The notes beneath the pieces were generated by a model. The model saw only the letters and a list, made by a program, of their open reading frames with translations. It was not told the origin of the DNA and did not search any database. A stretch of DNA of 64,000 nucleotides from Thermodesulfovibrio sp. GTDB lineage: Bacteria > Nitrospirota > Thermodesulfovibrionia > Thermodesulfovibrionales > UBA6898. Positions 1 to 64,000 of the stretch are shown piece after piece (positions within the stretch are counted from its first letter, which is position 1; the number at the start of each line of letters is the position of its first letter). Location of the stretch: assembly GCA_013824615.1 (NCBI GenBank), contig PNOC01000014.1, positions 1 through 64,000 of the forward strand, read 5' to 3'. Position numbers and translations under genes: made by a program.

Positions 1-442
1 ATTCTTTTTTATACCGCTTCTGCATTTGCGGGATTAAATTTTTGGAAAACCGTTTCTTTCAGCAAAATTTCTCCTGATTCCCGTGATCAACGGGGTTTTG
101 TTCTATACAATAGTTTTAATTATGGGGGTAACCGAGAAGCGATATAATTTGCCTGTTCTATTATTGCGAACAATAAATACACGGAAAGAGTATCCCTGAT
201 GATGCGATGACAGCACAGATTCCCCCCTCTTCTTTGGAATTTACTCCCCTGGCAAAACAGTTATTTTATACCTTGCTGCTCAGAACAGTGTCAAGAGAAT
301 AATACCTACTTCCGGTCGAATCCAACAGAATCCGATTTACAGAGAAAACGAGGCCCGCAGAAAGAATATTTTTAGTGGGGGATGAGGGGCTGCCCGGTTG
401 GGGGGAACCAGGCAGCCCCTCGGGGGGAAACTATAAAGACTT
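1..442. other. Intergenic region downstream of ftsZ
   Basis: This stretch has no convincing open reading frame on either strand. It is AT-rich over the first 380 bases, unlike the coding DNA next to it. A short perfect inverted repeat lies at 161-176 (six-base arms, CGAA loop), and a large hairpin sits at 384-421 close to the ftsZ stop. It is the downstream flank of the dcw operon; whatever lies further left is outside the window. Confidence 0.6.
384..421 (-). terminator. Hairpin after ftsZ, possible dcw operon end
   Basis: An 11-base perfect stem (384-394 with 411-421, GAGGGGCTGCC and its complement) encloses a 16-base loop, about 22 bases past the ftsZ stop codon. On the minus strand it is not followed by a clear U-tract, so it may be an imperfect intrinsic terminator or an mRNA 3'-end stabiliser. 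Its position at the end of a 17-gene operon favours a transcript-end role. Confidence 0.5.
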
Positions 443-1588
443 TTAGACTGATTTTCTCAGGAAGGTCGGCAGATCCAGGGCCTCCTCATACTTGAAGCCG
501 TCGCTGCCTTTCTGTACCGTCTCAAGATCAAAGTTCATATTCTTGGCCAGGACCCTCTCGGAGCCCTTGAAACTCAGCGGCTCCCTGACCGGTGTCCATT
601 TCCGGATCTCCGGAAGCTGGACTTTCTCCTTCTTCTCCTCAAAGCCGGTCGCAATGACCGTCACCCGCACCTCGTCCTTAATATCAGGGTCGACCACCGC
701 ACCGAAGATTACATTGACGTCTTCGTGCGCAAGATCGTAGATCAGGGCGGTTGCGTCGTTGATCTCGTTGAGGGACATCTCTATCCCACCGGTAATATTC
801 ATCAGGATGCCCTTGGCGCCCTCGATCGAGGAGTCCTCAAGCAGCGGGTTTGATATCGCCTGTTTCGCTGCCTCGAATGCACCCCTCTCACCTCTGCCGA
901 CGCCGGAACCCATGACTGCGCGGCCCATATTCTCCATGATCGTCTTGACATCCGCAAAATCCACGTTGATAAGGCCGGGGACGAGGATAATATCAGAGAT
1001 GCCCTGCACCGCCTGCCTGAGAACATCATTGGCAATCGAGAAGGACTTCAGCAGGGGAGTGCCTTTTTCCACGACCATGCTGATCTTGTCGTTCGGGATG
1101 ACAATAATCGTATCCACGTGCTTCGAAAGCTCTTTCATGCCCTCTTCGGCGTTGATCAGGCGGCGTTTGCCTTCATAGAAAAAAGGTTTGGTCACCACCG
1201 CAACGGTCAGGATGCCGAGTTCTCTGGCAAGACTGGCGACCACAGGTGCTGCCCCTGTTCCGGTGCCGCCTCCCATACCGGCGGTTATGAAGACCATATC
1301 GCAGCCGTCCATAACCTCCATCAACGCCTCGCGGTCTTCATGGGCAGCCTGCCTGCCGATCTCAGGGTTCGAGCCTGCGCCGAGACCCCGCGTCAGCTCA
1401 GTGCCGATCTGAATCCTGACCGGCGCCAGCGAGGTCTCCAGCACCTGCAGGTCGGTATTCGCTGCAATGAACTCAACCCCCTGCAGTGTGGAGGCTATCA
1501 TGTTGTTGACCGCATTGCCTCCTGCACCACCAACACCGATCACCTTGATCTTTGCCTTCTGCCCCCTTATTTCTTCGATTTCGAACAT
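443..1588 (-). CDS. ftsZ: Cell division protein FtsZ
   Basis: FtsZ is the tubulin-like GTPase that polymerises into the division ring at mid-cell. The 381-residue product has the nucleotide-binding start KVIGVGGAGGNAVNNM, the tubulin signature GGGTGTG at residues 106-112, and the T7 synergy-loop motif NVDFADV. The C-terminal peptide (ALDLPTFLRK) is the site that in other species binds FtsA and other partners. Length is normal. The ATG is preceded by a GGGGGT ribosome site and lies inside the 3' end of ftsA, a 22-base overlap that suggests translational coupling. It is the last gene of the dcw operon. Confidence 0.98.
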   Translation of the reverse strand: MFEIEEIRGQKAKIKVIGVGGAGGNAVNNMIASTLQGVEFIAANTDLQVLETSLAPVRIQIGTELTRGLGAGSNPEIGRQAAHEDREALMEVMDGCDMVFITAGMGGGTGTGAAPVVASLARELGILTVAVVTKPFFYEGKRRLINAEEGMKELSKHVDTIIVIPNDKISMVVEKGTPLLKSFSIANDVLRQAVQGISDIILVPGLINVDFADVKTIMENMGRAVMGSGVGRGERGAFEAAKQAISNPLLEDSSIEGAKGILMNITGGIEMSLNEINDATALIYDLAHEDVNVIFGAVVDPDIKDEVRVTVIATGFEEKKEKVQLPEIRKWTPVREPLSFKGSERVLAKNMNFDLETVQKGSDGFKYEEALDLPTFLRKSV

Positions 1589-2853
1589 ACCATACCCCCT
1601 TCTTTTTTGTAGTCTGGATTTATTGTTTCTGCATTTTTAAAAAGATCTTTTGCCCAATGGCGCATCCTGCCGAGGAGACTATTTGCACTTACCGGATGGA
1701 TTATCCGGGGACGGTCAACAACCGAAGAACAGGCGACCAGGCCCACCCCGGTTGCATACTGCGGGTTTCTGAGCGCCGGGGCGACGGCATGCTCAGGGGT
1801 CCCGATGATTTCAGGCCTGCCTATCCTCACCGGCAACTGCAGCACCAGCTCTGCCATGCGGTCAAAACCGCGAAGCAGGGACGAGCCTCCGGTCAGGACC
1901 ACCCCATACACCGCATGCTCATAGCCAAACCCGCGTTTCAGCTCTTCCCGTACGAGTTCGAGCATCTCCTCGCACCGCGGCCGGATAATACTCGCCAGGT
2001 CAGCGCAGCGCAGAGACCTGACCTGACCGCAGGCCTGTGTCATCTGGACCTCCGGTTCCTGGTCCGGGCCGATTTCCGTGGCTCCGGCCGTTTTTTTCAG
2101 CCGTTCCGCCTCTGCCATCTGTATCCGCAGGCCGACCGCAATATCATTCGTGATATGGTTGCCGCCAACCCCGAGCACCGCAGCATGCCTGAGGCTTCCC
2201 TCCCTGAAGAGGGCGATGTCTGTGGTGCCGCCTCCGATATCCACAAGCACCACGCCGGCCTCTTTTTCGTCCCTCGTGAGGGCTGCCCGTGCCGAGGCTA
2301 GCGGTTCAAAGACGAGGTCCACGACATCAAGGCCGGCCTTTTCACAGCATTTCAGAAGGTTCTGCACTGAGGAGACCGCACCGGTGATGATATGCACCTT
2401 CGCCTCAAGCCTCACACCCGACATGCCGACGGGATCGGTAATCCCCTCCTGCCCGTCCAGGATGAATTCCGTCGGGATGACGTGAAGCACCTCACGGTCG
2501 AGAGGAATATAGACCGCCCGGGCAGACTCAATCGCCCGGTCAACATCTGTGTGGCTGACCTCTTTGCCCCTGATGCCGACAGCTCCACAGCTCTCAAAAC
2601 CCCTGACATGACTGCCTGATATCCCGACCGAAACCGATCTGACCCTGACGCCGCTGCAGGCCTCGGTCTCATCCAGGGCTGTCCTTATCGAAGCGACCGC
2701 ATCGTCAATATTGATCACCATACCTTTTCTGAGCCCTGCAGACGGAGAGACTCCCATGCCCAGAAGATTGATCTCGGATCCCTGCACCTGCGCTGCGACC
2801 CCGCAGATCTTGGTAGTGCCGACATCAAGGCCCACAACGATATGCTGCCTCAT
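1567..2853 (-). CDS. ftsA: Cell division protein FtsA
   Basis: FtsA is an actin-fold ATPase that tethers FtsZ filaments to the inner membrane. The 428-residue protein shows the actin/HSP70 phosphate-binding motif DVGTTKICGV near residue 10, the second phosphate motif VDIGGGTTDIALF near residue 205, and the conserved SVGISGSHVRG region of subdomain 1C. Its last residues are basic and overlap the start of ftsZ. The start codon overlaps the ftsQ stop (ATGA) and has a GAGGTGG ribosome site. The adjacency ftsQ-ftsA-ftsZ is the classic division order. Confidence 0.97.
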   Translation of the reverse strand: MRQHIVVGLDVGTTKICGVAAQVQGSEINLLGMGVSPSAGLRKGMVINIDDAVASIRTALDETEACSGVRVRSVSVGISGSHVRGFESCGAVGIRGKEVSHTDVDRAIESARAVYIPLDREVLHVIPTEFILDGQEGITDPVGMSGVRLEAKVHIITGAVSSVQNLLKCCEKAGLDVVDLVFEPLASARAALTRDEKEAGVVLVDIGGGTTDIALFREGSLRHAAVLGVGGNHITNDIAVGLRIQMAEAERLKKTAGATEIGPDQEPEVQMTQACGQVRSLRCADLASIIRPRCEEMLELVREELKRGFGYEHAVYGVVLTGGSSLLRGFDRMAELVLQLPVRIGRPEIIGTPEHAVAPALRNPQYATGVGLVACSSVVDRPRIIHPVSANSLLGRMRHWAKDLFKNAETINPDYKKEGGMVCSKSKK

Positions 2854-3629
2854 CTGCGGACCACCTCATTCACCGGCTTTACCACCACTCTGTTGGCAAA
2901 CCTCAGGTCTATATAATCTACGGGGATGCGCCGGCTCTTGATCTCCTCCTCAAGTTCCAGCAGTCTCACCAGTTTTTCATGATAGTCGCCGGTACCGACC
3001 TTCACCACCATGCCATCGAGGTTTACGGTCATCTCCTGCTGTTTATGCGCTATAACTTCTATTCTGTCCTTGCGGGAAATCAGGCCGGCGTCCTTGATCG
3101 CCCTTACCAGGATTATCGCCTCGCCGAAGACCTCTTTTTTCTCAAAGGGGTTTCCTACTATGACCGGGAGGAAGGGAATGGAGCTGTCTTTCAGTTCCTC
3201 AAGCAGTTTTCCCTTGTTGTCAACGATAAAATGTTTGCCGCCCATGTCCAGGAGGGCAAAGGGCTCAGCCTCTTTAATGAAAATATGCAGGGTTCCGGGC
3301 AATTCTTTTCTGACAGAAACCGACCGTATCCAGGGTGAGGTGTTCATGCTGTGAAAAACAGCACCGGAAGAAAGGGTCGCAAGATTCTCTTTTGCGCCCA
3401 GCCCGGTCAGCGCCCGAAGGTCCTCGTCAGTGAGATGCTGATTCCCTGAAAAACGTATCTGCTGGAGAGGAAAAGCAGTCCGGAGAACCGCATACCCCGC
3501 AGAAGCCAGGAGCAGGAGTGTCAGCAGGGGTACTGCAATCACGGCAAGCTGTTTCAGACGCACAACCCGCGCGGACAGATTGCCCTTGCTGACGACCTTG
3601 TTCTTCCTGAATTTCTTTATGCTCTTCAA
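2850..3629 (-). CDS. ftsQ: Cell division protein FtsQ
   Basis: FtsQ is a bitopic inner-membrane protein that links early and late divisome proteins through FtsL/FtsB. The 259-residue product has a basic cytoplasmic tail, one membrane helix at about residues 31-53, then a POTRA domain beginning at the conserved IRFSGNQHLTDEDLRAL segment and a beta domain. Sequence conservation is low as usual for FtsQ; position between ddl and ftsA supports the call. The start appears to be a TTG codon that overlaps the ddl stop codon, so its translation is probably coupled to ddl. Confidence 0.92.
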   Translation of the reverse strand: MKSIKKFRKNKVVSKGNLSARVVRLKQLAVIAVPLLTLLLLASAGYAVLRTAFPLQQIRFSGNQHLTDEDLRALTGLGAKENLATLSSGAVFHSMNTSPWIRSVSVRKELPGTLHIFIKEAEPFALLDMGGKHFIVDNKGKLLEELKDSSIPFLPVIVGNPFEKKEVFGEAIILVRAIKDAGLISRKDRIEVIAHKQQEMTVNLDGMVVKVGTGDYHEKLVRLLELEEEIKSRRIPVDYIDLRFANRVVVKPVNEVVRR

Positions 3630-4555
3630 ACAGCGACCTCTTGCATAATCTTTTCTATCAACAGCGGAAAAGCCATTCCGGCAGCGGCTGCAATCTTCGG
3701 CAGAAGGCTCGTCTCGGTCATGCCCGGAATCGTATTGACCTCCAAAACAAAGAGTTTCTTCCGGTCATCGACGATAAGATCAACCCTGGTAGCCCCGGAA
3801 CAGCCGAGCGCCCGGTGTGCAGCAAGGGCCGCCTCCTCCGCCTTTTTGTAGGTCCGGCTATCCACCACCGGGGGAATAACATACTCGGTCAGCCCCGCGG
3901 TGTATTTGGCCTCGTAACTGTAGAACTCAAGGGACGGCCGCACCTCGACCCCGCCGATAGGCCTGTCGTTCAGGATTGCGATCTGCACTTCCTTCCCCTT
4001 GATATACTGCTCGATGACAACCGCGCTGCCATAGGCAAAGGCCTTCTTCACTGCCTTGCCGGCAGCGTCCATGGTTTTGACAATCTCAACGCCGACGCTG
4101 GACCCCTCGGTCGCCGGCTTCACAACCCATGGGAGTTTAAAACCGGTGGCGACCCTGAAACCCTTTGCCCTGAACTCCTGCTGCCGGACAATGCGGCAGG
4201 CAGGGACCGGGATGCCGTGATAAAGGAATATCTTTTTTGAGGCCTCCTTGTCCATGGCCAGGGCTGAAGCAAGCACCCCCGAGCCGGTATAGGGGATGCC
4301 CATGATCTCAAGCATGCCCTGCAGAGCACCGTTCTCACCGTGCCCCCCATGCAGAGCAATGAAGGCCAGCCCGATCTTCTCTTTTTTCAGTACGGAAACA
4401 AGGTCCGGACCGGCATCGATGGCTTTAACTGCATAGCCGCGTGACGTAAGGGCACCGACCACTGCAGCACCGCTGCGCAGCGAGACCTCGCGTTCAGCCG
4501 ACTGGCCGCCCATCAGGACCCCGATCTTTATTTTTTTCAGCATTTTTCTGTCCAT
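3626..4555 (-). CDS. ddl: D-alanine--D-alanine ligase
   Basis: Ddl joins two D-alanines using ATP, giving the dipeptide that MurF attaches to the peptidoglycan precursor. The 309-residue protein has the N-terminal motif GVLMGGQSAEREVSLRSG, the HGGHGENG loop, the ATP-grasp core with EGSSVGVEIV, and the C-terminal metal-binding motif EVNTIPGMTETSLLP. Length matches bacterial Ddl. The ATG has a GGAGG ribosome site eight bases upstream, 14 bases after the murB stop. The order murC-murB-ddl-ftsQ is common in diderm dcw clusters. Confidence 0.97.
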   Translation of the reverse strand: MDRKMLKKIKIGVLMGGQSAEREVSLRSGAAVVGALTSRGYAVKAIDAGPDLVSVLKKEKIGLAFIALHGGHGENGALQGMLEIMGIPYTGSGVLASALAMDKEASKKIFLYHGIPVPACRIVRQQEFRAKGFRVATGFKLPWVVKPATEGSSVGVEIVKTMDAAGKAVKKAFAYGSAVVIEQYIKGKEVQIAILNDRPIGGVEVRPSLEFYSYEAKYTAGLTEYVIPPVVDSRTYKKAEEAALAAHRALGCSGATRVDLIVDDRKKLFVLEVNTIPGMTETSLLPKIAAAAGMAFPLLIEKIMQEVAV

Positions 4556-4569
4556 AGTCTCGTCCTCCG

Positions 4570-5496
4570 TCAGACCCTGCCTGCTACCTGTATTTCAGGT
4601 TCGAGCATCACGCCGAACCTCGCATGGACCACCAGGGCAATCTTTTCCATCAGGGCCGTGTAATCCGCTGCGCTGCCCTCTCCCCTGTTCACAAAAAAGT
4701 TGGCATGGACCTGACTGACTTCGATATCGCCCAGCCTCATCCCCTTGCAGCCGGCCTCATCAATCAGCCTGCCTGCAGACTTTCCTTCGGGATTCTTAAA
4801 CACACAACCGGCCGACCGCTCACCAATCGGCTGAGTCATCTTCTTCTCATTAAAGTATTGGTCGGTCCGTTCTCCTACCGGCCCTTTGTCGTCGCGCCTG
4901 AGTCTGAGATTTGCGCTCAGGACGATATCTGTTTTCTGTATATCAGAATGCCGGTAGCTGAACCCCAGGCCCCCGGCCTTGTATCGTTCGAGCCGTCCCT
5001 CGGCATCCATAATCGCCACCGAAACGAGCAGGTCCTTTATCTCGCAGCCGTAGGAACCGGCATTCCCGCAGATGGCTCCGCCCACCGTACCGGGTATCCC
5101 GGTCAGGCCTTCAATCCCTGCATAACCGGCGTCGCGGCAGAAGTTGACCAGCTTCTGAAGCGGCACGCCCGCCTCGACAAAAAGCTCTGCCGTACTGTTC
5201 CCTTCCTTCAGGACCTCAATCCGGTTAAAGGTATTAAGCGAGAGCACTGCCCCGTCTATGCCGCTGTCTCTGACCAGGAGATTACTTCCCCTGCCGAGCG
5301 TCATGAACGGCAGGCCTTTCTTCCGGAGTACCGAAATAAGGTTCCGCAGCGAAAGAGGATCATCCGGAGTCATAAACACGTCTGCCCTGCCGCCGATGCC
5401 GAGAGTGGTATGCTCTTTCATGGATATGCCGAAGCCGATATACCCCTGGTACCTGCCCTGCAGCGCCTCTTTCAATTCCTTCTCATTGATCAGCAT
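4570..5496 (-). CDS. murB: UDP-N-acetylenolpyruvoylglucosamine reductase MurB
   Basis: MurB is the FAD enzyme that reduces UDP-GlcNAc-enolpyruvate to UDP-MurNAc with NADPH. Visible motifs are TLGIGGRADVF, the FAD-binding GRGSNLLVRD, GIPGTVGGAICGNAGSYG, the catalytic serine segment RSAGCVFKNPEG and the C-terminal LEPEIQ glutamate. The frame stays open to 5538, but the ATG at 5496 (protein MLINEKELKE...) is chosen because it carries a GGAG ribosome site and gives a 308-residue protein of family length. It then overlaps the murC stop by 14 bases, typical of this tightly packed operon. Confidence 0.96.
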   Translation of the reverse strand: MLINEKELKEALQGRYQGYIGFGISMKEHTTLGIGGRADVFMTPDDPLSLRNLISVLRKKGLPFMTLGRGSNLLVRDSGIDGAVLSLNTFNRIEVLKEGNSTAELFVEAGVPLQKLVNFCRDAGYAGIEGLTGIPGTVGGAICGNAGSYGCEIKDLLVSVAIMDAEGRLERYKAGGLGFSYRHSDIQKTDIVLSANLRLRRDDKGPVGERTDQYFNEKKMTQPIGERSAGCVFKNPEGKSAGRLIDEAGCKGMRLGDIEVSQVHANFFVNRGEGSAADYTALMEKIALVVHARFGVMLEPEIQVAGRV

Positions 5497-6874
5497 GCAG
5501 CATCTCCACAAAGTGTTCGCCCATTTTCCAGACGTCACCTGCCCCGAGCGTCAAAACCAGATCACCTTCCCCCACCTGCGAAAGGAGATACTGCAGCGCC
5601 TCTTCCCTGTCGCTGAAGTAAGAGACATTGCTGTTCCCCTTGTCCCCCATCATCTGGTTAAGTGCCTTTGAGGTGACTCCCTCTATCGGCGGTTCGCCCG
5701 CAGGGTAGATATCCAGCAGCACGGTACGGTCAGCGGCATCAAACGAGGCGGCGAACTCATCCATCAGGTCTGCAGTCCTGGTATACCGGTGCGGCTGAAA
5801 AACCACAAAAAGCTGTGACCGGGCACCCAGGTACTTCATATTTTCGCGTGCAGCCATAATCGTGGCGCGCACCTCGGTCGGGTGATGACCGTAGTCGTCA
5901 TAGACCCGGACACCCCTGCCCTCGCCTTTGAACTCGAAACGGCGGTGGATGCCGCTGAACCCCGCCAGCGCAGCATTGATCCGGGAGGCGTCCATCTTGA
6001 GCTCCAGAGCAACCCCGATGCAGGCCAGGGCATTCAGTACATTATGCATGCCCGGTGCAGGAAGGCTGAACCTGCCCTCATTCTTTCCGTGGTAGATCAG
6101 GTCAAAGCTGACCGCCATGAAGGACTTCTCGATATTTGCGGCATGGATATCGGCGTCCGGCGAAAAACCGTACGTTATATATCTCCGGTGGATATCCGGG
6201 ATCAGTTCCCTGATATAGCTGTTTTCGATGCAGATGAAGGCCATCCCGTAAAAAGGCACCTTGTTTATGAAGGCACGGAAAGCGTCCTTCAGCCTCTCCA
6301 TATCCTTGAAGAATTCCATATGTTCGCGGTCGATATTCGTCACCACGGCAATCGTGGGGGAGAGCTTCAGGAATGAGCCGTCGCTCTCATCGGCCTCGGC
6401 GACAAGGAAAGCTCCGCTGCCGAGCCTGGCATTGCTGCCTATGCCCTTCAGCTTCCCGCCGATGATAATCGTCGGATCAAGTCCGCCATAGCCGAGTACC
6501 GTCGATATCAGAGAGGTAGTCGTGGTCTTGCCATGTGCCCCGGCCACCAGGATGCCGTACTTCAGCCGTGCGAGTTCCGCCAGCATCTCTGCCCTCGGAA
6601 TAACCGGGACCAGCTGTTTTTTTGCGGCTATCACCTCCGGGTTATCAGCACTGACCGCAGAGGAAATAACCACCACATGGGCGTTGCCGACATGCTCCTC
6701 CCGGTGTCCGATATGCACCTTCACTCCCATGCCGGAAAGCCGCCTTGTTGTATCGGACTCCTTCAGGTCTGAGCCGGTCACCTCATAACCAAGGTTGGCA
6801 AGCACCTCGGCGATGCCTGACATACCGATGCCGCCGATGCCGACAAAATGGATTATCCGGTATTTCTCAAACAT
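5483..6874 (-). CDS. murC: UDP-N-acetylmuramate--L-alanine ligase MurC
   Basis: MurC adds L-alanine to UDP-MurNAc, the first amino acid of the stem peptide. The 463-residue protein opens with the nucleotide-binding GIGGIGMSGIAEVL, has the Mur ligase P-loop GAHGKTTTTSLIS near residue 113, and a C-terminal domain with DDYGHHPTEVRAT and FQPHRYTRT, all diagnostic of MurC. A GGAGG site precedes the ATG. It follows murG by 21 bases and overlaps murB. Confidence 0.98.
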   Translation of the reverse strand: MFEKYRIIHFVGIGGIGMSGIAEVLANLGYEVTGSDLKESDTTRRLSGMGVKVHIGHREEHVGNAHVVVISSAVSADNPEVIAAKKQLVPVIPRAEMLAELARLKYGILVAGAHGKTTTTSLISTVLGYGGLDPTIIIGGKLKGIGSNARLGSGAFLVAEADESDGSFLKLSPTIAVVTNIDREHMEFFKDMERLKDAFRAFINKVPFYGMAFICIENSYIRELIPDIHRRYITYGFSPDADIHAANIEKSFMAVSFDLIYHGKNEGRFSLPAPGMHNVLNALACIGVALELKMDASRINAALAGFSGIHRRFEFKGEGRGVRVYDDYGHHPTEVRATIMAARENMKYLGARSQLFVVFQPHRYTRTADLMDEFAASFDAADRTVLLDIYPAGEPPIEGVTSKALNQMMGDKGNSNVSYFSDREEALQYLLSQVGEGDLVLTLGAGDVWKMGEHFVEMLHADQ

Positions 6875-6895
6875 CAGACCTCCAGAAATAATAAC

Positions 6896-7993
6896 TCATG
6901 CGTTTCTCACCAGGCTCATTGCGATATCCACGATCTTCACACAGGCGTCCGGCCTGCCGAGCCCTTTGCTGGCGCTCTTCATCTCTGCCTGGAGCGGGCT
7001 GTTCTGATAGATTGCGCGGATCGCCGCAGCCAGGGTCTCCCCTTTCAGATCATCTTCGAGCATCACCATGGCGGCGCCCATCTCCCCCAGTTTCAGGGCA
7101 TTGAACTCCTGGTGCCTGCCTGCAGCATAGGGATACGGGATAAGAATAGCCGGCTTGCCCAGCGCAGTCAGTTCTGCCAGCGTGGTGGCCCCGGCGCGGG
7201 ATACCACGACGTCAGCTGCAGCATAGGCCTCTGCCATCTGATAGATGAAGGGTGCTACGGTGCCCTTCACCCCGGTCTTTCTGTAGGCATCGCGGATATT
7301 CTCAAAATCCCTGTCTCCGGTCTGATGCAGAAACTGCACCTGCTCTTTCAGGTCCGATAAGTGGTTCAGCGCATCCACCATAGTTCTGTTGATTGCCTGC
7401 GCCCCGGAGCTCCCTCCGAAGATAAAGACGGTAAAAAGGTCTTGCTTCAGCGAAAAGAGCCGGCAGGCTGCCTCACGGTCTCCCTTCAGGATCTTCGGCC
7501 GTATTGGATTGCCGGTCAGGAAGGTCTTGTTCATAGGAAATGAGGTCAGACTCTCATGATAGGTGACGCAGATCCGCTTGGCGATCCTGCCAAGAATTTT
7601 GTTCGTCAGCCCCGGGACCGAATTCTGCTCGTGTATCATCGTCGGGATTGACTTCAGGTCCGCCACCAGAACAATCGCTCCGGAGGCATACCCGCCGACG
7701 CCGATCACAATATCAGGACTGACGGTCTTCAGAATCTTCAGGGCATCAAAAAAAGAGAGGCAGAGTTCCCCCATACCCGTAACTTTTCCAACAAAGGATT
7801 TACCCACAATCCCCTGTGACCTCAGGTAGCGGATAGGATAGCCCTCACGGGGAATAATCTTGGCTTCAATACCATGTTCAGTGCCGACAAAGACGATCTC
7901 GGTATTACTGTCCCGTTTTTTGAATTCCTCGGCTATCGCCAGTCCGGGAAAGAGATGCCCGCCGGTGCCGCCGCCTGCAATGATCACCTTCAC
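6896..7993 (-). CDS. murG: UDP-GlcNAc transferase MurG
   Basis: MurG transfers GlcNAc from UDP-GlcNAc to lipid I at the cytoplasmic face of the inner membrane, making lipid II. The 365-residue GT28 protein begins with AGGGTGGHLFPGLAIAEEF (donor/lipid-binding glycine-rich loop), has GGYASGAIV and HEQNSVPGLTNK in the acceptor domain, and the C-terminal UDP-GlcNAc motif VVSRAGATTLAELTALGKP. The start overlaps the ftsW stop by four bases (ATGA). Confidence 0.98.
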   Translation of the reverse strand: MKVIIAGGGTGGHLFPGLAIAEEFKKRDSNTEIVFVGTEHGIEAKIIPREGYPIRYLRSQGIVGKSFVGKVTGMGELCLSFFDALKILKTVSPDIVIGVGGYASGAIVLVADLKSIPTMIHEQNSVPGLTNKILGRIAKRICVTYHESLTSFPMNKTFLTGNPIRPKILKGDREAACRLFSLKQDLFTVFIFGGSSGAQAINRTMVDALNHLSDLKEQVQFLHQTGDRDFENIRDAYRKTGVKGTVAPFIYQMAEAYAAADVVVSRAGATTLAELTALGKPAILIPYPYAAGRHQEFNALKLGEMGAAMVMLEDDLKGETLAAAIRAIYQNSPLQAEMKSASKGLGRPDACVKIVDIAMSLVRNA

Positions 7994-9198
7994 GCCTGCA
8001 CCCCTTTGCCGCCGTAAATATTTCTCCGGGCGATCCGCCTGATTTTCGCCGTCCGGTTCTCGTGCTCGGGGACTGCTTCATCCCCCCGTGATATCCTCAG
8101 GAGAAAGCCGATGGCAGCCATATTGACGAGGAGGGCCGAACCGCCATAACTGAGAAAGGGAAGCGGCAGGCCTTTTGTCGGAACAAGCCCGGTCACCACC
8201 GCAAAATTAATCAGCGCCTGGAGGGATATCATCAGGGTCAGGCCGTAGGAAAGATAGCAGACAAACTTGTCCTGCGATCTGTTCGAGATCGAGATGCCGC
8301 GGGTGAAGAGAAAGACAAAGAGCGAGATCAGGACCGAGGCCCCGACCAGGCCGAGTTCTTCCCCGACCAGGCAGAAGATGAAGTCGGTGTGGGAAGCCGG
8401 GAGAAAGGCCAGTTTCTGCTTTGACTCCCCAAGCCCCAGGCCGGTAACCCCGCCGCTTCCCAGCGCAATAAAAGATTGCACCAGCTGAAAGCCGCTCCCC
8501 AGAGGTTCTTTCCACGGGTCGAGGAAAGAGGTTATCCTCCGGAGCCTGTAGGGCTCCATCACGAGTTTATAGACGATTGGAATTGCCAGCACCAGCACCG
8601 AGGCGATGTAGCGCATCCGCATCCCGGAGATGAAAAGCATGGCAAAAGTCAGAAAGGCCAGGCTCATGGTCGAACCGAAATCAGGCTGTTTCAGAAACAC
8701 AACCTGGAAGGCGGCCATAACCAGAATTGGCTGTACAAAAGAGGAAAAACTGTCCGGGTTGTAGCTGGGCATCGAGAGATACCGGGCCAGGAATATGACC
8801 ATCGAGAGTTTCACCAGTTCGGAAGGCTGAAAGGTTGTGGGCCACAGCCTGATCCAGCGGCGCGCCCCGCCTGCGGTCACCCCGATATGCGGAAGGAAGA
8901 CCATCAGCAGGAGGATAAAGGAGCAGATCAGCAGGGGCACGGCAGCCCTCTTCAGAAACGCAGGATTGATCCGGTAGGTGAAGAAAAACACGAGGAACCC
9001 GAGGGCCATCGTGAACATATGCCTTTTGAAATAATAAAATTCGCTGATATTCCGCCGGGCCAGCACCGGGGTAATGACTGAAGTCGAGCTGTATATCATC
9101 AGCGCGCCAAAGGCGATCAGCAGCAGCATGGCAGCCAGCAGACCCCTGTCATAGGTCCGGATGGTATGGGACTTCAGGATATGTGCGCGCGCAGACAT
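7990..9198 (-). CDS. ftsW: Peptidoglycan glycosyltransferase FtsW
   Basis: FtsW is the SEDS-family polytopic membrane enzyme that polymerises lipid II at the septum with FtsI. The 402-residue protein has about ten hydrophobic segments, the catalytic region RRWIRLWPTTFQPSELVKL, and the loop motif FIFCLVGEELGL typical of the family, plus the C-terminal LPFLSYGGSALL signature. The C-terminal tail is highly basic (RTAKIRRIARRN). It overlaps murD by one base and murG by four. Confidence 0.97.
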   Translation of the reverse strand: MSARAHILKSHTIRTYDRGLLAAMLLLIAFGALMIYSSTSVITPVLARRNISEFYYFKRHMFTMALGFLVFFFTYRINPAFLKRAAVPLLICSFILLLMVFLPHIGVTAGGARRWIRLWPTTFQPSELVKLSMVIFLARYLSMPSYNPDSFSSFVQPILVMAAFQVVFLKQPDFGSTMSLAFLTFAMLFISGMRMRYIASVLVLAIPIVYKLVMEPYRLRRITSFLDPWKEPLGSGFQLVQSFIALGSGGVTGLGLGESKQKLAFLPASHTDFIFCLVGEELGLVGASVLISLFVFLFTRGISISNRSQDKFVCYLSYGLTLMISLQALINFAVVTGLVPTKGLPLPFLSYGGSALLVNMAAIGFLLRISRGDEAVPEHENRTAKIRRIARRNIYGGKGVQA

Positions 9199-10622
9199 CA
9201 GGCTTTCAGCTCCAGGACCAGCTGTTTGAACTGTCTGCCCCGGTCCTCAAAGTCCCTGAACATATCGAAACTCGTGCAGGCAGGAGAGAGCAGGACAACA
9301 TCTCCGGATTCTGCCAGGCGGCTGGCCCTGAGGACCGCATCTGCCAGGCTGGCGGCACTGATAAGCGGCACGGTATTGCCGAGGGCCTTGCCGATCTTCT
9401 CTGCCGCCTCGCCGATAAGGATGACGGACTTCACCTTCTGTTGTACTATTTCTCTGAGAACGGTAAAGTCGCCGGACTTGTCGCGGCCGCCGGCGATCAG
9501 GACAACCGGCTGACTAAAACCCTCAAGAGATTTCAGGACCGCATCCACGTTCGTCCCTTTCGAGTCATTGATATAACGGACACCGGCAAGCTCCCGAACA
9601 AATTCCAGGCGGTGTTCGAGGCCGGCAAAAGTTTTCAGCACGTCAATAACCGGTCCGGGAGCGCAGCCTGCAAGGAGAGCCATGGCTGAAGCAGCCATGG
9701 CATTCTCCAGGTTATGGACCCCGTGTAATGCAATATCTTCCACTGCTATCAGCGGGAGGGCAGTCCCGGTCTGCAGCGTTGTATATACCATGCCGTCCTT
9801 CGCATAAACTCCACTGACCTGTTTGCGTCTGCTGAAGAAAACCACCACAGGCCCATTGCCCTTTGACAGCTGGGGTTCAGAATCATGCAACCGCATGGTC
9901 TCGGGGTCATCGGCATTCAGGACCAGATAGTCCCCGGATGACTGGTTCAGGTATATTCTTGCCTTTGCCCGGCTGTAAGCCTCCGGCGACGTATACCGGT
10001 CCATATGGTCAGGCGTAATATTCAGTATTGCGCTGATATGAGGCCTGAAGGTGTCGATCGACTCCAGCTGGAAACTGGAGACTTCAACCACGACGGCATC
10101 AGGCATACCTGATCCGGACTGCAGGAGCTTCATCAATTCTTCGGACAGCGCGCTGCCGATATTGCCGCCAAGGACGGTGGTAATCCCGTGCCTGCGCAGC
10201 ATCAGGTCTACGAGCGTCGTTGTTGTCGATTTCCCATTGCTCCCGGTGATAGCAATAAAGGGAAGCTTTTCCTGTCCTGCCGCTTGCCGCTTGCCGCTTG
10301 CCGCTTTCTGCAGCATCTGCCATGCAAGCTCGAGCTCCCCGATAACCGGCACTGCCTTTGCACGCGCAGCGGCAATCTGCCGTATCTCCGGAACACCCGG
10401 ACTGAGCACCAGCATGTCCGTCGAGGAAAACAGCTCATCAGGATGTCCGCCGAGTGAGCGCTGCACCGCAGGGGACAGCTGCCCGACCGCCTCCTGTAAT
10501 GCCGCCTCCGGCTTCATATCCGTGACCGTTACCCGGGCGCCCATTGCCGCAAGCAGGTTTGCAGCCCCCACCCCGCTGCGGGCAAGCCCGACAACTGTTA
10601 CGCGTTTATCCTTTAAATCCAT
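9198..10622 (-). CDS. murD: UDP-N-acetylmuramoylalanine--D-glutamate ligase MurD
   Basis: MurD adds D-glutamate to UDP-MurNAc-L-Ala. The 474-residue protein has the N-terminal Rossmann motif VVGLARSGVGAANLLA, the P-loop ITGSNGKSTTTTLVD, and the C-terminal segments YINDSKGTNVDAVLKSL and LSPACTSFDMF specific to MurD. It is longer than average: the linker between the N-terminal and ATPase domains contains AASGKRQAAGQEK, encoded by a 7-base tandem repeat (10281-10307), where most MurD proteins have only a few residues. It overlaps the upstream carboxypeptidase gene by 17 bases. Confidence 0.97.
   Translation of the reverse strand: MDLKDKRVTVVGLARSGVGAANLLAAMGARVTVTDMKPEAALQEAVGQLSPAVQRSLGGHPDELFSSTDMLVLSPGVPEIRQIAAARAKAVPVIGELELAWQMLQKAASGKRQAAGQEKLPFIAITGSNGKSTTTTLVDLMLRRHGITTVLGGNIGSALSEELMKLLQSGSGMPDAVVVEVSSFQLESIDTFRPHISAILNITPDHMDRYTSPEAYSRAKARIYLNQSSGDYLVLNADDPETMRLHDSEPQLSKGNGPVVVFFSRRKQVSGVYAKDGMVYTTLQTGTALPLIAVEDIALHGVHNLENAMAASAMALLAGCAPGPVIDVLKTFAGLEHRLEFVRELAGVRYINDSKGTNVDAVLKSLEGFSQPVVLIAGGRDKSGDFTVLREIVQQKVKSVILIGEAAEKIGKALGNTVPLISAASLADAVLRASRLAESGDVVLLSPACTSFDMFRDFEDRGRQFKQLVLELKA
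10281..10307 (-). repeat. Heptanucleotide tandem repeat inside murD
   Basis: Three exact head-to-tail copies of CGCTTGC (plus strand) at 10281-10301 are followed by a partial fourth. Read on the coding strand this is GCAAGCG repeated. Three 7-base units equal 21 bases, so the insertion keeps the murD frame. It encodes part of the linker just before the ATPase P-loop. A related, less regular sequence occurs at the equivalent linker of murE (15550-15579). Confidence 0.85.
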
Positions 10623-11799
10623 CTATTCCTTTTTGCGCCACCTGAGACCCCCGGAGAGTCTTCTTCAGACGTTTCTGTTTGACCTGATAACTGGCTGACT
10701 TTGCAGCCTTGTTCCCGCCCGCAAGGACTGTTTTCTTGCCCTTCACTCTGCTCTTCCCGGCGTACTGAGCAGACGATTTCAAGGTTTTGTTCTTCTTTGC
10801 CAGAACGGTCTTTCTGCCCTTTGCCTTGTTCCCCTTGCTGATCCTGATCTTTTCAGGCCTGCCGCCTTCCTCCTGCGTGTAGACAGCAGGGGAGACCCTC
10901 ATCGCTTCGCTGTCCTGTCGGGCAAGATATACGACCGGTTCTTCTGTTTTGTTCATGACCCTGGCCCCGAAGGTCAGCAGTTCTTCCGACTCCTTCCAGA
11001 GCAGGTCTCTTGCCGGGGCTCCCAGCAAAGCCACAATGATCGTATCGTTAGCCCGCTCGCCGGCGCAGACAAAGCAGTGGCGGGCCTGCCGCGTATACCC
11101 GGTCTTGCCGCCGAGCAGTTCCTCGTCAGACCAGAGCAGTTTATTCGTATTCTTGATAAACATCGTCTTTCCCGCCTCGGTGGAGACCTCGGTAATCCTG
11201 GTGTTCAGTATCTCTTTCAGGACCGGGTACTTGATCGCCGCCCGCATGATCTTCGAAAGGTCATACGCCGTAATATACTGTCCCTTGCCGGGCAGGCCAT
11301 TTGAATTGATGAACCGGGTATCATTCGCACCCAGGGCGATAGCCTTCCTGTTCATCAGGGTGACAAACTGCTCTTCTGTGCCGGCTACTGCCTCTGAAAG
11401 GGCAACCGTGGCATCATTAGCCGATTTCATCAGGGCTGCATAGAGCAGCGTCTCGACAGTCACCTTGTCACCCTCTTTAAGGCCGATCCGCATAGCAGGG
11501 GTCAGAGAAACTTTCTTGCTGATGGTCACCACATCGCTGAGCTTTGCGCGCTCCAGGACAACAAGCGCGGTCATCAGCTTGGTTGTGCTGGCCGGCAGCA
11601 GACGAAGGTCAGGATTTTTTGCATAGAGCAGTCTCCCGGTCTCGGCGTCCATCACCACCGCAGCCTTTGACTTTATATCACCGGCAAAGGCCGTGGCAGC
11701 CATTGCCAGCACGACGATGGCCGCCAGCAGGAGCGGTGCAATGCTCCTCAACCCGGGACGCTGCTGCAGACCGTCAGACTGTATATACCCTTTTTCCAT
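10606..11799 (-). CDS. PBP5-type D-alanyl-D-alanine carboxypeptidase with lysine-rich tail
   Basis: This is a serine DD-carboxypeptidase (peptidase family S11) that trims the terminal D-Ala of periplasmic stem peptides. The 397-residue protein has a hydrophobic export segment (about residues 18-38), then the three catalytic motifs in order: STTK, SAN and KTG (GGKTGYTRQ). After the catalytic domain it lacks a recognisable PBP5 beta-rich C-terminal domain; instead about 85 residues are rich in Lys/Arg with two near-repeats (GRKTVLAKKNK and GKKTVLAGGNK). The ATG at 11799, with a GAGGTGA ribosome site, is preferred to an upstream in-frame start because it begins just after the mraY stop. A carboxypeptidase between mraY and murD is an unusual dcw arrangement. 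Confidence 0.92.
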   Translation of the reverse strand: MEKGYIQSDGLQQRPGLRSIAPLLLAAIVVLAMAATAFAGDIKSKAAVVMDAETGRLLYAKNPDLRLLPASTTKLMTALVVLERAKLSDVVTISKKVSLTPAMRIGLKEGDKVTVETLLYAALMKSANDATVALSEAVAGTEEQFVTLMNRKAIALGANDTRFINSNGLPGKGQYITAYDLSKIMRAAIKYPVLKEILNTRITEVSTEAGKTMFIKNTNKLLWSDEELLGGKTGYTRQARHCFVCAGERANDTIIVALLGAPARDLLWKESEELLTFGARVMNKTEEPVVYLARQDSEAMRVSPAVYTQEEGGRPEKIRISKGNKAKGRKTVLAKKNKTLKSSAQYAGKSRVKGKKTVLAGGNKAAKSASYQVKQKRLKKTLRGSQVAQKGIDGFKG

Positions 11800-11801
11800 A
11801 A

Positions 11802-12884
11802 TCACCTCAGTTTCAGCGTTGCAAGGCTGAGCAAAGCCAGCATTATTCCGACGATCCAGAAACGGATGATCACCTTTGACTCGTGCCATCCCTTCAGTTC
11901 AAAATGATGGTGGATCGGGGCCATCCTGAATATCCGCTTCCCGGTAAATTTGAACGAAGCCACCTGAAAAACTACCGAGAGCGTCTCGATCACAAATATC
12001 CCTCCGACCACAGCCAGGACAATTTCGTGCTTGGTTATCACGGCAAGGGTCCCCAGAGCACCACCCAGTCCAAGTGAGCCAACGTCGCCCATGAAGATGT
12101 CGGCCGGGTATGCGTTATACCATAAAAATCCGAGCGCCCCCCCGAGCATCGCACCGCAGATGACTGTCAGTTCACCGGTCCCCTGGAGAAACAGCACCTG
12201 CAGGTAGGAGGCAAACTTCGCGTTGCCGGATATATAGACCAGTATCATGTTCGCAAAGAGCGCTATGCCGACCAGGCCGATGGCCAGGCCGTCAATGCCG
12301 TCGGTAAGGTTCACCGCATTTGACGACCCGACAATGACCAGCACGGAAAACGGTATGTAGAACCAGCCCAGATCGATCAGCCATTTTTTGAAAAAAGGAA
12401 TACTCAGTATATCGTTATACGGATCTTTCGGATTGAAGTAGAGTATCGCGCCGATAATGGCCGCCACACAGATCTGGGCCCCGAATTTATACCAGGATCG
12501 CAGCCCCTTGGGGTTTTTCCTGATCACCTTGAGATAATCGTCGAGAAATCCTACCGCCCCGAAGGCAAGGAGTGAAAAGACCATGATCCAGACGTACATG
12601 TTCTCAAGATCACCCCAGAGGAGCACTGCCGCAAGAATCGAAATCATAATGATGAGGCCGCCCATGGTCGGCGTGCCTGACTTCTTGAGGTGTGTCTGCG
12701 GACCGTCATCCCGGATCTGCTGGGTCATGCTGATCCTCCTGAGGAAGGCAATCAGCGCCGGCCCTATTACCAGAGAGACCAGCATCGCCGTGATAATGGC
12801 AAGTGCAGTCCGGAAGGTTATATACCTGAAGACATTCAGCGGGGAATAAACATCATGGAGGCTGTAGAGCAGCTTATAGAGCAT
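11802..12884 (-). CDS. mraY: Phospho-N-acetylmuramoyl-pentapeptide transferase MraY
   Basis: MraY transfers phospho-MurNAc-pentapeptide to undecaprenyl phosphate, forming lipid I in the inner membrane. The protein has about ten membrane helices and the family motifs PTMGGLIIM, the aspartates in GFLDDYLKV, NAVNLTDGIDGLA, and the histidine-rich MAPIHHHFELKGW near the C-terminus. The start at 12884 (MLYKLLYSLHDV, 360 residues) fits the family's usual N-terminus and has GGAG upstream. It overlaps the murF end by 11 bases. Confidence 0.98.
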   Translation of the reverse strand: MLYKLLYSLHDVYSPLNVFRYITFRTALAIITAMLVSLVIGPALIAFLRRISMTQQIRDDGPQTHLKKSGTPTMGGLIIMISILAAVLLWGDLENMYVWIMVFSLLAFGAVGFLDDYLKVIRKNPKGLRSWYKFGAQICVAAIIGAILYFNPKDPYNDILSIPFFKKWLIDLGWFYIPFSVLVIVGSSNAVNLTDGIDGLAIGLVGIALFANMILVYISGNAKFASYLQVLFLQGTGELTVICGAMLGGALGFLWYNAYPADIFMGDVGSLGLGGALGTLAVITKHEIVLAVVGGIFVIETLSVVFQVASFKFTGKRIFRMAPIHHHFELKGWHESKVIIRFWIVGIMLALLSLATLKLR

Positions 12885-14262
12885 CGCCGCCTCCGGCAAA
12901 AGAAGTTTCAAGTTCTCCCAGTACCTGCTCCATCCGCATGCCGCGCGAGCCCTTCAGAAGGACTGTATCGCCCTCCCGGGCCAGGTCAGCGAGTATGGCA
13001 CCGGCCTGAAAAGAGTCGTCAGCATTATAGCAGTCGCCTCTGAACGCTGCGGAGGCCTTCTGCATCTCCCTGCCGACACTGATAAGCATAGTAATATTCA
13101 GCTCGTTCAGCAGGGTCATAATCCCGCTATGCGCTGCTTCAGCATAGGCACCGAGTTCGAGCATATCGCCGAGGACCGCAATCGTCCTTTCACGCTTCAG
13201 CCTGAGCAGTTCCCTGATCGCCTCCTGCATGGATGAGGGGTTTGCGTTATAGACATCGCTGATGATCAGCATGCCGCCGAGTTTTCTGATCTCGAGCCGC
13301 ATGGGGACACCGGTGAAGGCTTCAAGCCCCTTCCTGATCGAATCCGGAGGGGCTCCGGCAGCAGAGGAAATTGCAGCGGCAGCAAGGGCATTTGAAATAT
13401 TAAACCTTCCCGAGAGCTGAAGCTGAACAGGGACCTCCGGCCCCCCCGGCAGACAGAGGAGAAAATCAGAACCTTTCTCATGAAGACGGATATCGCGGGC
13501 AGACACATCGGCCGGATTGTCGATGCCGTACGTAATGGTTCTGCCGGTATAGCCGGCAGCATCCTGCGCAAGCCCTGCCATAAGAAAAAGATCATCGGCG
13601 TTCACCGCAAAGGTCCTGACATATTCAAGGACCTCAAGATCTGTGGCCCTGATCGCCTCCAGGCTCCCGAAACCTTCAAGGTGGGCAGGTCCTACATTCG
13701 TCATCACCGCATAATCCGGCCTGGCAATGTCACAGAGCAGACGGATATCTCCGGAGGCGTTCGACCCCATCTCCAGCACCATGACTTCTTCGTCGCCCTG
13801 CATCCGGCTGAGGCAGAGAGGCAGGCCGATATGGTTGTTAAGATTAGCGGATGTTTTGAGGACCTTCTGTTGACCTGATTCAGTACTGAATATAGAGGCA
13901 ACCAACTCCTTGGTCGTGGTCTTGCCGTTCGTACCGGTGACCGCAATTACCGGGACAGCGCGCTTCTGCCTCAGATATTCTGCAAGAGCCTGAAGCGCCT
14001 TAAGTGGATCATTGACCAGGACAAGGGTTTTCCCTGACGGCATCTCCTGCGGGGCGATGCTCACCAGAGCACCGGCACCGCGGATGAGTGCAGCAGCCAG
14101 ATACTGGTGGCCGTCACTGCGGCTGCCCTGAAGCGCAACAAAGAGCTCGTTGTCCGCGATCGTCCGTGAATCGATCGAGACACCGGTATATGCCCCGGGG
14201 CCTTCGCAGAGAAGCGTTCCCCCTGTTGCTGCCAGTATGTCCTCAGTCTTCAAATATGCCAT
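12874..14262 (-). CDS. murF: UDP-MurNAc-tripeptide--D-alanyl-D-alanine ligase MurF
   Basis: MurF adds the D-Ala-D-Ala dipeptide made by Ddl, completing the UDP-MurNAc-pentapeptide. The 462-residue protein has the N-terminal GVSIDSRTI motif, the P-loop VTGTNGKTTTKELVA, LEMGSNASGDI, and the C-terminal segment SDVYNANPSSMQEA together with VLGDMLELGA, all typical of MurF. It lies 39 bases after murE, the largest gap inside the dcw cluster. Confidence 0.97.
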   Translation of the reverse strand: MAYLKTEDILAATGGTLLCEGPGAYTGVSIDSRTIADNELFVALQGSRSDGHQYLAAALIRGAGALVSIAPQEMPSGKTLVLVNDPLKALQALAEYLRQKRAVPVIAVTGTNGKTTTKELVASIFSTESGQQKVLKTSANLNNHIGLPLCLSRMQGDEEVMVLEMGSNASGDIRLLCDIARPDYAVMTNVGPAHLEGFGSLEAIRATDLEVLEYVRTFAVNADDLFLMAGLAQDAAGYTGRTITYGIDNPADVSARDIRLHEKGSDFLLCLPGGPEVPVQLQLSGRFNISNALAAAAISSAAGAPPDSIRKGLEAFTGVPMRLEIRKLGGMLIISDVYNANPSSMQEAIRELLRLKRERTIAVLGDMLELGAYAEAAHSGIMTLLNELNITMLISVGREMQKASAAFRGDCYNADDSFQAGAILADLAREGDTVLLKGSRGMRMEQVLGELETSFAGGGDAL

Positions 14263-14301
14263 AATGCTGTTGCGTCTTCCCCCTCATTCCATAAGCACGA
14301 A

Positions 14302-15777
14302 CTATGCCCTGTTCATACAATGCCGGATCGTCTCCTGCAGCACCTCCCTGTCGCTGAAGTTCTGTTTTTTCCCGCCCGTTTCCTGATATTCCTCATGCCC
14401 CTTGCCTGCAATCAGCAGAAGATCTTCTTTGCGTGTCTGCTGCACTGCCAGCAGTATCGCCTTTTTTCTGTCCGGCTCGACCAGGTAGTTCTTCCGGACC
14501 GCCCCGGCTTCAATATCTCTGATGATGGCCCCCGGATCTTCAGACCTCGGATTGTCAGAGGTGATGACCACCAGGTCGCTCAATCTCGTTGCTACCTCAC
14601 CCATGCGGGGTCTTTTCCCCCTGTCCCGGTCGCCCCCGCAACCAAAGACGGTTATTACCCGGCCCTCAGTAAGAGCCCGCGCTGTCTGTATCGTCCGTTC
14701 AAGGGCATCCTCGGTATGCGCAAAATCAACCACCGCCAGAAACGGCTGGCCAACATCCACGCGTTCGAAACGGCCTTTGACATTGCCGGCAGAACTGATA
14801 CCCATCAGTATCACTTCCATCGGCACCCCGACGGCAAGGCCGGCCCCGATTGCAGCCAGTATATTATAAACGTTATGGAGCCCTATCAGCGAGGATTCGG
14901 CAGGATAAATCCGGCCCTGTATACATACTGAAAACTTCAGCCCTGCAGGAGTATTGCGTATATCTTCAGCCCGTATATCAGCAGCAGCATCCAGACCGTA
15001 AGAGTATCCGCGGCGGCCTTCTTCCCAAAGCCTTCTGCCGTAAGCATCGTCATAGTTAATGACTGCCTGGCCGTCATCACTCAGGAGCCTGCTGAAAAGA
15101 CCGGCCTTTGCCAGAAAATAGTCCTCCATGGTCTTATGAAAATCGAGGTGATCCTGCGTCAGGTTTGTAAAAACGACCGTCCTGAAGACGGTGGCTTCAA
15201 CCCGCTGCTGAGCGAGGGCATGCGAGGAGACTTCGGCAACCGCGTGCGTGCAGCCCGCCGCGCGCATGCGCTGCAGCAGCTGCTGAAATTCAGGGGCCTC
15301 CGGGGTTGTATGGATTGAGGCATACGCCTCATGTCCGATCATATGCTGAATGGTCCCGATAAGGCCAACTGTTTTTCCCCACTGCTCAAGTATTGATTTG
15401 ATCAGGCAGGTCGTTGTGGTCTTGCCGTTCGTCCCGGTAACCCCGATCAGATGAAGGCCCTGCGACGGCCGCGCATAAAAGTTGTTCGCTGCGATTGCCA
15501 GTGCCTTCCTGCTGTCAGCAACCCGTACAAACGCAGTGCCTGTTTTTTCTTGCCCCTTGCAGCTTACCCCTTGCCCCTGATACATTACTGCCACGGCACC
15601 TTTTTCTATTGCCTGGGGAATGAAATCATGGCCGTTGACATGGCCGCCCGGCAGGGCAACAAAAAGATCTCCCGGCTGTGTCGTCCGTGAGTCATAGGAC
15701 AGGCCCTGTATATCCGGCCTCTCATCTCCCTCAAGCTCTATAATGTTCATGCTTTGCATAATCTCACCCAGTCTCAT
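14302..15777 (-). CDS. murE: UDP-MurNAc-L-Ala-D-Glu--meso-diaminopimelate ligase MurE
   Basis: MurE adds the third stem-peptide residue. The motif DNPR (in VITSDNPRSEDPG) is the known marker for meso-diaminopimelate specificity, so this cell has DAP-type peptidoglycan. The P-loop is GVTGTNGKTTTTCLIK. Three in-frame ATG codons lie at the start (15777, 15759, 15750). The first overlaps the ftsI stop (ATGA) but has no good ribosome site; the second follows GGGTGAG. The linker ahead of the P-loop contains an unusual segment (QGQGVSCKGQEKTGT) encoded by GCAAG-type repeats like the murD insert. Confidence 0.96.
   Translation of the reverse strand: MRLGEIMQSMNIIELEGDERPDIQGLSYDSRTTQPGDLFVALPGGHVNGHDFIPQAIEKGAVAVMYQGQGVSCKGQEKTGTAFVRVADSRKALAIAANNFYARPSQGLHLIGVTGTNGKTTTTCLIKSILEQWGKTVGLIGTIQHMIGHEAYASIHTTPEAPEFQQLLQRMRAAGCTHAVAEVSSHALAQQRVEATVFRTVVFTNLTQDHLDFHKTMEDYFLAKAGLFSRLLSDDGQAVINYDDAYGRRLWEEGRRGYSYGLDAAADIRAEDIRNTPAGLKFSVCIQGRIYPAESSLIGLHNVYNILAAIGAGLAVGVPMEVILMGISSAGNVKGRFERVDVGQPFLAVVDFAHTEDALERTIQTARALTEGRVITVFGCGGDRDRGKRPRMGEVATRLSDLVVITSDNPRSEDPGAIIRDIEAGAVRKNYLVEPDRKKAILLAVQQTRKEDLLLIAGKGHEEYQETGGKKQNFSDREVLQETIRHCMNRA
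15550..15579 (-). repeat. GCAAG-type imperfect repeat inside murE
   Basis: The plus strand carries three TTGC units embedded in CCCC-rich spacers (TTGCCCC at about 15550 and 15571, with CCTTGCAGC between). On the coding strand this reads as alternating GGGGCAAG blocks. It stays in frame and encodes a loop between the N-terminal and ATPase domains of MurE. The encoded GQEK matches the GQEK at the end of the murD insert. Confidence 0.6.
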
Positions 15778-17555
15778 TTTGCGACCAGCAGCAGATTCTT
15801 CTCCCTGACGTCATCGCGCGGCACATTAAGATACGAGAGCGTCTGGTTGGCGATGTTTTTGAAGACCGGCGCGGCTACAACGCCGCCGTAAATAGCCCCC
15901 TTCGGCTCATAAACCACAACGATCATCGCCAGTTTGGGGTTGTCGGCAGGGACAAACCCGACGAACGAACTGATAAACCGGTCCTTGGAATACCTTTTTG
16001 TCCTGCGGTCTACCAGTTGTGCTGTCCCGGTCTTCCCTGCAACCGCATTGCCGTCAACCGCAGCCCCGGTGGCTGTGCCGCCCTCTTCGACGACTGTCTT
16101 GAGAATGTCCTTGAATATGGTTGCGGTCTTCTCTGAAAGGATCCTCTTTTTTTCAGGCTCTTTAAAAGAATAAACAGGCTGGCCCTCATGGGTTTTGATC
16201 TCCGACACCACATGCGGCTTCACCAGGAACCCGCCGTTTGCGATCACGGAGTATGCCCTGAGGACCTGCAGCGGGGTGACCGCAACCTCCTGGCCTATAG
16301 GTATGGCCCCGATTGAGGTCGCAGACCATTTTTCAGGTTTCTTGATCCAGCCGGACACCTCTCCCGGCAGGTCAATGCCCGTTTTTTCGCCATACCCGAA
16401 GAGCTTCGCATATTTATAAACGTTCTCCTTGCCGAGCTTCATGCCGATCATGATCGAGCCGACATTCGATGATTTCTGGATCACCTCTTTGAAGGTGAGC
16501 AGTCCGTGGCGGTGCGCATCATGGATCACCTTGCCGCCGACCTCAATAGTTCCCCTGCTGCAGTCAAAGGTGTTGTTGAGGTTGAAGACGCCCTCTTCCA
16601 GGGCCGCAGCCCCGACCACGATCTTGAAGGTCGAACCCGGTTCATAGATATCGGTGATCGGCCGGTTTCTGACATCGTCCCGGTTCGCCCGGCCGAGGTT
16701 GTTCAGGTCATAACTGGGGCGGTTCGCCAGGGCCAGGATCTCACCGGTAAACGGGTCCATGATGATCGCCGTGGCAGCCACCGGCCGCCATTTGGCCATG
16801 GCCTTTGCAAGTTCTTTCTCGGCAATATACTGGAGCCCCTCATCGATCGTCAACTGGATGTCATTGCCCCTGGCCTCCATCTCAACCCCGGAGGAAAGCA
16901 CCTTGCCGCTTGCATCCCGGGAGAAGTAAACCTTGCCGCCGGAGGTCTTCAGATATTTGTCATAGAGCAGCTCCACCCCTTCAAGCGGCTGGTTGTCCAT
17001 CCCGACATTGCCGATAATATGCGAGGCGAGTTCCCCCTTCGGGTAAAACCGCTTCGACTCGGTCACAAAGCCGAAACCGCGCGCGTCAGGGTCTTTCACC
17101 TTGCGGTCCATGCCGAGAACGTCCCGCACCTTCTGGACCTTTTCGGCCGGAAGTTTGCGGTTCACCCAGGTGAAGCGCTTCTCCGGCTGGAACTTGGCCT
17201 GAACCGCCCGTGCCTCCATACCCAGGGCTGATGACAGTTTCTGCACCTGTTCCTTGCCGAGCTCGACATCACGTGCGTCACAGTAGAGTGATTCGAGCTC
17301 CATATTCACGGCAAATTCCCGGCCCCTGCGGTCATAGATATTCCCGCGCATAACGTGAATATCCTCGGTCTTTCCCTGCTGCATCCTGGCCTTTCCCGAG
17401 AGGAGCTTGTGATTGAATATCATCAGGTCCGTCAGGCGGAAAAAGATCGCAATAAAGGCGAAGATAATCGTTGTATTGAGAATAACGGCACGTTTTCTGT
17501 TCAGCCCTGTATCCGGCCGCAGCTTCTGCCCCCCCGACTCTGCCTTATACTCCAT
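15774..17555 (-). CDS. ftsI: Septal transpeptidase FtsI (PBP3 class)
   Basis: FtsI is the class B penicillin-binding protein that cross-links septal peptidoglycan with FtsW. The 593-residue protein has a short basic cytoplasmic tail, one membrane helix (about residues 24-45), a pedestal domain, and the transpeptidase motifs STFK (in EPGSTFKIVVG), SSN (QKSSNVGS) and KTG (AGKTGTAQL). There is no PASTA domain. It lies three bases after ftsL and overlaps murE by four. Confidence 0.97.
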   Translation of the reverse strand: MEYKAESGGQKLRPDTGLNRKRAVILNTTIIFAFIAIFFRLTDLMIFNHKLLSGKARMQQGKTEDIHVMRGNIYDRRGREFAVNMELESLYCDARDVELGKEQVQKLSSALGMEARAVQAKFQPEKRFTWVNRKLPAEKVQKVRDVLGMDRKVKDPDARGFGFVTESKRFYPKGELASHIIGNVGMDNQPLEGVELLYDKYLKTSGGKVYFSRDASGKVLSSGVEMEARGNDIQLTIDEGLQYIAEKELAKAMAKWRPVAATAIIMDPFTGEILALANRPSYDLNNLGRANRDDVRNRPITDIYEPGSTFKIVVGAAALEEGVFNLNNTFDCSRGTIEVGGKVIHDAHRHGLLTFKEVIQKSSNVGSIMIGMKLGKENVYKYAKLFGYGEKTGIDLPGEVSGWIKKPEKWSATSIGAIPIGQEVAVTPLQVLRAYSVIANGGFLVKPHVVSEIKTHEGQPVYSFKEPEKKRILSEKTATIFKDILKTVVEEGGTATGAAVDGNAVAGKTGTAQLVDRRTKRYSKDRFISSFVGFVPADNPKLAMIVVVYEPKGAIYGGVVAAPVFKNIANQTLSYLNVPRDDVREKNLLLVAK

Positions 17556-17558
17556 ATG

Positions 17559-17942
17559 TCAGCGCTTGTCCCCCATCCGGAGAGATGCCTTCTGAGGTTC
17601 GGCTGTCCTGTTCTTCTGGACCATCACCACCCTGGTTCTGTCCGGAGTAACGTACCCGTTTTCTATAGGGCCCGCTGCACTCACCAGGGCTTGGCGGGAC
17701 GGCTCATTCAGCGAAGCGGTCACCTTCGAAACCGACATGAGGCTGGACCGCTCTGCCAGGAGTATCTTCATATCTTTGCGCGCCTCCATCGTCTTTTCTT
17801 CGAGGTCTCTCAGGCTGTACGTCATCGAGACGATGCTCGAGCGCAGCCATATGAGGGAGAACAGACCGCTCAGCACAAGCAGAACGCAGAGCGGTTTATA
17901 AAAAAGAGAAATGATATTGCCGTCAGCCTTGGTCCTCATCAT
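17559..17942 (-). CDS. ftsL: Cell division protein FtsL
   Basis: FtsL is a small bitopic divisome protein that pairs with FtsB and FtsQ and helps activate FtsWI. The 127-residue product has one membrane helix (about residues 15-32) followed by a coiled-coil-prone stretch (SLRDLEEKTMEARKDMKILLAERSSLMS). Sequence conservation in the family is weak; the call rests on topology and on its place between rsmH and ftsI. The start overlaps the rsmH stop (ATGA). Confidence 0.88.
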   Translation of the reverse strand: MMRTKADGNIISLFYKPLCVLLVLSGLFSLIWLRSSIVSMTYSLRDLEEKTMEARKDMKILLAERSSLMSVSKVTASLNEPSRQALVSAAGPIENGYVTPDRTRVVMVQKNRTAEPQKASLRMGDKR

Positions 17943-18814
17943 AGCTTTTCTGCTCCTCTCAATTTAGCGCTTCGGGAGGAAGGGTTGGCCCTCACCTCTT
18001 CAAGGCCAGGGGTAACCGGCTTCTTCACAAGCGGGGTTAGCACCATATTTCTTGCATTGTCCCGGATAAAGTTCTTTACAATCCGATCTTCCAGCGAATG
18101 ATAGGCGATGACACAGAACCGGCCGCCGCTTCTCAGGAGACCGAGGGCTTCCTGCAGAGCGGTATTCAGTTCTGCCATCTCCTGATTCACCTCGATCCGG
18201 AGGGCCTGAAAAGTACGCGTGGCCGGATGTGTCCTGCCGCTCCGGCCGATCGATCGTTCTACAAGGGCTGCAAGTTCATCGCAGGTGTCGATCGTCTTCC
18301 TGCTGCGGGCCTCGACGATCCACCGTACAATTCTGGCTGCCCGGTATTCTTCTCCATACTCCCTCAGGATCCGGACAAGTTCCTTGTCCGGATAGGTATT
18401 GACAACGTCCCAGGCAGAGATATCCTGCTCCTGGTCCATTCTCATATCAAGTTTCTCAGAGGCGGTAAAGCTGAAGCCGCGCTGCAGGTCCCGCAGCTGC
18501 ATCATCGAAACACCGAGGTCCAGCAGAATCCCGTCAACCTCCTGAATGCCTTCGGCATGCAGCAGTTCTGCCATGCCGGAAAAACTGCCTTTACGGAGGA
18601 TCAGGCGGTCGCTTTGAAGCCGCGCAGCTGTTCTTTTGAGTGCCTCATCATCCCGGTCGATGCCGACAACCATGCCCGTCTGTCCTGCCTTCTCCAGCAG
18701 CAGTTCAGCATGCCCCCCAAGGCCTACTGTTGCATCTACATATACCCCGCCCTCTTTTGGTGAGAGCAGTTCAACCACCTCCCTGAGAAGGACCGGAAGA
18801 TGGATAATCGTCAT
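17939..18814 (-). CDS. rsmH: 16S rRNA (cytosine-1402-N4)-methyltransferase RsmH
   Basis: RsmH (MraW) methylates N4 of C1402 in 16S rRNA using S-adenosylmethionine. The 291-residue protein shows HLPVLLREVVELL at the N-terminus, the SAM-binding DATVGLGGHAELLL, the ILLDLGVSMMQL segment, and VIAYHSLEDRIVKNF near the C-terminus, all family signatures. It starts four bases after the mraZ stop, the standard head of a dcw operon. Confidence 0.98.
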   Translation of the reverse strand: MTIIHLPVLLREVVELLSPKEGGVYVDATVGLGGHAELLLEKAGQTGMVVGIDRDDEALKRTAARLQSDRLILRKGSFSGMAELLHAEGIQEVDGILLDLGVSMMQLRDLQRGFSFTASEKLDMRMDQEQDISAWDVVNTYPDKELVRILREYGEEYRAARIVRWIVEARSRKTIDTCDELAALVERSIGRSGRTHPATRTFQALRIEVNQEMAELNTALQEALGLLRSGGRFCVIAYHSLEDRIVKNFIRDNARNMVLTPLVKKPVTPGLEEVRANPSSRSAKLRGAEKL

Positions 18815-18818
18815 AATG

Positions 18819-19271
18819 CTACAGCCCGAATTCCGTCAGTTTTGCTTCGAATGCTTTTCTGTCCACCCGTGAAGGATCTGTCACCAGGTCCCATTCTTTT
18901 CTGTCCCAGAGCTCAAGATGATCAATCTGGCCGACAATAGCGATATCTGCCTGCAGCCCGGCATCCTCACGGAGTGAGGCAGGGACAAGAACTCTGCCCT
19001 GCTTGTCGAGCTCGACCTCCTGGGCCGAGGCGATCACCTTTCTCTTGAAGAACTTGACCGCATCATCCATGCCCGGCAGCTGGCGGACTTTATCCTCAAG
19101 CTTCTGCCACTCTTCCTGCGGGTAAATATGCAGACAGGTGTCGAACGCTGCATTCGCAATGTAGAGTTTTGGGTTATAATTGGATGAAATGATCTCCCTG
19201 AATGAAGACGGAATAATCAGTCTCCCCTTGGGGTCGAGTGTGTAATAATATTTTCCAGAGAAAGCTGGCAC
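18819..19271 (-). CDS. mraZ: Transcriptional regulator MraZ
   Basis: MraZ is an AbrB-like ring-forming DNA-binding protein that represses its own dcw promoter in Escherichia coli. The protein has two tandem MraZ half-domains, each with a DxxGR motif (DPKGRLIIP and DKQGRVLVP). The frame extends to a GTG at 19292, but that codon lies inside the operator repeats only a few bases past the predicted transcript start. The GTG at 19271 gives MPAFSGKYYYTLDPKGR, matching the family's usual N-terminus, and follows GGAGGAG. It is therefore preferred (150 residues). Confidence 0.95.
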   Translation of the reverse strand: MPAFSGKYYYTLDPKGRLIIPSSFREIISSNYNPKLYIANAAFDTCLHIYPQEEWQKLEDKVRQLPGMDDAVKFFKRKVIASAQEVELDKQGRVLVPASLREDAGLQADIAIVGQIDHLELWDRKEWDLVTDPSRVDRKAFEAKLTEFGL

Positions 19272-19275
19272 GTCT

Positions 19276-19305
19276 CCTCCACTTTCTACCACAATTTACC
19301 ACTTA
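19276..19305 (-). promoter_or_regulatory. Three MraZ boxes, putative dcw operator
   Basis: On the minus strand three consecutive 10-base units (TAAGTGGTAA, ATTGTGGTAG, AAAGTGGAGG) share the core GTGG in exact 10-base phase. This matches the arrangement of known MraZ operators (TGGGN repeats at 10-base spacing, or AAAGTG repeats in mollicutes). The boxes cover the predicted transcription start through the ribosome site of mraZ, so bound MraZ would block both initiation and escape. Confidence 0.8.
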
Positions 19306-19334
19306 AATATAAAGGAGATTCATTTTTGTGTCAA
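19306..19334 (-). promoter_or_regulatory. Strong sigma-70-type promoter of the dcw operon
   Basis: A consensus TTGACA -35 box (19329-19334) is separated by exactly 17 bases from a TATATT -10 box (19306-19311). The predicted start of transcription, near 19299, falls inside the first MraZ box. No other promoter of similar quality was noticed inside the cluster. Confidence 0.82.
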
Positions 19335-19500
19335 GTGAAAAATGGGATCTTTTTACTGGAGCCTGTATGTTGAGCATCAGAAGTTCTGAGGCACAAGATA
19401 TAGCATACAAAAGGCCGGAGGCTCTATAGCCGGAAAAAGGGTGATTCAGGGAGGATTCAAGGACGGATTCGGGCACAGAAAAAGCTGCAATCGATATTAT

Positions 19501-19531
19501 AAAAAAAGGGCGGGTCGAAATCGACCCGCCC
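19501..19531 (-). terminator. Rho-independent terminator after the dodecaheme cytochrome
   Basis: A GC-rich stem (19508-19518 paired with 19521-19531, core GGGCGGGTCGA) is followed on the minus strand by seven T residues (19507-19501). It lies 28 bases after the cytochrome stop codon and ahead of the dcw promoter, insulating the two units. Confidence 0.93.
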
Positions 19532-19558
19532 TTTTCATTTCCCCGTCAGGGGATAGGG

Positions 19559-20452
19559 TTACTTCTTCTTTGCAGGCTTGGCAGCCGGAGCAGGAGCGGC
19601 GTCTTTCTTCGGCTCTTCCTTCTTCGTCTTCCAGTTGTTCAGGTCGTGGGCTATGCCGTGGCAGTCGCCGCACTTGTTGAACTTCGCCGTAATGCCGGCA
19701 GGATGCTTCTCGCCATGGCAGTCCTGGCACTTCGGAATCATCTTGTGCTTGGCCTGGTGGCAGAACGAGCAGGCAAAGTCTTTATGTTTTGCCTTGCTGG
19801 CAGTAAGGACATCAAAGGCCTGCTTATGGCAGCCTGAACACTGCTTGGACGGCACGTCTTCATAGGTGACAGGCTTTGGAGCATGCGCTTTATGGCACTT
19901 TTTGCAGTCTGCCATCACCATGTCCGGCGTGTGCGGCTTATGGCACTTCATGCACTCGGGCACGTTCGGGTGCTTGGTGCTGTGGCAGGTGGAGCAGAAG
20001 AGCATGGAATGCTTGGTCTTTATCTCCTTAAGCTCCTTTATCTGCTTGGTGTGACAGCTCACGCACGGATCCGTGACGTTTGCGCCGATCTTGATGTTCC
20101 GCGGTGTATGCGGGTTGGTATGACAGGACAGGCAATCCTTCAGCTCAAAATGAGGCTTGCCGGTATGACAGTTGCTGCATTTCGGGATGATGCTCTTGGC
20201 CGGAACCGACGGCGGATGTCCGACGTGACAGTCCTGACAGGAGACCTTCTTGTGTTTGCCGCCGCTGGCAGTTATGTCTGCCGGTGGTTTTGCGTGACAC
20301 TTGATACAGTCATCGCTGCCGAGCGCCGGCTTTACTGCTGCCGGAGCAGCCTTGGCATCCTGGGGAGCAGCAAAAGCAACTGCAGCGCCAAATACCAGGA
20401 CGAGAAGGATAAGACTGGCATGAAACAGAACCTTGAAACTTCCTCTCTTCAT
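19559..20452 (-). CDS. Dodecaheme c-type cytochrome
   Basis: This is a secreted electron-transfer protein. The 297-residue product has a signal peptide (basic start, hydrophobic core, cleavage near AFAAPQ) and exactly twelve CxxCH heme-attachment motifs (CIKCH, CQDCH, CSNCH, CLSCH, CVSCH, CSTCH, CMKCH, CKKCH, CSGCH, CSFCH, CQDCH, CGDCH) in about 210 residues. The C-terminus is a Lys/Ala/Pro tail without hemes. An AGGAGG ribosome site precedes the ATG. It is transcribed alone between its own promoter and terminator. The electron partner is unknown; heme attachment would need a System II such as resB/ccsA at 55181-57730. Confidence 0.95.
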   Translation of the reverse strand: MKRGSFKVLFHASLILLVLVFGAAVAFAAPQDAKAAPAAVKPALGSDDCIKCHAKPPADITASGGKHKKVSCQDCHVGHPPSVPAKSIIPKCSNCHTGKPHFELKDCLSCHTNPHTPRNIKIGANVTDPCVSCHTKQIKELKEIKTKHSMLFCSTCHSTKHPNVPECMKCHKPHTPDMVMADCKKCHKAHAPKPVTYEDVPSKQCSGCHKQAFDVLTASKAKHKDFACSFCHQAKHKMIPKCQDCHGEKHPAGITAKFNKCGDCHGIAHDLNNWKTKKEEPKKDAAPAPAAKPAKKK

Positions 20453-20509
20453 ACAACCTCCTAGATTAGGGAATAGTGGTCTAAATATACGGGTTTGGTA
20501 TTGGACAAG

Positions 20510-20539
20510 TTTATATCACGAACATGCCGGATATGTCAA
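20510..20539 (-). promoter_or_regulatory. Promoter of the cytochrome gene
   Basis: A TTGACA -35 box (20534-20539) and TATAAA -10 box (20510-20515) are spaced by 18 bases on the minus strand. The predicted leader is about 50 bases. Confidence 0.72.
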
Positions 20540-20587
20540 GAGCCGCCAGCCCCCGCCTTTTCCCCGGCACTCCGGGCTGCTGCTGTT

Positions 20588-21262
20588 TCAAAGAGAGCAG
20601 TAGCTGCAGGCTGCTTCGGCAGGTTTAACCTCAAGGGTTTTTATTGACAGGGACAGGGCATACTGCAGAAATTCTATCCTGATACGGGACTGATACCACC
20701 GGTTATTCTCCTGAACAGGCTCTTCGTAATAAATATTCAACTGCTTTCCGTCATCCAGGAACACAATCTGCCTGAGAGGCAGGAAGCTCTTCTCGTCCAC
20801 CCAGACCCTGCGGTTGCCATTGCGCAGCAGATACGTACCGGACTCCTCCGTGATGACGAAATCGCCCAGTTTCCACCAGAAAATACACTGGCGGAGCCCC
20901 TCGGTAAGAAGCAGTTTTTTGGTCGTCTCCAACCCGGGGCTGCCCCTGACCAGGCCATCCCGGGCAGTCAGCTCCATCGCCAGAAAGCCGAGCGTATATA
21001 TCCGCAGATCCAGATCGCCGGAATCTGATATTGTCAGTGCCCCATCGCCCCTCATATCAGCCCCGGAAATCTCATCGCTGCGGCCGAGACTGATAGAGAA
21101 TGTCGTCTCAATATCAGTGACCGCCCTCTTCTCTGCCAGCGCTGCATGTATATCCCCGCCCTGAAATACCGGCAGGGCCACCCGCTTCTGCGTGCAGGAC
21201 GTAGTCATGAGCAGCAGAGGGAAGAGACTAATCCAGAACAGCCTTAAGACATTCCGAAACAT
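20588..21262 (-). CDS. Putative lipoprotein of unknown function
   Basis: The 224-residue product has a lipoprotein signal ending in LLMTTSC, so the mature protein starts at a lipidated cysteine. The rest looks beta-rich, with alternating strands such as GDGALTISDSGDLDLRIYTLGF and YLLRNGNRRVWVDEKSFLPLRQIVF. This resembles the general pattern of LolA/LolB-like or DUF4292-type outer-membrane lipoproteins, but I do not recognise a specific family. It ends with CSYCSL. The ATG (AGGAGTG ribosome site) lies within the 3' end of radA, so the two are co-translated. Confidence 0.75.
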   Translation of the reverse strand: MFRNVLRLFWISLFPLLLMTTSCTQKRVALPVFQGGDIHAALAEKRAVTDIETTFSISLGRSDEISGADMRGDGALTISDSGDLDLRIYTLGFLAMELTARDGLVRGSPGLETTKKLLLTEGLRQCIFWWKLGDFVITEESGTYLLRNGNRRVWVDEKSFLPLRQIVFLDDGKQLNIYYEEPVQENNRWYQSRIRIEFLQYALSLSIKTLEVKPAEAACSYCSL

Positions 21263-22604
21263 CTTTCACTCCTATAATAGTAAGGTTATCGATCTTTTTT
21301 ATCTTCTCGGCGCTGCCGGCGGGAATCACCGCCCTCCGGAAGCCGATCTTCGCAGCCTCTTTCAGCCGCGTCTCTGCCTGGGCCACGGCCCGGACCTCGC
21401 CTGAGAGCCCGATCTCGCCGAAGACGCAGGTCTGCGGATCAATCGGTTTTTCTCTCGCCGAGGAAGCTATCGTCGCGATGATCCCAAGGTCCACTGCCGG
21501 CTCGATGATCTTCAGCCCTCCGACCACATTGATAAAAATGTCCATCCCTCCCAGGAGGAGGCCGGCTCTTTTTTCGAGGATCGCCACAAGAAGGTTGGCA
21601 CGATTAAAATCAACCCCGATGGCTGTTCTGCGGGGCATGCCGAAATTCGAGGTCGAGACGAGCGCCTGGATCTCGACCATAATCGGCCTCGTCCCCTCGA
21701 TGCTGGCGACAACCGTTGTCCCTGAGACATTCTGCGGCCTCTCCGAGAGAAAAAGCTCCGAGGGATTTTCAATCTCGCGCAGCCCGGCGTCGGACATCTC
21801 GAAGATCCCGATCTCGTTCGTTGACCCGAAGCGGTTCTTGATCGTCCTTAAGATCCGGTAGGTATGCCCCCGGTCGCCCTCAAAATAGAGGACCGTGTCA
21901 ACGATATGCTCCAGCACACGCGGCCCGGCAATCGAGCCGTCCTTGGTAACGTGCCCGATGATAAAGACCGGGATGTTCGAGCGCTTTGCAAAAAGCACAA
22001 GCCGTGCGGCAGACTCACGCACCTGACCGACAGAACCGGGAGCTGAAACAAGTTCCTGGGTATAGACCGTCTGAATCGAGTCGATCACCATCGCGGCAGG
22101 TGAGAGTTCTGCCGCTGCATCAAGGATTCCCTCAAGAGAGGTCTCGGGAAGGAGAATAATCCCCTCTGCCGAGGCCCCGAGCCGGTCTGCCCTCATCTTT
22201 ATCTGCTCAGGCGACTCTTCGCCCGAGACATAGAGCAGTTTGCCTGCCTTACGCGACAGCCCGGCAAATATCTGCAGCAGCAGCGTGGATTTTCCAATGC
22301 CGGGGTCTCCCCCGACAAGGATGACAGACCCAGGGACAATCCCGCCGCCGAGTACCCGGTCAAACTCCTGCATCCCGGTGGGCGTCCGCTGCCCCGAACT
22401 GCCGCTGATCTCGCTGAGCGCAACAGGCAGACTTCTGCCCAGAGAAGCAGGCATGGATGCCAGACGGCCTCCGCCGGAAGTCTTTTCCTCGACAAAGCTG
22501 TTCCAACCTCCGCAGTCCGGGCATTTCCCGACCCATTTGGGACTGGCATAGCCGCAGGCCTGGCACTGATAGAAGGTTTTTATTTTAGATCCAGGCTTAG
22601 ACAT
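21228..22604 (-). CDS. radA: DNA repair protein RadA/Sms
   Basis: RadA is a RecA-related ATPase and helicase that acts on recombination intermediates. The 458-residue protein has the N-terminal zinc finger (CQACG...CPDCGGW), the Walker A GGDPGIGKSTLLL, the RadA-specific KNRFG motif (IKNRFGSTNEIG), and a C-terminal Lon-protease-like domain (about residues 290-458). It overlaps thiD by eight bases and the lipoprotein gene by 35, forming one operon. Confidence 0.97.
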   Translation of the reverse strand: MSKPGSKIKTFYQCQACGYASPKWVGKCPDCGGWNSFVEEKTSGGGRLASMPASLGRSLPVALSEISGSSGQRTPTGMQEFDRVLGGGIVPGSVILVGGDPGIGKSTLLLQIFAGLSRKAGKLLYVSGEESPEQIKMRADRLGASAEGIILLPETSLEGILDAAAELSPAAMVIDSIQTVYTQELVSAPGSVGQVRESAARLVLFAKRSNIPVFIIGHVTKDGSIAGPRVLEHIVDTVLYFEGDRGHTYRILRTIKNRFGSTNEIGIFEMSDAGLREIENPSELFLSERPQNVSGTTVVASIEGTRPIMVEIQALVSTSNFGMPRRTAIGVDFNRANLLVAILEKRAGLLLGGMDIFINVVGGLKIIEPAVDLGIIATIASSAREKPIDPQTCVFGEIGLSGEVRAVAQAETRLKEAAKIGFRRAVIPAGSAEKIKKIDNLTIIGVKDVSECLKAVLD

Positions 22605-23358
22605 TAAACAGATGCATCCCCTTCCCCGTACTGAATGTTTTTTTCATCGCCTGCCTCATATAGATCTTGGCCTGCTGCGCAGCCGCAAGGGGTTTAACCC
22701 CCTTTGCCAGAAGTGCGGCAATCACCGCGGAAAACCTGCAGCCGGTACCGTGGAATTCCCCCGGTACCTTCCTGCCCTTCAGCAGCGTGTATTCACCGTT
22801 ATAGAAAATATCTACTGCCGTGCCTTCAAGGTGTCCGCCCGTAACAATGACGCTCTCAGCGCCAAGTTCGTGCAGTATCACAGCCGCCCTTTTCATGTCC
22901 TCCAGGTCTTTTACTTCAATGCCGGCCAGCACAGAGGCCTCATGCATATTCGGAGTGACAACCGTGGCCACCGGAAGAAGCTTATTCCTGACCAAAGCCT
23001 CAGTACCCTTCTCAGCAAGCCGCCGGCCTGTTGACGACAACAGAACGGGATCCACAACAACATTCCCAAGCCGGTATTTCTTTATAATCTCCGACACAAC
23101 AGCCACATTCGCCCTGCTCTGGAGCATACCGGTCTTCAGGGCATGGGGCTCCAGGTCCTCAAACAGTACCGTCAACTGCCGCCGTAAAAACGCAGATGCA
23201 ACAGGCCTGACCGCCTTCACCCCCATGGAGTTCTGCGCGGTCAGCGCAGCCACCACGGAGAGTCCATAGACCTCAAACCCGCTGAAGACCTTGAGGTCTG
23301 CCTGAATCCCTGCCCCGCCTGAAGGATCAAACCCTGCAATCGTTAGCGCCATTCTCAT
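22597..23358 (-). CDS. thiD: Hydroxymethylpyrimidine (phosphate) kinase ThiD
   Basis: ThiD phosphorylates HMP and HMP-phosphate to HMP-pyrophosphate for thiamine synthesis. The protein has the ribokinase-fold start TIAGFDPSGGAGIQADLK, the VVDPVLLSSTG segment and the catalytic GTGCRFSAVIAA loop. The frame is open to 23406, but the ATG at 23358 is chosen because a perfect TATAAT box ends just six bases before it, so transcription should begin at the A of this codon. The product is 253 residues. A thiC gene lies at the right end of the window. Confidence 0.93.
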   Translation of the reverse strand: MRMALTIAGFDPSGGAGIQADLKVFSGFEVYGLSVVAALTAQNSMGVKAVRPVASAFLRRQLTVLFEDLEPHALKTGMLQSRANVAVVSEIIKKYRLGNVVVDPVLLSSTGRRLAEKGTEALVRNKLLPVATVVTPNMHEASVLAGIEVKDLEDMKRAAVILHELGAESVIVTGGHLEGTAVDIFYNGEYTLLKGRKVPGEFHGTGCRFSAVIAALLAKGVKPLAAAQQAKIYMRQAMKKTFSTGKGMHLFNV

Positions 23359-23364
23359 TGGTGA

Positions 23365-23394
23365 ATTATAGAATGGCGGGACGATTGTTAGCAA
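23365..23394 (-). promoter_or_regulatory. thiD promoter giving a leaderless transcript
   Basis: A TTGCTA -35 box (23389-23394) and a perfect TATAAT -10 box (23365-23370) are 18 bases apart. The ATG at 23358 begins seven bases from the end of the -10 box, the usual distance to +1. No ribosome site precedes the ATG. Confidence 0.75.
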
Positions 23395-23553
23395 ATGGCA
23401 CCGCATAGCAGGTTTCCTGAATGGGAAAGAGTTTCTCTTAAAGGTAAACCATGAGGGTTAATAACCCTGCAAATAAGGTCTGATCAGGCTGGCATTAAAT
23501 ATGCATGTTGAATTTGGGTTGAAACAGCATTTCAGGCAAATGCTAATTAACTA

Positions 23554-23583
23554 TTGACATAATTGACCTGAAAGTATTATATT
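23554..23583 (+). promoter_or_regulatory. Promoter of the small Ala/Pro lipoprotein
   Basis: A consensus TTGACA (23554-23559) is followed by overlapping -10 candidates: TATTAT at 15 bases spacing and TATATT at 18 (23578-23583). The surrounding 100 bases are AT-rich. The leader would be about 65 bases. Confidence 0.65.
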
Positions 23584-23653
23584 TCAACACATTTTTGTAA
23601 ATTTTGGTTTTTCTGGTAAGTTTAATTTTTAAATGAAAGGAGGTGTTTACTAT

Positions 23654-23878
23654 ATGAAGAAATTATTCGCATTGATGATCGCTATGATAATGGTGCTTTC
23701 TCTGGTTCTCGTTGTTGGTTGCGAGCAGAAGAAGGAGGCTCCTAAGGCTCCTGAGGCCCCCAAGGCTGAGGCTCCTAAGGCTCCTGAGGCTCCTGCTGCC
23801 GGCGCTCCTGCTGCTCCCGCTGCTCCTGCTGCTGGCGCACCTGCTGAGGCTCCTAAGGCTGACCCGCACAAGAAGTAA
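23654..23878 (+). CDS. Small Ala/Pro/Lys-repeat lipoprotein
   Basis: The 74-residue product has a lipoprotein signal peptide (MKKLFALMIAMIMVLSLVLVVGC) and a mature chain of about 52 residues made only of Ala, Pro, Lys, Glu, Gly and a few others, in KAPEAP and PAAGAP repeats, ending ADPHKK. The chain should be extended and flexible. The start at 23654 is chosen because an excellent AAGGAGGTG ribosome site precedes it; an upstream ATG at 23633 overlaps that site. With a dedicated promoter and terminator it is probably abundant. Its role is unknown; small envelope lipoproteins of this kind may link or space envelope layers. Confidence 0.85.
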   Translation: MKKLFALMIAMIMVLSLVLVVGCEQKKEAPKAPEAPKAEAPKAPEAPAAGAPAAPAAPAAGAPAEAPKADPHKK

Positions 23879-23900
23879 TCAGAATAAACATTTTTTCACA

Positions 23901-23930
23901 AAAAAGGGCCCAGCAATGGGCCCTTTTTTT
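23901..23930. terminator. Rho-independent terminator after the small lipoprotein
   Basis: A GGGCCC stem (23906-23911 with 23918-23923) with loop AGCAAT is flanked by A-runs and followed by seven Ts on the plus strand. The A/T flanks make it functional in either direction, but only the plus-strand gene ends here. Confidence 0.92.
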
Positions 23931-24077
23931 ATCTGTTTTCTCGCTGTATTGCCGCGTATGCATCATCCCGCACCCTTGCCGCACAGCTTCCTTTGTTGAT
24001 AATTTCTGTTTCGCATGTTAGTCTTTTCTGATGCATAAAATTCATTTTTTCAGTCAGGTATAGGAGTTGTAACAGCC

Positions 24078-25199
24078 ATGAAGAAAAGAATATTTTTTGC
24101 CCTTGCAGGTCTTATTGTTGTCATTGCTGTGCTGGGTGGCGTCAAGGCTCTGCAGATCAGGGCGATGATCGCCCAGGGCAAGAAGTTTGTGCCGCCTCCC
24201 GAGACCATCACCACCTCTTTGGTAAAAGCAGACTCGTGGGAGACCACCCTGACCTCAGTCGGGACACTCAATGCTGTTCAGGGGGTAACTGTTGCTGCGG
24301 AACTGGCAGGCAAGGTGGTCAGGATAGAGTTTGAGCCTGGCACTGCGGTAAAGAAGGGGGATATCCTGCTGCGACAGGACACCTCCTCCGAAGAAGCTCA
24401 ACTTCCGGGGGCCCTGAGCCAGGTAAACCTGTATCTCACCAATCTCGAAAGGGCAGACCAGTTATTTACAAAGGGCATTATCTCCAGGTCCGACCGTGAT
24501 CTTGCAGTCGCAAACGCCGGGCAGGCAGAGGCGCAGGCAGCGAATATTCGGGCTACCATCGCAAAAAAGACGATTCGTGCACCTTTCAGCGGCCATCTTG
24601 GAATCCGCCAGGTAAACCTGGGCCAGATACTCCGGGAGGGGGACCCTATTGTTACCCTGCAGTCGCTCGACCCTGTATACGTTGACTTTACCCTGCCCCA
24701 GCAGCAGTTCCGGCAGGTGCGTTCCGGTCTCCCGATTCGGATAACGTCAGATGCCCTTCCGGGGGAACCGCTCTCAGGCCGGGTTACGACCATAAATCCA
24801 AAGGTGGAGACGGAAACGCGCAGCATCAGGGTCCAGGCAACGCTTGCCAACCGCGGAGAGAGGCTTCGTCCCGGCATGTTTGTTAACGTGGCCGTCGGAC
24901 TGCCTGCACGTCAACAGATATTGGCCGTCCCTGCCACGGCTGTCCTCTATGCGCCATACAGCGACTCTGTATTTATCGTCGAGGAGAGCAAGGACGCCAA
25001 AGGCGGAAAAATACTGCGTCAGCAGTTCGTGCGCCTTGGGGAGAAACGCGGTGACTTTGTGGCCGTCAGCACCGGGCTCAAAGAAGGTGAGACGATAGTT
25101 ACCACCGGTGTTTTCAAGCTGCGCAACGGCCAGTCAGTGGTTGTCGACAATAAGCTCGCCCCTGATTTTCAGCAGGCACCCAGGCCTGACAACAACTGA
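24078..25199 (+). CDS. RND efflux membrane fusion protein
   Basis: This periplasmic adaptor connects an RND inner-membrane pump to an outer-membrane channel. The 373-residue protein has an N-terminal membrane anchor (residues 5-24) without a lipobox, a barrel-sandwich hybrid domain (VTVAAELAGKVVRIEFEPGTAVKKGDILLRQD), a short helical hairpin (about residues 110-155), then APFSGHLGIRQVNLGQ and the beta-barrel domain. It starts 14 bases upstream of the permease and has a GGAG ribosome site. No TolC-like gene follows. Confidence 0.94.
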   Translation: MKKRIFFALAGLIVVIAVLGGVKALQIRAMIAQGKKFVPPPETITTSLVKADSWETTLTSVGTLNAVQGVTVAAELAGKVVRIEFEPGTAVKKGDILLRQDTSSEEAQLPGALSQVNLYLTNLERADQLFTKGIISRSDRDLAVANAGQAEAQAANIRATIAKKTIRAPFSGHLGIRQVNLGQILREGDPIVTLQSLDPVYVDFTLPQQQFRQVRSGLPIRITSDALPGEPLSGRVTTINPKVETETRSIRVQATLANRGERLRPGMFVNVAVGLPARQQILAVPATAVLYAPYSDSVFIVEESKDAKGGKILRQQFVRLGEKRGDFVAVSTGLKEGETIVTTGVFKLRNGQSVVVDNKLAPDFQQAPRPDNN

Positions 25200-25213
25200 C
25201 CAATGCCCTGTCA

Positions 25214-28200
25214 ATGAAAATAACTGACCTTTTTATCCGCCGTCCGGTACTTGCCCTGGTAGTGAACCTGCTTATTATCATTGCCGGCCTGCAGGCGATC
25301 CGCACCCTTAATGTCCGCCAGTATCCGCGCAGTGAAAACTCGGCCGTCACCGTCACCACGGTCTATATCGGCGCCAGTGCCAACCTGGTTCGCGGGTTCG
25401 TCACCACGCCTCTGGAGCGGGCTATTGCAGCGGCAGACGGCATCGAGTATATGGAGTCTCAGAGTAGTCTCGGCCTGTCCACGATCAAGGTGCGACTCAA
25501 GCTCAACTACGAACCGACCAAGGCCCTGGCTGAAATCAGCTCCAAGGTAGACCAGGTGCGCCGGGACCTGCCGCCTGAAGCCGAGGTGCCGATTATCAAT
25601 ATTGAGTCTGCAGACAGCCAGTTCGCCTCAGCCTATCTCAGTTTCACCTCGGATATGCTTAAGCAGAATGAAATAACCGAATATCTGGTGCGTATTGTAC
25701 AGCCGCGCCTGTCGGCCATCGAAGGGGTGCAGCGGGCAGACATCCTCGGTGCCCGTACGTTTGCCATGCGTATCTGGCTCAAGCCGGAATTGATGGCCTC
25801 ACTCAACATCAGCCCGGCCCAGGTGCGCCAGGCTTTGGCGGCCAACAACTTCCTTTCAGCCCTGGGGCAGAGCAAGGGGGCGTTCATTCAGGTCAACATG
25901 ACCGCCAACACTAATCTCAGCACCGTCGAGGAGTTTAAGAATCTTGCGATACGCGAACAGGGCGGCAGCATTGTGCGCCTTGGGGAGATCGCCGATGTGC
26001 TTCTGGGGGCTGAGGATTATGATGCTGAGGTACGTTTTTCCGGCCAGACCGCCGTCTTTATGGGGATATGGCCTCTCCCCAATGCCAACTCTCTGGATGT
26101 TATCAAAAAGGTGCGGGCCGAGATGGATGCCATCCAGCGCGACCTGCCGAGCGGTATGCAGTCCCGCATTGCCTATGATGCCACCAACTACATCACCAAC
26201 GCTATCCGCGAAGTGCTCAAGACCCTCGGCGACACGCTTCTGATTGTCATTGTCGTCATATTTCTTTTTCTGGGTTCCTTCCGCTCGGTCTTCATCCCGG
26301 TCGTGGCGATTCCGGTCTCCCTGATCGGAGCCGTCTTCCTGATGCAGTCCTTCGGCTTCACCGTCAATCTGCTCACCCTGCTGGCTGTTGTCCTCTCTGT
26401 CGGTCTTGTTGTCGACGACGCCATCGTGGTGGTCGAGAACGTGGAGCGCCACCTGGGCCTGGGCAGATCACCCACAGAGGCCGCCCTCATCGGCGCCCGC
26501 GAACTGGTCGGGCCTGTCATCGCCATGACCATCACCCTGGCAGCGGTCTATCTTCCGATAGGCCTGCAGGGCGGACTGACCGGTTCACTCTTCCGGGAAT
26601 TCGCCTTCACCCTGGCCGGGGCCGTCACCATCTCGGGTGTTGTGGCCCTGACCCTGTCACCGCTCATGTCCGCACGGCTGCTCAAGCCGGGAATCAGCGA
26701 GCACGGCCTGGCCGGCCGCATCTCCCGGGACTTCAAGCGGCTCAAAGGGGCCTACGGCAGCCTGCTTGATGCGACCCTAAAGGCGCGGCCCGCGGTCTAC
26801 ACCGTCTGGATCGTGATATCACTGCTGACTGTGCCGATGTTCATCATGTCTGCCCGGGAACTGGCCCCCACCGAAGATCAGGGAGTAATCTTCGGCATTA
26901 TGGACGCATCGGCCAATTCAACCCTCGACCAGAACAGCCGGTATGCGGCTGCAGTGAACGAAGCCTTCAAGAGCCCTCCTGAAACCGACTTCACCTTCCA
27001 GATCACCTTCCCCAGTTCAGGCTTTGGGGGCATGGTCCTTAAGCCGTGGGACGAGCGCAAGAGAAACGTCTTTCAGATCCTGCCGGAGATGCAGCAGAAA
27101 CTGCAGGCGATCCCCGGCATACAGATCTTCCCGGTAACACCTCCGGCCCTCCCCGGCGGCGGACAGTTCCCGGTGGAGTTTATACTGGCCTCAACTGCCG
27201 AGACAAGCCAGATCCTCGACTTCGCACGCCAACTGCAGATGAAGGCTATGAAAAGCGGCATGTTCGCCTTTCCGCCGCTGATCGATGTAAAGATCGATCA
27301 GCCGCAGTCGGAATTTATCATCGACCGGGACAAGGTTGCCTCCCTGGGCCTCAACCTGGCTCAGATTGGCGCTGACCTAGGAGGCATGGTGGGAGGCGGC
27401 TTTGTCAACCGTTTCGATATTGCAGGACGCAGCTATAAGGTAATACCGCAGATACAGAGGATAGGCAGGCTTAACCCTGAACAGCTCCGGGACATCCATG
27501 TCACCGGCCCCAACGGCACCCTGATCCCTCTGAGCAGTATTGCAACGCTCAAGGATTCGGTGGTGCCCCGTTCACTCAACCGTTTTCAGCAGCTCAATGC
27601 GGTAAAGATCAGCGGCGTTGCAGTCCGGCCTTTGGACGAGGCCCTGAGGTTTCTGGAGGACGAGGCTGGCAAGATCCTGCCAAAGGGATATGTCCTTGAC
27701 TATACGGGAGAGTCCCGGCAGCTGCGCACCGAGGGGAGTAAATTCCTGGGCGCCTTCGCACTTGCGGTCATCCTGATATTCCTGGTGCTGGCGGCCCAGT
27801 TCAACAGCTTCCGGGACCCCTTTGTCATCCTTGCAGGTTCAGTACCGCTGGCCATATTCGGAGCACTGCTCTTCACCTTTCTGAAGATACCCGATCCGAA
27901 CACCCCCTTCTGGACCAGGGGCTGGACAACGACGCTGAATATTTATTCCCAGGTTGGCCTGGTGACCCTGGTGGGTCTGGTATCAAAAAACGGCATCCTG
28001 ATAGTACAGTTCGCCAACCAGCTGCAGCTACAGGGCCATACAAAGCTGGAGGCAGTACGCGAGGCCTCCATGACGCGCCTGCGGCCGATCCTGATGACCA
28101 CGGCTGCCACCATCGCCGGACATTTCCCGCTGACCCTGGTCACCGGCGCCGGGGCCGCTGCCCGAAACTCGATCGGCCTCGTGCTGGTCGGAGGCATGTT

Positions 28201-28321
28201 CGTCGGCACCCTCTTCACCCTCTTTGTCGTCCCCTCGATCTATATGCTCATCGCCCGCGACCACAGCAAAGACCGTGAAAGCAATGCTGCAGCCCTGGCT
28301 ACAGAAGCCCAGGTCTCTTAA
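25214..28321 (+). CDS. RND efflux permease (HAE1/AcrB-like)
   Basis: This is a proton-driven export pump of the hydrophobe/amphiphile efflux class. The 1035-residue protein has twelve membrane helices: one at the N-terminus, a large periplasmic loop, five in the middle, then the same layout in the second half. The helix-4 motif GLVVDDAIVVVENVERH carries the paired Asp residues of the proton relay. The length is typical. With the adaptor gene 14 bases upstream it forms a two-gene operon; substrate cannot be told from sequence. It converges on a histidine kinase gene with 37 bases between the stops. Confidence 0.95.
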   Translation: MKITDLFIRRPVLALVVNLLIIIAGLQAIRTLNVRQYPRSENSAVTVTTVYIGASANLVRGFVTTPLERAIAAADGIEYMESQSSLGLSTIKVRLKLNYEPTKALAEISSKVDQVRRDLPPEAEVPIINIESADSQFASAYLSFTSDMLKQNEITEYLVRIVQPRLSAIEGVQRADILGARTFAMRIWLKPELMASLNISPAQVRQALAANNFLSALGQSKGAFIQVNMTANTNLSTVEEFKNLAIREQGGSIVRLGEIADVLLGAEDYDAEVRFSGQTAVFMGIWPLPNANSLDVIKKVRAEMDAIQRDLPSGMQSRIAYDATNYITNAIREVLKTLGDTLLIVIVVIFLFLGSFRSVFIPVVAIPVSLIGAVFLMQSFGFTVNLLTLLAVVLSVGLVVDDAIVVVENVERHLGLGRSPTEAALIGARELVGPVIAMTITLAAVYLPIGLQGGLTGSLFREFAFTLAGAVTISGVVALTLSPLMSARLLKPGISEHGLAGRISRDFKRLKGAYGSLLDATLKARPAVYTVWIVISLLTVPMFIMSARELAPTEDQGVIFGIMDASANSTLDQNSRYAAAVNEAFKSPPETDFTFQITFPSSGFGGMVLKPWDERKRNVFQILPEMQQKLQAIPGIQIFPVTPPALPGGGQFPVEFILASTAETSQILDFARQLQMKAMKSGMFAFPPLIDVKIDQPQSEFIIDRDKVASLGLNLAQIGADLGGMVGGGFVNRFDIAGRSYKVIPQIQRIGRLNPEQLRDIHVTGPNGTLIPLSSIATLKDSVVPRSLNRFQQLNAVKISGVAVRPLDEALRFLEDEAGKILPKGYVLDYTGESRQLRTEGSKFLGAFALAVILIFLVLAAQFNSFRDPFVILAGSVPLAIFGALLFTFLKIPDPNTPFWTRGWTTTLNIYSQVGLVTLVGLVSKNGILIVQFANQLQLQGHTKLEAVREASMTRLRPILMTTAATIAGHFPLTLVTGAGAAARNSIGLVLVGGMFVGTLFTLFVVPSIYMLIARDHSKDRESNAAALATEAQVS

Positions 28322-28358
28322 AATCACGACAACAGGTCAGCAGCCGGGTTATTAAGCC

Positions 28359-30848
28359 CTATATCCCGCCTTCATCCAGCACACTCCGTATCTTCTTCAG
28401 CAGGTCCATTGGTGCTATCGGTTTATTGATGATGACAACGCCGCTGCCGATTGCCGTCTTATCCCTGATAATATCAGGGGAGTATCCGCTTGCAAAAATA
28501 ACCTTGATATCAGGCCGCAGCTGCCTGATATGGTCATAGACTTCCTTGCCGCTCTTCTTCGGCATAATAAGATCTGAAAAAAGAAGTTGAACCCGGTCTT
28601 TGTTTTCGATAAATTTACTGACGGCGTCGTCACCATCAACAGCAATAATAACGGTATAGCCGAATTCCTTGAGTACCGACTCGGTCAGATTTCTTACGGA
28701 TTCGTTGTCCTCGGCAAGCAGGATTGTTTCGGTTCCTCCCACCGGGTTTACCGCGGCAGCAGGCGTTTTCTCCCCGCCTTCGCGAGAGGCTATAAGGGGC
28801 AGATAAATTTTAAAGGTTGTGCCTATGCCGGGTTCACTATAGACAGTGATATGCCCCTCATGCTGTTTAATAATGCCGTAAACAACGGCAAGCCCAAGCC
28901 CCGTGCCTTTGCCTACTTCTTTCGTCGTATAGAAGGGCTCGAATATGTGCTCGCTTGTTTCTCTGCGCATCCCCTTGCCGGTATCGGAGACCGTTATCAT
29001 GGCATAGGCGCCGGGCTTGGCAATGCCCTGGAACGTATCATCAAGCATAATTTGCTCTGTCTCAACCGTTAAGGCCCCGCCCGTTATCATGGCGTCGCGG
29101 GCATTGGCTGCAAGATTCATCAAGACCTGCTCAATCTGGTGCAGATCAGCAAGGATAGTCAGTTTGTCCCCGGAGAGAGTCAGCTTACAGGCGATATCCT
29201 CTCCTATCACCCGCATGACAAAATTCTCCACCTTCATGATAAGCTGGTTCAGGTCAACAGGTTTTCTGTCAATGGCCTGTTTTCTGCTGAAAAGAAGAAG
29301 GTCCTTCGTAAGATGCGCTGCCCTGTCTGAAGCCTCAAGCATCTGTTCAATGTTCCGCCGGTGGGGATCGTCAGCAGCCATCTTCATCAGGGTCAAATGG
29401 CCATAGCCCATAATGGCACTCAATATATTATTGAAATCATGAGCCACACCGCCGGCAAGGGTGCCGATTGATTCCATTCTCTGTGCCTGGCGAAGCTGGT
29501 CTTCGAGCTTCCGGTGTTCAGTGATGTCCCTTATAATGCCCCGTATTACTGCTATGGTGCCCAGTTCATCCCGGATCGCTGCAGCATTGACCGAAACATG
29601 CACTTGTTGGCCGTCACGGCAGAGCAGGGTTGTTTCAAAGTCTATGACAAAGCCATTTTTTTCAAGAAGCTTGAGATAAAGGATCCGGTCATCGGGATGC
29701 ATGTAAATGTCGCTGATGGTTACGCTCACGAGGTCCTCTTTCGAAGAATATCCCAGGCGCGATACGAATGCCGGATTCACATCGATAAACCTGCCATCGT
29801 ACGTCGAGATAAAGATCATATCCCGCGACTCCTCAAAAAGACTGCGATATTTTTTTTCACTGTCTTTGAGCGCCTCTTCGGCCACTCTGCGTTCGGTGAC
29901 ATCCCGGTCCAGCCCGCGGTAGCCCCTGAGCGTTCCGTCTTTGGCCAGCAGCGGCGAGCCGTTCGTGGACACCCAGATAATCCTGCCATTCTTTGTCTGG
30001 ACGGCATTGACCAGGTTATCAGTTTCCACGCTGCTCCTGATGATGGCAAACGCAGCACGCTTAAACTCCTCACGTCCTTTCTCGGGATGGATATCGTAAA
30101 AATGCATTTTGCCGATCAGCTCCTCGGGACGGTATCCAAAAACCGATTCTGCCACCGGACTTACGTACGTGTACAGCCCCGACGCGTCGATCTCCCAAGT
30201 TACCGTAAGGCTCTGCTCGGCAAGCTGATTGAAGCGCTGCACACTGTCCTGCAGATCTTCCTCAATACGGTATCTTCTCAGTCTGCCGGCAAGCAGGTTT
30301 CCCAGAAGTGCGGTGCATACCGGGTAGATGATGATGACAGGAAGGGCCAGGGTGCTGATAGTTTTTCGAATGACTTCCTGCGGCAGCAGGAACATACAGA
30401 CTATCATAGCGGTATGCACGACGGTACCAAACAGATACAATTCGGAAAGCGCTACCTCCCTCGACGCGCGGAAGCGGTAGTATCTCCAGGCCAGGCCGAT
30501 TACGCCGGACGAGATAATAGTGGCAACACCCATGAGGGCGCCACCGCCGCCAAGATTGAGACGGTAAGCGCCTGCAATTGCCATGGCCAGGATTGCGGGT
30601 ATTGTACCGAAAAAGAGGCCGGTCAGACCAAGGAGGATGGTGCGGGTATCAAAAATAATACCGGATTCCCATCTGGCTGGTGTAGCCATAAGGACAATGG
30701 CTATCACGCCGATGATAAGTCCGGAGACTGCCTGGTTCAGGGCTGGAAGAGCTACTCTTTTCCCACGGTAAAAAATATCGTAGATCATACCGAGGGAGAG
30801 CAGCAGAGCGGCATTATTGATAAGGCTGATGAAAATAGTATCGTTCAT
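28359..30848 (-). CDS. Hybrid histidine kinase with LytS-type membrane sensor
   Basis: The 829-residue protein begins with a five-to-six helix membrane domain like the 5TM sensor of LytS/YhcK (residues 5-190, with DTRTILLGLTGLFFG and GGGGALMGVATIISSGVIG). It continues with two PAS domains (about 203-325 and 327-450), a HisKA domain with the phospho-acceptor in GGVAHDFNNILSAIMGYG, a HATPase domain (DTGKGM and GTGLGLAVVYGII), and a C-terminal receiver (about 710-829) with the phospho-accepting Asp in FSDLIMPKKSG. No DNA-binding response regulator is adjacent, so it either phosphorylates a distant partner or passes phosphate through its own receiver. The ligand is unknown. Confidence 0.93.
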   Translation of the reverse strand: MNDTIFISLINNAALLLSLGMIYDIFYRGKRVALPALNQAVSGLIIGVIAIVLMATPARWESGIIFDTRTILLGLTGLFFGTIPAILAMAIAGAYRLNLGGGGALMGVATIISSGVIGLAWRYYRFRASREVALSELYLFGTVVHTAMIVCMFLLPQEVIRKTISTLALPVIIIYPVCTALLGNLLAGRLRRYRIEEDLQDSVQRFNQLAEQSLTVTWEIDASGLYTYVSPVAESVFGYRPEELIGKMHFYDIHPEKGREEFKRAAFAIIRSSVETDNLVNAVQTKNGRIIWVSTNGSPLLAKDGTLRGYRGLDRDVTERRVAEEALKDSEKKYRSLFEESRDMIFISTYDGRFIDVNPAFVSRLGYSSKEDLVSVTISDIYMHPDDRILYLKLLEKNGFVIDFETTLLCRDGQQVHVSVNAAAIRDELGTIAVIRGIIRDITEHRKLEDQLRQAQRMESIGTLAGGVAHDFNNILSAIMGYGHLTLMKMAADDPHRRNIEQMLEASDRAAHLTKDLLLFSRKQAIDRKPVDLNQLIMKVENFVMRVIGEDIACKLTLSGDKLTILADLHQIEQVLMNLAANARDAMITGGALTVETEQIMLDDTFQGIAKPGAYAMITVSDTGKGMRRETSEHIFEPFYTTKEVGKGTGLGLAVVYGIIKQHEGHITVYSEPGIGTTFKIYLPLIASREGGEKTPAAAVNPVGGTETILLAEDNESVRNLTESVLKEFGYTVIIAVDGDDAVSKFIENKDRVQLLFSDLIMPKKSGKEVYDHIRQLRPDIKVIFASGYSPDIIRDKTAIGSGVVIINKPIAPMDLLKKIRSVLDEGGI

Positions 30849-30921
30849 AGCAGCGCCTGAATGCCGTTATAATAATACATCAGAGAATCCCTCATATGCG
30901 ACGTTCCCGGGCACTCTGCCA

Positions 30922-33900
30922 TCACAGTTTAATAACAAACAACAGCTCTCTGTCGCCAAGAAGAAACCTGGACCTCCGGACCTTGACCACGACGCTCTCA
31001 CCCTTCTTTTTATCCAGGAGATGGATCTTTACATCACTGACGTCTTCCACCGAAACCCCGTCGAGGGAGAGCACCACATCACCTTTTTTGAGCCCGGCCT
31101 TTTCAGAGATGCTCTCTTTGGGAAAATCGATAACAACCAGCCTCTTCTCCTCCTCCTTGAACTGGACCATCAGGCGCGGGGACTCACGATAGGCGACCGG
31201 TTCAGAAAACAGGATAAAGTCGGCGATCTGCTCGCCCGGTTCGTCGCTGTTCAGGATTATGGAGTAGTCAAAACCGTTAAGCCGAAAGGCCCGCCGCGGA
31301 ATGCCGGAACCGAACGCCATGTGTCCGCCGCCTGCAAGGACCACCATCTGGTAGGCCGGGTTTTTCTGCAGAAACGCATCAAGGGTATGCGCCATCGACT
31401 CATCCCAGAGAACCTGGGACTGATAAAAGAAATCGAAATTTCTTTCAGCATTATGCATATGCCGCAGAAAGGTCTCTTTCAGCCGCTGACGGTAGGCATC
31501 GTCCGTAAAGTCCATGTCAGCAGGCAGCTCCCCAAGCTCATCCTTTGTTAAAGCAAGCATACCAGCCTTCGAGACCTTTGAAACAAGCTCTTTCCTGATA
31601 TTCAGCGCCACAACCGGAATCTTGTATTCACGCGCATAGAGCAGAATTTCACGATAGAGATTATAGTCAAAGCTCCAGCGTTTAAAGTATTCGGATTTTT
31701 TCAGGAACTCCTTTTCTCCTATCTCCCCGGCAATATACGCATCAAGGACCTTCTGAAATGGCAGCTGGAACATTTCCATGCCGATCGCGATTTTTCCGTT
31801 CTTCCTATGCAGGCCCCGGATAAGCTCGAACTGGGCACGGTGGTGGTCAAAGCGGTCATGAACCTCTCCTGCATAGACGATCTTCTTGCTGCCGACTTTC
31901 CCGATTATCCCCTGCAGGTCAACCAGGCGGGTGATCTCAACAGCAGGCACAGCAGCAGCCAGTTCTGCCCTGAGTCCTTCCTGCTTCGGGGTGATCTCCT
32001 TTACGGTATTCCTGCCGTTTTTAAAGGCAACCGTGCTGTACTTGCCATAATGCAGGATACGGGGGAAATACCTCGCGATATCCTCAGGCGTGTTATAGTC
32101 CATGCAGGCGATGACGCTTTCTTCTGAGTAGGGATTTTCCCTGACCACCACTGAAAAATCTCCCTCTGCCTTCCTGAGCTTTCCGAAGATCCTGGCAGCG
32201 AGGGGGCTGTCCGAACCGAGTATAAGTAAAGACGCCTGTTTCATATCGTCATGCGTTATTTCCTGCTCATACCTGATAACGAATCCCTCTTTTTTCAGAA
32301 GATCGATTATCCCGGCAAAATCTTTCTCCCTGCCCGCCGGAACCACAGCGATTTTCTTGGTATTATTAATCAGCCGCGCCAGCACTACAGGATACTCCCC
32401 GGCGGAGAACTTTCTGAAGAGATCGAACTGTCCGTCGATTACGAGCTCGACAGGAGCTCCGTCAACCTCGAGCTCGATATGCTCAACCTCTTTTTCGACA
32501 TTGATAAACTTCTGCAGGGTCCCTTCCCGGCTGCGGATAACTACCGGAAGCCGGAGACTGTATGCCTTCCCTTTCTGGCTGAGATCGAACGAGACCACGG
32601 CCTTTGCTCCCCGGTACGACATCACGACATTCTGCAGCTCGAGTTCCGGCATCCCTTTCCCATCAATCCACTGCGTAAAGAACCAGCCCAGTTTCTTTTG
32701 CGCTGCCGCCTCAAAAGCCGCCTGTATGTCAAGCCACGAAGCAGTCTTAAAAAGATTGTCTGCAGCAAAGCGTCTCAGGGCAGTCCGGAATGCTTCTTCC
32801 CCGACAAGTTCTCTCAGCATATGAAAGACCATGCCTGCCTTGCTGTAGCCTACAGCGGCTGACGCCCGGTCAGTCCTGCCTGAAAAAACCGCGAGAGAAA
32901 AATCCTTTTCAGGGGTCACGGCACTCTGATAGGCGGTCAGCATCTGCCGCCGGTACGCAGCACCGCCGCCTTTCAGGTCCTCGTAGAGGTGGTCCGCCAG
33001 ATAGGTAGCCAGGCCCTCGGTCCAGTTGCCCCTGCTATAGTCGGCATAGACACCGTTGCCGAACCATTGGTGAAGGATTTCGTGGCCGAGAGAGGTCTCT
33101 GCTATAAAGGGAAGCCTGACGATATCCTGCCCCAGCAGTGTAAAGGTCGGCATGGAATAGCCGGTAGGCAGGATGTTCTCGACTATTGAAAAGCGTCGAT
33201 ACGGATACTTGCCCAGAAGCCCTTCATACAGATCGAGATACTTCTTTGTATATTCACTATAGTTCCTTGCCAGGCCTGCATCCTCCGGCAGAAAATAGGA
33301 GTAGATATCGATATTATTGTATGTCTCCCTGGAGACAACATACCTGGCAGCAGCAAGGTGTATCCCCATGACCGGGTGGCTGTGCTGAAAAGCAAACTCT
33401 CTCAGTCCGCCTGGGGTATCCCTGGCCACAATCTCGTCCGCCTCTGCTATGCCTTCAAACCCCAGGGGCAGCGTTGCAGTTAAAGCAAAAACAGCCGGCC
33501 CGTTGACAGAGGGATACCAGTTGCCGGTCAGGACAATACCTTCCGGCCCGATCAGGTTGCCTGAAACCACACCGGCATTGTGCGACGTATCGGTCTGCGG
33601 CGGACTGACAGCAGCCACAGAATATTCGACACGGATCGTGTTTCCGGCATGAAACGAACCGAGAGGAATCTCCTGGTTAACGGTATTGATCGCAAGGGGA
33701 AGTCCGTTCAGGGTCACAGACTTGACCGTCAGTCCGGCCAGGCCGATGACCACATTCTTCCGGTCGGAAACCGTTATCGTGGAAATCCCGATCAGTGTAT
33801 GCTGCTCAAGATCAAAACTGACCTTCAGGTTATGATGCGGAGGGGTCATCTCAGCAGACAACGCCGCCGGAAATATAATAAGAACGAGAAGTGCCCCGAC

Positions 33901-33924
33901 AACAAATTCATATAATCTATGCAT
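30922..33924 (-). CDS. Exported M1-family peptidase fused to ChaN and PDZ domains
   Basis: With the start at 33924 (AGGAG site; signal peptide MHRLYEF...ALSAE) the protein is exactly 1000 residues. Residues 30-510 resemble M1 (gluzincin) peptidases: the zinc site is HEILH at 281-285 with the third ligand E303 in NWTEGLATY. The usual GAMEN exopeptidase motif is missing; the equivalent place reads GYSMPTFTLLG. Residues 665-905 form a ChaN/DUF399 domain (YAGEVHD, GMEMFQ, GGGHMAFGSGIP), a fold linked to heme binding in ChaN and to metalloprotease activity in TIKI. Residues 925-1000 are a PDZ domain. The three parts suggest a periplasmic proteolysis or heme-handling enzyme, but the substrate is unknown. 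Confidence 0.88.
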   Translation of the reverse strand: MHRLYEFVVGALLVLIIFPAALSAEMTPPHHNLKVSFDLEQHTLIGISTITVSDRKNVVIGLAGLTVKSVTLNGLPLAINTVNQEIPLGSFHAGNTIRVEYSVAAVSPPQTDTSHNAGVVSGNLIGPEGIVLTGNWYPSVNGPAVFALTATLPLGFEGIAEADEIVARDTPGGLREFAFQHSHPVMGIHLAAARYVVSRETYNNIDIYSYFLPEDAGLARNYSEYTKKYLDLYEGLLGKYPYRRFSIVENILPTGYSMPTFTLLGQDIVRLPFIAETSLGHEILHQWFGNGVYADYSRGNWTEGLATYLADHLYEDLKGGGAAYRRQMLTAYQSAVTPEKDFSLAVFSGRTDRASAAVGYSKAGMVFHMLRELVGEEAFRTALRRFAADNLFKTASWLDIQAAFEAAAQKKLGWFFTQWIDGKGMPELELQNVVMSYRGAKAVVSFDLSQKGKAYSLRLPVVIRSREGTLQKFINVEKEVEHIELEVDGAPVELVIDGQFDLFRKFSAGEYPVVLARLINNTKKIAVVPAGREKDFAGIIDLLKKEGFVIRYEQEITHDDMKQASLLILGSDSPLAARIFGKLRKAEGDFSVVVRENPYSEESVIACMDYNTPEDIARYFPRILHYGKYSTVAFKNGRNTVKEITPKQEGLRAELAAAVPAVEITRLVDLQGIIGKVGSKKIVYAGEVHDRFDHHRAQFELIRGLHRKNGKIAIGMEMFQLPFQKVLDAYIAGEIGEKEFLKKSEYFKRWSFDYNLYREILLYAREYKIPVVALNIRKELVSKVSKAGMLALTKDELGELPADMDFTDDAYRQRLKETFLRHMHNAERNFDFFYQSQVLWDESMAHTLDAFLQKNPAYQMVVLAGGGHMAFGSGIPRRAFRLNGFDYSIILNSDEPGEQIADFILFSEPVAYRESPRLMVQFKEEEKRLVVIDFPKESISEKAGLKKGDVVLSLDGVSVEDVSDVKIHLLDKKKGESVVVKVRRSRFLLGDRELLFVIKL

Positions 33925-34006
33925 GGCATGTTTTCTCCTGTGCGCAAGGGATATCTTTAATTGTACTGCAAAAGGGTGTATGCACGCATCGCAATAAGTC
34001 CAGATC

Positions 34007-34035
34007 TTGACTAAGCCCGGCACCATGCCCATAAT
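34007..34035 (+). promoter_or_regulatory. Promoter of the glycosyltransferase gene
   Basis: TTGACT (34007-34012) and CATAAT (34030-34035) are 17 bases apart, matching ten of twelve consensus positions. The predicted leader is only about 15 bases and has no ribosome site. Confidence 0.65.
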
Positions 34036-34056
34036 AAAAACCTGGATCGATATATC

Positions 34057-35223
34057 ATGAGAAATACTCCAGTGACTAAGAAAATCAGCCTGATGATCAT
34101 CATCCACAGCCTGCAGGGTGGCGGAGCCGAGCGGGTCCTCGTCAATCTTCTGAAGGGGCTCGGCAGAACAGAGTTTTCGATCACCCTGGTTCTTTACGAA
34201 AATATCTGCTCCTTCCCCATGCCGGAAAATATTCAGCTGAAGGTCCTCGGTATCCCTGCCGGGAGAAACCTGTTCAGCCTTGGAGTCGGCTTTTTGAGAA
34301 AAATTTTAGCCCTGGCCGGACTCGTCCGGAAGCAAAAGCCGGATATTATATTCAGCCTCCTAAGCAGCACCAACGCTGCGGCAATCCTTGCTTCGATGCT
34401 CTCAGGGACCAGAACGAAGGTCGTGGTCAGCGAACACACCTTCCCCTCGGTCAACCTTGCAAACGAGCGTTTTGGCAGCATCACCGCCAGGGTTATCGGC
34501 CTCCTCTATCCGCGGGCCAACAGGGTCATTGCGGTCTCACAGGGAATCAAGGACGATCTACAGAAAAGCTTTGGTATCAGAAAAGAAAAGATTCAGGTAA
34601 TTTATAATCCCTTGGACCTTGACGAGATCAGGAGACTCGGGAGGGAAAGCGTCCGCCACCCCTGGTTCATTCCAACAGCCATGAAGGAGATGCCTGTAAT
34701 CGTTTCTGCCGGACGCCTGACGAAGCAGAAGGGATATCCTGTTCTCCTGAGGGCGTTTGCCCTGGTAAGAAAGTCGGTTCCCTGCCGTCTGGTAATTCTC
34801 GGAGAAGGACCGGACAGGCCCATGCTCGAAAGGCTTATTTCTGAGCTGGACATTGAGAAAGATGTCTCCCTGGCCGGCTTTCAGGAGAACCCCTTTGCCT
34901 TCATGGAGAAAGCTGCTCTCTTTGCAATGTCATCTCTCTATGAAGGCTTCCTCCTAGTCCTCGCGGAAGCCATGACACTCGGCACCCCGGTCGTCTCGAC
35001 CGACTGTCCGTCCGGTCCTGCTGAACTTATCAGTGAAGGCATAAACGGGCTTCTCGTTCCGATTGAGAATGAAGATGCCCTGGCTAGGGCTATTCTGAGA
35101 GTGCTTTTAGACGAAAAACTGAGATCTGTTCTCGCAAACAACGGTAGAACGCGGGCAGAGGATTTTGCTGTCAACAGGATTGCAGACGAGTACAGCCGCG
35201 TATTCAGAGAAATGATTTCTTAG
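34057..35223 (+). CDS. GT4-family glycosyltransferase
   Basis: The 388-residue enzyme has the GT-B fold of family GT4: an N-terminal acceptor domain opening with IHSLQGGGAERVLVNLL, and a C-terminal nucleotide-sugar domain with SAGRLTKQKGYPVLLRAF and the E-x7-E-like motif SLYEGFLLVLAEAMTLGTPVV. The protein is cytoplasmic or peripheral on the membrane and would transfer a sugar from a nucleotide donor to a glycan or lipid. It stands alone, not inside a polysaccharide cluster, so the product is unknown. A role in LPS or glycolipid assembly is possible. Confidence 0.92.
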   Translation: MRNTPVTKKISLMIIIHSLQGGGAERVLVNLLKGLGRTEFSITLVLYENICSFPMPENIQLKVLGIPAGRNLFSLGVGFLRKILALAGLVRKQKPDIIFSLLSSTNAAAILASMLSGTRTKVVVSEHTFPSVNLANERFGSITARVIGLLYPRANRVIAVSQGIKDDLQKSFGIRKEKIQVIYNPLDLDEIRRLGRESVRHPWFIPTAMKEMPVIVSAGRLTKQKGYPVLLRAFALVRKSVPCRLVILGEGPDRPMLERLISELDIEKDVSLAGFQENPFAFMEKAALFAMSSLYEGFLLVLAEAMTLGTPVVSTDCPSGPAELISEGINGLLVPIENEDALARAILRVLLDEKLRSVLANNGRTRAEDFAVNRIADEYSRVFREMIS

Positions 35224-35235
35224 ACGGCGAGGCAT

Positions 35236-38184
35236 TTACCGGGACCGGTTATTCAGGCATGAGACTGCAGAGTGCAGACGGGAGAGATAAAGCCCCTGTT
35301 CCTTGCCGAGCGGCAGCATATTCGCAAGGGCTGACTGGATAGCAAGCTGTGTTAGATCAAAGCCCATCTGCCTGAGCCGCTGGTCCCCTGTCTGGTCGGC
35401 GGCTCTCAGAAACGTTGCGGTCAGCGTGGCCTTACCGGTATCCCAGAGAATCGCATCTGCCCCGCTGAAGTACTGCGAAACCCCGGTGAGCGTCCCGTTG
35501 ATGCGGTCACCGGTCCAGGTAAATTCGACCTCGTTCGGCCACTGACCATAGGCTGATCCGTCACCGATAAGGGTCGGGCCAAAATCATTCAGAGTCCGGG
35601 CCCAGGAGACGAGCAGACTGCCCGGGGTGATTGCCGGGATCCCGATAGCAGCATTATCTGTGTCAAGCTGGAGTTGGTACAGGTTGTTCATGTCATACAG
35701 GGTCCCCAGCCATAGCTGTGTTGCCGGGTAAGTTCCGGGGCCCGTGACCGCCCTGTCCAGCCAGAAGCCGTAGTCTGTCCCCTGCTGCCTGGCCAGAACA
35801 TAATTCTGCGTCACAGCACGTGCAAGCCCAGAGCGATAGTCATCGAGGTAGCCTGCCTCATCGCCGGCCAAGCCAATGAATCTGAAGGCCGATAGCCACT
35901 GAGAGGCGACCCGGCCGGTAAGACCGGCCCACTCATTTGTGGGCGGCTCGCCTGCTGCGCAGGCGGCCGCAGGCCGATCGACACACAGATAGTCCCGCAT
36001 GGAAGATGCCCCGCGCTTCACCATATCGACCACAGTTTTATCTCCGGTCAACCAGTAGTAGAGAAAGAGATTCTCAAAATAGGCATGACTGCTGTTGAAA
36101 TCAGAACGATAGCCCCCATATCCGGCTGGCGACTGACCACAATAAAAATAGAGATCGCCCGGGGCGCATTGATAAATCTGCGTATGCAGCATCCGCAAAG
36201 CTGCCGGGACCGCAAGCTCATCGAGCCAGTCAGTCTCCCCGGTCCTCATCGCCCGGACTGCCCCGGTCTTCGTTGTATTGTGATAGTCGGTCCAGGTGGA
36301 GCACCAGTAGGCATCGTCCCATGCCTCGCCGGGGGTTGGGTCGCTCTCGCCGCAATCACCAACTTCTCCCGATCCCCAGGAGTACCCCCAGTACCGGGGA
36401 TAGAGACCGAAGGTCATGATACCGGAAATCCCCTCCTCTTCAATCTTCTGTCCGGTCGTATCGAGCACCGTGCTCACCAGGGTATCATAAGCTGCAAGGT
36501 CAGGGGAAAGGGTCCCGACAGGAAACTCCTCAACTGCCTGAGAATCCAGAAAGGTCCTGGCGTGGGGCCATGCGCGCAGAGCGTGGTTGAGAGGCGCCCA
36601 GATTATCCGGCCCAGATTATCTTTAGAGAGGGAAACATCGGGCGGCAGTACACTGACCGCAAACGTCGCATACAGGCCCTGCCGCTGTCCTATCCAGGCC
36701 TTGTCCCCGAGCAGGTCTATTGCAAGGTTGCCATCAGGGAGGAGCCTGAGGGCCTGCGGTTCATACCGGTGCATGTGATCGATAGCCATTGCGATCGAAC
36801 CATTCGGGCTGCTCATTACGAAAAGGCCCCAGTCGGCCTTTGTCCCGGTATCTCCCGGGGTTCCCGGAACGCTAATATCAAAAGAGAGGAAATCGGTCCT
36901 CGAAGTCCTGAGACTTTGACGGACCCAGGCCTCCTGGCCAGATACAACCCCTGACTGGAGAACCTCAGAGCTGAAACCGCCCAGGGCAGTGACAGTTAAA
37001 GGACCCTGCATATCCGGTAAGAGCGTATTCCGTATGCGGGACATAAGCAGCCCGTTCGGCACTAGAGAAGAACCGTCTCCAGGGTCGCAGGTCAGATAGC
37101 TGCAGAGGGCTCCCTCCCATGCCGCTGCCTGACGCACGATTGCAGTCGGTGACCCGGCAGTAAACACATATCGCCGGAAGGATGCCAGCTTCCCTCCACC
37201 CACCTCCGGCATAGTATACTCACCCTTCACCGTTACTATTGCTGCCAGAGGACCTGTATGCTCAACCTCGACAGAACGGATGACCGTGTGGTCACTGTTG
37301 GACCCGTTCACCACAGCAGTCATTGCTCCCCCGTTGACGAGCCGGGTATCGTCCTGCAGCCGGATTTCGTCAAAGAGGAGATCAGGACTCCCGCCGAGTT
37401 TGAACGTGGCCGCCCCCGTGTTAACCGTTATCTGGCTGCCTGCCTGCTGCAGGGTCAACGCCACCTCCGGCTGAGGATTTGAGCCTGCAGAACCATCAGT
37501 GACAAGCCGGTAAAAAGTCCGGCCATTCGCCTGCACCGTGGCAGGAAAGGTGACCAGAAGCCACTGAATCGGTGCCGTGATATCAGTTCTGCCGGCATTG
37601 CGGCGGGCCAGCACCTCAAACTCAGCCGGGATTGTCGCCCCTGAAACATCAGTGATAGCAAGGGTGCCGACATCATATATGAGCATACTCAGGGGGATAG
37701 GAATGCCGCTGCGTACCACCTCACTGCTCCGGGAAATGCCCTGTGTCTCTTTCACTCTGAGCGTCACTGACGTTGGGATGTTGCTGCCACTGATCAACAG
37801 GCCCGAGACAGTAACCGGCCCCCCTGAAACCGTGAGTGTGCCATGCAGGACTGAACCGCTTTCACCGGCAGACTCGTACCCGCTCTTCAGCGTTACAGCC
37901 GCCTGCAGATCAAGGAACAGATCCTCCGAATGTTCGGCGTTCCGGATCGAAAGAGTGTCCCCGTCTGCTGCTTCTGCATAGGCCGAAGTAATATCCGGGT
38001 AGTCATACGTTGTGCCGGGTGAAAGCCTTTGTACGAGGGGAAACGTTGTAAGCGCTTCAGCTGATTTTGCAGAATAAACAACAAAGAAACTCCAGAGCAG
38101 CAGATACAGGAACAGCTGAAATTGAAAAACCTGCCGGCATCTGCTGGGGCGAGTTCGCCCTGTATTCCCTGACATCCACTGCAT
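35236..38184 (-). CDS. Large secreted protein, PcRGLX/PL26-like
   Basis: The 982-residue protein has a hydrophobic export segment near residues 24-44, a short beta-helix-like region (about 60-140, with TLSIRNAEHSEDLFLDL and GTLTVSGGPVTVSGLLIS), then a region that looks like the RIFT-barrel domain of PcRGLX/YetA-like rhamnogalacturonan lyases (SRSSEVVRSGIPIPLS). After a beta-sandwich it ends with a helical toroid-like domain rich in Tyr, Trp and His (SHAYFENLFLYYWLTGDKT). The family assignment is by pattern, not search. The start at 38184 has a GAGGTGG site and is preferred to a GTG five codons earlier. It converges on the glycosyltransferase with a 12-base gap. Confidence 0.6.
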   Translation of the reverse strand: MQWMSGNTGRTRPSRCRQVFQFQLFLYLLLWSFFVVYSAKSAEALTTFPLVQRLSPGTTYDYPDITSAYAEAADGDTLSIRNAEHSEDLFLDLQAAVTLKSGYESAGESGSVLHGTLTVSGGPVTVSGLLISGSNIPTSVTLRVKETQGISRSSEVVRSGIPIPLSMLIYDVGTLAITDVSGATIPAEFEVLARRNAGRTDITAPIQWLLVTFPATVQANGRTFYRLVTDGSAGSNPQPEVALTLQQAGSQITVNTGAATFKLGGSPDLLFDEIRLQDDTRLVNGGAMTAVVNGSNSDHTVIRSVEVEHTGPLAAIVTVKGEYTMPEVGGGKLASFRRYVFTAGSPTAIVRQAAAWEGALCSYLTCDPGDGSSLVPNGLLMSRIRNTLLPDMQGPLTVTALGGFSSEVLQSGVVSGQEAWVRQSLRTSRTDFLSFDISVPGTPGDTGTKADWGLFVMSSPNGSIAMAIDHMHRYEPQALRLLPDGNLAIDLLGDKAWIGQRQGLYATFAVSVLPPDVSLSKDNLGRIIWAPLNHALRAWPHARTFLDSQAVEEFPVGTLSPDLAAYDTLVSTVLDTTGQKIEEEGISGIMTFGLYPRYWGYSWGSGEVGDCGESDPTPGEAWDDAYWCSTWTDYHNTTKTGAVRAMRTGETDWLDELAVPAALRMLHTQIYQCAPGDLYFYCGQSPAGYGGYRSDFNSSHAYFENLFLYYWLTGDKTVVDMVKRGASSMRDYLCVDRPAAACAAGEPPTNEWAGLTGRVASQWLSAFRFIGLAGDEAGYLDDYRSGLARAVTQNYVLARQQGTDYGFWLDRAVTGPGTYPATQLWLGTLYDMNNLYQLQLDTDNAAIGIPAITPGSLLVSWARTLNDFGPTLIGDGSAYGQWPNEVEFTWTGDRINGTLTGVSQYFSGADAILWDTGKATLTATFLRAADQTGDQRLRQMGFDLTQLAIQSALANMLPLGKEQGLYLSRLHSAVSCLNNRSR

Positions 38185-38279
38185 CAAGAACCACCTCACA
38201 TCCTCTCTGACGCCTTAAGCTCAGCTTATCAGCAGGCTGCAATTATGTCAATGGCCTGTGGCAAATGGAGGGAATTTCA

Positions 38280-38453
38280 CTACGTCAGAATTTTCATGAT
38301 ATGCCGGGCAAGGGTTTCATCAATTTCACTATGCCGCGGCATAGGCTGTTTCTTGCCGGTTTTGGGGTTCCAGTAAAGATCATGTCGGCTGCCATGCCTC
38401 AGAAGAAGACAGCCGGCAGTGGTAAGTTTGCTGATGAGGTCCTTTCTTTTCAC
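38280..38453 (-). CDS. hicA: HicA toxin (mRNA interferase)
   Basis: HicA is a small double-stranded-RNA-binding-fold ribonuclease that cuts mRNA unless bound by HicB. The 57-residue frame, too short for common length cut-offs, begins with a GTG overlapping the hicB stop (GTGA) and encodes MKRKDLISKLTTAGC. It then has the catalytic GS-x-H motif (RHGSRHDLYW) and the family hallmark NPKTGKKQPMPRHSEID, ending HIMKILT. All conserved HicA blocks are present and unbroken, so it should be active. Here the antitoxin gene comes first. Confidence 0.9.
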   Translation of the reverse strand: MKRKDLISKLTTAGCLLLRHGSRHDLYWNPKTGKKQPMPRHSEIDETLARHIMKILT

Positions 38454-38647
38454 ACCGAAAAAATAAGTTCTTTCACTTTATGCTTTTCAGGCACGTCATC
38501 CATGGTCATAAGCTTATACGCATCCTTCATATTCTCCTCAAGTTCTTCCAGTGTTGTCCCCTGCGTCATAATCTCGGGATGTTCAACAAGCTTGCCCACC
38601 CAAAATTTCTTGCTCTTCCAGTAGATCATCTTTAATTTTGCTTCCAT
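38450..38647 (-). CDS. hicB: HicB-type antitoxin
   Basis: The 65-residue product matches the partial RNase-H-like fold of short HicB/UPF0150 proteins: KFWVGKLVEHPEIMTQGTTLEELEENMKDAYKLM is the characteristic block. It lacks a C-terminal DNA-binding domain of the HTH or ribbon-helix-helix type seen in longer HicB, so whether it autoregulates is open. A GAGGTGA ribosome site precedes the ATG. It overlaps hicA by four bases, ensuring coupled synthesis. Confidence 0.88.
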   Translation of the reverse strand: MEAKLKMIYWKSKKFWVGKLVEHPEIMTQGTTLEELEENMKDAYKLMTMDDVPEKHKVKELIFSV

Positions 38648-38678
38648 ATTTTCACCTCAAAATCAAAATAAAGGCTTT

Positions 38679-38695
38679 GTGTTATATTTTAGCAC
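38679..38695. promoter_or_regulatory. Palindromic operator candidate over the hicBA -10 box
   Basis: A 17-base imperfect palindrome (GTGTTA...TAGCAC, five of six arm positions paired) lies 32 bases upstream of hicB. It contains the best -10 candidate for hicBA on the minus strand (TAAAAT, 38686-38691), the place expected for autorepression. The -35 box is poor. Confidence 0.45.
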
Positions 38696-38743
38696 TAATC
38701 CCGAAAACTGGAGAACTCAAGGAGCATACAGTCCTTTTTCCCA

Positions 38744-38772
38744 TTGACACGAATCAACGCTTTCGTTATATT
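38744..38772 (+). promoter_or_regulatory. radC promoter
   Basis: TTGACA (38744-38749) and TATATT (38767-38772) are separated by exactly 17 bases, a near-consensus sigma-70-type promoter. It also stands upstream of purD-purE, with no terminator seen between radC and purD. Confidence 0.78.
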
Positions 38773-38822
38773 TCAGGCAGGGGAACTTGAATCACACTTT
38801 TGATTTTGGGGGAGGGACGGGG

Positions 38823-39515
38823 ATGAGTTACACCAGCATCAAAGACTGGCCTGAGGACGAAAGGCCGCGGGAGCGGCTGCTGAAGCACGGACACGAGCAT
38901 ATGTCCGACGCGCACCTTATCGCAATCATACTGAGGACCGGGGGCAATGGCCGGAGCGCTGTGGATATCGGGATGGAACTGCTGAAGCATTTCGGCAGCC
39001 TGAAGAAGATAGAGCAGGCCTCCACGTCTGAAATCTGCTCCATCAAGGGGCTTGGCAAGGCAAAGACCGCACAACTCCGGGCCGCTCTTGAACTCGGCAA
39101 ACGGGTCTATAAGGAAGCCATACCGAGAGGGCCGCTCTTTTCTAACGGCAAAGATGTATTCGACTATTTCCATCCCCGCCTGTCCGCCATAAAAAAGGAG
39201 GTCTTCTTCTGTGCCCTGCTCGACGTGAAAAATCGGCTGATACAGGATACCAGGGTCTCCGAAGGCACCCTGACCTCCTCGCTCATCCATCCACGCGAGG
39301 CCTTTCTCCAGGCGATCCGGGAGTCTGCTGCCTCGGTAATCTTTGTCCATAATCATCCCAGCGGGGACCCAACCCCGAGCCGTGATGATATCCTGATTAC
39401 GGAGAGGCTTGAAGCCGCAGGGGAGATGATCGGGATAAAGGTCCTGGACCACATTATTATCGGGGACGGACAGTACGCCAGCCTGCTCGAAAAAGGGCAT
39501 TTAAAGACCAGATAA
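38823..39515 (+). CDS. radC: RadC-family JAB-domain protein
   Basis: The 230-residue protein has an N-terminal helix-hairpin-helix-like region (STSEICSIKGLGKAKTAQLRAALELGKR) and a C-terminal JAB/MPN metalloprotease-fold domain with EGTLTSSLIHPRE and the zinc motif HNHPSGDPTPSRDD. The name RadC is historical; a direct DNA-repair role has been questioned. The start at 38823 is chosen because it follows a GGGAGG site and yields the usual MSYTSIKDWPEDERPRERLL N-terminus. Confidence 0.95.
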   Translation: MSYTSIKDWPEDERPRERLLKHGHEHMSDAHLIAIILRTGGNGRSAVDIGMELLKHFGSLKKIEQASTSEICSIKGLGKAKTAQLRAALELGKRVYKEAIPRGPLFSNGKDVFDYFHPRLSAIKKEVFFCALLDVKNRLIQDTRVSEGTLTSSLIHPREAFLQAIRESAASVIFVHNHPSGDPTPSRDDILITERLEAAGEMIGIKVLDHIIIGDGQYASLLEKGHLKTR

Positions 39516-39557
39516 AGTATAATATATTTCCAAAAAATATCATGAGGTGAAAGCGCG

Positions 39558-40841
<1,284 letters not shown>

Positions 40842-40892
40842 TCATATTTTTACAAACACCATTCAAATGATCCAGCAAGGAGAATATTTCAG

Positions 40893-41405
40893 ATGAAGCC
40901 CAAGGTATTTATTCTGATGGGGAGTGATTCAGACCTCCCGGTGATGGAAGAAGCGGGCAAGGTACTGGAGGGGTTCGGCATCCCCTACGTCATGACCATA
41001 GCCTCGGCACACCGCACACCTGAGCGGACGCAGAAACTGGTAAAGGATGCTGAAAAATCCGGCGTCGACGTATTCATCGCCGGCGCGGGTATGGCGGCCC
41101 ATCTCCCTGGGGTTATTGCCTCTTTTACCACGCTGCCGGTGATTGGCGTTCCTCTGGATGCCTCCTCCCTAAACGGCATGGATGCTCTGCTGAGCATTGT
41201 CCAGATGCCCCCGGGAATCCCGGTTGCAACCGTTTCAATCGGAAAGGCCGGGGCAAAGAATGCAGGCGTACTCGCTGCCCAGATCATTGCGGTCAGGGAC
41301 AAAGGCATTGCGAAAAAACTCGTGGCGCACCGGGCCAGGATGTATGAAGAAGTCGAAGAGAAGGCCGGGAAGCTCGAGAAGCAGAAGATTCGGAAAAAGA
41401 CCTGA
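40893..41405 (+). CDS. purE: N5-carboxyaminoimidazole ribonucleotide mutase PurE
   Basis: PurE (class I) converts N5-CAIR to CAIR in purine synthesis. The 170-residue protein has the catalytic start LMGSDSDLPVM, SAHRTPER with the catalytic His, GAGMAAHLPGVIAS and the MPPGIPVATV loop. No purK was seen in the window; a class I PurE normally needs one, so it must be elsewhere. It follows purD by 51 bases and overlaps the DUF89 gene by one base. Confidence 0.97.
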   Translation: MKPKVFILMGSDSDLPVMEEAGKVLEGFGIPYVMTIASAHRTPERTQKLVKDAEKSGVDVFIAGAGMAAHLPGVIASFTTLPVIGVPLDASSLNGMDALLSIVQMPPGIPVATVSIGKAGAKNAGVLAAQIIAVRDKGIAKKLVAHRARMYEEVEEKAGKLEKQKIRKKT

Positions 41406-42250
41406 TGCGCACAGCCCTGGAATGCTTCCCCTGCTTCCTCAGGCAGACGGTAATCGCCCTGAAGCAGCAGACCGACGACCCGCAGGTCCAGGAAGAGATC
41501 ATCAAGGCGGTCACCCCCCTGATCCAGCAGGCGGATACGAGCAGACCGCCTGCCTACACAACCACCTTCATCCACCGCCTTATCAGGGAGAAACTGCAGC
41601 ATGACCCGTTTCTGAGGATCAAACAGGAGTATAACGGGATCGCCCTGGGCCTGTATCCTTCCCTGAAGCAAACCGTCAGAAACAGTGCTAATCCCCTGAA
41701 GACAGCGGCCAGGCTCGCCATTGCCGGCAATGTGATAGACTTCGGGGTCTTTACGTCCGTTGATATTGAGGGGTCGATCAGCCGGGCACTGGAGACATCC
41801 ATAGCAGTCGATGACTATCAATCTTTCGCCGAGGCAGTGGCCGGGGCCTCCGAGATACTTTATCTCCTCGACAATGCCGGGGAGATTGTCTTTGACCGGC
41901 TATTGATCGAGGAACTGACTGCCAGGGGAAAGACAATCAGGGCGGTTGTAAAAGGCTCTCCGGTCTTGAATGATGTGACCATGGAGGATGCACTGCAGAC
42001 AGGGTTAACAGATATCTGCACGGTCATTGATAACGGCTGCGACGGTATCGGAACAATACTGGAATGGACCTCCCCGGGGTTCCGGGACGTATATGAGCAG
42101 GCGGAGTTCATCATCAGCAAAGGGCAGGGAAATTTTGAAACGCTCTTTGGCGACCGCAAAAAAACGCATTTCCTCTTCCAGGCAAAATGCGAGGTTGTTG
42201 CACGGGAACTGGACTTGCCGTTCGGTTCTATGCTGCTGAAAAGCTCCTGA
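41405..42250 (+). CDS. DUF89/ARMT1-family metal-dependent damage-control phosphatase
   Basis: The 281-residue protein has the bacterial/archaeal subfamily I layout: an N-terminal CFPC motif (ECFPCFLRQT), the metal-binding block YLLDNAGEIVFDRLLIEEL, VKGSPVLNDVTMEDA and ISKGQGNFETLFG. Members hydrolyse phosphate from damaged or excess sugar phosphates and related metabolites, using Mn, Ni or Co. Its ATG overlaps the purE stop, so it is translated with a purine enzyme; a role in clearing damaged phosphoribosyl intermediates is plausible but inferred. Confidence 0.9.
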   Translation: MRTALECFPCFLRQTVIALKQQTDDPQVQEEIIKAVTPLIQQADTSRPPAYTTTFIHRLIREKLQHDPFLRIKQEYNGIALGLYPSLKQTVRNSANPLKTAARLAIAGNVIDFGVFTSVDIEGSISRALETSIAVDDYQSFAEAVAGASEILYLLDNAGEIVFDRLLIEELTARGKTIRAVVKGSPVLNDVTMEDALQTGLTDICTVIDNGCDGIGTILEWTSPGFRDVYEQAEFIISKGQGNFETLFGDRKKTHFLFQAKCEVVARELDLPFGSMLLKSS

Positions 42251-42312
42251 TATACGGCGGGGTCGCACGCGAGAACGCCGCCCGTGGCATATAGCGGCGG
42301 ACCAGGTCGCTG

Positions 42313-42591
42313 CTAGCGGTATCCTCCCCTGGATTCCCTCTTCTCCTGGGGCTTTGCCTCATTCACAACAATTGCCCTCTCCATGAACTGCTTTCCGTTG
42401 AACATCGAAACCGCCTTCTGCGCTTCCTCTGATGAAGACATCTCGACAAACCCGAACCCTCTCAACCGGCCGGTGGCAGCATCTTTGATGAGCTTTGCAG
42501 AAACCACCTGCCCTGCTTCTGAAAAGAGCTTTGTCATGTCTTCCTCGGTTGCCTTGAATGAAATATTCCCCACATAAAGCCTGGTACTCAT
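42313..42591 (-). CDS. RRM-type RNA-binding protein
   Basis: The 92-residue protein is a single RNA-recognition motif with RNP-2 (LYVGNI) and RNP-1 (RGFGFVEM), followed by a short Arg/Gly tail (KRESRGGYR). Small RRM proteins of this kind occur in cyanobacteria and many environmental phyla, often cold-induced and RNA-chaperone-like. Two adjacent ATG codons exist; the second (42591) has better spacing from the GGGAGG ribosome site. It is transcribed alone and converges on the purine operon. Confidence 0.94.
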   Translation of the reverse strand: MSTRLYVGNISFKATEEDMTKLFSEAGQVVSAKLIKDAATGRLRGFGFVEMSSSEEAQKAVSMFNGKQFMERAIVVNEAKPQEKRESRGGYR

Positions 42592-42700
42592 CATGCCTCC
42601 CTGTAAAATGAGATTTCTGTATGCCCGGAAGCTTTACAGAATAGCCTAAATATACTAATATCTTGTTACTCTGTCAAGGGAATAAAATGGCATAACCGCG

Positions 42701-43348
42701 ATGATGACAATCCAGTCCGACAACGCAGATTTCTGTAAAATACTCAGCGAGGCCTCAAGGGTCCTCGCTGCGGGGGGTATTGCCTGTTTTCCGACCGAAA
42801 CCTTCTATGGCCTGGGAGTCAAGTATGACCATCGCCCGGCGCATGAAAAACTCTTCGGGCTGAAGCAGCGCCCGCAGGACAAGCCGCTGCCGCTTATCAT
42901 CGGAGCCATAGATATGCTGGACTGCCTTGTCGCCCGTGTAAGTGCTGTTGAAGAACTGCTTATGCGGTCGTTCTGGCCGGGCCCGTTAACGCTCCTGCTG
43001 CCTGCCCGGCAGGACCTCCCCGACTTTATTACTTCCGGCCGGCCCGGACGTGTTGCCGTCAGAATTCCCGGGGCCTCTGTTGCCCTGGAACTGGCAAAAT
43101 CGCTCGATTATCCAATAACCGCAACCAGCGCGAATATCTCCGGAATGCCGGCAGCAGACAATCCGGGAGATGTCGCGCGGTATTTTGGCGAGCGGGTGGA
43201 TCTTGTTATCGACGGAGGAAAGACACCCGGTGGGCGCTCCTCGACAATTGTCGAAGTCTTGGGGGAACATGTCAGGGTGATACGTCAGGGAGTAATCAGC
43301 GAAGATGAATTAGCAAAGGTTCTCCGTGCAGCAGGCTATGACCGGTAA
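42701..43348 (+). CDS. tsaC: Threonylcarbamoyl-AMP synthase (TsaC/Sua5 family)
   Basis: The enzyme makes threonylcarbamoyl-AMP from threonine, bicarbonate and ATP, for the t6A modification of ANN-decoding tRNAs. The 215-residue YrdC-fold protein has the KxR/SxN-type blocks: ACFPTETFYGLGVKYDH, LFGLKQRPQDKPLPLII, SFWPGPLTLLLP, VAVRIPG, ATSANISG. It lacks the extra Sua5 C-terminal domain, so it is the TsaC form. The start has no good ribosome site. The 3' end overlaps the convergent acyltransferase gene by 13 bases. Confidence 0.93.
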   Translation: MMTIQSDNADFCKILSEASRVLAAGGIACFPTETFYGLGVKYDHRPAHEKLFGLKQRPQDKPLPLIIGAIDMLDCLVARVSAVEELLMRSFWPGPLTLLLPARQDLPDFITSGRPGRVAVRIPGASVALELAKSLDYPITATSANISGMPAADNPGDVARYFGERVDLVIDGGKTPGGRSSTIVEVLGEHVRVIRQGVISEDELAKVLRAAGYDR

Positions 43349-44010
43349 CAGGCATCAGCCTGCACCGTAACCTCCCGGAGCGCTGTTTCAATCCTGTTCC
43401 TGAAGTGTTCGAATTCTTCCCCCTCCTGGTAGTAAAGCGGCTCACCAAAGACATAGACTATCCGCGAAAAGGGCCAGGGAATGCGGAACCGGTCCCAGGT
43501 GCCGAGTATTTTAAGCCGGGAACCCGAATATGCAGCAGGAATCACCGGGGCTCCGGTAAGGCGGGCCAGTTGGGCTATCCCCGGCTTGACCTCCTCTGCG
43601 GGGCCGCGCGGACCATCCGGGGTTATGGCCACATCCCGCTCCCGCCGGATAAGGGTCACCAGTTCATGAAGGGCTTCCTTCCCTCCTTTTGACGAAGATC
43701 CCCTGACCAGAAAGAAACCGAACTGCTGCATGACCCGGCCGATCAACTCCCCGTCTCCATGTCTGCTTACCAGTGCATGCACTTCCCTGCCCCGGTAAGC
43801 AAAACCGGCCATCAGGATCATCCCATGCCAGAAGGCAAGTATGACCCCCTTGTTCTGCTGATGAAACGATATCGGGATATCTATCCCCCTGAAGGTCACC
43901 CGCATGGTGGCATAAAGGACTCTCAGCCCCAGATAGATGACTCGCGACAGAAAGGCTGACGACAGACTTTTTTTAAGCCTCTTGAAAAGCTTTTTCAGCA
44001 GCTTGTTCAT
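43336..44010 (-). CDS. DUF374 lysophospholipid/lipid A acyltransferase-like protein
   Basis: The 224-residue protein has an N-terminal basic amphipathic stretch and a membrane-associated segment, then the acyltransferase-like block ILAFWHGMILM (an HxxxxD-like His) and the DUF374 hallmark VAITPDGPRGPAEEVKPG, followed by APVIPAAYSGSR. The family is related to lysophospholipid and late lipid A acyltransferases. It likely acts at the inner membrane on a glycolipid or phospholipid precursor; the exact acceptor is unknown. It overlaps the end of tsaC tail-to-tail. Confidence 0.9.
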   Translation of the reverse strand: MNKLLKKLFKRLKKSLSSAFLSRVIYLGLRVLYATMRVTFRGIDIPISFHQQNKGVILAFWHGMILMAGFAYRGREVHALVSRHGDGELIGRVMQQFGFFLVRGSSSKGGKEALHELVTLIRRERDVAITPDGPRGPAEEVKPGIAQLARLTGAPVIPAAYSGSRLKILGTWDRFRIPWPFSRIVYVFGEPLYYQEGEEFEHFRNRIETALREVTVQADACYRS

Positions 44011-44023
44011 CAGGAAAGGCTGA

Positions 44024-44707
44024 CTACAGTCGTCCTGTTTTTTCGTATCCCTCTACATAGAGCTTCAAGGCCCGGGTGACAACCCAGTCCGGAGTAACGT
44101 CATTATCTACCGAAATTGCCAGCACCCTGTCAATAAGCACCTTTTCGATCGACGCCCCGGAGAGCTGCGGCGAATGAAGCTGATGAAGTGGGGCCTGCTG
44201 TTGCTGAGACGGCTGCCGAGAACAGGCACCGGATTCAATGTCAGACGAGGCATCCCCCGCACGCTTCGAATGCTCGTGCTTGAGCAGGTCCATCAGTCCC
44301 TTGACATCCCCATTTCTCACTGCCTGCAGCACCTCATCCGGTGCCGGCGCTTCCGGAGTAGCAGAGGCTTGCTCTGCTGACGCCCCGGGGATTGACTGGT
44401 TCATTGATTGATTCATTGGCTGACTCTGGGACTGACTCTGGGACTGACTCTGGGACTGATTTGGGCCCGCGGCCGGGGGCGGTTCTGTCCGCGGCGGCAT
44501 CATACCGGTCATGCCCATCATCATCGTTGCCAGTTTCCTGGCATGCTCACTGTCCGGCAAGGCCTTCTCCAAAAACTGATCTATCTTTCCCGCTGCCGCG
44601 GCCATCGCCATCTGGTCGGCCATAAGTGGTCCTTCACCGCGCTCTTCTTCCCGAAACCTGGCTCCCGCTGAGGGCGGTGTGGGCAACGACTTGTTTTTTC
44701 TGGACAT
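44024..44707 (-). CDS. Low-complexity protein with SQ repeats, function unknown
   Basis: I do not recognise a family. The 227-residue product has a Met/Ala-rich N-terminal helix region (MADQMAMAAAAGKIDQFLEKAL, then MMMGMTGMMPP), a central disordered stretch with alternating Ser-Gln (residues about 84-96) and MNQS repeats, and a more ordered C-terminus (about 165-227: SIEKVLIDRVLAISVDNDVTPDWVVTRALKLYVEGYEK). There is no signal peptide or membrane segment. A GGAGG site precedes the ATG. It lies 13 bases upstream of the DUF374 gene on the same strand and diverges from the TPR gene. Confidence 0.75.
   Translation of the reverse strand: MSRKNKSLPTPPSAGARFREEERGEGPLMADQMAMAAAAGKIDQFLEKALPDSEHARKLATMMMGMTGMMPPRTEPPPAAGPNQSQSQSQSQSQSQPMNQSMNQSIPGASAEQASATPEAPAPDEVLQAVRNGDVKGLMDLLKHEHSKRAGDASSDIESGACSRQPSQQQQAPLHQLHSPQLSGASIEKVLIDRVLAISVDNDVTPDWVVTRALKLYVEGYEKTGRL
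44422..44457. repeat. 12-base tandem repeat in the SQ-repeat gene
   Basis: Three exact copies of GACTCTGGGACT run head to tail. The 12-base unit is a multiple of three, so copy-number change would add or remove Ser-Gln-Ser-Gln without shifting the frame. Flanking sequence (44391-44421) holds a second, looser repeat encoding MNQS. Confidence 0.9.
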
Positions 44708-44760
44708 ATGGTAAACCTCCTGTGATTTATTTCATAATACCATAACAGCGTGTACTATTA

Positions 44761-44789
44761 TTGACACACTATATCATATACGCTAATAT
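44761..44789 (+). promoter_or_regulatory. Promoter of the TPR gene
   Basis: TTGACA (44761-44766) and TAATAT (44784-44789) are separated by 17 bases. The expected start of transcription (about 44796) is only about seven bases before the ATG, leaving no room for a ribosome site. Confidence 0.78.
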
Positions 44790-44802
44790 GTAGGGTACGA
44801 AA

Positions 44803-47667
44803 ATGGCTGATAAAGCAACAATAATGAAAGAGGCCCAGAAGTATGTTCTGAAGGGCCAGATCGACAAAGCAATCGCCGAATGGGACAAGCTTATCCGCGA
44901 AGCTCCGGACGGCAATACCTTTAATATTATCGGGGACCTCTACCTGCGGAAGGGCGACAAAAAAGGAGCAGCGGAATACCTGCACAAGTCAGCCAATTTT
45001 TTCAGGCACGAAGGGTTTTCCCTGAAAGCCCTTGCACTCTATAAAAAAGTCCTTAATATCAACCCGACTGATACCGATGCCCTGAATGCTCTCGGCCAGT
45101 TGAGTGAGGAAAAAGGGCTCGTTACCGACTCGATAAAATACTATCTTGCAACAGCAGAATGTCTTTCTAAAGAAGGCCGGAAGGACGAGTTGCTCGAAAT
45201 CTACCAGAAGATCCTTGCACTGTCACCTTCCAATGTCCTCCTCAGGATAAAGGTTGCCGAGATTTTCCTGAAGGAGGGGCTTGTTTCCGATGCCGCAGGT
45301 CAATATATAGCGATTGCACAAACATATGCAGAGAAAGACGATTCACAGAAGGCACTGGAGTTTTACCAGAAGGCCCTGGAGATACAGCCATCAAGCAAAC
45401 CGGCCGTACTCGGCATCTGTTTTCTGCTTGAGAAAGCCGGTGATCTGGCAGATGCCATAGCCCAAATGAAGGCCGCGGCCTCACTCTTCCCGGAGGACGT
45501 GAATATTGTGCTCAAATATGCGGAGCTTTCTCTTGCGGCAGGCCAGGGAGCTGACTCAGAAGGACCACTGCTTCATCTCAGGACCGTTGACCCCGGCAAT
45601 ATTACGGTTAGAAAATTTCTCGGTGAAATCTACCTGAAGGCGGGGCAGCCTGAAAAAGCCTGGGAAGAGTATATGCCGGTGATCGATGATATGGTAGCTG
45701 AGGAAAAATATGATACTGCCATCCACCTCCTTGAACTCTTCAGGGAGGTTGCTCCTGTTGAGGCCGCGAGGCGACTGGTCAGCCTGTTTACTCAGACAAG
45801 AGACGATGATCGTCTGGCTGCCGAACTGGTCGGCCTCGGTGAGCTGTATCAGGAAAAGGGGCTTACGGAAGAGGCAATAAACTGCTTCAGAGAAGCGGCT
45901 GAAGTAAAGCCGTATGACGAAGAAATACAGCGCCTGCTGCGCGCATCGGAGCCCGTAAAGGAACCGGTCACTGAAGCAGTCACTGAAACCGTCACTGAAC
46001 CAGCCAGGGAAACGCCCCAGGGAAAAGACACTATCGCCATCGTAACGGGCGCTGAAAAATCTGCTGACGAGATTTTTGTAGAGACGGATATATTTTCCCG
46101 CTACGGTCTGGTGCACGAAGCGGTTAAGCTGCTCGAAAGCCTCAAGCTGAGAGAACCACAGAATATTGATGTCCATATACGGCTGAAGGCACTGTATGCA
46201 GAAACAGCAGAGAAGGAGTTGGCTGTAACTGAATGTCTTATCCTGCATGAGTTATACAAGAGAAAGGGTGAGCCTGAAAACGCAGACAAGGAACTCAGAG
46301 ATGCGGTTGAGATTGCACCGACAGACCCGAGGCTGGCCGGCAGAGTTGAACCGCCGCCGGTGTTTGAACCGACCTCATACAGCTCCACCGTACCGGAGCC
46401 GGATATCTCTCAACCGGCAGAGGAAATTGAGGATTATGAAGATGCGCTGGCTGAGGCCGACTTCTATATCCGTCAGGGGCTTATGCAGGAGGCTTCCAAA
46501 ATCCTTGAAAAGATGCACAATCTGTTCCCCGAGAACGTTGATATCACCGAGAGACTCGAGAGCATTGGTCAGATTGCCGAACCCTTTGACTCAGGGACCA
46601 TCACTGCCGGACACGACTCTTACGAATCGCAAACGGACTTTGCTACAGAACAGCCGAAGGCGGAGGAAACGGACCTTCCTGAATTTGAGCTTGAGCCCAC
46701 TGGCTTTGCCTCAGACTTTGATGAGCCTGCTCCGCAGCCCCCTGCTGCTGATTATTCTGATGTATACAGGCCAGAGGCCCCCGACACTGCTGCTATACCT
46801 TCTATTGAAGATTCCGGACCTGAATCCGGACCCGGCCCTGCGTTGGAAACTGATTTTGAAAATACTGAACCTGACACAGCCGCTGCAGAAACAGAACTGC
46901 CCCCGACTGTAGAAACTGCGGCATCAGATGCTGACGTACAGCAGGACTTCTCCGCATTTCATGAGGAGCAGGCAGCGGTCGCAATGGAAACTGCCTTAGA
47001 GGAGCCGGGAATTTCAATCCCGCCCTTGGTCAAGGCCCCCGAAAAGAAGCCATCAGAACCCCCTGCAAAAGATGAGTACGAGGACCTTATGCTGACCGAG
47101 CAGGACCTTGACGAAGCACAGGTAATGCCGGATCTGGCACTGGACAACGACGTTCTCGAAATCTTCCAGGAGTTCAAAAAAGGGCTTGAGAAAGAGCTTG
47201 GCGATGAGGATTCTGAAACACATTATAATCTGGGAATAGCCTATAAGGAAATGGGGCTTATCGATGATGCCATCAAGGAGTTCCAGTCTTCAAGAAATGA
47301 CCCGAAGCGTTATATCCAGTCTTCGACCATGCTTGGAGTCTGTTATATGGAAAAGAGCCTTTATACACTCGCCATAGATGTGCTGAAAAAGATAACGCTC
47401 GAGGTGACTGAAAAAGACGAATCCTACTGGCCGGTTCGGTTTGAACTGGCTGAGGCCTATGAAAAAAACAATAATCTCAGGGAAGCCCTTGACCTCTACA
47501 CGGCAGTATACGGCTGGAATGCAAAATTCCGGGGTGTTTCCGAGAAAGTGAGCCAGGTGAGTGCCCAGCTTGGCTCTGCAAAAAATGAAAATCCACGCGG
47601 CGGAACGGACGCAGGAAGCAGTGCAGAAAAACCAAAACTAAAAAAGGACAGGGTTTCCTACCTCTAG
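44803..47667 (+). CDS. Large TPR-repeat protein
   Basis: The 954-residue protein has an N-terminal solenoid of about nine tetratricopeptide repeats (residues 1-390, such as AIAEWDKLIREAPDGNTFNIIGDLYLRKGDKKGAAEY), further TPR-like helices to about 620, a long acidic, Pro/Glu-rich linker (about 600-770), and a last TPR block (about 800-925, ETHYNLGIAYKEMGLIDDAIKEFQ). It has no signal peptide or membrane helix, so it is cytoplasmic. The architecture suits a scaffold with two peptide-binding ends. The next gene, 75 bases on, is an ExeA-type ATPase, hinting at a role in secretion or pilus assembly, though this is inference. Confidence 0.9.
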   Translation: MADKATIMKEAQKYVLKGQIDKAIAEWDKLIREAPDGNTFNIIGDLYLRKGDKKGAAEYLHKSANFFRHEGFSLKALALYKKVLNINPTDTDALNALGQLSEEKGLVTDSIKYYLATAECLSKEGRKDELLEIYQKILALSPSNVLLRIKVAEIFLKEGLVSDAAGQYIAIAQTYAEKDDSQKALEFYQKALEIQPSSKPAVLGICFLLEKAGDLADAIAQMKAAASLFPEDVNIVLKYAELSLAAGQGADSEGPLLHLRTVDPGNITVRKFLGEIYLKAGQPEKAWEEYMPVIDDMVAEEKYDTAIHLLELFREVAPVEAARRLVSLFTQTRDDDRLAAELVGLGELYQEKGLTEEAINCFREAAEVKPYDEEIQRLLRASEPVKEPVTEAVTETVTEPARETPQGKDTIAIVTGAEKSADEIFVETDIFSRYGLVHEAVKLLESLKLREPQNIDVHIRLKALYAETAEKELAVTECLILHELYKRKGEPENADKELRDAVEIAPTDPRLAGRVEPPPVFEPTSYSSTVPEPDISQPAEEIEDYEDALAEADFYIRQGLMQEASKILEKMHNLFPENVDITERLESIGQIAEPFDSGTITAGHDSYESQTDFATEQPKAEETDLPEFELEPTGFASDFDEPAPQPPAADYSDVYRPEAPDTAAIPSIEDSGPESGPGPALETDFENTEPDTAAAETELPPTVETAASDADVQQDFSAFHEEQAAVAMETALEEPGISIPPLVKAPEKKPSEPPAKDEYEDLMLTEQDLDEAQVMPDLALDNDVLEIFQEFKKGLEKELGDEDSETHYNLGIAYKEMGLIDDAIKEFQSSRNDPKRYIQSSTMLGVCYMEKSLYTLAIDVLKKITLEVTEKDESYWPVRFELAEAYEKNNNLREALDLYTAVYGWNAKFRGVSEKVSQVSAQLGSAKNENPRGGTDAGSSAEKPKLKKDRVSYL

Positions 47668-47692
47668 CCCTCCTGTATTAAAAAGTTTTTTC

Positions 47693-47726
47693 TGGTATTA
47701 TAGGTGACGGGGTAGTTTAGCGCTAA
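47693..47726 (+). promoter_or_regulatory. Extended -10 promoter and palindrome before the ATPase gene
   Basis: An extended -10 element (TG-G-TATTAT, 47693-47701) is followed, in what would be the leader, by the perfect 10-base palindrome TTAGCGCTAA (47717-47726), just before the GGAG ribosome site. The palindrome could be an operator or a small RNA hairpin. There is no clear -35 box. Confidence 0.4.
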
Positions 47727-47742
47727 CACAACGGAGCAGATC

Positions 47743-48570
47743 ATGGATTATCTGGAATATTACAAACTCAGCGAGCATCCTTTTTCTAATGTCGTGGACA
47801 GCAGATTCTACTATAATAGCCCCCAGCAGTCTGAGGCTATCATAAAACTGAAGTACGCTGTCGACACCATGAAAGGGCTTGCTGTAGTCATCGGCAATAT
47901 CGGAGCCGGCAAAACAACTCTGGCGCGGCGACTGCTTGAAGAACTGGACGAAGAGCATTATGAAGCGGCACTACTGGTGATCATCCACTCATCGGTAAGT
48001 TCTGAGTGGCTGTTCAAGAAATTTGCAATGCAGCTCGGCGTAAAACATATCAGCGAGAACAAGCTTGAACTGCTGGGCGAAATATACAAACGGCTCAATG
48101 AGATCAGTGAAGAGGGAAAAAGGGCCGTTGTCCTGATGGACGAGGTTCAGATGCTGAACTCCAAAGAGATTATGGAAGAGTTCAGGGGACTTCTGAACAT
48201 GGAGAGTTCTGAAGGCAAGATGGTCAATTTCATTTTTTTCGGCCTGCCGGAACTCGATCAGGTCCTGTCTCTCGACGAACCGCTGAAGCAGCGGGTTGCC
48301 TCCAGGATAAGACTTACCGCATATTCAGAAGAGAATACGGGCGAATATATTCGCCATCGCCTGCAGGTTGCCGGCTGCAGCAGTAACCAGATCTTCACAG
48401 ACCAGGCCATACGGATGATCTTCCGGTACTCAAACGGGATTCCCCGCCTGATAAACACCATCTGCGACAATGCCCTGCTTGAAGGGTTTCTCAACAAGCG
48501 GGAGGTGATTGACGAAACGATTATCAGGAACGTGGCAATAGATCTGGGCCTGGATACGCAGGGGAGCTGA
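47743..48570 (+). CDS. ExeA/GspA-like AAA+ ATPase
   Basis: The 275-residue protein opens with MDYLEYYKLSEHPFSNVVDSRFYYNSP..., shared by ExeA/GspA-type ATPases, then Walker A (GNIGAGKTTL), Walker B (VVLMDEVQML), sensor region (FIFFGLPELDQVL) and the C-terminal helical lid (RYSNGIPRLINTICDNALL). Full-length GspA/ExeA adds a membrane segment and peptidoglycan-binding domain; this form stops after the ATPase, so it is soluble. Such short forms occur beside pilus, secretion and transposition genes; here the neighbour is a TPR protein. Confidence 0.9.
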   Translation: MDYLEYYKLSEHPFSNVVDSRFYYNSPQQSEAIIKLKYAVDTMKGLAVVIGNIGAGKTTLARRLLEELDEEHYEAALLVIIHSSVSSEWLFKKFAMQLGVKHISENKLELLGEIYKRLNEISEEGKRAVVLMDEVQMLNSKEIMEEFRGLLNMESSEGKMVNFIFFGLPELDQVLSLDEPLKQRVASRIRLTAYSEENTGEYIRHRLQVAGCSSNQIFTDQAIRMIFRYSNGIPRLINTICDNALLEGFLNKREVIDETIIRNVAIDLGLDTQGS

Positions 48571-48585
48571 TGCCTTTCCTCCCGG

Positions 48586-49686
48586 CTAAAGCGCTTTTTC
48601 GTAGATGCGGTATTTCTTGTAGAGCCTGCCGCCCATGGTTTCAATAGTCCGCTGGACCGGAAGGTTGTCCTCAAGTATCCAGGAGAACTCTACCCGCTGG
48701 TAGTTCCCTTTTTTTATCGGCTTAAACCCTTCCCTGAAAAGCAGCGCCTCGACCCCTTTATTGCGAAACTCCTTTTTCACACCCAGGAGCATCACCCGCA
48801 GATCTTTGATCTGCCGTGAGTAGTACAGCGCCTTTGCCAGACCGACAGGCCCCATGCGTCCTTTCATGTGCTTCAGCACGAGATTAACATCAGGGACCAT
48901 ACCCATAAAGCCGACAGGTTTTCCGTCTTCCTCTGCAATCAGCGTCATCTCGGGGATGATCACCTGCTTTAACCGGGTCGCGGCGTAGGCAAGTTCCTCT
49001 TCGGTCATAGGAACAAACCCCCAGTTCTTCTCCCAGGCTGAGTGGTAGACATCCCTGAAGATCATCATATCGGCAAGGTACTGCTTCATATTGATGGGCC
49101 TGACGGTTATCCCTCTTTTCTCGACAATGGCAGCAACTCTCAGGACCTTCTCCGGAAGTTTATCCCGCACATCGTATATATAGGCATACAGGTCCTTCAC
49201 CTTTGTCAGTCCTGCTTTTTCAGTGAGTTCGTTATAATAGGGCGGATTGTACGGCATCATGATCATGGGGCGCTCATGAAAACCCTCAACCAGCATGCCG
49301 CACTCGTCATTGGTAGAAAAGCTCATCGGGCCCCGCATCACCGTAATACCGGCTACTCTGAGATCCCCGGCAGCCCTTTCAAAAAGCGCTGCAGCCACAG
49401 CCGTATCATTGCTGCAGTCGAAAAAGCCGAAGAACCCGGTCTTCTCATGGTGCAGTCTGTTATGCGTCCTGTCGATTATGGAGGCGATTCTGCCTGCAGG
49501 CCTGCCATCTTTCATTGCGATAAAGTATTTCGCCTCGGCATGCTCAAAAAAGGGATTCTTTCTGGAGAAATGAAGCTGCATCTCACGGTTCAGCTGGGGA
49601 ACAAAAAAAGGATCTGACTTATGGAGGATACAAGGAAGTTTTATAAAATCATTGAGGTTCCCGGCTGCCTCAATGACCGAAATCAT
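48586..49686 (-). CDS. bcerS: Double-GNAT acyltransferase, likely bacterial ceramide synthase
   Basis: The 366-residue protein is built of two GNAT-like halves (about 1-180 and 190-366; the second has MTLIAEEDGKPVGFMGMVPD). Its N-terminal block (SDPFFVPQLNREMQLHFSRK, NPFFEHAEAKYF, GFFGFFDCSND) is typical of a family whose Caulobacter member, bCerS, N-acylates 3-ketosphinganine with a fatty acyl group. The call rests on that resemblance and on the neighbours: the serine palmitoyltransferase-like gene overlaps it by one base and a CerR-like reductase follows upstream. It has no membrane helix. An unrelated acyl transfer cannot be excluded. Confidence 0.7.
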   Translation of the reverse strand: MISVIEAAGNLNDFIKLPCILHKSDPFFVPQLNREMQLHFSRKNPFFEHAEAKYFIAMKDGRPAGRIASIIDRTHNRLHHEKTGFFGFFDCSNDTAVAAALFERAAGDLRVAGITVMRGPMSFSTNDECGMLVEGFHERPMIMMPYNPPYYNELTEKAGLTKVKDLYAYIYDVRDKLPEKVLRVAAIVEKRGITVRPINMKQYLADMMIFRDVYHSAWEKNWGFVPMTEEELAYAATRLKQVIIPEMTLIAEEDGKPVGFMGMVPDVNLVLKHMKGRMGPVGLAKALYYSRQIKDLRVMLLGVKKEFRNKGVEALLFREGFKPIKKGNYQRVEFSWILEDNLPVQRTIETMGGRLYKKYRIYEKAL

Positions 49687-50912
49687 CAGATGATGCCGAG
49701 GGCCTTCCCGACCTTATCAAAGGCGACCAGCACCCTGTCGAGCTGCTCGTCAGTGTGCGTAGCCATATAGCTCGTCCTGATCAGCGCCTTTCCGGTAGCC
49801 ACCGCAGGGCTGACGGCAACGTTGACGAAAACTCCCTCCTGCTGCAGCATCATTGCCATGGTAAAGGCTTTGAGGTCATCCCCGACGAGGATCGGAATAA
49901 TCGGCGTTTCAGACGGCCCGGTCTCATAGCCGATCGCTCTGAAGCCATCCTGCATTTTTCGGGTGATTACCCAGAGTCTCTCCAGGCGGTCAGGCTCGTT
50001 GTCAATAATATCAAGGGCTGCATCAACCGCGGCAATTGAGGCCGGAGGCGGACTTGCGCTGAAAATGAGCGCACGCGCAAAATGCTTGATAAAATGGATG
50101 ACCGGTTCTTCGCCGGCAATGAACCCGCCGATAGAGGCGAGAGACTTGCTGTAGGTACCCATGACAAGGTCAACCTCTTTTTCGAGTCCAAAGTGTTCCG
50201 CCGTACCTCTGCCGGACTTTCCCAGCACCCCGATGCCATGGGCATCATCAACCATAATCCGAGCCTGATATTTCTGCGCCAGGGTAACGATCTCGGGAAG
50301 ATTAGCAATATCTCCCTCCATGCTGAAGACGCCATCGACCACAATCAGTTTCTTGCGGGACTTGTGTTCTTTCAGAATCCGCTCCAGGTCTGTCATGTCA
50401 TTATGCCTGAACTTGACCACATCTGCATATGACAACCGGCAGCCGTCGATTATGCTTGCATGGTCCATTTTGTCGATGATCAGGATATCATCTTTTCCTG
50501 CGAGGGCAGAAATGACGCCGAGGTTCACCTGGAACCCGGTAGAAAAAACAAGAGCAGCTTCTTTCCGGATAAAGCTGGCCAGCTTCTCTTCAAGCCGGAC
50601 ATGACTATCGAGCGTCCCGTTAAGGAAACGCGATCCCGCACACCCGGAACCATATTTTTTTATAGCGTTAATCGCGGCTTCCTTGACCTGAGGATGGTTA
50701 GTCAGGCCCAGGTAGTTATTCGAGCCGACCATAATCATTTTCTTGCCGTCAATAACAACCTCCGGGTCCTGGGCGCTCTGGATAACGCGGAAGTAAGGAT
50801 ACAGGTTGGCCTGGATCAGCTCTTTTGCCTTGGTAAATCGGTGACACTTATCAAAAAGGTCTACCGCTTTATCTAAAGCCATTGATGAGTCCTGTACCAG
50901 TCTGCCGTCCAT
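49686..50912 (-). CDS. spt: Serine palmitoyltransferase-like alpha-oxoamine synthase
   Basis: This PLP enzyme would condense serine with a long-chain acyl thioester to give 3-ketosphinganine, the first sphingolipid step. The 408-residue protein has the family blocks SNNYLGLTNHP, GSGCAGSRFLNGT, the PLP-stacking MDHAS, DDAHGIGVLG and the Schiff-base lysine in GTYSKSLASIGG (Lys256). Related enzymes are BioF and Kbl. No biotin or threonine genes are near, while CerR- and bCerS-like genes flank it, which favours SPT. An alternative ATG at 50882 exists; 50912 has the better GGAAGGA site and overlaps the upstream gene by 40 bases. Confidence 0.8.
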   Translation of the reverse strand: MDGRLVQDSSMALDKAVDLFDKCHRFTKAKELIQANLYPYFRVIQSAQDPEVVIDGKKMIMVGSNNYLGLTNHPQVKEAAINAIKKYGSGCAGSRFLNGTLDSHVRLEEKLASFIRKEAALVFSTGFQVNLGVISALAGKDDILIIDKMDHASIIDGCRLSYADVVKFRHNDMTDLERILKEHKSRKKLIVVDGVFSMEGDIANLPEIVTLAQKYQARIMVDDAHGIGVLGKSGRGTAEHFGLEKEVDLVMGTYSKSLASIGGFIAGEEPVIHFIKHFARALIFSASPPPASIAAVDAALDIIDNEPDRLERLWVITRKMQDGFRAIGYETGPSETPIIPILVGDDLKAFTMAMMLQQEGVFVNVAVSPAVATGKALIRTSYMATHTDEQLDRVLVAFDKVGKALGII

Positions 50913-51835
50913 TGTATTCCTTCCCTCAGCATAGTTTTTGACCGGACCCCGAGTTCACGTTCTGCTCTTCCTGAATCGCACGTCCAGTTCGTATAACTGA
51001 AGTCAATAATTCTGTCACGGTTAATTATACCTTTTTTGTCAATTTTTTGGCCTATAAATCCGATGACCGGCAAAAGCGAGCGGGGAATGCTTATTTTGAG
51101 GGCGCGCTTGCCTACAGAACCGCCAATCACACGGGCTATATCCTCGTTAGTATAAACCATATGGTCCGATAAAAAAAATGTTTTGCCGGCTGCAGCATCA
51201 TGTTCAGCTGCTGATATAATGCCTGCAGCAAGATCTGCGGCATAGAGCATGGAGTAGGAACTCTTTCCCCAGCTGGGAAAGATGCCCTTGCTGATCATCC
51301 GAAACATCATCAGGAAATCGGTGTCGCGCGGTCCATAAACAGCCGGGGGTCTGAGGATAGTAAAGGGCATCCGGTCACCAAAAGCATGCACCGCCTCCTC
51401 AGCCTTCAGCTTGCTCTTTCCATAAGCGGAAACCGGTCTCGGCAAGGTGGTCTCATCAACAGGGGCCCCGTCAAAACTTGGCCCGGCTGCAGCAAGACTG
51501 CTGAGCAGGATAAAACGTCTCAGGCCTGGATTCTCCTTTTCTGCCAACTGCAGCAGGCTCAGCGTACCGCCGTAATTTACCGTAAAAAAATCTGCTTCGC
51601 GGACAGCCTTTGTCAGTCCGGCCAGATGAAAAATATAATCATAACCGTACAGTCTCCCGGCGCAGGCATTGATATTCCCAAGGTCGGCATAAAGGTACTT
51701 CACGTCAAGGTGTGATATCCAGCGCAGATTGGACGACGTCCGGACAAGACAGGTGACCTGATACCCCCTCTGGAGAAGGGCCTCGGTGAGGTGGCTCCCG
51801 ATGAAACCGGCAGCCCCGGTGACCAGTGCCTTCAT
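50873..51835 (-). CDS. cerR: NAD(P)-dependent extended SDR, CerR-like ceramide reductase
   Basis: The 320-residue protein is an extended short-chain dehydrogenase with the Rossmann motif TGAAGFIGSHL at the N-terminus and the catalytic SAYGKSK (Tyr and Lys of YxxxK). The end of the chain (NWTCDSGRAERELG...LREGIQWTADWY) is epimerase-like. In Caulobacter, CerR is an epimerase-family enzyme that reduces the 3-keto group during ceramide synthesis. The same family here directly precedes and overlaps the SPT-like gene. By sequence alone it could act on a nucleotide sugar or sterol-like substrate; context decides the call. Confidence 0.7.
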   Translation of the reverse strand: MKALVTGAAGFIGSHLTEALLQRGYQVTCLVRTSSNLRWISHLDVKYLYADLGNINACAGRLYGYDYIFHLAGLTKAVREADFFTVNYGGTLSLLQLAEKENPGLRRFILLSSLAAAGPSFDGAPVDETTLPRPVSAYGKSKLKAEEAVHAFGDRMPFTILRPPAVYGPRDTDFLMMFRMISKGIFPSWGKSSYSMLYAADLAAGIISAAEHDAAAGKTFFLSDHMVYTNEDIARVIGGSVGKRALKISIPRSLLPVIGFIGQKIDKKGIINRDRIIDFSYTNWTCDSGRAERELGVRSKTMLREGIQWTADWYRTHQWL

Positions 51836-51854
51836 TACGGTCAGTGCCCCTCAG

Positions 51855-52211
51855 TCACTTTGAAGCTAAACAGCTTTCGAGTGCCTGATTGAGTTCATCG
51901 AGTTTGAAGGGTTTCCTTAAAATGCAGATGCCGCTTCGGGTGAACTCAGTCTCCAGATCAGTGGTTATGTACGCTGAGCAGACAATGACCTGCATCCGGT
52001 ACGAAAGGGTGTCCAACTGACTGATCAGATCTGTTCCGCCGCCTTCGGGCATCCGCAGGTCAACAAAAAGAAGGTCGAACCGGTCGGCCCGAAGCCGTTC
52101 CATCGCCTCACCAATGCCCGAAGCAGTGGTAACCTCATGGCCGCCCTTTTTCAGCGCCCGGTCCAGAAACCACCGGACCAACTGTTCGTCATCAACAACA
52201 AGTATTTTCAT
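51855..52211 (-). CDS. Stand-alone receiver-domain protein
   Basis: The 118-residue protein is one CheY-like receiver with the acidic pair VVDDEQ, the phospho-acceptor Asp51 in FVDLRMPEGGG and the conserved Lys in ILRKPFK. The usual Thr/Ser switch position reads CSAYIT. There is no output domain, so it acts through protein contact or as a phosphate sink. It sits between a sigma-54-type regulator and the ceramide genes, 19 bases from cerR, with its own promoter upstream. Confidence 0.92.
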   Translation of the reverse strand: MKILVVDDEQLVRWFLDRALKKGGHEVTTASGIGEAMERLRADRFDLLFVDLRMPEGGGTDLISQLDTLSYRMQVIVCSAYITTDLETEFTRSGICILRKPFKLDELNQALESCLASK

Positions 52212-52240
52212 CCAGCAACCCCGAAAGGCATCATATCCTG

Positions 52241-52270
52241 ATTATAAGAAAAAATGCAGGTCCAGCTCAA
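52241..52270 (-). promoter_or_regulatory. Promoter upstream of the receiver and ceramide genes
   Basis: TTGAGC (52265-52270) and a perfect TATAAT (52241-52246) are 18 bases apart on the minus strand, in the 55-base gap after the NtrC-like gene. It could express the receiver, cerR, spt and bcerS independently of the kinase. Confidence 0.65.
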
Positions 52271-53649
52271 GGCTTCTCCGTCAATGCGAACTTCTGCATC
52301 CGATACCTCAGTGCGTCACGGGTCAGCGTCAGCAGTTTTGCCGCCTTGGTCTGGTTCCACTTCGTCACCTCCAGCGCCTGTCTGATCAGCTCTTTTTCCA
52401 CCTGTTCGATGTCAATGCCGCCTGGTGGTATGCTGATAGATGCCCCGGCAAGATTCAGCGCCTTTGTATCAAAGGAAAGCAGTTCGAGAGGCAGGTGCTC
52501 CGGGAGAATATATTCGTGATTCTCCAGAATCATGGCCCGTTCAATGACATTCTTAAGTTCACGGATATTTCCGGGCCAGGGATATTCAAGAAATGCCGTC
52601 TCTGTTTCGGGAGAGAGTTTCTTGACATGCTTTTTGAACTCCCGGTTGAACTCCTCGATGAAATGTGCTCCCAGCAGCAGGATATCGCCCTGCCGCTCCC
52701 TGAGTGGCGGCAACACCACAGGAATGACCTTCAGGCGGTAATAGAGGTCTTCTCTGAAGTTGCCTTTTTTCACCTCTTCGCTGAGGACCTTGTTCGTTGC
52801 GGCGATAATCCTGAGGTCGACGCTTATGTCCTTGATGCCTCCGATCCTCTTGAAGGTCTTGTTCTCGATGACCTTCAGCAGTTTTGCCTGGGTGCTCAGC
52901 TTAATATCAGCAATTTCATCAAGGAAAACCGTACCGCCTTCCGAAAGTTCAAACAGACCCTTTTTCATCTGCTTTGCATCGGTAAAGGCCCCCTTTTCAT
53001 GGCCGAAAAGCTCACTCTCGATCAGGGACTCGGGCAGGGCCGTACAGTTAATGTCCATGAACGGCCTTTCAGCCCTGCTGCTTTCATAGTGTACAACCTT
53101 GGCAATAAGGTCCTTACCAGTCCCGCTTTCCCCCTGCAGCAGAATCGTGGTGGCATCACTCTTCGCAACCTTCCGGGTGAGATCGAAGATTTTGAGCATC
53201 TCGGAAGATCTGCCGATAATATTGCCGAAGCCGTATTTCCTTGAGAGTTCTGACCTGAACTGAGATACTTCTTTCCTGAGGGAGACCGTCTCCAGCGCCT
53301 TGGAAATAAGTATCTTGATCTTGTCCATATTGAAGGGCTTTTCGACAAAGTCGTAAGCCCCGGTCTTTATTGTTCTGACTGCTGTCTGTATATCCCCGAA
53401 CGCGGTGACCATGATAATAATGGCATCCTTGTTCTCTTTCTTTATATTCTCAAGAATCGTTATCCCGGAAACATCCGGCAGGTGAACGTCCAGCAGAACT
53501 ATATCCGGCTGTTCTTCTATATAGAGATCAAACCCCTCCATGCCCCGCTCAGCCGTAACAACCGTAAATCCTTCTTTTGACAGATTTTGCTGGAGTGACC
53601 AGCGCAGCAGTTTCTCATCGTCTATGACCAGTATCTTGCCTTTTTCCAT
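52267..53649 (-). CDS. NtrC-family sigma-54-dependent response regulator
   Basis: The 460-residue protein has a receiver (Asp54 in VLLDVHLPDVSG), a central AAA+ domain with Walker A GESGTGKDLIAKVVH, the sigma-54-contacting loop ELFGHEKGAFTDA and Walker B GGTVFLDEIADI, and a C-terminal Fis-type helix-turn-helix (EVTKWNQTKAAKLLTLTRDALRYRM). It should activate sigma-54 promoters when phosphorylated. It starts two bases after the stop of the heme-motif kinase, its obvious partner. Confidence 0.96.
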   Translation of the reverse strand: MEKGKILVIDDEKLLRWSLQQNLSKEGFTVVTAERGMEGFDLYIEEQPDIVLLDVHLPDVSGITILENIKKENKDAIIIMVTAFGDIQTAVRTIKTGAYDFVEKPFNMDKIKILISKALETVSLRKEVSQFRSELSRKYGFGNIIGRSSEMLKIFDLTRKVAKSDATTILLQGESGTGKDLIAKVVHYESSRAERPFMDINCTALPESLIESELFGHEKGAFTDAKQMKKGLFELSEGGTVFLDEIADIKLSTQAKLLKVIENKTFKRIGGIKDISVDLRIIAATNKVLSEEVKKGNFREDLYYRLKVIPVVLPPLRERQGDILLLGAHFIEEFNREFKKHVKKLSPETETAFLEYPWPGNIRELKNVIERAMILENHEYILPEHLPLELLSFDTKALNLAGASISIPPGGIDIEQVEKELIRQALEVTKWNQTKAAKLLTLTRDALRYRMQKFALTEKP

Positions 53650-53651
53650 GC

Positions 53652-55100
53652 TTACCTTGTACTCGGAAGAATTATGCGATAACGTGTTCCACTGCCGGGT
53701 GAGCTCTCGACCGCAATCCTGCCTCGGTGCCCTTCTATAATATTTCTGGTAATTGCCAGTCCAAGTCCGCTTCCGGAGTGCTTCGTTGAAAAAAACGGCT
53801 TGAAAATATCCTTCAGGTTGTCTTGGGGTATTCCGGGCCCGGTGTCCGACACCGAAATTTCCACCTCATGCTGTTCAGGGCCGTCATGCACATCAAATCC
53901 AAGCCGTCCGCCGTACGGCATCGACTGGAGGCTATGGAGTGCGATATTGCCAACCGCCCTTTCCAGCTGCTCAGGGTCAACCATTATCGAAAGGTCCCCG
54001 GTAGAACGCATCTCTATGCGGACCTTCTGCTCATCAGCCCTCGGGGCCACCCGGGCCATCACCTTTTCGATAATAGCATTTATATCTACAGGAATCAAAT
54101 GCATATCAGGCGGGCGGGCAAAAAGCAGCAGGTCTTTGACCGCCCTGTCAAGCCTGTCAATTTCATCGAGGATCTCGCGCGTTATATCTTTACGGGGACT
54201 GTCCTCGGGAAAGTCTTCCGCAAGGACCTGAAGGGCGCCGCTGATGCCTGCCAGGGGATTTTTTATATCATGGGCCACACTCGCAGCCAGCTCCCCAAGA
54301 GATGCCATTTTGTCAATATAGACGTCCCGGTCTGCCCGGCACTTGTCAATTTCAGCCCCCTTGCGGTCTATATCTGCCATGATCGCATTGAGGCTTGAGG
54401 CAAGCAGTCCCATCTCTTCGCTGCGGTTCGTCGGAAGCTGTTCCCTCAGGCCTCCGCCGGCAACCCTTTCCAGCGATCCGATAAGTTCGTCTATCGGTTT
54501 TTTTACCAGGTAACTGCTCAGCAGCCAGATTGACCCGATAAGCAGGAAGAGTGTAAGCAGGGCAGTCCTGGCTATGCCGCTTGCGGCAGCCGTAATATCA
54601 TCATCCGTTGCTTTGCTGGCAAACTCGACATCGAGCATCCCGCGGATATGGGCAACGCCGCCATGACACCGCTGGCAGGTCCGGTCGTTCCGTATCAGGA
54701 CGATCTTCGAGAAGATCTTCTTCCCCTTGCCCGCGTCGGTCCAGAATATGGACAGATCGTTGCGGGCCCGGTAAACTGACATGTCCTTGTGCTGAAACCT
54801 TTGTCCTATCTCTCCGGGTACTGTTGAATTCAGAATCATCCCGTCTTCAGTAAATATCCGGATAGCGATGATATCTTCCGCAATCAGATTTTCGAGAAAC
54901 TTCTGGAATTCGCGGCCCCTCCCTTCCAGCATCAGGGATTTCAGCCCGTTATTGATGATCTCATTGAGGAGTTCGATTTTCCCCCGGCGGTTGTCCCTGA
55001 TCTGCTCCTGGCTGATCCTGAAATTCTGCCACGAAAAAAAAGCTATGGTGAGCAACGCTACTGCAGAAAAGCAGAGTATAAACTTCTTATTCAGTCCCAT
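53652..55100 (-). CDS. Membrane histidine kinase with a periplasmic CxxCH heme motif
   Basis: The 482-residue kinase has a membrane helix at about 7-25, a periplasmic sensor of about 150 residues, a second helix at 178-198, a HAMP domain (198-250), the HisKA box with His277 (SVAHDIKNPLAG) and a HATPase (DTGPGIPQDN, GSGLGLAITRNII). The sensor contains CQRCH (142-146) just before GMLDVEF, a c-type heme attachment motif in a fold resembling tandem-helix or Cache-like sensors with covalent heme. The cytochrome c assembly genes ccsA and resB lie just upstream, so heme attachment is feasible. It probably senses redox state or a diatomic gas; the ligand is inferred. Confidence 0.9.
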   Translation of the reverse strand: MGLNKKFILCFSAVALLTIAFFSWQNFRISQEQIRDNRRGKIELLNEIINNGLKSLMLEGRGREFQKFLENLIAEDIIAIRIFTEDGMILNSTVPGEIGQRFQHKDMSVYRARNDLSIFWTDAGKGKKIFSKIVLIRNDRTCQRCHGGVAHIRGMLDVEFASKATDDDITAAASGIARTALLTLFLLIGSIWLLSSYLVKKPIDELIGSLERVAGGGLREQLPTNRSEEMGLLASSLNAIMADIDRKGAEIDKCRADRDVYIDKMASLGELAASVAHDIKNPLAGISGALQVLAEDFPEDSPRKDITREILDEIDRLDRAVKDLLLFARPPDMHLIPVDINAIIEKVMARVAPRADEQKVRIEMRSTGDLSIMVDPEQLERAVGNIALHSLQSMPYGGRLGFDVHDGPEQHEVEISVSDTGPGIPQDNLKDIFKPFFSTKHSGSGLGLAITRNIIEGHRGRIAVESSPGSGTRYRIILPSTR

Positions 55101-55137
55101 GCCTGCCCATTGTCAACTAGGGTACCAGCAGTGCAGA

Positions 55138-55170
55138 CCGCCGCACCTCTCCCGAAGAAAGGCACGGCGG
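55138..55170 (-). other. Intercistronic hairpin between ccsA and the kinase gene
   Basis: A 10-base stem with two G-U pairs (55138-55147 with 55161-55170) and a 13-base loop lies in the 80-base gap after ccsA. No U-tract follows, so it may be an attenuating or processing structure that separates the resB-ccsA mRNA from the downstream regulators. Confidence 0.5.
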
Positions 55171-55180
55171 CCGACGTTTT

Positions 55181-56266
55181 CTACTCAGAGCCGTAGCTGT
55201 GCAGGCCTGACAGCAGCAGGTTAACGCCCAGATAGGTGAAAATAACCGCAACAAAACCAATGACCGCCACCATCGCAACCTTTTTCCCCTTCCATCCCCT
55301 CATCAGGCGGCTGTGCAGATAGAAGGCATAGAAGAACCAGGTGATCAGAGACCAGGTCTCCTTCGGGTCCCAGGTCCAGTATTTACCCCATGCCTGGTCT
55401 GCCCAGATCGCCCCGAATATAAGCCCCCCGAGCGTAAAGATGGGGAAACCCATCGCGATGCTTTTATACGTTATTTCATCAAGTATCTCTGCGGAAATAT
55501 CAAAACTGTTGATGATCTTTTTCAGGCCGCCGGCGAATCTCCAGACCGCAAACGTAAAAGCTGCTGCCACGGCAAAACTCATTGCCGACACTCCGAAGGA
55601 ACTGCTCCTGAAAGAGGCCCTGAAGAGATAGCTTTTGATAAGGTCTTCCTGCCCCTTGATCGAGAGTTTAAATGTGAGATAGTCAAACCCCATTGCAGCC
55701 AGGACGATCACAAAGACGCTCACCATGACGGTCCAGAATATGTAAGCGGGATCTTTCCGGTCATCCGTGGCAGTGATAAGATACATGAGACCGGTGCTGA
55801 ATGAGACGGCAAACATGGCATACGCAATAAAGCTCATCATGACATGCGCCAGGAGCCAGTTGCTCTGAAGCGCCGGCACCAGGGGCTGAATATTTTTTGA
55901 CATGCCCGATATGTCGATAAAGGCCAGCACCAGGCCGGCAATCGGGGTAATAAAAGCCCCGAAGGATTTTGTTCTGTATTTAAACTCTATGACGAGATAG
56001 GACAGAATCAGACACCAGACAAAAAATATGAGAGACTCATAGAGGTTGGTCAGCGGCACCCCCCGAAGTATCCCCATATTACCTATTTCTGCAAATTCCT
56101 TCCACCTCAGCAGCAACGCCATGGTCTGAAACGCAAAGCCGCCCATGGTGACGGCTGTCGCCGCGCTCCCCACCGGCTTATTCTTAAATGCAAGATGCCC
56201 TATGTATAAAATCATTGCCAGAAAATAGGCGATCGTCGACCATCCGAAAAATACTGAACTGTTCAT
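55181..56266 (-). CDS. ccsA: Cytochrome c biogenesis protein CcsA (ResC)
   Basis: CcsA carries heme across the inner membrane and, with ResB, attaches it to CxxCH sites of apocytochromes (System II). The 361-residue protein has eight or so membrane helices and the WWD-type heme-handling domain (WADQAWGKYWTWDPKETWSLITWF), with conserved His residues in the flanking loops. It starts right after the resB stop. Client proteins include the dodecaheme cytochrome and possibly the adjacent sensor kinase. Confidence 0.95.
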   Translation of the reverse strand: MNSSVFFGWSTIAYFLAMILYIGHLAFKNKPVGSAATAVTMGGFAFQTMALLLRWKEFAEIGNMGILRGVPLTNLYESLIFFVWCLILSYLVIEFKYRTKSFGAFITPIAGLVLAFIDISGMSKNIQPLVPALQSNWLLAHVMMSFIAYAMFAVSFSTGLMYLITATDDRKDPAYIFWTVMVSVFVIVLAAMGFDYLTFKLSIKGQEDLIKSYLFRASFRSSSFGVSAMSFAVAAAFTFAVWRFAGGLKKIINSFDISAEILDEITYKSIAMGFPIFTLGGLIFGAIWADQAWGKYWTWDPKETWSLITWFFYAFYLHSRLMRGWKGKKVAMVAVIGFVAVIFTYLGVNLLLSGLHSYGSE

Positions 56267-57730
56267 CTATTTATTACCCCCTTTTGGACCGGCAGAAAGT
56301 ATTGCAACAAGCTTGTCGACCTTATGCTCGAAGGAAGCCCGGTTTCTGTGCGCAGAGGCACCGACGATTATTTTTGACCCGCCTTTGTCTTCAGAAACAG
56401 AGACCCAGATTCTCCTGTGGCTCATGAAAAAGGACATAAAAAGACCCACAGCCATGATGATACACCCGAGGTAAACAATGCCCACGCCAGGATCTTTCCT
56501 GACCTGCATACCGGTATATTCAATCCCCCAGTAATCAAGGAACTCAACCCTGTCGCCGCTGGGAAGGTTCCACGTCTGCGGGTATCTCTTCAGTATCCAG
56601 CCTGTGGTAGTCTGGCCGGTGCCTGAAAACTCAATAAACACAGCAGGGTTTTTCAGATGTTCATCATACGTGAAAGGTTTTCCGGCCTGATCAAGAGAGA
56701 GGGCAGGACTGAAGTCTGCTATACGTCCCTGGACCGCCGTGCCAGGAATGGTGAACGTATCGCCGACCTTTGCCTGAATATCCTGAGACTGCCCGGCAGC
56801 TGATTTGACCCTCAGGATGATAATTCCCCTGTCCTGGCCGTTCGGGACAAGTCCAAAACTAGACTGATAAAAAGTGATTCCTTCAAAGGTGAGAGGATCA
56901 TTGACAACAATCGTCTGCTCCTTCACCTTCTTGCCGTTTTTGTAGACCGAAAGCCAGCTCTTGTAGGCCTTCGGCATATCACTGTCATTATAATAGGCAA
57001 CCTCAAAGTTGTCGCAACGGAGGTCAAAGCCCAGCGGAATTTCCTTGCCCCGGTCTTTATAGGCCACAGAACTCGTCTCACCCTCAGGCAGGTTCAGAAA
57101 TGCATTGAACCCGAAGAAGAGACCGATTATGGCTCCTGCCAGTATGACCAGGATGCTCAGATGCGTTATGTAGACCCCGAGTCTCGAATAGTTACCCGTT
57201 TCCGCATACAGCTGTGTCCCGGCGGCCTCTTCGGCTGCAGCCTCTTTCGGCTTGAACCCTATCTCACGCAGCGCGGCCTGTACCAGCTCTTTGGCCTGGG
57301 CCGGTTTCCCCTTAAGGGCGATGGACCGTTTTATCGAGGTTTTTTCTATAAGATCTGCAGACATGGGCCGAATCGGCTCCCGCACCAGCTTCCAGACGCG
57401 CGGCAACCTGTCAAGCGAGCATATAATAAGGTTCGCGGCAAAAAGCAGAAGCAGGGACACGAACCACCAGGCGTGGTACATGTCACTAAAGCCGAGCCGT
57501 TCAAGCACCCCGTATACGCTGTGGGCAGTATCGTGGCTTACGTGAAACATCTTCACCAGGATCTTGATATTCTTTTCCGGTTCAGCATTCTGTTCAAGGA
57601 TAGTGCCGACGATTGAAGTCAGAGCAATGAACGAGAAGATAACAACGGCCAGCTTGACCGATGCAAAAAGGTCCCAGATCCTGTCAGTCAGGTTCTTGGG
57701 GGTTGGGACAGGTTTCTTGTCATTTTCCAT
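56267..57730 (-). CDS. resB: Cytochrome c biogenesis protein ResB (CcsB)
   Basis: ResB is the membrane partner of CcsA and helps present reduced apocytochrome. The 487-residue protein has an N-terminal membrane helix (about 22-42), two more near 85-105 and 185-210, a large periplasmic domain (about 215-415) and a last helix (VGIVYLGCIIMAVGLFMSFFMSHRR). The usual LNILEQN-like segment reads GTILEQNAEPEKN. A GAGGAG site precedes the ATG. It leads a minus-strand run of eight genes. Confidence 0.94.
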   Translation of the reverse strand: MENDKKPVPTPKNLTDRIWDLFASVKLAVVIFSFIALTSIVGTILEQNAEPEKNIKILVKMFHVSHDTAHSVYGVLERLGFSDMYHAWWFVSLLLLFAANLIICSLDRLPRVWKLVREPIRPMSADLIEKTSIKRSIALKGKPAQAKELVQAALREIGFKPKEAAAEEAAGTQLYAETGNYSRLGVYITHLSILVILAGAIIGLFFGFNAFLNLPEGETSSVAYKDRGKEIPLGFDLRCDNFEVAYYNDSDMPKAYKSWLSVYKNGKKVKEQTIVVNDPLTFEGITFYQSSFGLVPNGQDRGIIILRVKSAAGQSQDIQAKVGDTFTIPGTAVQGRIADFSPALSLDQAGKPFTYDEHLKNPAVFIEFSGTGQTTTGWILKRYPQTWNLPSGDRVEFLDYWGIEYTGMQVRKDPGVGIVYLGCIIMAVGLFMSFFMSHRRIWVSVSEDKGGSKIIVGASAHRNRASFEHKVDKLVAILSAGPKGGNK

Positions 57731-57759
57731 GCAATAAGCTCCTCAGATATGATGTTTCT

Positions 57760-57789
57760 ATAATAGACTATCTTTTTCGAACAAAACAA
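57760..57789 (-). promoter_or_regulatory. Promoter of the resB-ccsA run
   Basis: TTGTTT (57784-57789) and TATTAT (57760-57765) are 18 bases apart on the minus strand, giving a leader of about 25 bases before resB. Confidence 0.6.
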
Positions 57790-57818
57790 GACTGACAGCC
57801 GTCCTTCGGCAACCCGGC

Positions 57819-58292
57819 TCAGGACTTCGGAGTGCCCGCTATCTTCGGTCTGTCACGCCTGGAATTGACAATGCAGAGAAATCCAAACGGTTCTTCAAGC
57901 GGATTAGAAAGTCTGTGTACGCTGCCCGGGGCTATATAGGCCGTGTCCATAAACTTCAGCTTTCTTCTTCTTTTCCCGGAAAGCATCAGACCTTCGCCCC
58001 TGACGCATATCACCACATGTTCATGCCGGTGCTGCTCAAGACTGCTCCTGCCGCCGGGGGCTATCTCGAAATACCTGACATGAAACCGCGTAGTTTCGCC
58101 ATGAGCCCCGATCAGGACCCGCCGTATGACATCCGACCATTCAGTCCCGGCTGTTTTATATGGCTGGTCTGTGACGCCCGTCCAGGAAAAATTGCCTTTA
58201 TGCCGATAGAAGGCATCTTTGTTGACTCCAGCAGCAGCGGGATTTTCCTCCGAGGGTATCTCGCAAAAAGAGGTCGGTTTCTTTTTTTTCAT
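57819..58292 (-). CDS. Cupin-domain protein
   Basis: The 157-residue protein has a single cupin fold in its C-terminal half: the first metal motif EQHRHEHVVICVRGEG (His residues and Glu) and the second APGSVHRL. The N-terminal half is basic and lacks recognisable motifs. The start at 58292 (GGAG upstream) is chosen rather than an earlier in-frame ATG that lies closer to the upstream gene. It follows the zinc dehydrogenase gene by 40 bases on the same strand, so it may act in the same pathway, as a small-molecule-binding or isomerase/dioxygenase-like enzyme. Confidence 0.85.
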   Translation of the reverse strand: MKKKKPTSFCEIPSEENPAAAGVNKDAFYRHKGNFSWTGVTDQPYKTAGTEWSDVIRRVLIGAHGETTRFHVRYFEIAPGGRSSLEQHRHEHVVICVRGEGLMLSGKRRRKLKFMDTAYIAPGSVHRLSNPLEEPFGFLCIVNSRRDRPKIAGTPKS

Positions 58293-58332
58293 GGCATGGA
58301 GCTCCTGGTTATATTCTTTGGCATTCCCTGTA

Positions 58333-59358
58333 TCACTCAAACACAATCAATGACTTCAATGAATCCCCGGCAGCGGCAGTGAGCCTGAAGGCCTCAGCTG
58401 TCTGTTCTATCGGGAAGCGGTGCGTCACCACGTGCTCTGCCCTGACAATCCCTTTTTTGACAAGTCCAAAGGCCTCTGCAGTATCACCCGGTCCGCAGGA
58501 ATAGCTGGTGACCAGGTTGATATCCCTGAAATAGAGGTAATTCGGGTCAAGCAGGAGGTTTTCTCCAGGCTGCGCAGGAGTAAATAATAAGACAGTTCCT
58601 CCCGGCCGAACACACTGGATTCCCTGCAGCATGGCAACAGCACTGTTGGGCCCCACAATAACGAGTTCAGCCATATCGCCCTGCGTGATTCGGCTGAGTC
58701 CATCGTAAAGGGTCTCTGTTGACACATCGATAAGCTCATCTGCCCCGAGTTTCCCGGCCCAGTCGAGACGGAACCTGACCCTGTCGGCGCAGATGATTCT
58801 GCCTGCGCCATAGGCCCTGGAGATGAGGAGATTCAACATTCCCATGACTCCCAGTCCCATGATAAGGACCGTATCTCCACCTCGCAGCCCTGCCCTGCTC
58901 AGTCCCTTGACAACACAGGCAGCCGGCTCAATCAGGGTGGCATCCTCAAAGCTGATGGCAGCTTCAAGCCTGAGTGTATCATTCTGCAGATTGACTTCAG
59001 GCACGCGGATATATTCCGATACTCCGCCGGGAAAGATCAGGGAGGACTTCCAGGTGCTGCACTGAACATAATCACCACGGAGGCAGAATCTGCAGATACG
59101 GCAGGGAGCGTGATGGTGCATAAATACCCTGTCGCCTTTTTGAAATGAAGTAACCCCTTTGCCAACCTGGACAACCTCGCCGGCAGGTTCATGGCCGAGG
59201 ACCAGCGGCGCTTTTCTTTCTATGTACCACGGCATGACATCTCCTGAACATATGCCGCAGGCCTTTGTCCGGACGAGCGCCTCCCCCGGCCCGGCCTCGG
59301 GCGCCGGCATCTCCTCGACGCGAATATCGTGGTAACTATACAGCCGGGCTACCTTCAT
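58333..59358 (-). CDS. Zinc-dependent MDR alcohol dehydrogenase-like enzyme (first copy)
   Basis: The 341-residue protein is a medium-chain dehydrogenase: catalytic zinc Cys and His in ACGICSGD and LGHEPAGEV, the structural zinc motif CRICRFC...C, and the NAD-binding GLGVMGMLNLL. It is closest in style to sorbitol and threonine dehydrogenases. The start at 59358 is chosen because a TACAAT extended -10 box lies just before it. The substrate is unknown. It heads a two-gene unit with the cupin and diverges from the GGDEF gene. Confidence 0.92.
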   Translation of the reverse strand: MKVARLYSYHDIRVEEMPAPEAGPGEALVRTKACGICSGDVMPWYIERKAPLVLGHEPAGEVVQVGKGVTSFQKGDRVFMHHHAPCRICRFCLRGDYVQCSTWKSSLIFPGGVSEYIRVPEVNLQNDTLRLEAAISFEDATLIEPAACVVKGLSRAGLRGGDTVLIMGLGVMGMLNLLISRAYGAGRIICADRVRFRLDWAGKLGADELIDVSTETLYDGLSRITQGDMAELVIVGPNSAVAMLQGIQCVRPGGTVLLFTPAQPGENLLLDPNYLYFRDINLVTSYSCGPGDTAEAFGLVKKGIVRAEHVVTHRFPIEQTAEAFRLTAAAGDSLKSLIVFE

Positions 59359-59367
59359 AAGCATATA

Positions 59368-59376
59368 ATTGTAGCA
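59368..59376 (-). promoter_or_regulatory. Extended -10 promoter before the dehydrogenase
   Basis: TG-C-TACAAT on the minus strand is an extended -10 element whose expected start point (about 59361) is two or three bases before the ATG at 59358. No good -35 box and no ribosome site are visible. Confidence 0.5.
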
Positions 59377-59453
59377 TGAGGAGGCCATAGCTCTGCCTGC
59401 CTCAGAATCACGTCAGGCACCGGCTTGAATATATCTTCGCCAGACATGCCCTA

Positions 59454-59482
59454 TTGACATTCAGCGGCCTTCTGTTTACCCT
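59454..59482 (+). promoter_or_regulatory. Promoter-like element right before the GGDEF gene
   Basis: A consensus TTGACA (59454-59459) is followed after 17 bases by TACCCT (59477-59482), a weak -10. The ATG at 59490 is where transcription would start. The -35 is strong, the -10 poor. Confidence 0.4.
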
Positions 59483-59489
59483 TTAAGAG

Positions 59490-60611
59490 ATGAAGATCTA
59501 TTCAGCAAACAATGCAGTTCTGACGAAACTTCTGAACAGGAACAGGAAGGACTGGGCAAATGCCTATGACGTGGATCTCACTATGCTGCTGGGCGAGATA
59601 CTCACCTGGGCGAATAAACTGGTGCCCTCGGAATCAGGGTCGATACTCCTTGACGACCCGGCCCTGAAATGGGGCATGAGAAAAGAGGACAGGCTTTATT
59701 TTGCTGCCTGCTTCGGGAAAGGTTCCTCAACCCTGGTCAACACCTCAATTTCCTCCAGATCCGGAATTGCAGGGGATACGTACACCAGCGGTGAGCCGCA
59801 TATCAGCAGGAATGCTGTAAACGATAAAAAATACTATCCGGTAATCGCGGAAAGAATGCATTACAGGACGAGGTCAATTATCTGTGCCCCTATTGTCATC
59901 GAAGGCTCAACGATAGGGGTCATTGAACTGATTAACCGGACGGCCGCTGAAAGTTATTCGGATATGGACCTGGCGCTGCTGAAGATCTTCGCAGGCTATA
60001 CGGCAACACTCATCCTGAACGCCCTGATTGCACAGAGCTTCGAAGAACTTTCCCGAAGGGACAACCTGACCGGGCTGTATAACGACCGGCATTTCTTCCG
60101 CATGCTTGAACACGAAATCGAAAAAGCAGCCCGACTGAAAGAGCCGCTCTCACTCATATTTTTTGACCTTGACCACTTCAAGCAGGTAAACGACACCCAC
60201 GGCCACCTTGCCGGCAGCACGGTCCTGAAAGAGGTCGGCGACATCCTCCGCGAAATATTCCACGGCACGCGGGCCGTTTCAGCTCGTTATGGAGGAGATG
60301 AATACTCGGTCATCCTGCCGGGGATAGGGCGGAACGAGGCCGCACAGTATGCCGAACATGTGCGGTCCAACATAGTCAATAAGACCTTTCTGAAGAAAAA
60401 AGTTCCTGGAATCAATCTGCCTCTGAACATCAGGGGTCTTATCACCTGCAGCATCGGGGTGGCTTCCTTCCCCGAGCACCTTAAACAGACAAAAGACAGC
60501 CGGGTGATGGCAGACGGCCTTATCAGAATCGCTGACAAGGCGATGTACCTTGCAAAAGAACGCGGAAAAAACAGAATTGTTGTTGCATCCCGTTCCCGGG
60601 GCAATAAATAA
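59490..60611 (+). CDS. GAF-GGDEF diguanylate cyclase
   Basis: The protein would make the second messenger cyclic di-GMP. Of 373 residues, about 15-180 form a GAF sensor (SESGSILLDD, SICAPIVIEGSTIGVIELINRT) and about 190-370 a GGDEF domain (RDNLTGLYNDRHFF, FFDLDHFKQVNDTHGHLAGS, ARYGGDEYSVILPG). The active-site motif is GGDEY, a Tyr variant at the last position that is usually compatible with activity. The RxxD product-inhibition site expected five residues before it is absent. There are no membrane helices, so it is cytosolic. Confidence 0.93.
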   Translation: MKIYSANNAVLTKLLNRNRKDWANAYDVDLTMLLGEILTWANKLVPSESGSILLDDPALKWGMRKEDRLYFAACFGKGSSTLVNTSISSRSGIAGDTYTSGEPHISRNAVNDKKYYPVIAERMHYRTRSIICAPIVIEGSTIGVIELINRTAAESYSDMDLALLKIFAGYTATLILNALIAQSFEELSRRDNLTGLYNDRHFFRMLEHEIEKAARLKEPLSLIFFDLDHFKQVNDTHGHLAGSTVLKEVGDILREIFHGTRAVSARYGGDEYSVILPGIGRNEAAQYAEHVRSNIVNKTFLKKKVPGINLPLNIRGLITCSIGVASFPEHLKQTKDSRVMADGLIRIADKAMYLAKERGKNRIVVASRSRGNK

Positions 60612-60631
60612 AGCCGAATCAGAATAAACCC

Positions 60632-60661
60632 TTGACCTGACTGACTGATTTAGGGTATTTT
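60632..60661 (+). promoter_or_regulatory. Promoter before the small membrane protein
   Basis: TTGACC (60632-60637) and TATTTT (60656-60661) are 18 bases apart. The ATG at 60667 is five bases past the -10 box, again leaving no leader. Confidence 0.5.
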
Positions 60662-60666
60662 TTCTG

Positions 60667-60915
60667 ATGGATGCGAGCTCTAAACTGGCTATTGTCATAG
60701 GTCTTTTTTCCCTGACAACCATGATCAACCTGCTCTTCGGTTTTCTCAGAAACAGGACGCGGAAGTATTCAATCAACTGGTTCCTCTGCATCCATGCCCC
60801 GATACCGTTTATTTTTCTGGCACGAATCTTCTCCCATCTTGGCCTTGACTTTATACCCCTTTTTGTCCTGGCGGCGCTGGCAGGCCAGATCCTCGGCGGA
60901 AAGATCGAGTTCTAG
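60667..60915 (+). CDS. Small membrane protein of unknown function
   Basis: The 82-residue product has two or three hydrophobic segments (about 6-26, 38-53 and 58-75) with basic residues between (RNRTRKYS). It has no known family that I recognise. Its stop is four bases before the second zinc dehydrogenase, so the two are probably co-translated; it could anchor that enzyme or be an unrelated small membrane protein. Confidence 0.75.
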   Translation: MDASSKLAIVIGLFSLTTMINLLFGFLRNRTRKYSINWFLCIHAPIPFIFLARIFSHLGLDFIPLFVLAALAGQILGGKIEF

Positions 60916-60919
60916 GCCT

Positions 60920-61936
60920 ATGCTTACCGCCATACTTTCAAAACCGGGCTCGATAGAACTGAGAAATGTTATCCTGCCGGAACCTTCTGCCGGGGAAATT
61001 CTTGTCCAGGTAAAGGCGGCACTCACCTGCGGTACTGATCTGAAGGCCTTTGTCCGGGGCCATGCACTCATCCCTATGCCCGGACCGTTCGGTCACGAAT
61101 TTTCCGGTATTGTGGTGGACAAGGGAAAAGGCGTCGTAAAATTCAAAATCGGCGATCCGGTCATGGCGGTCCACAGTGCACCGTGTCTTGGGTGCAGCTA
61201 CTGCAAAAAAGGACTGTTCAACCTCTGCGAGAATATCATGGCTACCAAGGTCCTCGGTGCGTTTTCAGAGTATGTTCTCCTGCCGGGCCATGTTGTTACC
61301 CAGAACGTCTTCCGTAAACCTGAAGAACTCAGTTTCAAGGAAGCCGCCTTTCTTGAGCCGCTCGCCTGCGTTCTCCATGGGATGGAAAACCTTGCTATTA
61401 AAAAGGGTGATACCGTCTTCATTATCGGTGCCGGCCCGATCGGCCTGCTGCACCTCCTGCTGGCCCGGTCCAAAGGGGCCCGTGTCATGATCACCGGCCT
61501 CGAAAAGGAACGGTTAAAGACTGCAAAAAAAATCGGGGCGGAATGCATCTGCGACCCGGCAAGCGCTGCGGCTGCGGCAAAGAATTTCTCCGGCGGCGCC
61601 GGGGTTGACTTTGTCTTCGAATGCACCGGGCAGCCGGCTATATGGGAGGTATCAGTCGATTATGTCAGGAGGGGCGGTACGGTGGTTCTCTTCGGCGGTT
61701 GCCGCGCCGACACAACCGTCACCTTTAATGCAGCACGCCTGCACTACGATGAAATCATCCTGAAGGGGACATTCCATTTCACGCCGGAGGATGTGAAAAA
61801 AGCACAACTTCTCCTGAGGGACAAAAAAATAAATGTCCAGCCCCTGATCAGCGGCACCGTCAGACTGAAGGAGATTCAGCAGGCCTTCATGAAACTGGTC
61901 AGCGGTGAAGGAATAAAATACGCAATCGTCCCGTAG
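60920..61936 (+). CDS. Zinc-dependent MDR alcohol dehydrogenase-like enzyme (second copy)
   Basis: The 338-residue protein is a second medium-chain dehydrogenase: catalytic ligands in LTCGTDLKAF and FGHEFSGIV, the structural zinc motif CLGCSYC...C, and the NAD-binding GAGPIGLLHLLLA. It differs widely from the copy at 58333. The frame is open further upstream, but the ATG at 60920 is chosen because earlier starts would run into the small membrane protein gene and the family N-terminus (MLTAILSKPGSIELRN) begins here. Confidence 0.92.
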   Translation: MLTAILSKPGSIELRNVILPEPSAGEILVQVKAALTCGTDLKAFVRGHALIPMPGPFGHEFSGIVVDKGKGVVKFKIGDPVMAVHSAPCLGCSYCKKGLFNLCENIMATKVLGAFSEYVLLPGHVVTQNVFRKPEELSFKEAAFLEPLACVLHGMENLAIKKGDTVFIIGAGPIGLLHLLLARSKGARVMITGLEKERLKTAKKIGAECICDPASAAAAAKNFSGGAGVDFVFECTGQPAIWEVSVDYVRRGGTVVLFGGCRADTTVTFNAARLHYDEIILKGTFHFTPEDVKKAQLLLRDKKINVQPLISGTVRLKEIQQAFMKLVSGEGIKYAIVP

Positions 61937-61949
61937 CAAAAAACAGTGT

Positions 61950-62147
61950 TTACGAATGATGAATAACTTTCACCCTGCCTATCTCCCCACTCTGAAGCCT
62001 GACCTTAATGCCATGTGTATGGGCAGGTGATTTCGTCAGGATATCGCGCACAACCCCTTCGGTAAGCTTCCCGCTCTGCTGATCCTTCTTGAGAACAACC
62101 GAGACCTGCAGTCCCGGCTTTATATCAGCACGTCTTGTGCCATCCAT
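61950..62147 (-). CDS. YwbE-family small protein
   Basis: The 65-residue product matches the short YwbE/DUF2196 family: RADIKPGLQVSVVLKKDQQSGKLTEGVVRDILTKSPAHTHGIKVRL is the conserved core, probably a small beta-barrel. The function of the family is not known. A GGAGG site precedes the ATG. It converges on the second dehydrogenase with a 13-base gap. Confidence 0.9.
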   Translation of the reverse strand: MDGTRRADIKPGLQVSVVLKKDQQSGKLTEGVVRDILTKSPAHTHGIKVRLQSGEIGRVKVIHHS

Positions 62148-62172
62148 ATACCAGCCTCCGTTTACCGTTATT

Positions 62173-62201
62173 TTGCTATACCGGCAGCGAATTTGTAAAA
62201 T
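62173..62201 (+). promoter_or_regulatory. Promoter of the 110-residue protein gene
   Basis: TTGCTA (62173-62178) and TAAAAT (62196-62201) are separated by 17 bases. The predicted leader is about 55 bases and contains a GGAGGGAG ribosome site. Confidence 0.6.
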
Positions 62202-62262
62202 AGGTGCAACCGCTGCTGGCGGCTTATATTCATCAATGCACTACATTACAGGAGGGAGCATC

Positions 62263-62595
62263 ATGCTTCTGGATTTCATAATCAATAAAGATTCGATTTC
62301 AATACCGATCGCTGATCCGTTCCGGGCTGATCTCGACGCCGTCCTGGGTCAGATTAACGGGTTTGCATCTTCAAAAGGAACTGACCTCTCCGGGCTGGAC
62401 ATCCGGGGACTGATTCCGCGGATGATCAAGGGAATTGCCGGATGTGAGAATGGCTGTCCCTCTAATGCCAAAGAACTGGTTTCACGGGGAGTAAAAAACT
62501 TCGAACTGAAGTATATTGAAGGTGGAATTCTTTCGGCCCAGGCAACAGCCGGAGCGGAGAACCAGATATTTCTGAAAATGTTTCCGGACTTTTAG
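62263..62595 (+). CDS. Conserved-looking small protein with GCENGCPSNA motif
   Basis: The 110-residue product has an N-terminal region with alternating hydrophobic residues (MLLDFIINKDSISIPIAD), a central helix-prone stretch, the cysteine motif IAGCENGCPSNAKELVSRG at about residues 66-84, and FELKYIEGGILSAQATAG. I do not recognise the family by name. The two cysteines in C-x3-C spacing could bind a metal or undergo redox. The start is fixed by GGAGGGAG; an earlier in-frame ATG lies in the YwbE gene. It ends one base before the convergent kinase. Confidence 0.8.
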   Translation: MLLDFIINKDSISIPIADPFRADLDAVLGQINGFASSKGTDLSGLDIRGLIPRMIKGIAGCENGCPSNAKELVSRGVKNFELKYIEGGILSAQATAGAENQIFLKMFPDF

Positions 62596-62596
62596 A

Positions 62597-63229
62597 TCAC
62601 CCTGAGGAGAGCGGCCGGACCAGGGAAAGAAGTTCAGCGTAAACGCAGTCAGCGGTAGTCTCTGCCGTAACCGCAAGCCGGGTGACCGCGCTGCCCTCAG
62701 TCCTGTAATGATCGATCAACGGTTCTGTCCGCTCCTTGAATATCCGTAGTTTCTTTTCGATCAGCCGCTGATCATCGTCATCTCTTTCTGCCCGGTCTCC
62801 CCCGATATTTCCCCGGATCCTCTCATGGACTGCTTCTGCCGAACATTCAAGAACCATGACCATCCCGACCGTGACTATCCGGTCCATGTCCCTCGCCTGT
62901 TCCAGATGACGGGGAAGGCCGTTCAGAACGATCAGGTCCCCCTCCACATACTGCCTGCTCTTCAGGAAGGCAGCGATGATCTTCTCGGCAATCGGGAAAT
63001 GTTCCTTTTCAAGCAGCAGGCCCTTTTCGAGCAGGTCCCGGATAAAGAGATGTTCAGAATACGTGAATTCCGCAGGGGGGTTCTCCTCAGCCGCAATCGT
63101 TCTGAGCTGATGCCCGAAGTCGAAGTGATGGCATCTCTTCCCCGCCAGCCCGTGCTGCTGCATATGCTCACCCAGCGGTGACTTGCCGGCCCCGGTAGGA
63201 CCTATCAATAAAATTGCATCAAGGGACAT
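62597..63229 (-). CDS. Adenylate-kinase-like P-loop kinase
   Basis: The 210-residue protein starts with a Walker A motif (LLIGPTGAGKSPLGEHM) and has an arginine-bearing NMP-binding region, the central VLNGLPRHLEQARDMD, equivalent to the lid-adjacent GFPR block of adenylate kinases, and a helical C-terminus. The P-loop reads GAGKSP, with Pro where Thr/Ser is more common. It likely phosphorylates a nucleotide or related small molecule. The ATG at 63229 is preferred to the GTG at 63235; neither has a strong ribosome site. Confidence 0.8.
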   Translation of the reverse strand: MSLDAILLIGPTGAGKSPLGEHMQQHGLAGKRCHHFDFGHQLRTIAAEENPPAEFTYSEHLFIRDLLEKGLLLEKEHFPIAEKIIAAFLKSRQYVEGDLIVLNGLPRHLEQARDMDRIVTVGMVMVLECSAEAVHERIRGNIGGDRAERDDDDQRLIEKKLRIFKERTEPLIDHYRTEGSAVTRLAVTAETTADCVYAELLSLVRPLSSG

Positions 63230-63487
63230 CAACACTTAATCTTCAGTATTGCAAAAAACGTATGACGTCGAGGCGGGCAGGAATACCGAAAAAATTCTGT
63301 CTGCAACACCTTCAAGCCGCTTCATGCAGCCTGCCAGCCCTTCTCTGGCAATATATAGCACAGGCAGCCTTCGTTTACGTGATATATAATCCAATCCTGT
63401 TGCATTGCAGAATTTTCTGAGGTGTTTCTGACTGCCTCGATACAACCATAAAAAATCACCTGAGCGCATCCTGCATAATCTCCCGGT

Positions 63488-64000
63488 TTATTTTTTCTTC
63501 AGCGCCCTTTCGACCGTCCGGATCGCGCAGAATTCACCGCACATGCTGCAGACCTCTGTCTCTGTCGGCGGCACCTCCGCCCTCCACTCCCTTACCTTGT
63601 CAGGGTTCAGGCTTAAACCTATCTGTCCGTTCCAGTCAAGCGCCTTCCTGCACTTTGCCATAGCAATATCCCTGTCCATAGATCCCTTGATGCCTTTGGC
63701 AATATCGGCCGCATGGGCAGCGAGCTTCGAAACGATGACGCCTTCCTTCACATCCTCTATGGTCGGCAGGCGGATATGCTCCGATGGCGTCACATAGCAG
63801 AGGAAGTCAGCACCGGCAGCGGCAGCGATCGCCCCGCCGATGGCAGCGCTGATATGGTCGTAACCCATCCCGATATCCGTGACGAGCGGACCAAGGACAT
63901 AGAACGGCGCTCCCTTGCAGATCTCTTTTTGAAGCCGAACATTGAGCTCAACCTGATTCAGCGGCACATGGCCCGGGCCCTCGATGATCACCTGGACATT
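63488..64000 (-). CDS. thiC: Phosphomethylpyrimidine synthase ThiC (3' part)
   Basis: ThiC is the radical SAM enzyme that rearranges aminoimidazole ribotide into the pyrimidine of thiamine. The gene runs off the right edge of the window. The visible 171 residues include the conserved [41 protein letters not shown], the substrate-binding [13 protein letters not shown], and the C-terminal iron-sulfur cysteines in CSMCGEFC. That last spacing resembles the shorter ThiC forms of anaerobes. Its product feeds ThiD (22597-23358). Confidence 0.97.

Follow-up and report, generated by a model that had tools for sequence, protein, structure and literature searches.

Which part of a chain that joins two potential active sites does the chemistry, and on what? 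The question is raised by a gene in a 64,000-nucleotide stretch of DNA from Thermodesulfovibrio sp. (hereafter the window). A preliminary description, made from the letters alone, had read this gene as a triple fusion of an M1 peptidase, a ChaN domain and a PDZ domain in one exported chain, with a second possible active site and without the GAMEN motif expected of an M1 aminopeptidase. We examined the architecture of the chain, its recurrence in other genomes, and the fate of its two sites across the family.

Architecture of the chain

The gene lies on the minus strand (33924..30922), begins with an ATG at 33924, and its open frame and translation give 1000 residues without an internal stop. 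Three of its parts score over their Pfam cut-offs: Peptidase_M1 (PF01433) at residues 280-419 (E 1.4e-14, 54.6 bits against a cut-off of 27.7), ChaN (PF04187) at residues 676-878 (E 1.8e-62, covering model positions 4-212 of 213), and PDZ_2 at residues 917-985 (E 3e-11). The best similarity of the PDZ domain, in NCBIfam, is to the HtrA/DegP type. The hydrophobic N-terminus of the protein ends in ALSA-E, a hydrophobic N-terminus is likewise found in aligned orthologues, and this signal-peptide-like segment suggests export and a periplasmic location. These results bear out the triple fusion, as a chain predicted to be exported, and the presence of two potential sites. They also add two domains that had been overlooked: one is Ig-like (residues 426-497), and the other, here called domain X, is an alpha/beta domain without a family name (about 498-664). 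The features of the gene are as follows.

30922..33924, minus strand: M1-X-ChaN-PDZ fusion gene, 1000 aa (open frame, translation, orthologues)
33853..33924, minus strand: signal-peptide-like N-terminus, residues 1-24 (sequence; model helix 2-22; hydrophobic N-terminus in aligned orthologues)
33289..33852, minus strand: M1 N-terminal beta domain, residues 25-212 (phmmer to tricorn factor F3 30-433; AlphaFold2 and Foldseek to M1 peptidases)
32650..33288, minus strand: M1 catalytic domain, residues 213-425 (PF01433, Foldseek)
33130..33183, minus strand: VENILPTGYSMPTFTLLG, replacement of the GAMEN strand, residues 248-265 (sequence; phmmer alignment to F3; type conserved in orthologues and paralogues)
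33016..33084, minus strand: zinc site H281-E282-x-x-H285-x17-E303 (sequence)
32845..32847, minus strand: Tyr360, position of the M1 catalytic Tyr (phmmer alignment to M1 structures)
32434..32649, minus strand: Ig-like beta domain, residues 426-497 (secondary structure of the model)
31933..32433, minus strand: domain X, flavodoxin-like alpha/beta, residues 498-664 (no Pfam or NCBIfam family)
31210..31932, minus strand: ChaN/Tiki domain, residues 665-905 (PF04187; profile match to C. jejuni ChaN 2g5g)
31858..31866, minus strand: GE-x-H motif, E687 and H689 of the 2His/2Glu set (alignments of relatives, C. jejuni ChaN match)
31774..31776, minus strand: E717 of the 2His/2Glu set (alignments of relatives)
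31321..31323, minus strand: H868 of the 2His/2Glu set (alignments of relatives)
30925..31209, minus strand: C-terminal PDZ domain, HtrA/DegP-like, residues 906-1000 (PF13180; NCBIfam similarity to DegP/HtrA PDZ)

An AlphaFold2 model of the fusion (72 orthologues) has a mean pLDDT of 90 and a pTM of 0.83. In Foldseek, the first part of the model matches the M1 peptidases F3, IRAP, ERAP1 and APN (E 1.9e-27 for F3). With tricorn factor F3, aminopeptidase N and ERAP/IRAP the fusion shares the N-terminal, catalytic and Ig-like folds, the HExxH plus Glu and the catalytic Tyr, but it has no GxMEN, a spacing of x17 rather than x18, and X-ChaN-PDZ in place of the M1 C-terminal helical domain. The ChaN part has a profile match to C. 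jejuni ChaN (2g5g; E 5e-8), and the two are alike in the full-length Pfam match and in the GE-x-H, Glu and C-terminal His positions; the fusion differs in that its ChaN sits within a 1000-aa M1/PDZ chain and the Tyr of GSYH is not conserved. Domain X is a separate alpha/beta domain between M1 and ChaN, with no match in Pfam, NCBIfam or PDB sequences. Its fold weakly resembles the flavodoxin-like domain of BcsB and subdomains of gingipain and GH84 proteins (best E 6e-4, low TM), and it is probably a spacer or binding module.

Spread, origin and relatives of the fusion

Of 41 genomes, made up of that of the window and 40 others from its order or closer, 35 have a match, mostly as a single frame of ~1000 aa. 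A scan of species genomes yielded 369 confirmed relatives of the query, and nearly all of the 80 that were kept are full-length; their hosts are Nitrospirota (Thermodesulfovibrionia), Deltaproteobacteria/Syntrophaceae and one Schekmanbacteria MAG. The full-length chain occurs, by our own count, in 48 of 246 Nitrospirota genomes taken in an even draw; in genomes from the phylum of a Syntrophaceae locus the figure is about 13 of 247. The source genome has no second copy of the gene.

In the M1-X tree all fusions fall into one group (SH-aLRT 99), so the fusion had a single origin or very few. The M1-only protein L128 lies inside this group, most simply as a later loss of ChaN-PDZ. A sequencing or assembly join of two genes has a negligible probability: orthologues in one open reading frame come from dozens of independent genomes, across Nitrospirota and some Desulfobacterota, and form one clade of the M1 tree, which rules out such an artefact. 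The preliminary description had named a join of this kind, or a loss of the ChaN metal or heme residues in homologues, as grounds for giving up its reading. Neither was found: the fusion recurs as one ORF in many genomes, and no homologue long enough to include the ChaN residues has lost them.

In paralogues, the slot between domain X and the PDZ domain holds an M28 peptidase or nothing. The M1-X-M28-PDZ sisters (e.g. L113 and L117) resemble the fusion in their GAMEN-less M1 domain, domain X and C-terminal PDZ, but they carry the M28 peptidase where the fusion has ChaN and belong to a separate M1 clade. In one chain of 1327 aa (L134:50-4030), PD40 beta-propeller repeats precede M1-X-M28-PDZ.

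Across 80 loci we found no conserved operon partner of the fusion gene, and no conserved neighbour points to a substrate. In the window, a hybrid histidine kinase gene (5TMR-LYT, PAS repeats, receiver; 28359-30848, minus strand) lies 73 bp downstream on the same strand and is not a conserved neighbour. Positions 35236-38199 (minus strand) encode a protein of 987 aa that reaches the cut-off of no Pfam family (weak resemblance to the PcRGLX central domain, E 6e-4), and positions 24078-28321 (plus strand) an RND efflux adaptor and AcrB-type permease pair.

Different fates of the two potential sites

The M1 zinc ligands H281, H285 and E303 and Tyr360 at the catalytic position are all present in the fusion protein. 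M1 peptidases usually have the spacing HExxH-x18-E. The site had first been written as HEILH-x17-NWTE; it is indeed intact, but the spacing was slightly misplaced, as 17 residues separate H285 from E303 and 14 separate HEILH from NWTE. The absence of GAMEN was correctly noted: the strand reads VENILPTGYSMPTFTLLG (residues 248-265) and contains no GxMEN. In the phmmer alignment, where one-residue shifts are possible, Thr254 occupies the position of the GAMEN Glu and no acidic residue is aligned with it.

GxMEN is also missing in orthologues and in the 25 paralogues examined. All 25 of these M1 proteins without ChaN (M1-X alone, M1-X-PDZ and M1-X-M28-PDZ) carry a replacement motif of the same type, e.g. 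VENFWETGFGMPSFTLLG. In the M28 paralogues a Glu (WETG), a candidate for the missing one, lies one residue ahead of where Thr254 stands. Loss of GAMEN is therefore a trait of the M1 clade and not of the fusion, and we rejected it as a mark of the latter.

M1 members without GxMEN are already on record (PMC2241622), so that a missing GAMEN alone is not proof of lost aminopeptidase activity. The earlier suggestion that the protein may not be an aminopeptidase keeps its premise but loses its force as an argument from GAMEN alone; it is possible and unproven. The converse, that the M1 half is a conventional aminopeptidase despite the missing motif, can stand beside the readings of the entire chain that are discussed below. 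Those recorded members and the intact zinc ligands and catalytic Tyr speak for it, whereas the absence of an acidic residue at the Glu position, within the possible one-residue shift, speaks against it, and we consider it rather unlikely, though far from negligible.

In the ChaN domain, the 2His/2Glu set consists of E687, H689, E717 and H868. In one alignment of 129 fusion-family proteins, the four residues are kept in 128 of the 128 members that reach the sites, the remaining protein ending at a contig end before H868. They are also kept in 12 of 12 further Desulfobacterota members, which brings the total to 140 of 140. Alignment A2 draws on loci picked up with patterns containing the zinc motif and, taken alone, overstates the invariance of M1; the pattern IGMEMFQ likewise favours a kept E717. 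Whole-profile genome searches are free of this pattern bias, and the ChaN set is kept there too.

The M1 site has a different record. Residues of HExxH and its partners are substituted (e.g. RQxxS, RDxxS) in five members that keep ChaN (L032, L147, L148, L149 and L151). Five others that also keep ChaN lack all or nearly all of the M1 catalytic domain through deletion (L161, L162, L165, L166 and L167); translated DNA upstream of L165, L166 and L167 contains no broken M1. On the ChaN tree, these losses require no fewer than three events of substitution and two of deletion. In the M1 tree L032, L147 and L148 fall together and may represent one loss, and with L149 and L151 three substitution events still remain. 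Standalone ChaN-PDZ proteins (L140-142) nest inside the fusion clade of the ChaN tree. The two sites had initially been given equal weight; both are present, but losses affect the M1 zinc site in some members and the ChaN set in none. This asymmetry suggests that ChaN is the indispensable part.

Among intact members, constraint on the M1 catalytic region matches that on ChaN (mean identity 62% versus 56%), and for this reason M1 is probably active in them. Each of the 10 genomes whose fusion has a defective M1 holds a further M1-X gene with an intact HExxH (one of these, L186, ends at a contig end); where the fusion is intact, the same is true of about 8 in 42 genomes, in a hand tally uncorrected for kinship. 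M1 has probably been lost where another M1-X protein covers its activity. It is conceivable that the M1 peptidase is the main enzyme and ChaN a rigid structural or docking module, given that conservation in intact members peaks in the M1 catalytic region and that the same M1 type occurs without ChaN in many Nitrospirota. Yet zinc sites are repeatedly lost while the chain and its ChaN residues stay, and the polar pocket residues of ChaN are invariant, which makes this arrangement distinctly improbable.

A candidate PDZ-guided hydrolase

Each residue that the 2His/2Glu set matches in the TIKI-type endopeptidase RRSP is essential for Ras cleavage (PMC6254334), and the RRSP positions correspond to residues of Ere esterases (PMC7979712). 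The fusion shares this set with RRSP, Ere esterases and Tiki; unlike these it is a putative periplasmic multi-domain chain, and only a candidate hydrolase. The property described for C. jejuni ChaN, as cited in PMC7979712, is heme binding, and that protein aligns with the same Glu/His positions as the fusion, so the set is neither proof of hydrolysis nor diagnostic alone.

We tentatively favour, just short of calling it probable, a secreted periplasmic PDZ-guided hydrolase in which ChaN would be indispensable and M1 usually active but replaceable. Its substrate would most likely be peptides or proteins. By analogy with HtrA-type PDZ domains, the C-terminal PDZ may dock the C-terminus of the substrate, and the ChaN/Tiki domain, judging from its 2His/2Glu residues, would be the indispensable catalytic part. 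The GAMEN-less M1 domain would serve as a second, accessory zinc peptidase that lacks the usual Glu anchor for a free N-terminus and is plausibly endo- or oligopeptidase-like. The M28 peptidase in the equivalent paralogue slot argues, by position and analogy, for ChaN as a hydrolase working with the same PDZ. It is possible, although on the doubtful side, that the ChaN/Tiki domain is a genuine bacterial periplasmic peptidase that acts together with a PDZ domain, ChaN and M28 being exchangeable catalytic cartridges on a scaffold of GAMEN-less M1 and X, with M1 repeatedly becoming a pseudoenzyme.

Alternatively, ChaN may bind heme or metal, with M1 and PDZ releasing heme or metal from, or maturing, periplasmic hemoproteins. 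PF04187 is named for heme binding, and the closest solved relative is C. jejuni ChaN, with the heme-binding property cited above. Moreover, in one Desulfobacterota lineage an M1-X-ChaN-PDZ chain runs in frame into a CDF cation-efflux domain (L177:499-4401, minus strand; 1301 aa), and in a relative the start of a cation-efflux gene overlaps the fusion stop by ATGA (L174:1380-1390); this coupling could point to metal handling instead. However, the invariant 2His/2Glu set is known from hydrolases, no heme-uptake gene is found among conserved neighbours, and the Tyr of the C. jejuni GSYH is Gly, Gln or Glu here, a difference that counts only if this Tyr binds heme. We judge a heme or metal role unlikely, and retain the PDZ-guided hydrolase as the preferred reading.

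A survey of microbial PDZ proteins lists an uncharacterized ChaN-PDZ family ('EreA-ChaN-like'; PMC6411480), which resembles the fusion in having ChaN followed by PDZ and differs in that its entry describes no M1 part. We found no published M1-X-ChaN-PDZ chain, M28 counterpart or loss pattern in a search of largely open-access literature, and an earlier description is possible. The parts are each known, and their combination is apparently undescribed within the literature searched.

Although ChaN domains are labelled as heme-binding, the relatives of their fold are proteases and esterases. A widespread family with an invariant ChaN set, repeated M1 loss and a peptidase in the sister slot offers a direct way of testing ChaN domains for enzymatic activity, and it delimits an M1 clade that lacks GAMEN and carries a domain without a name.
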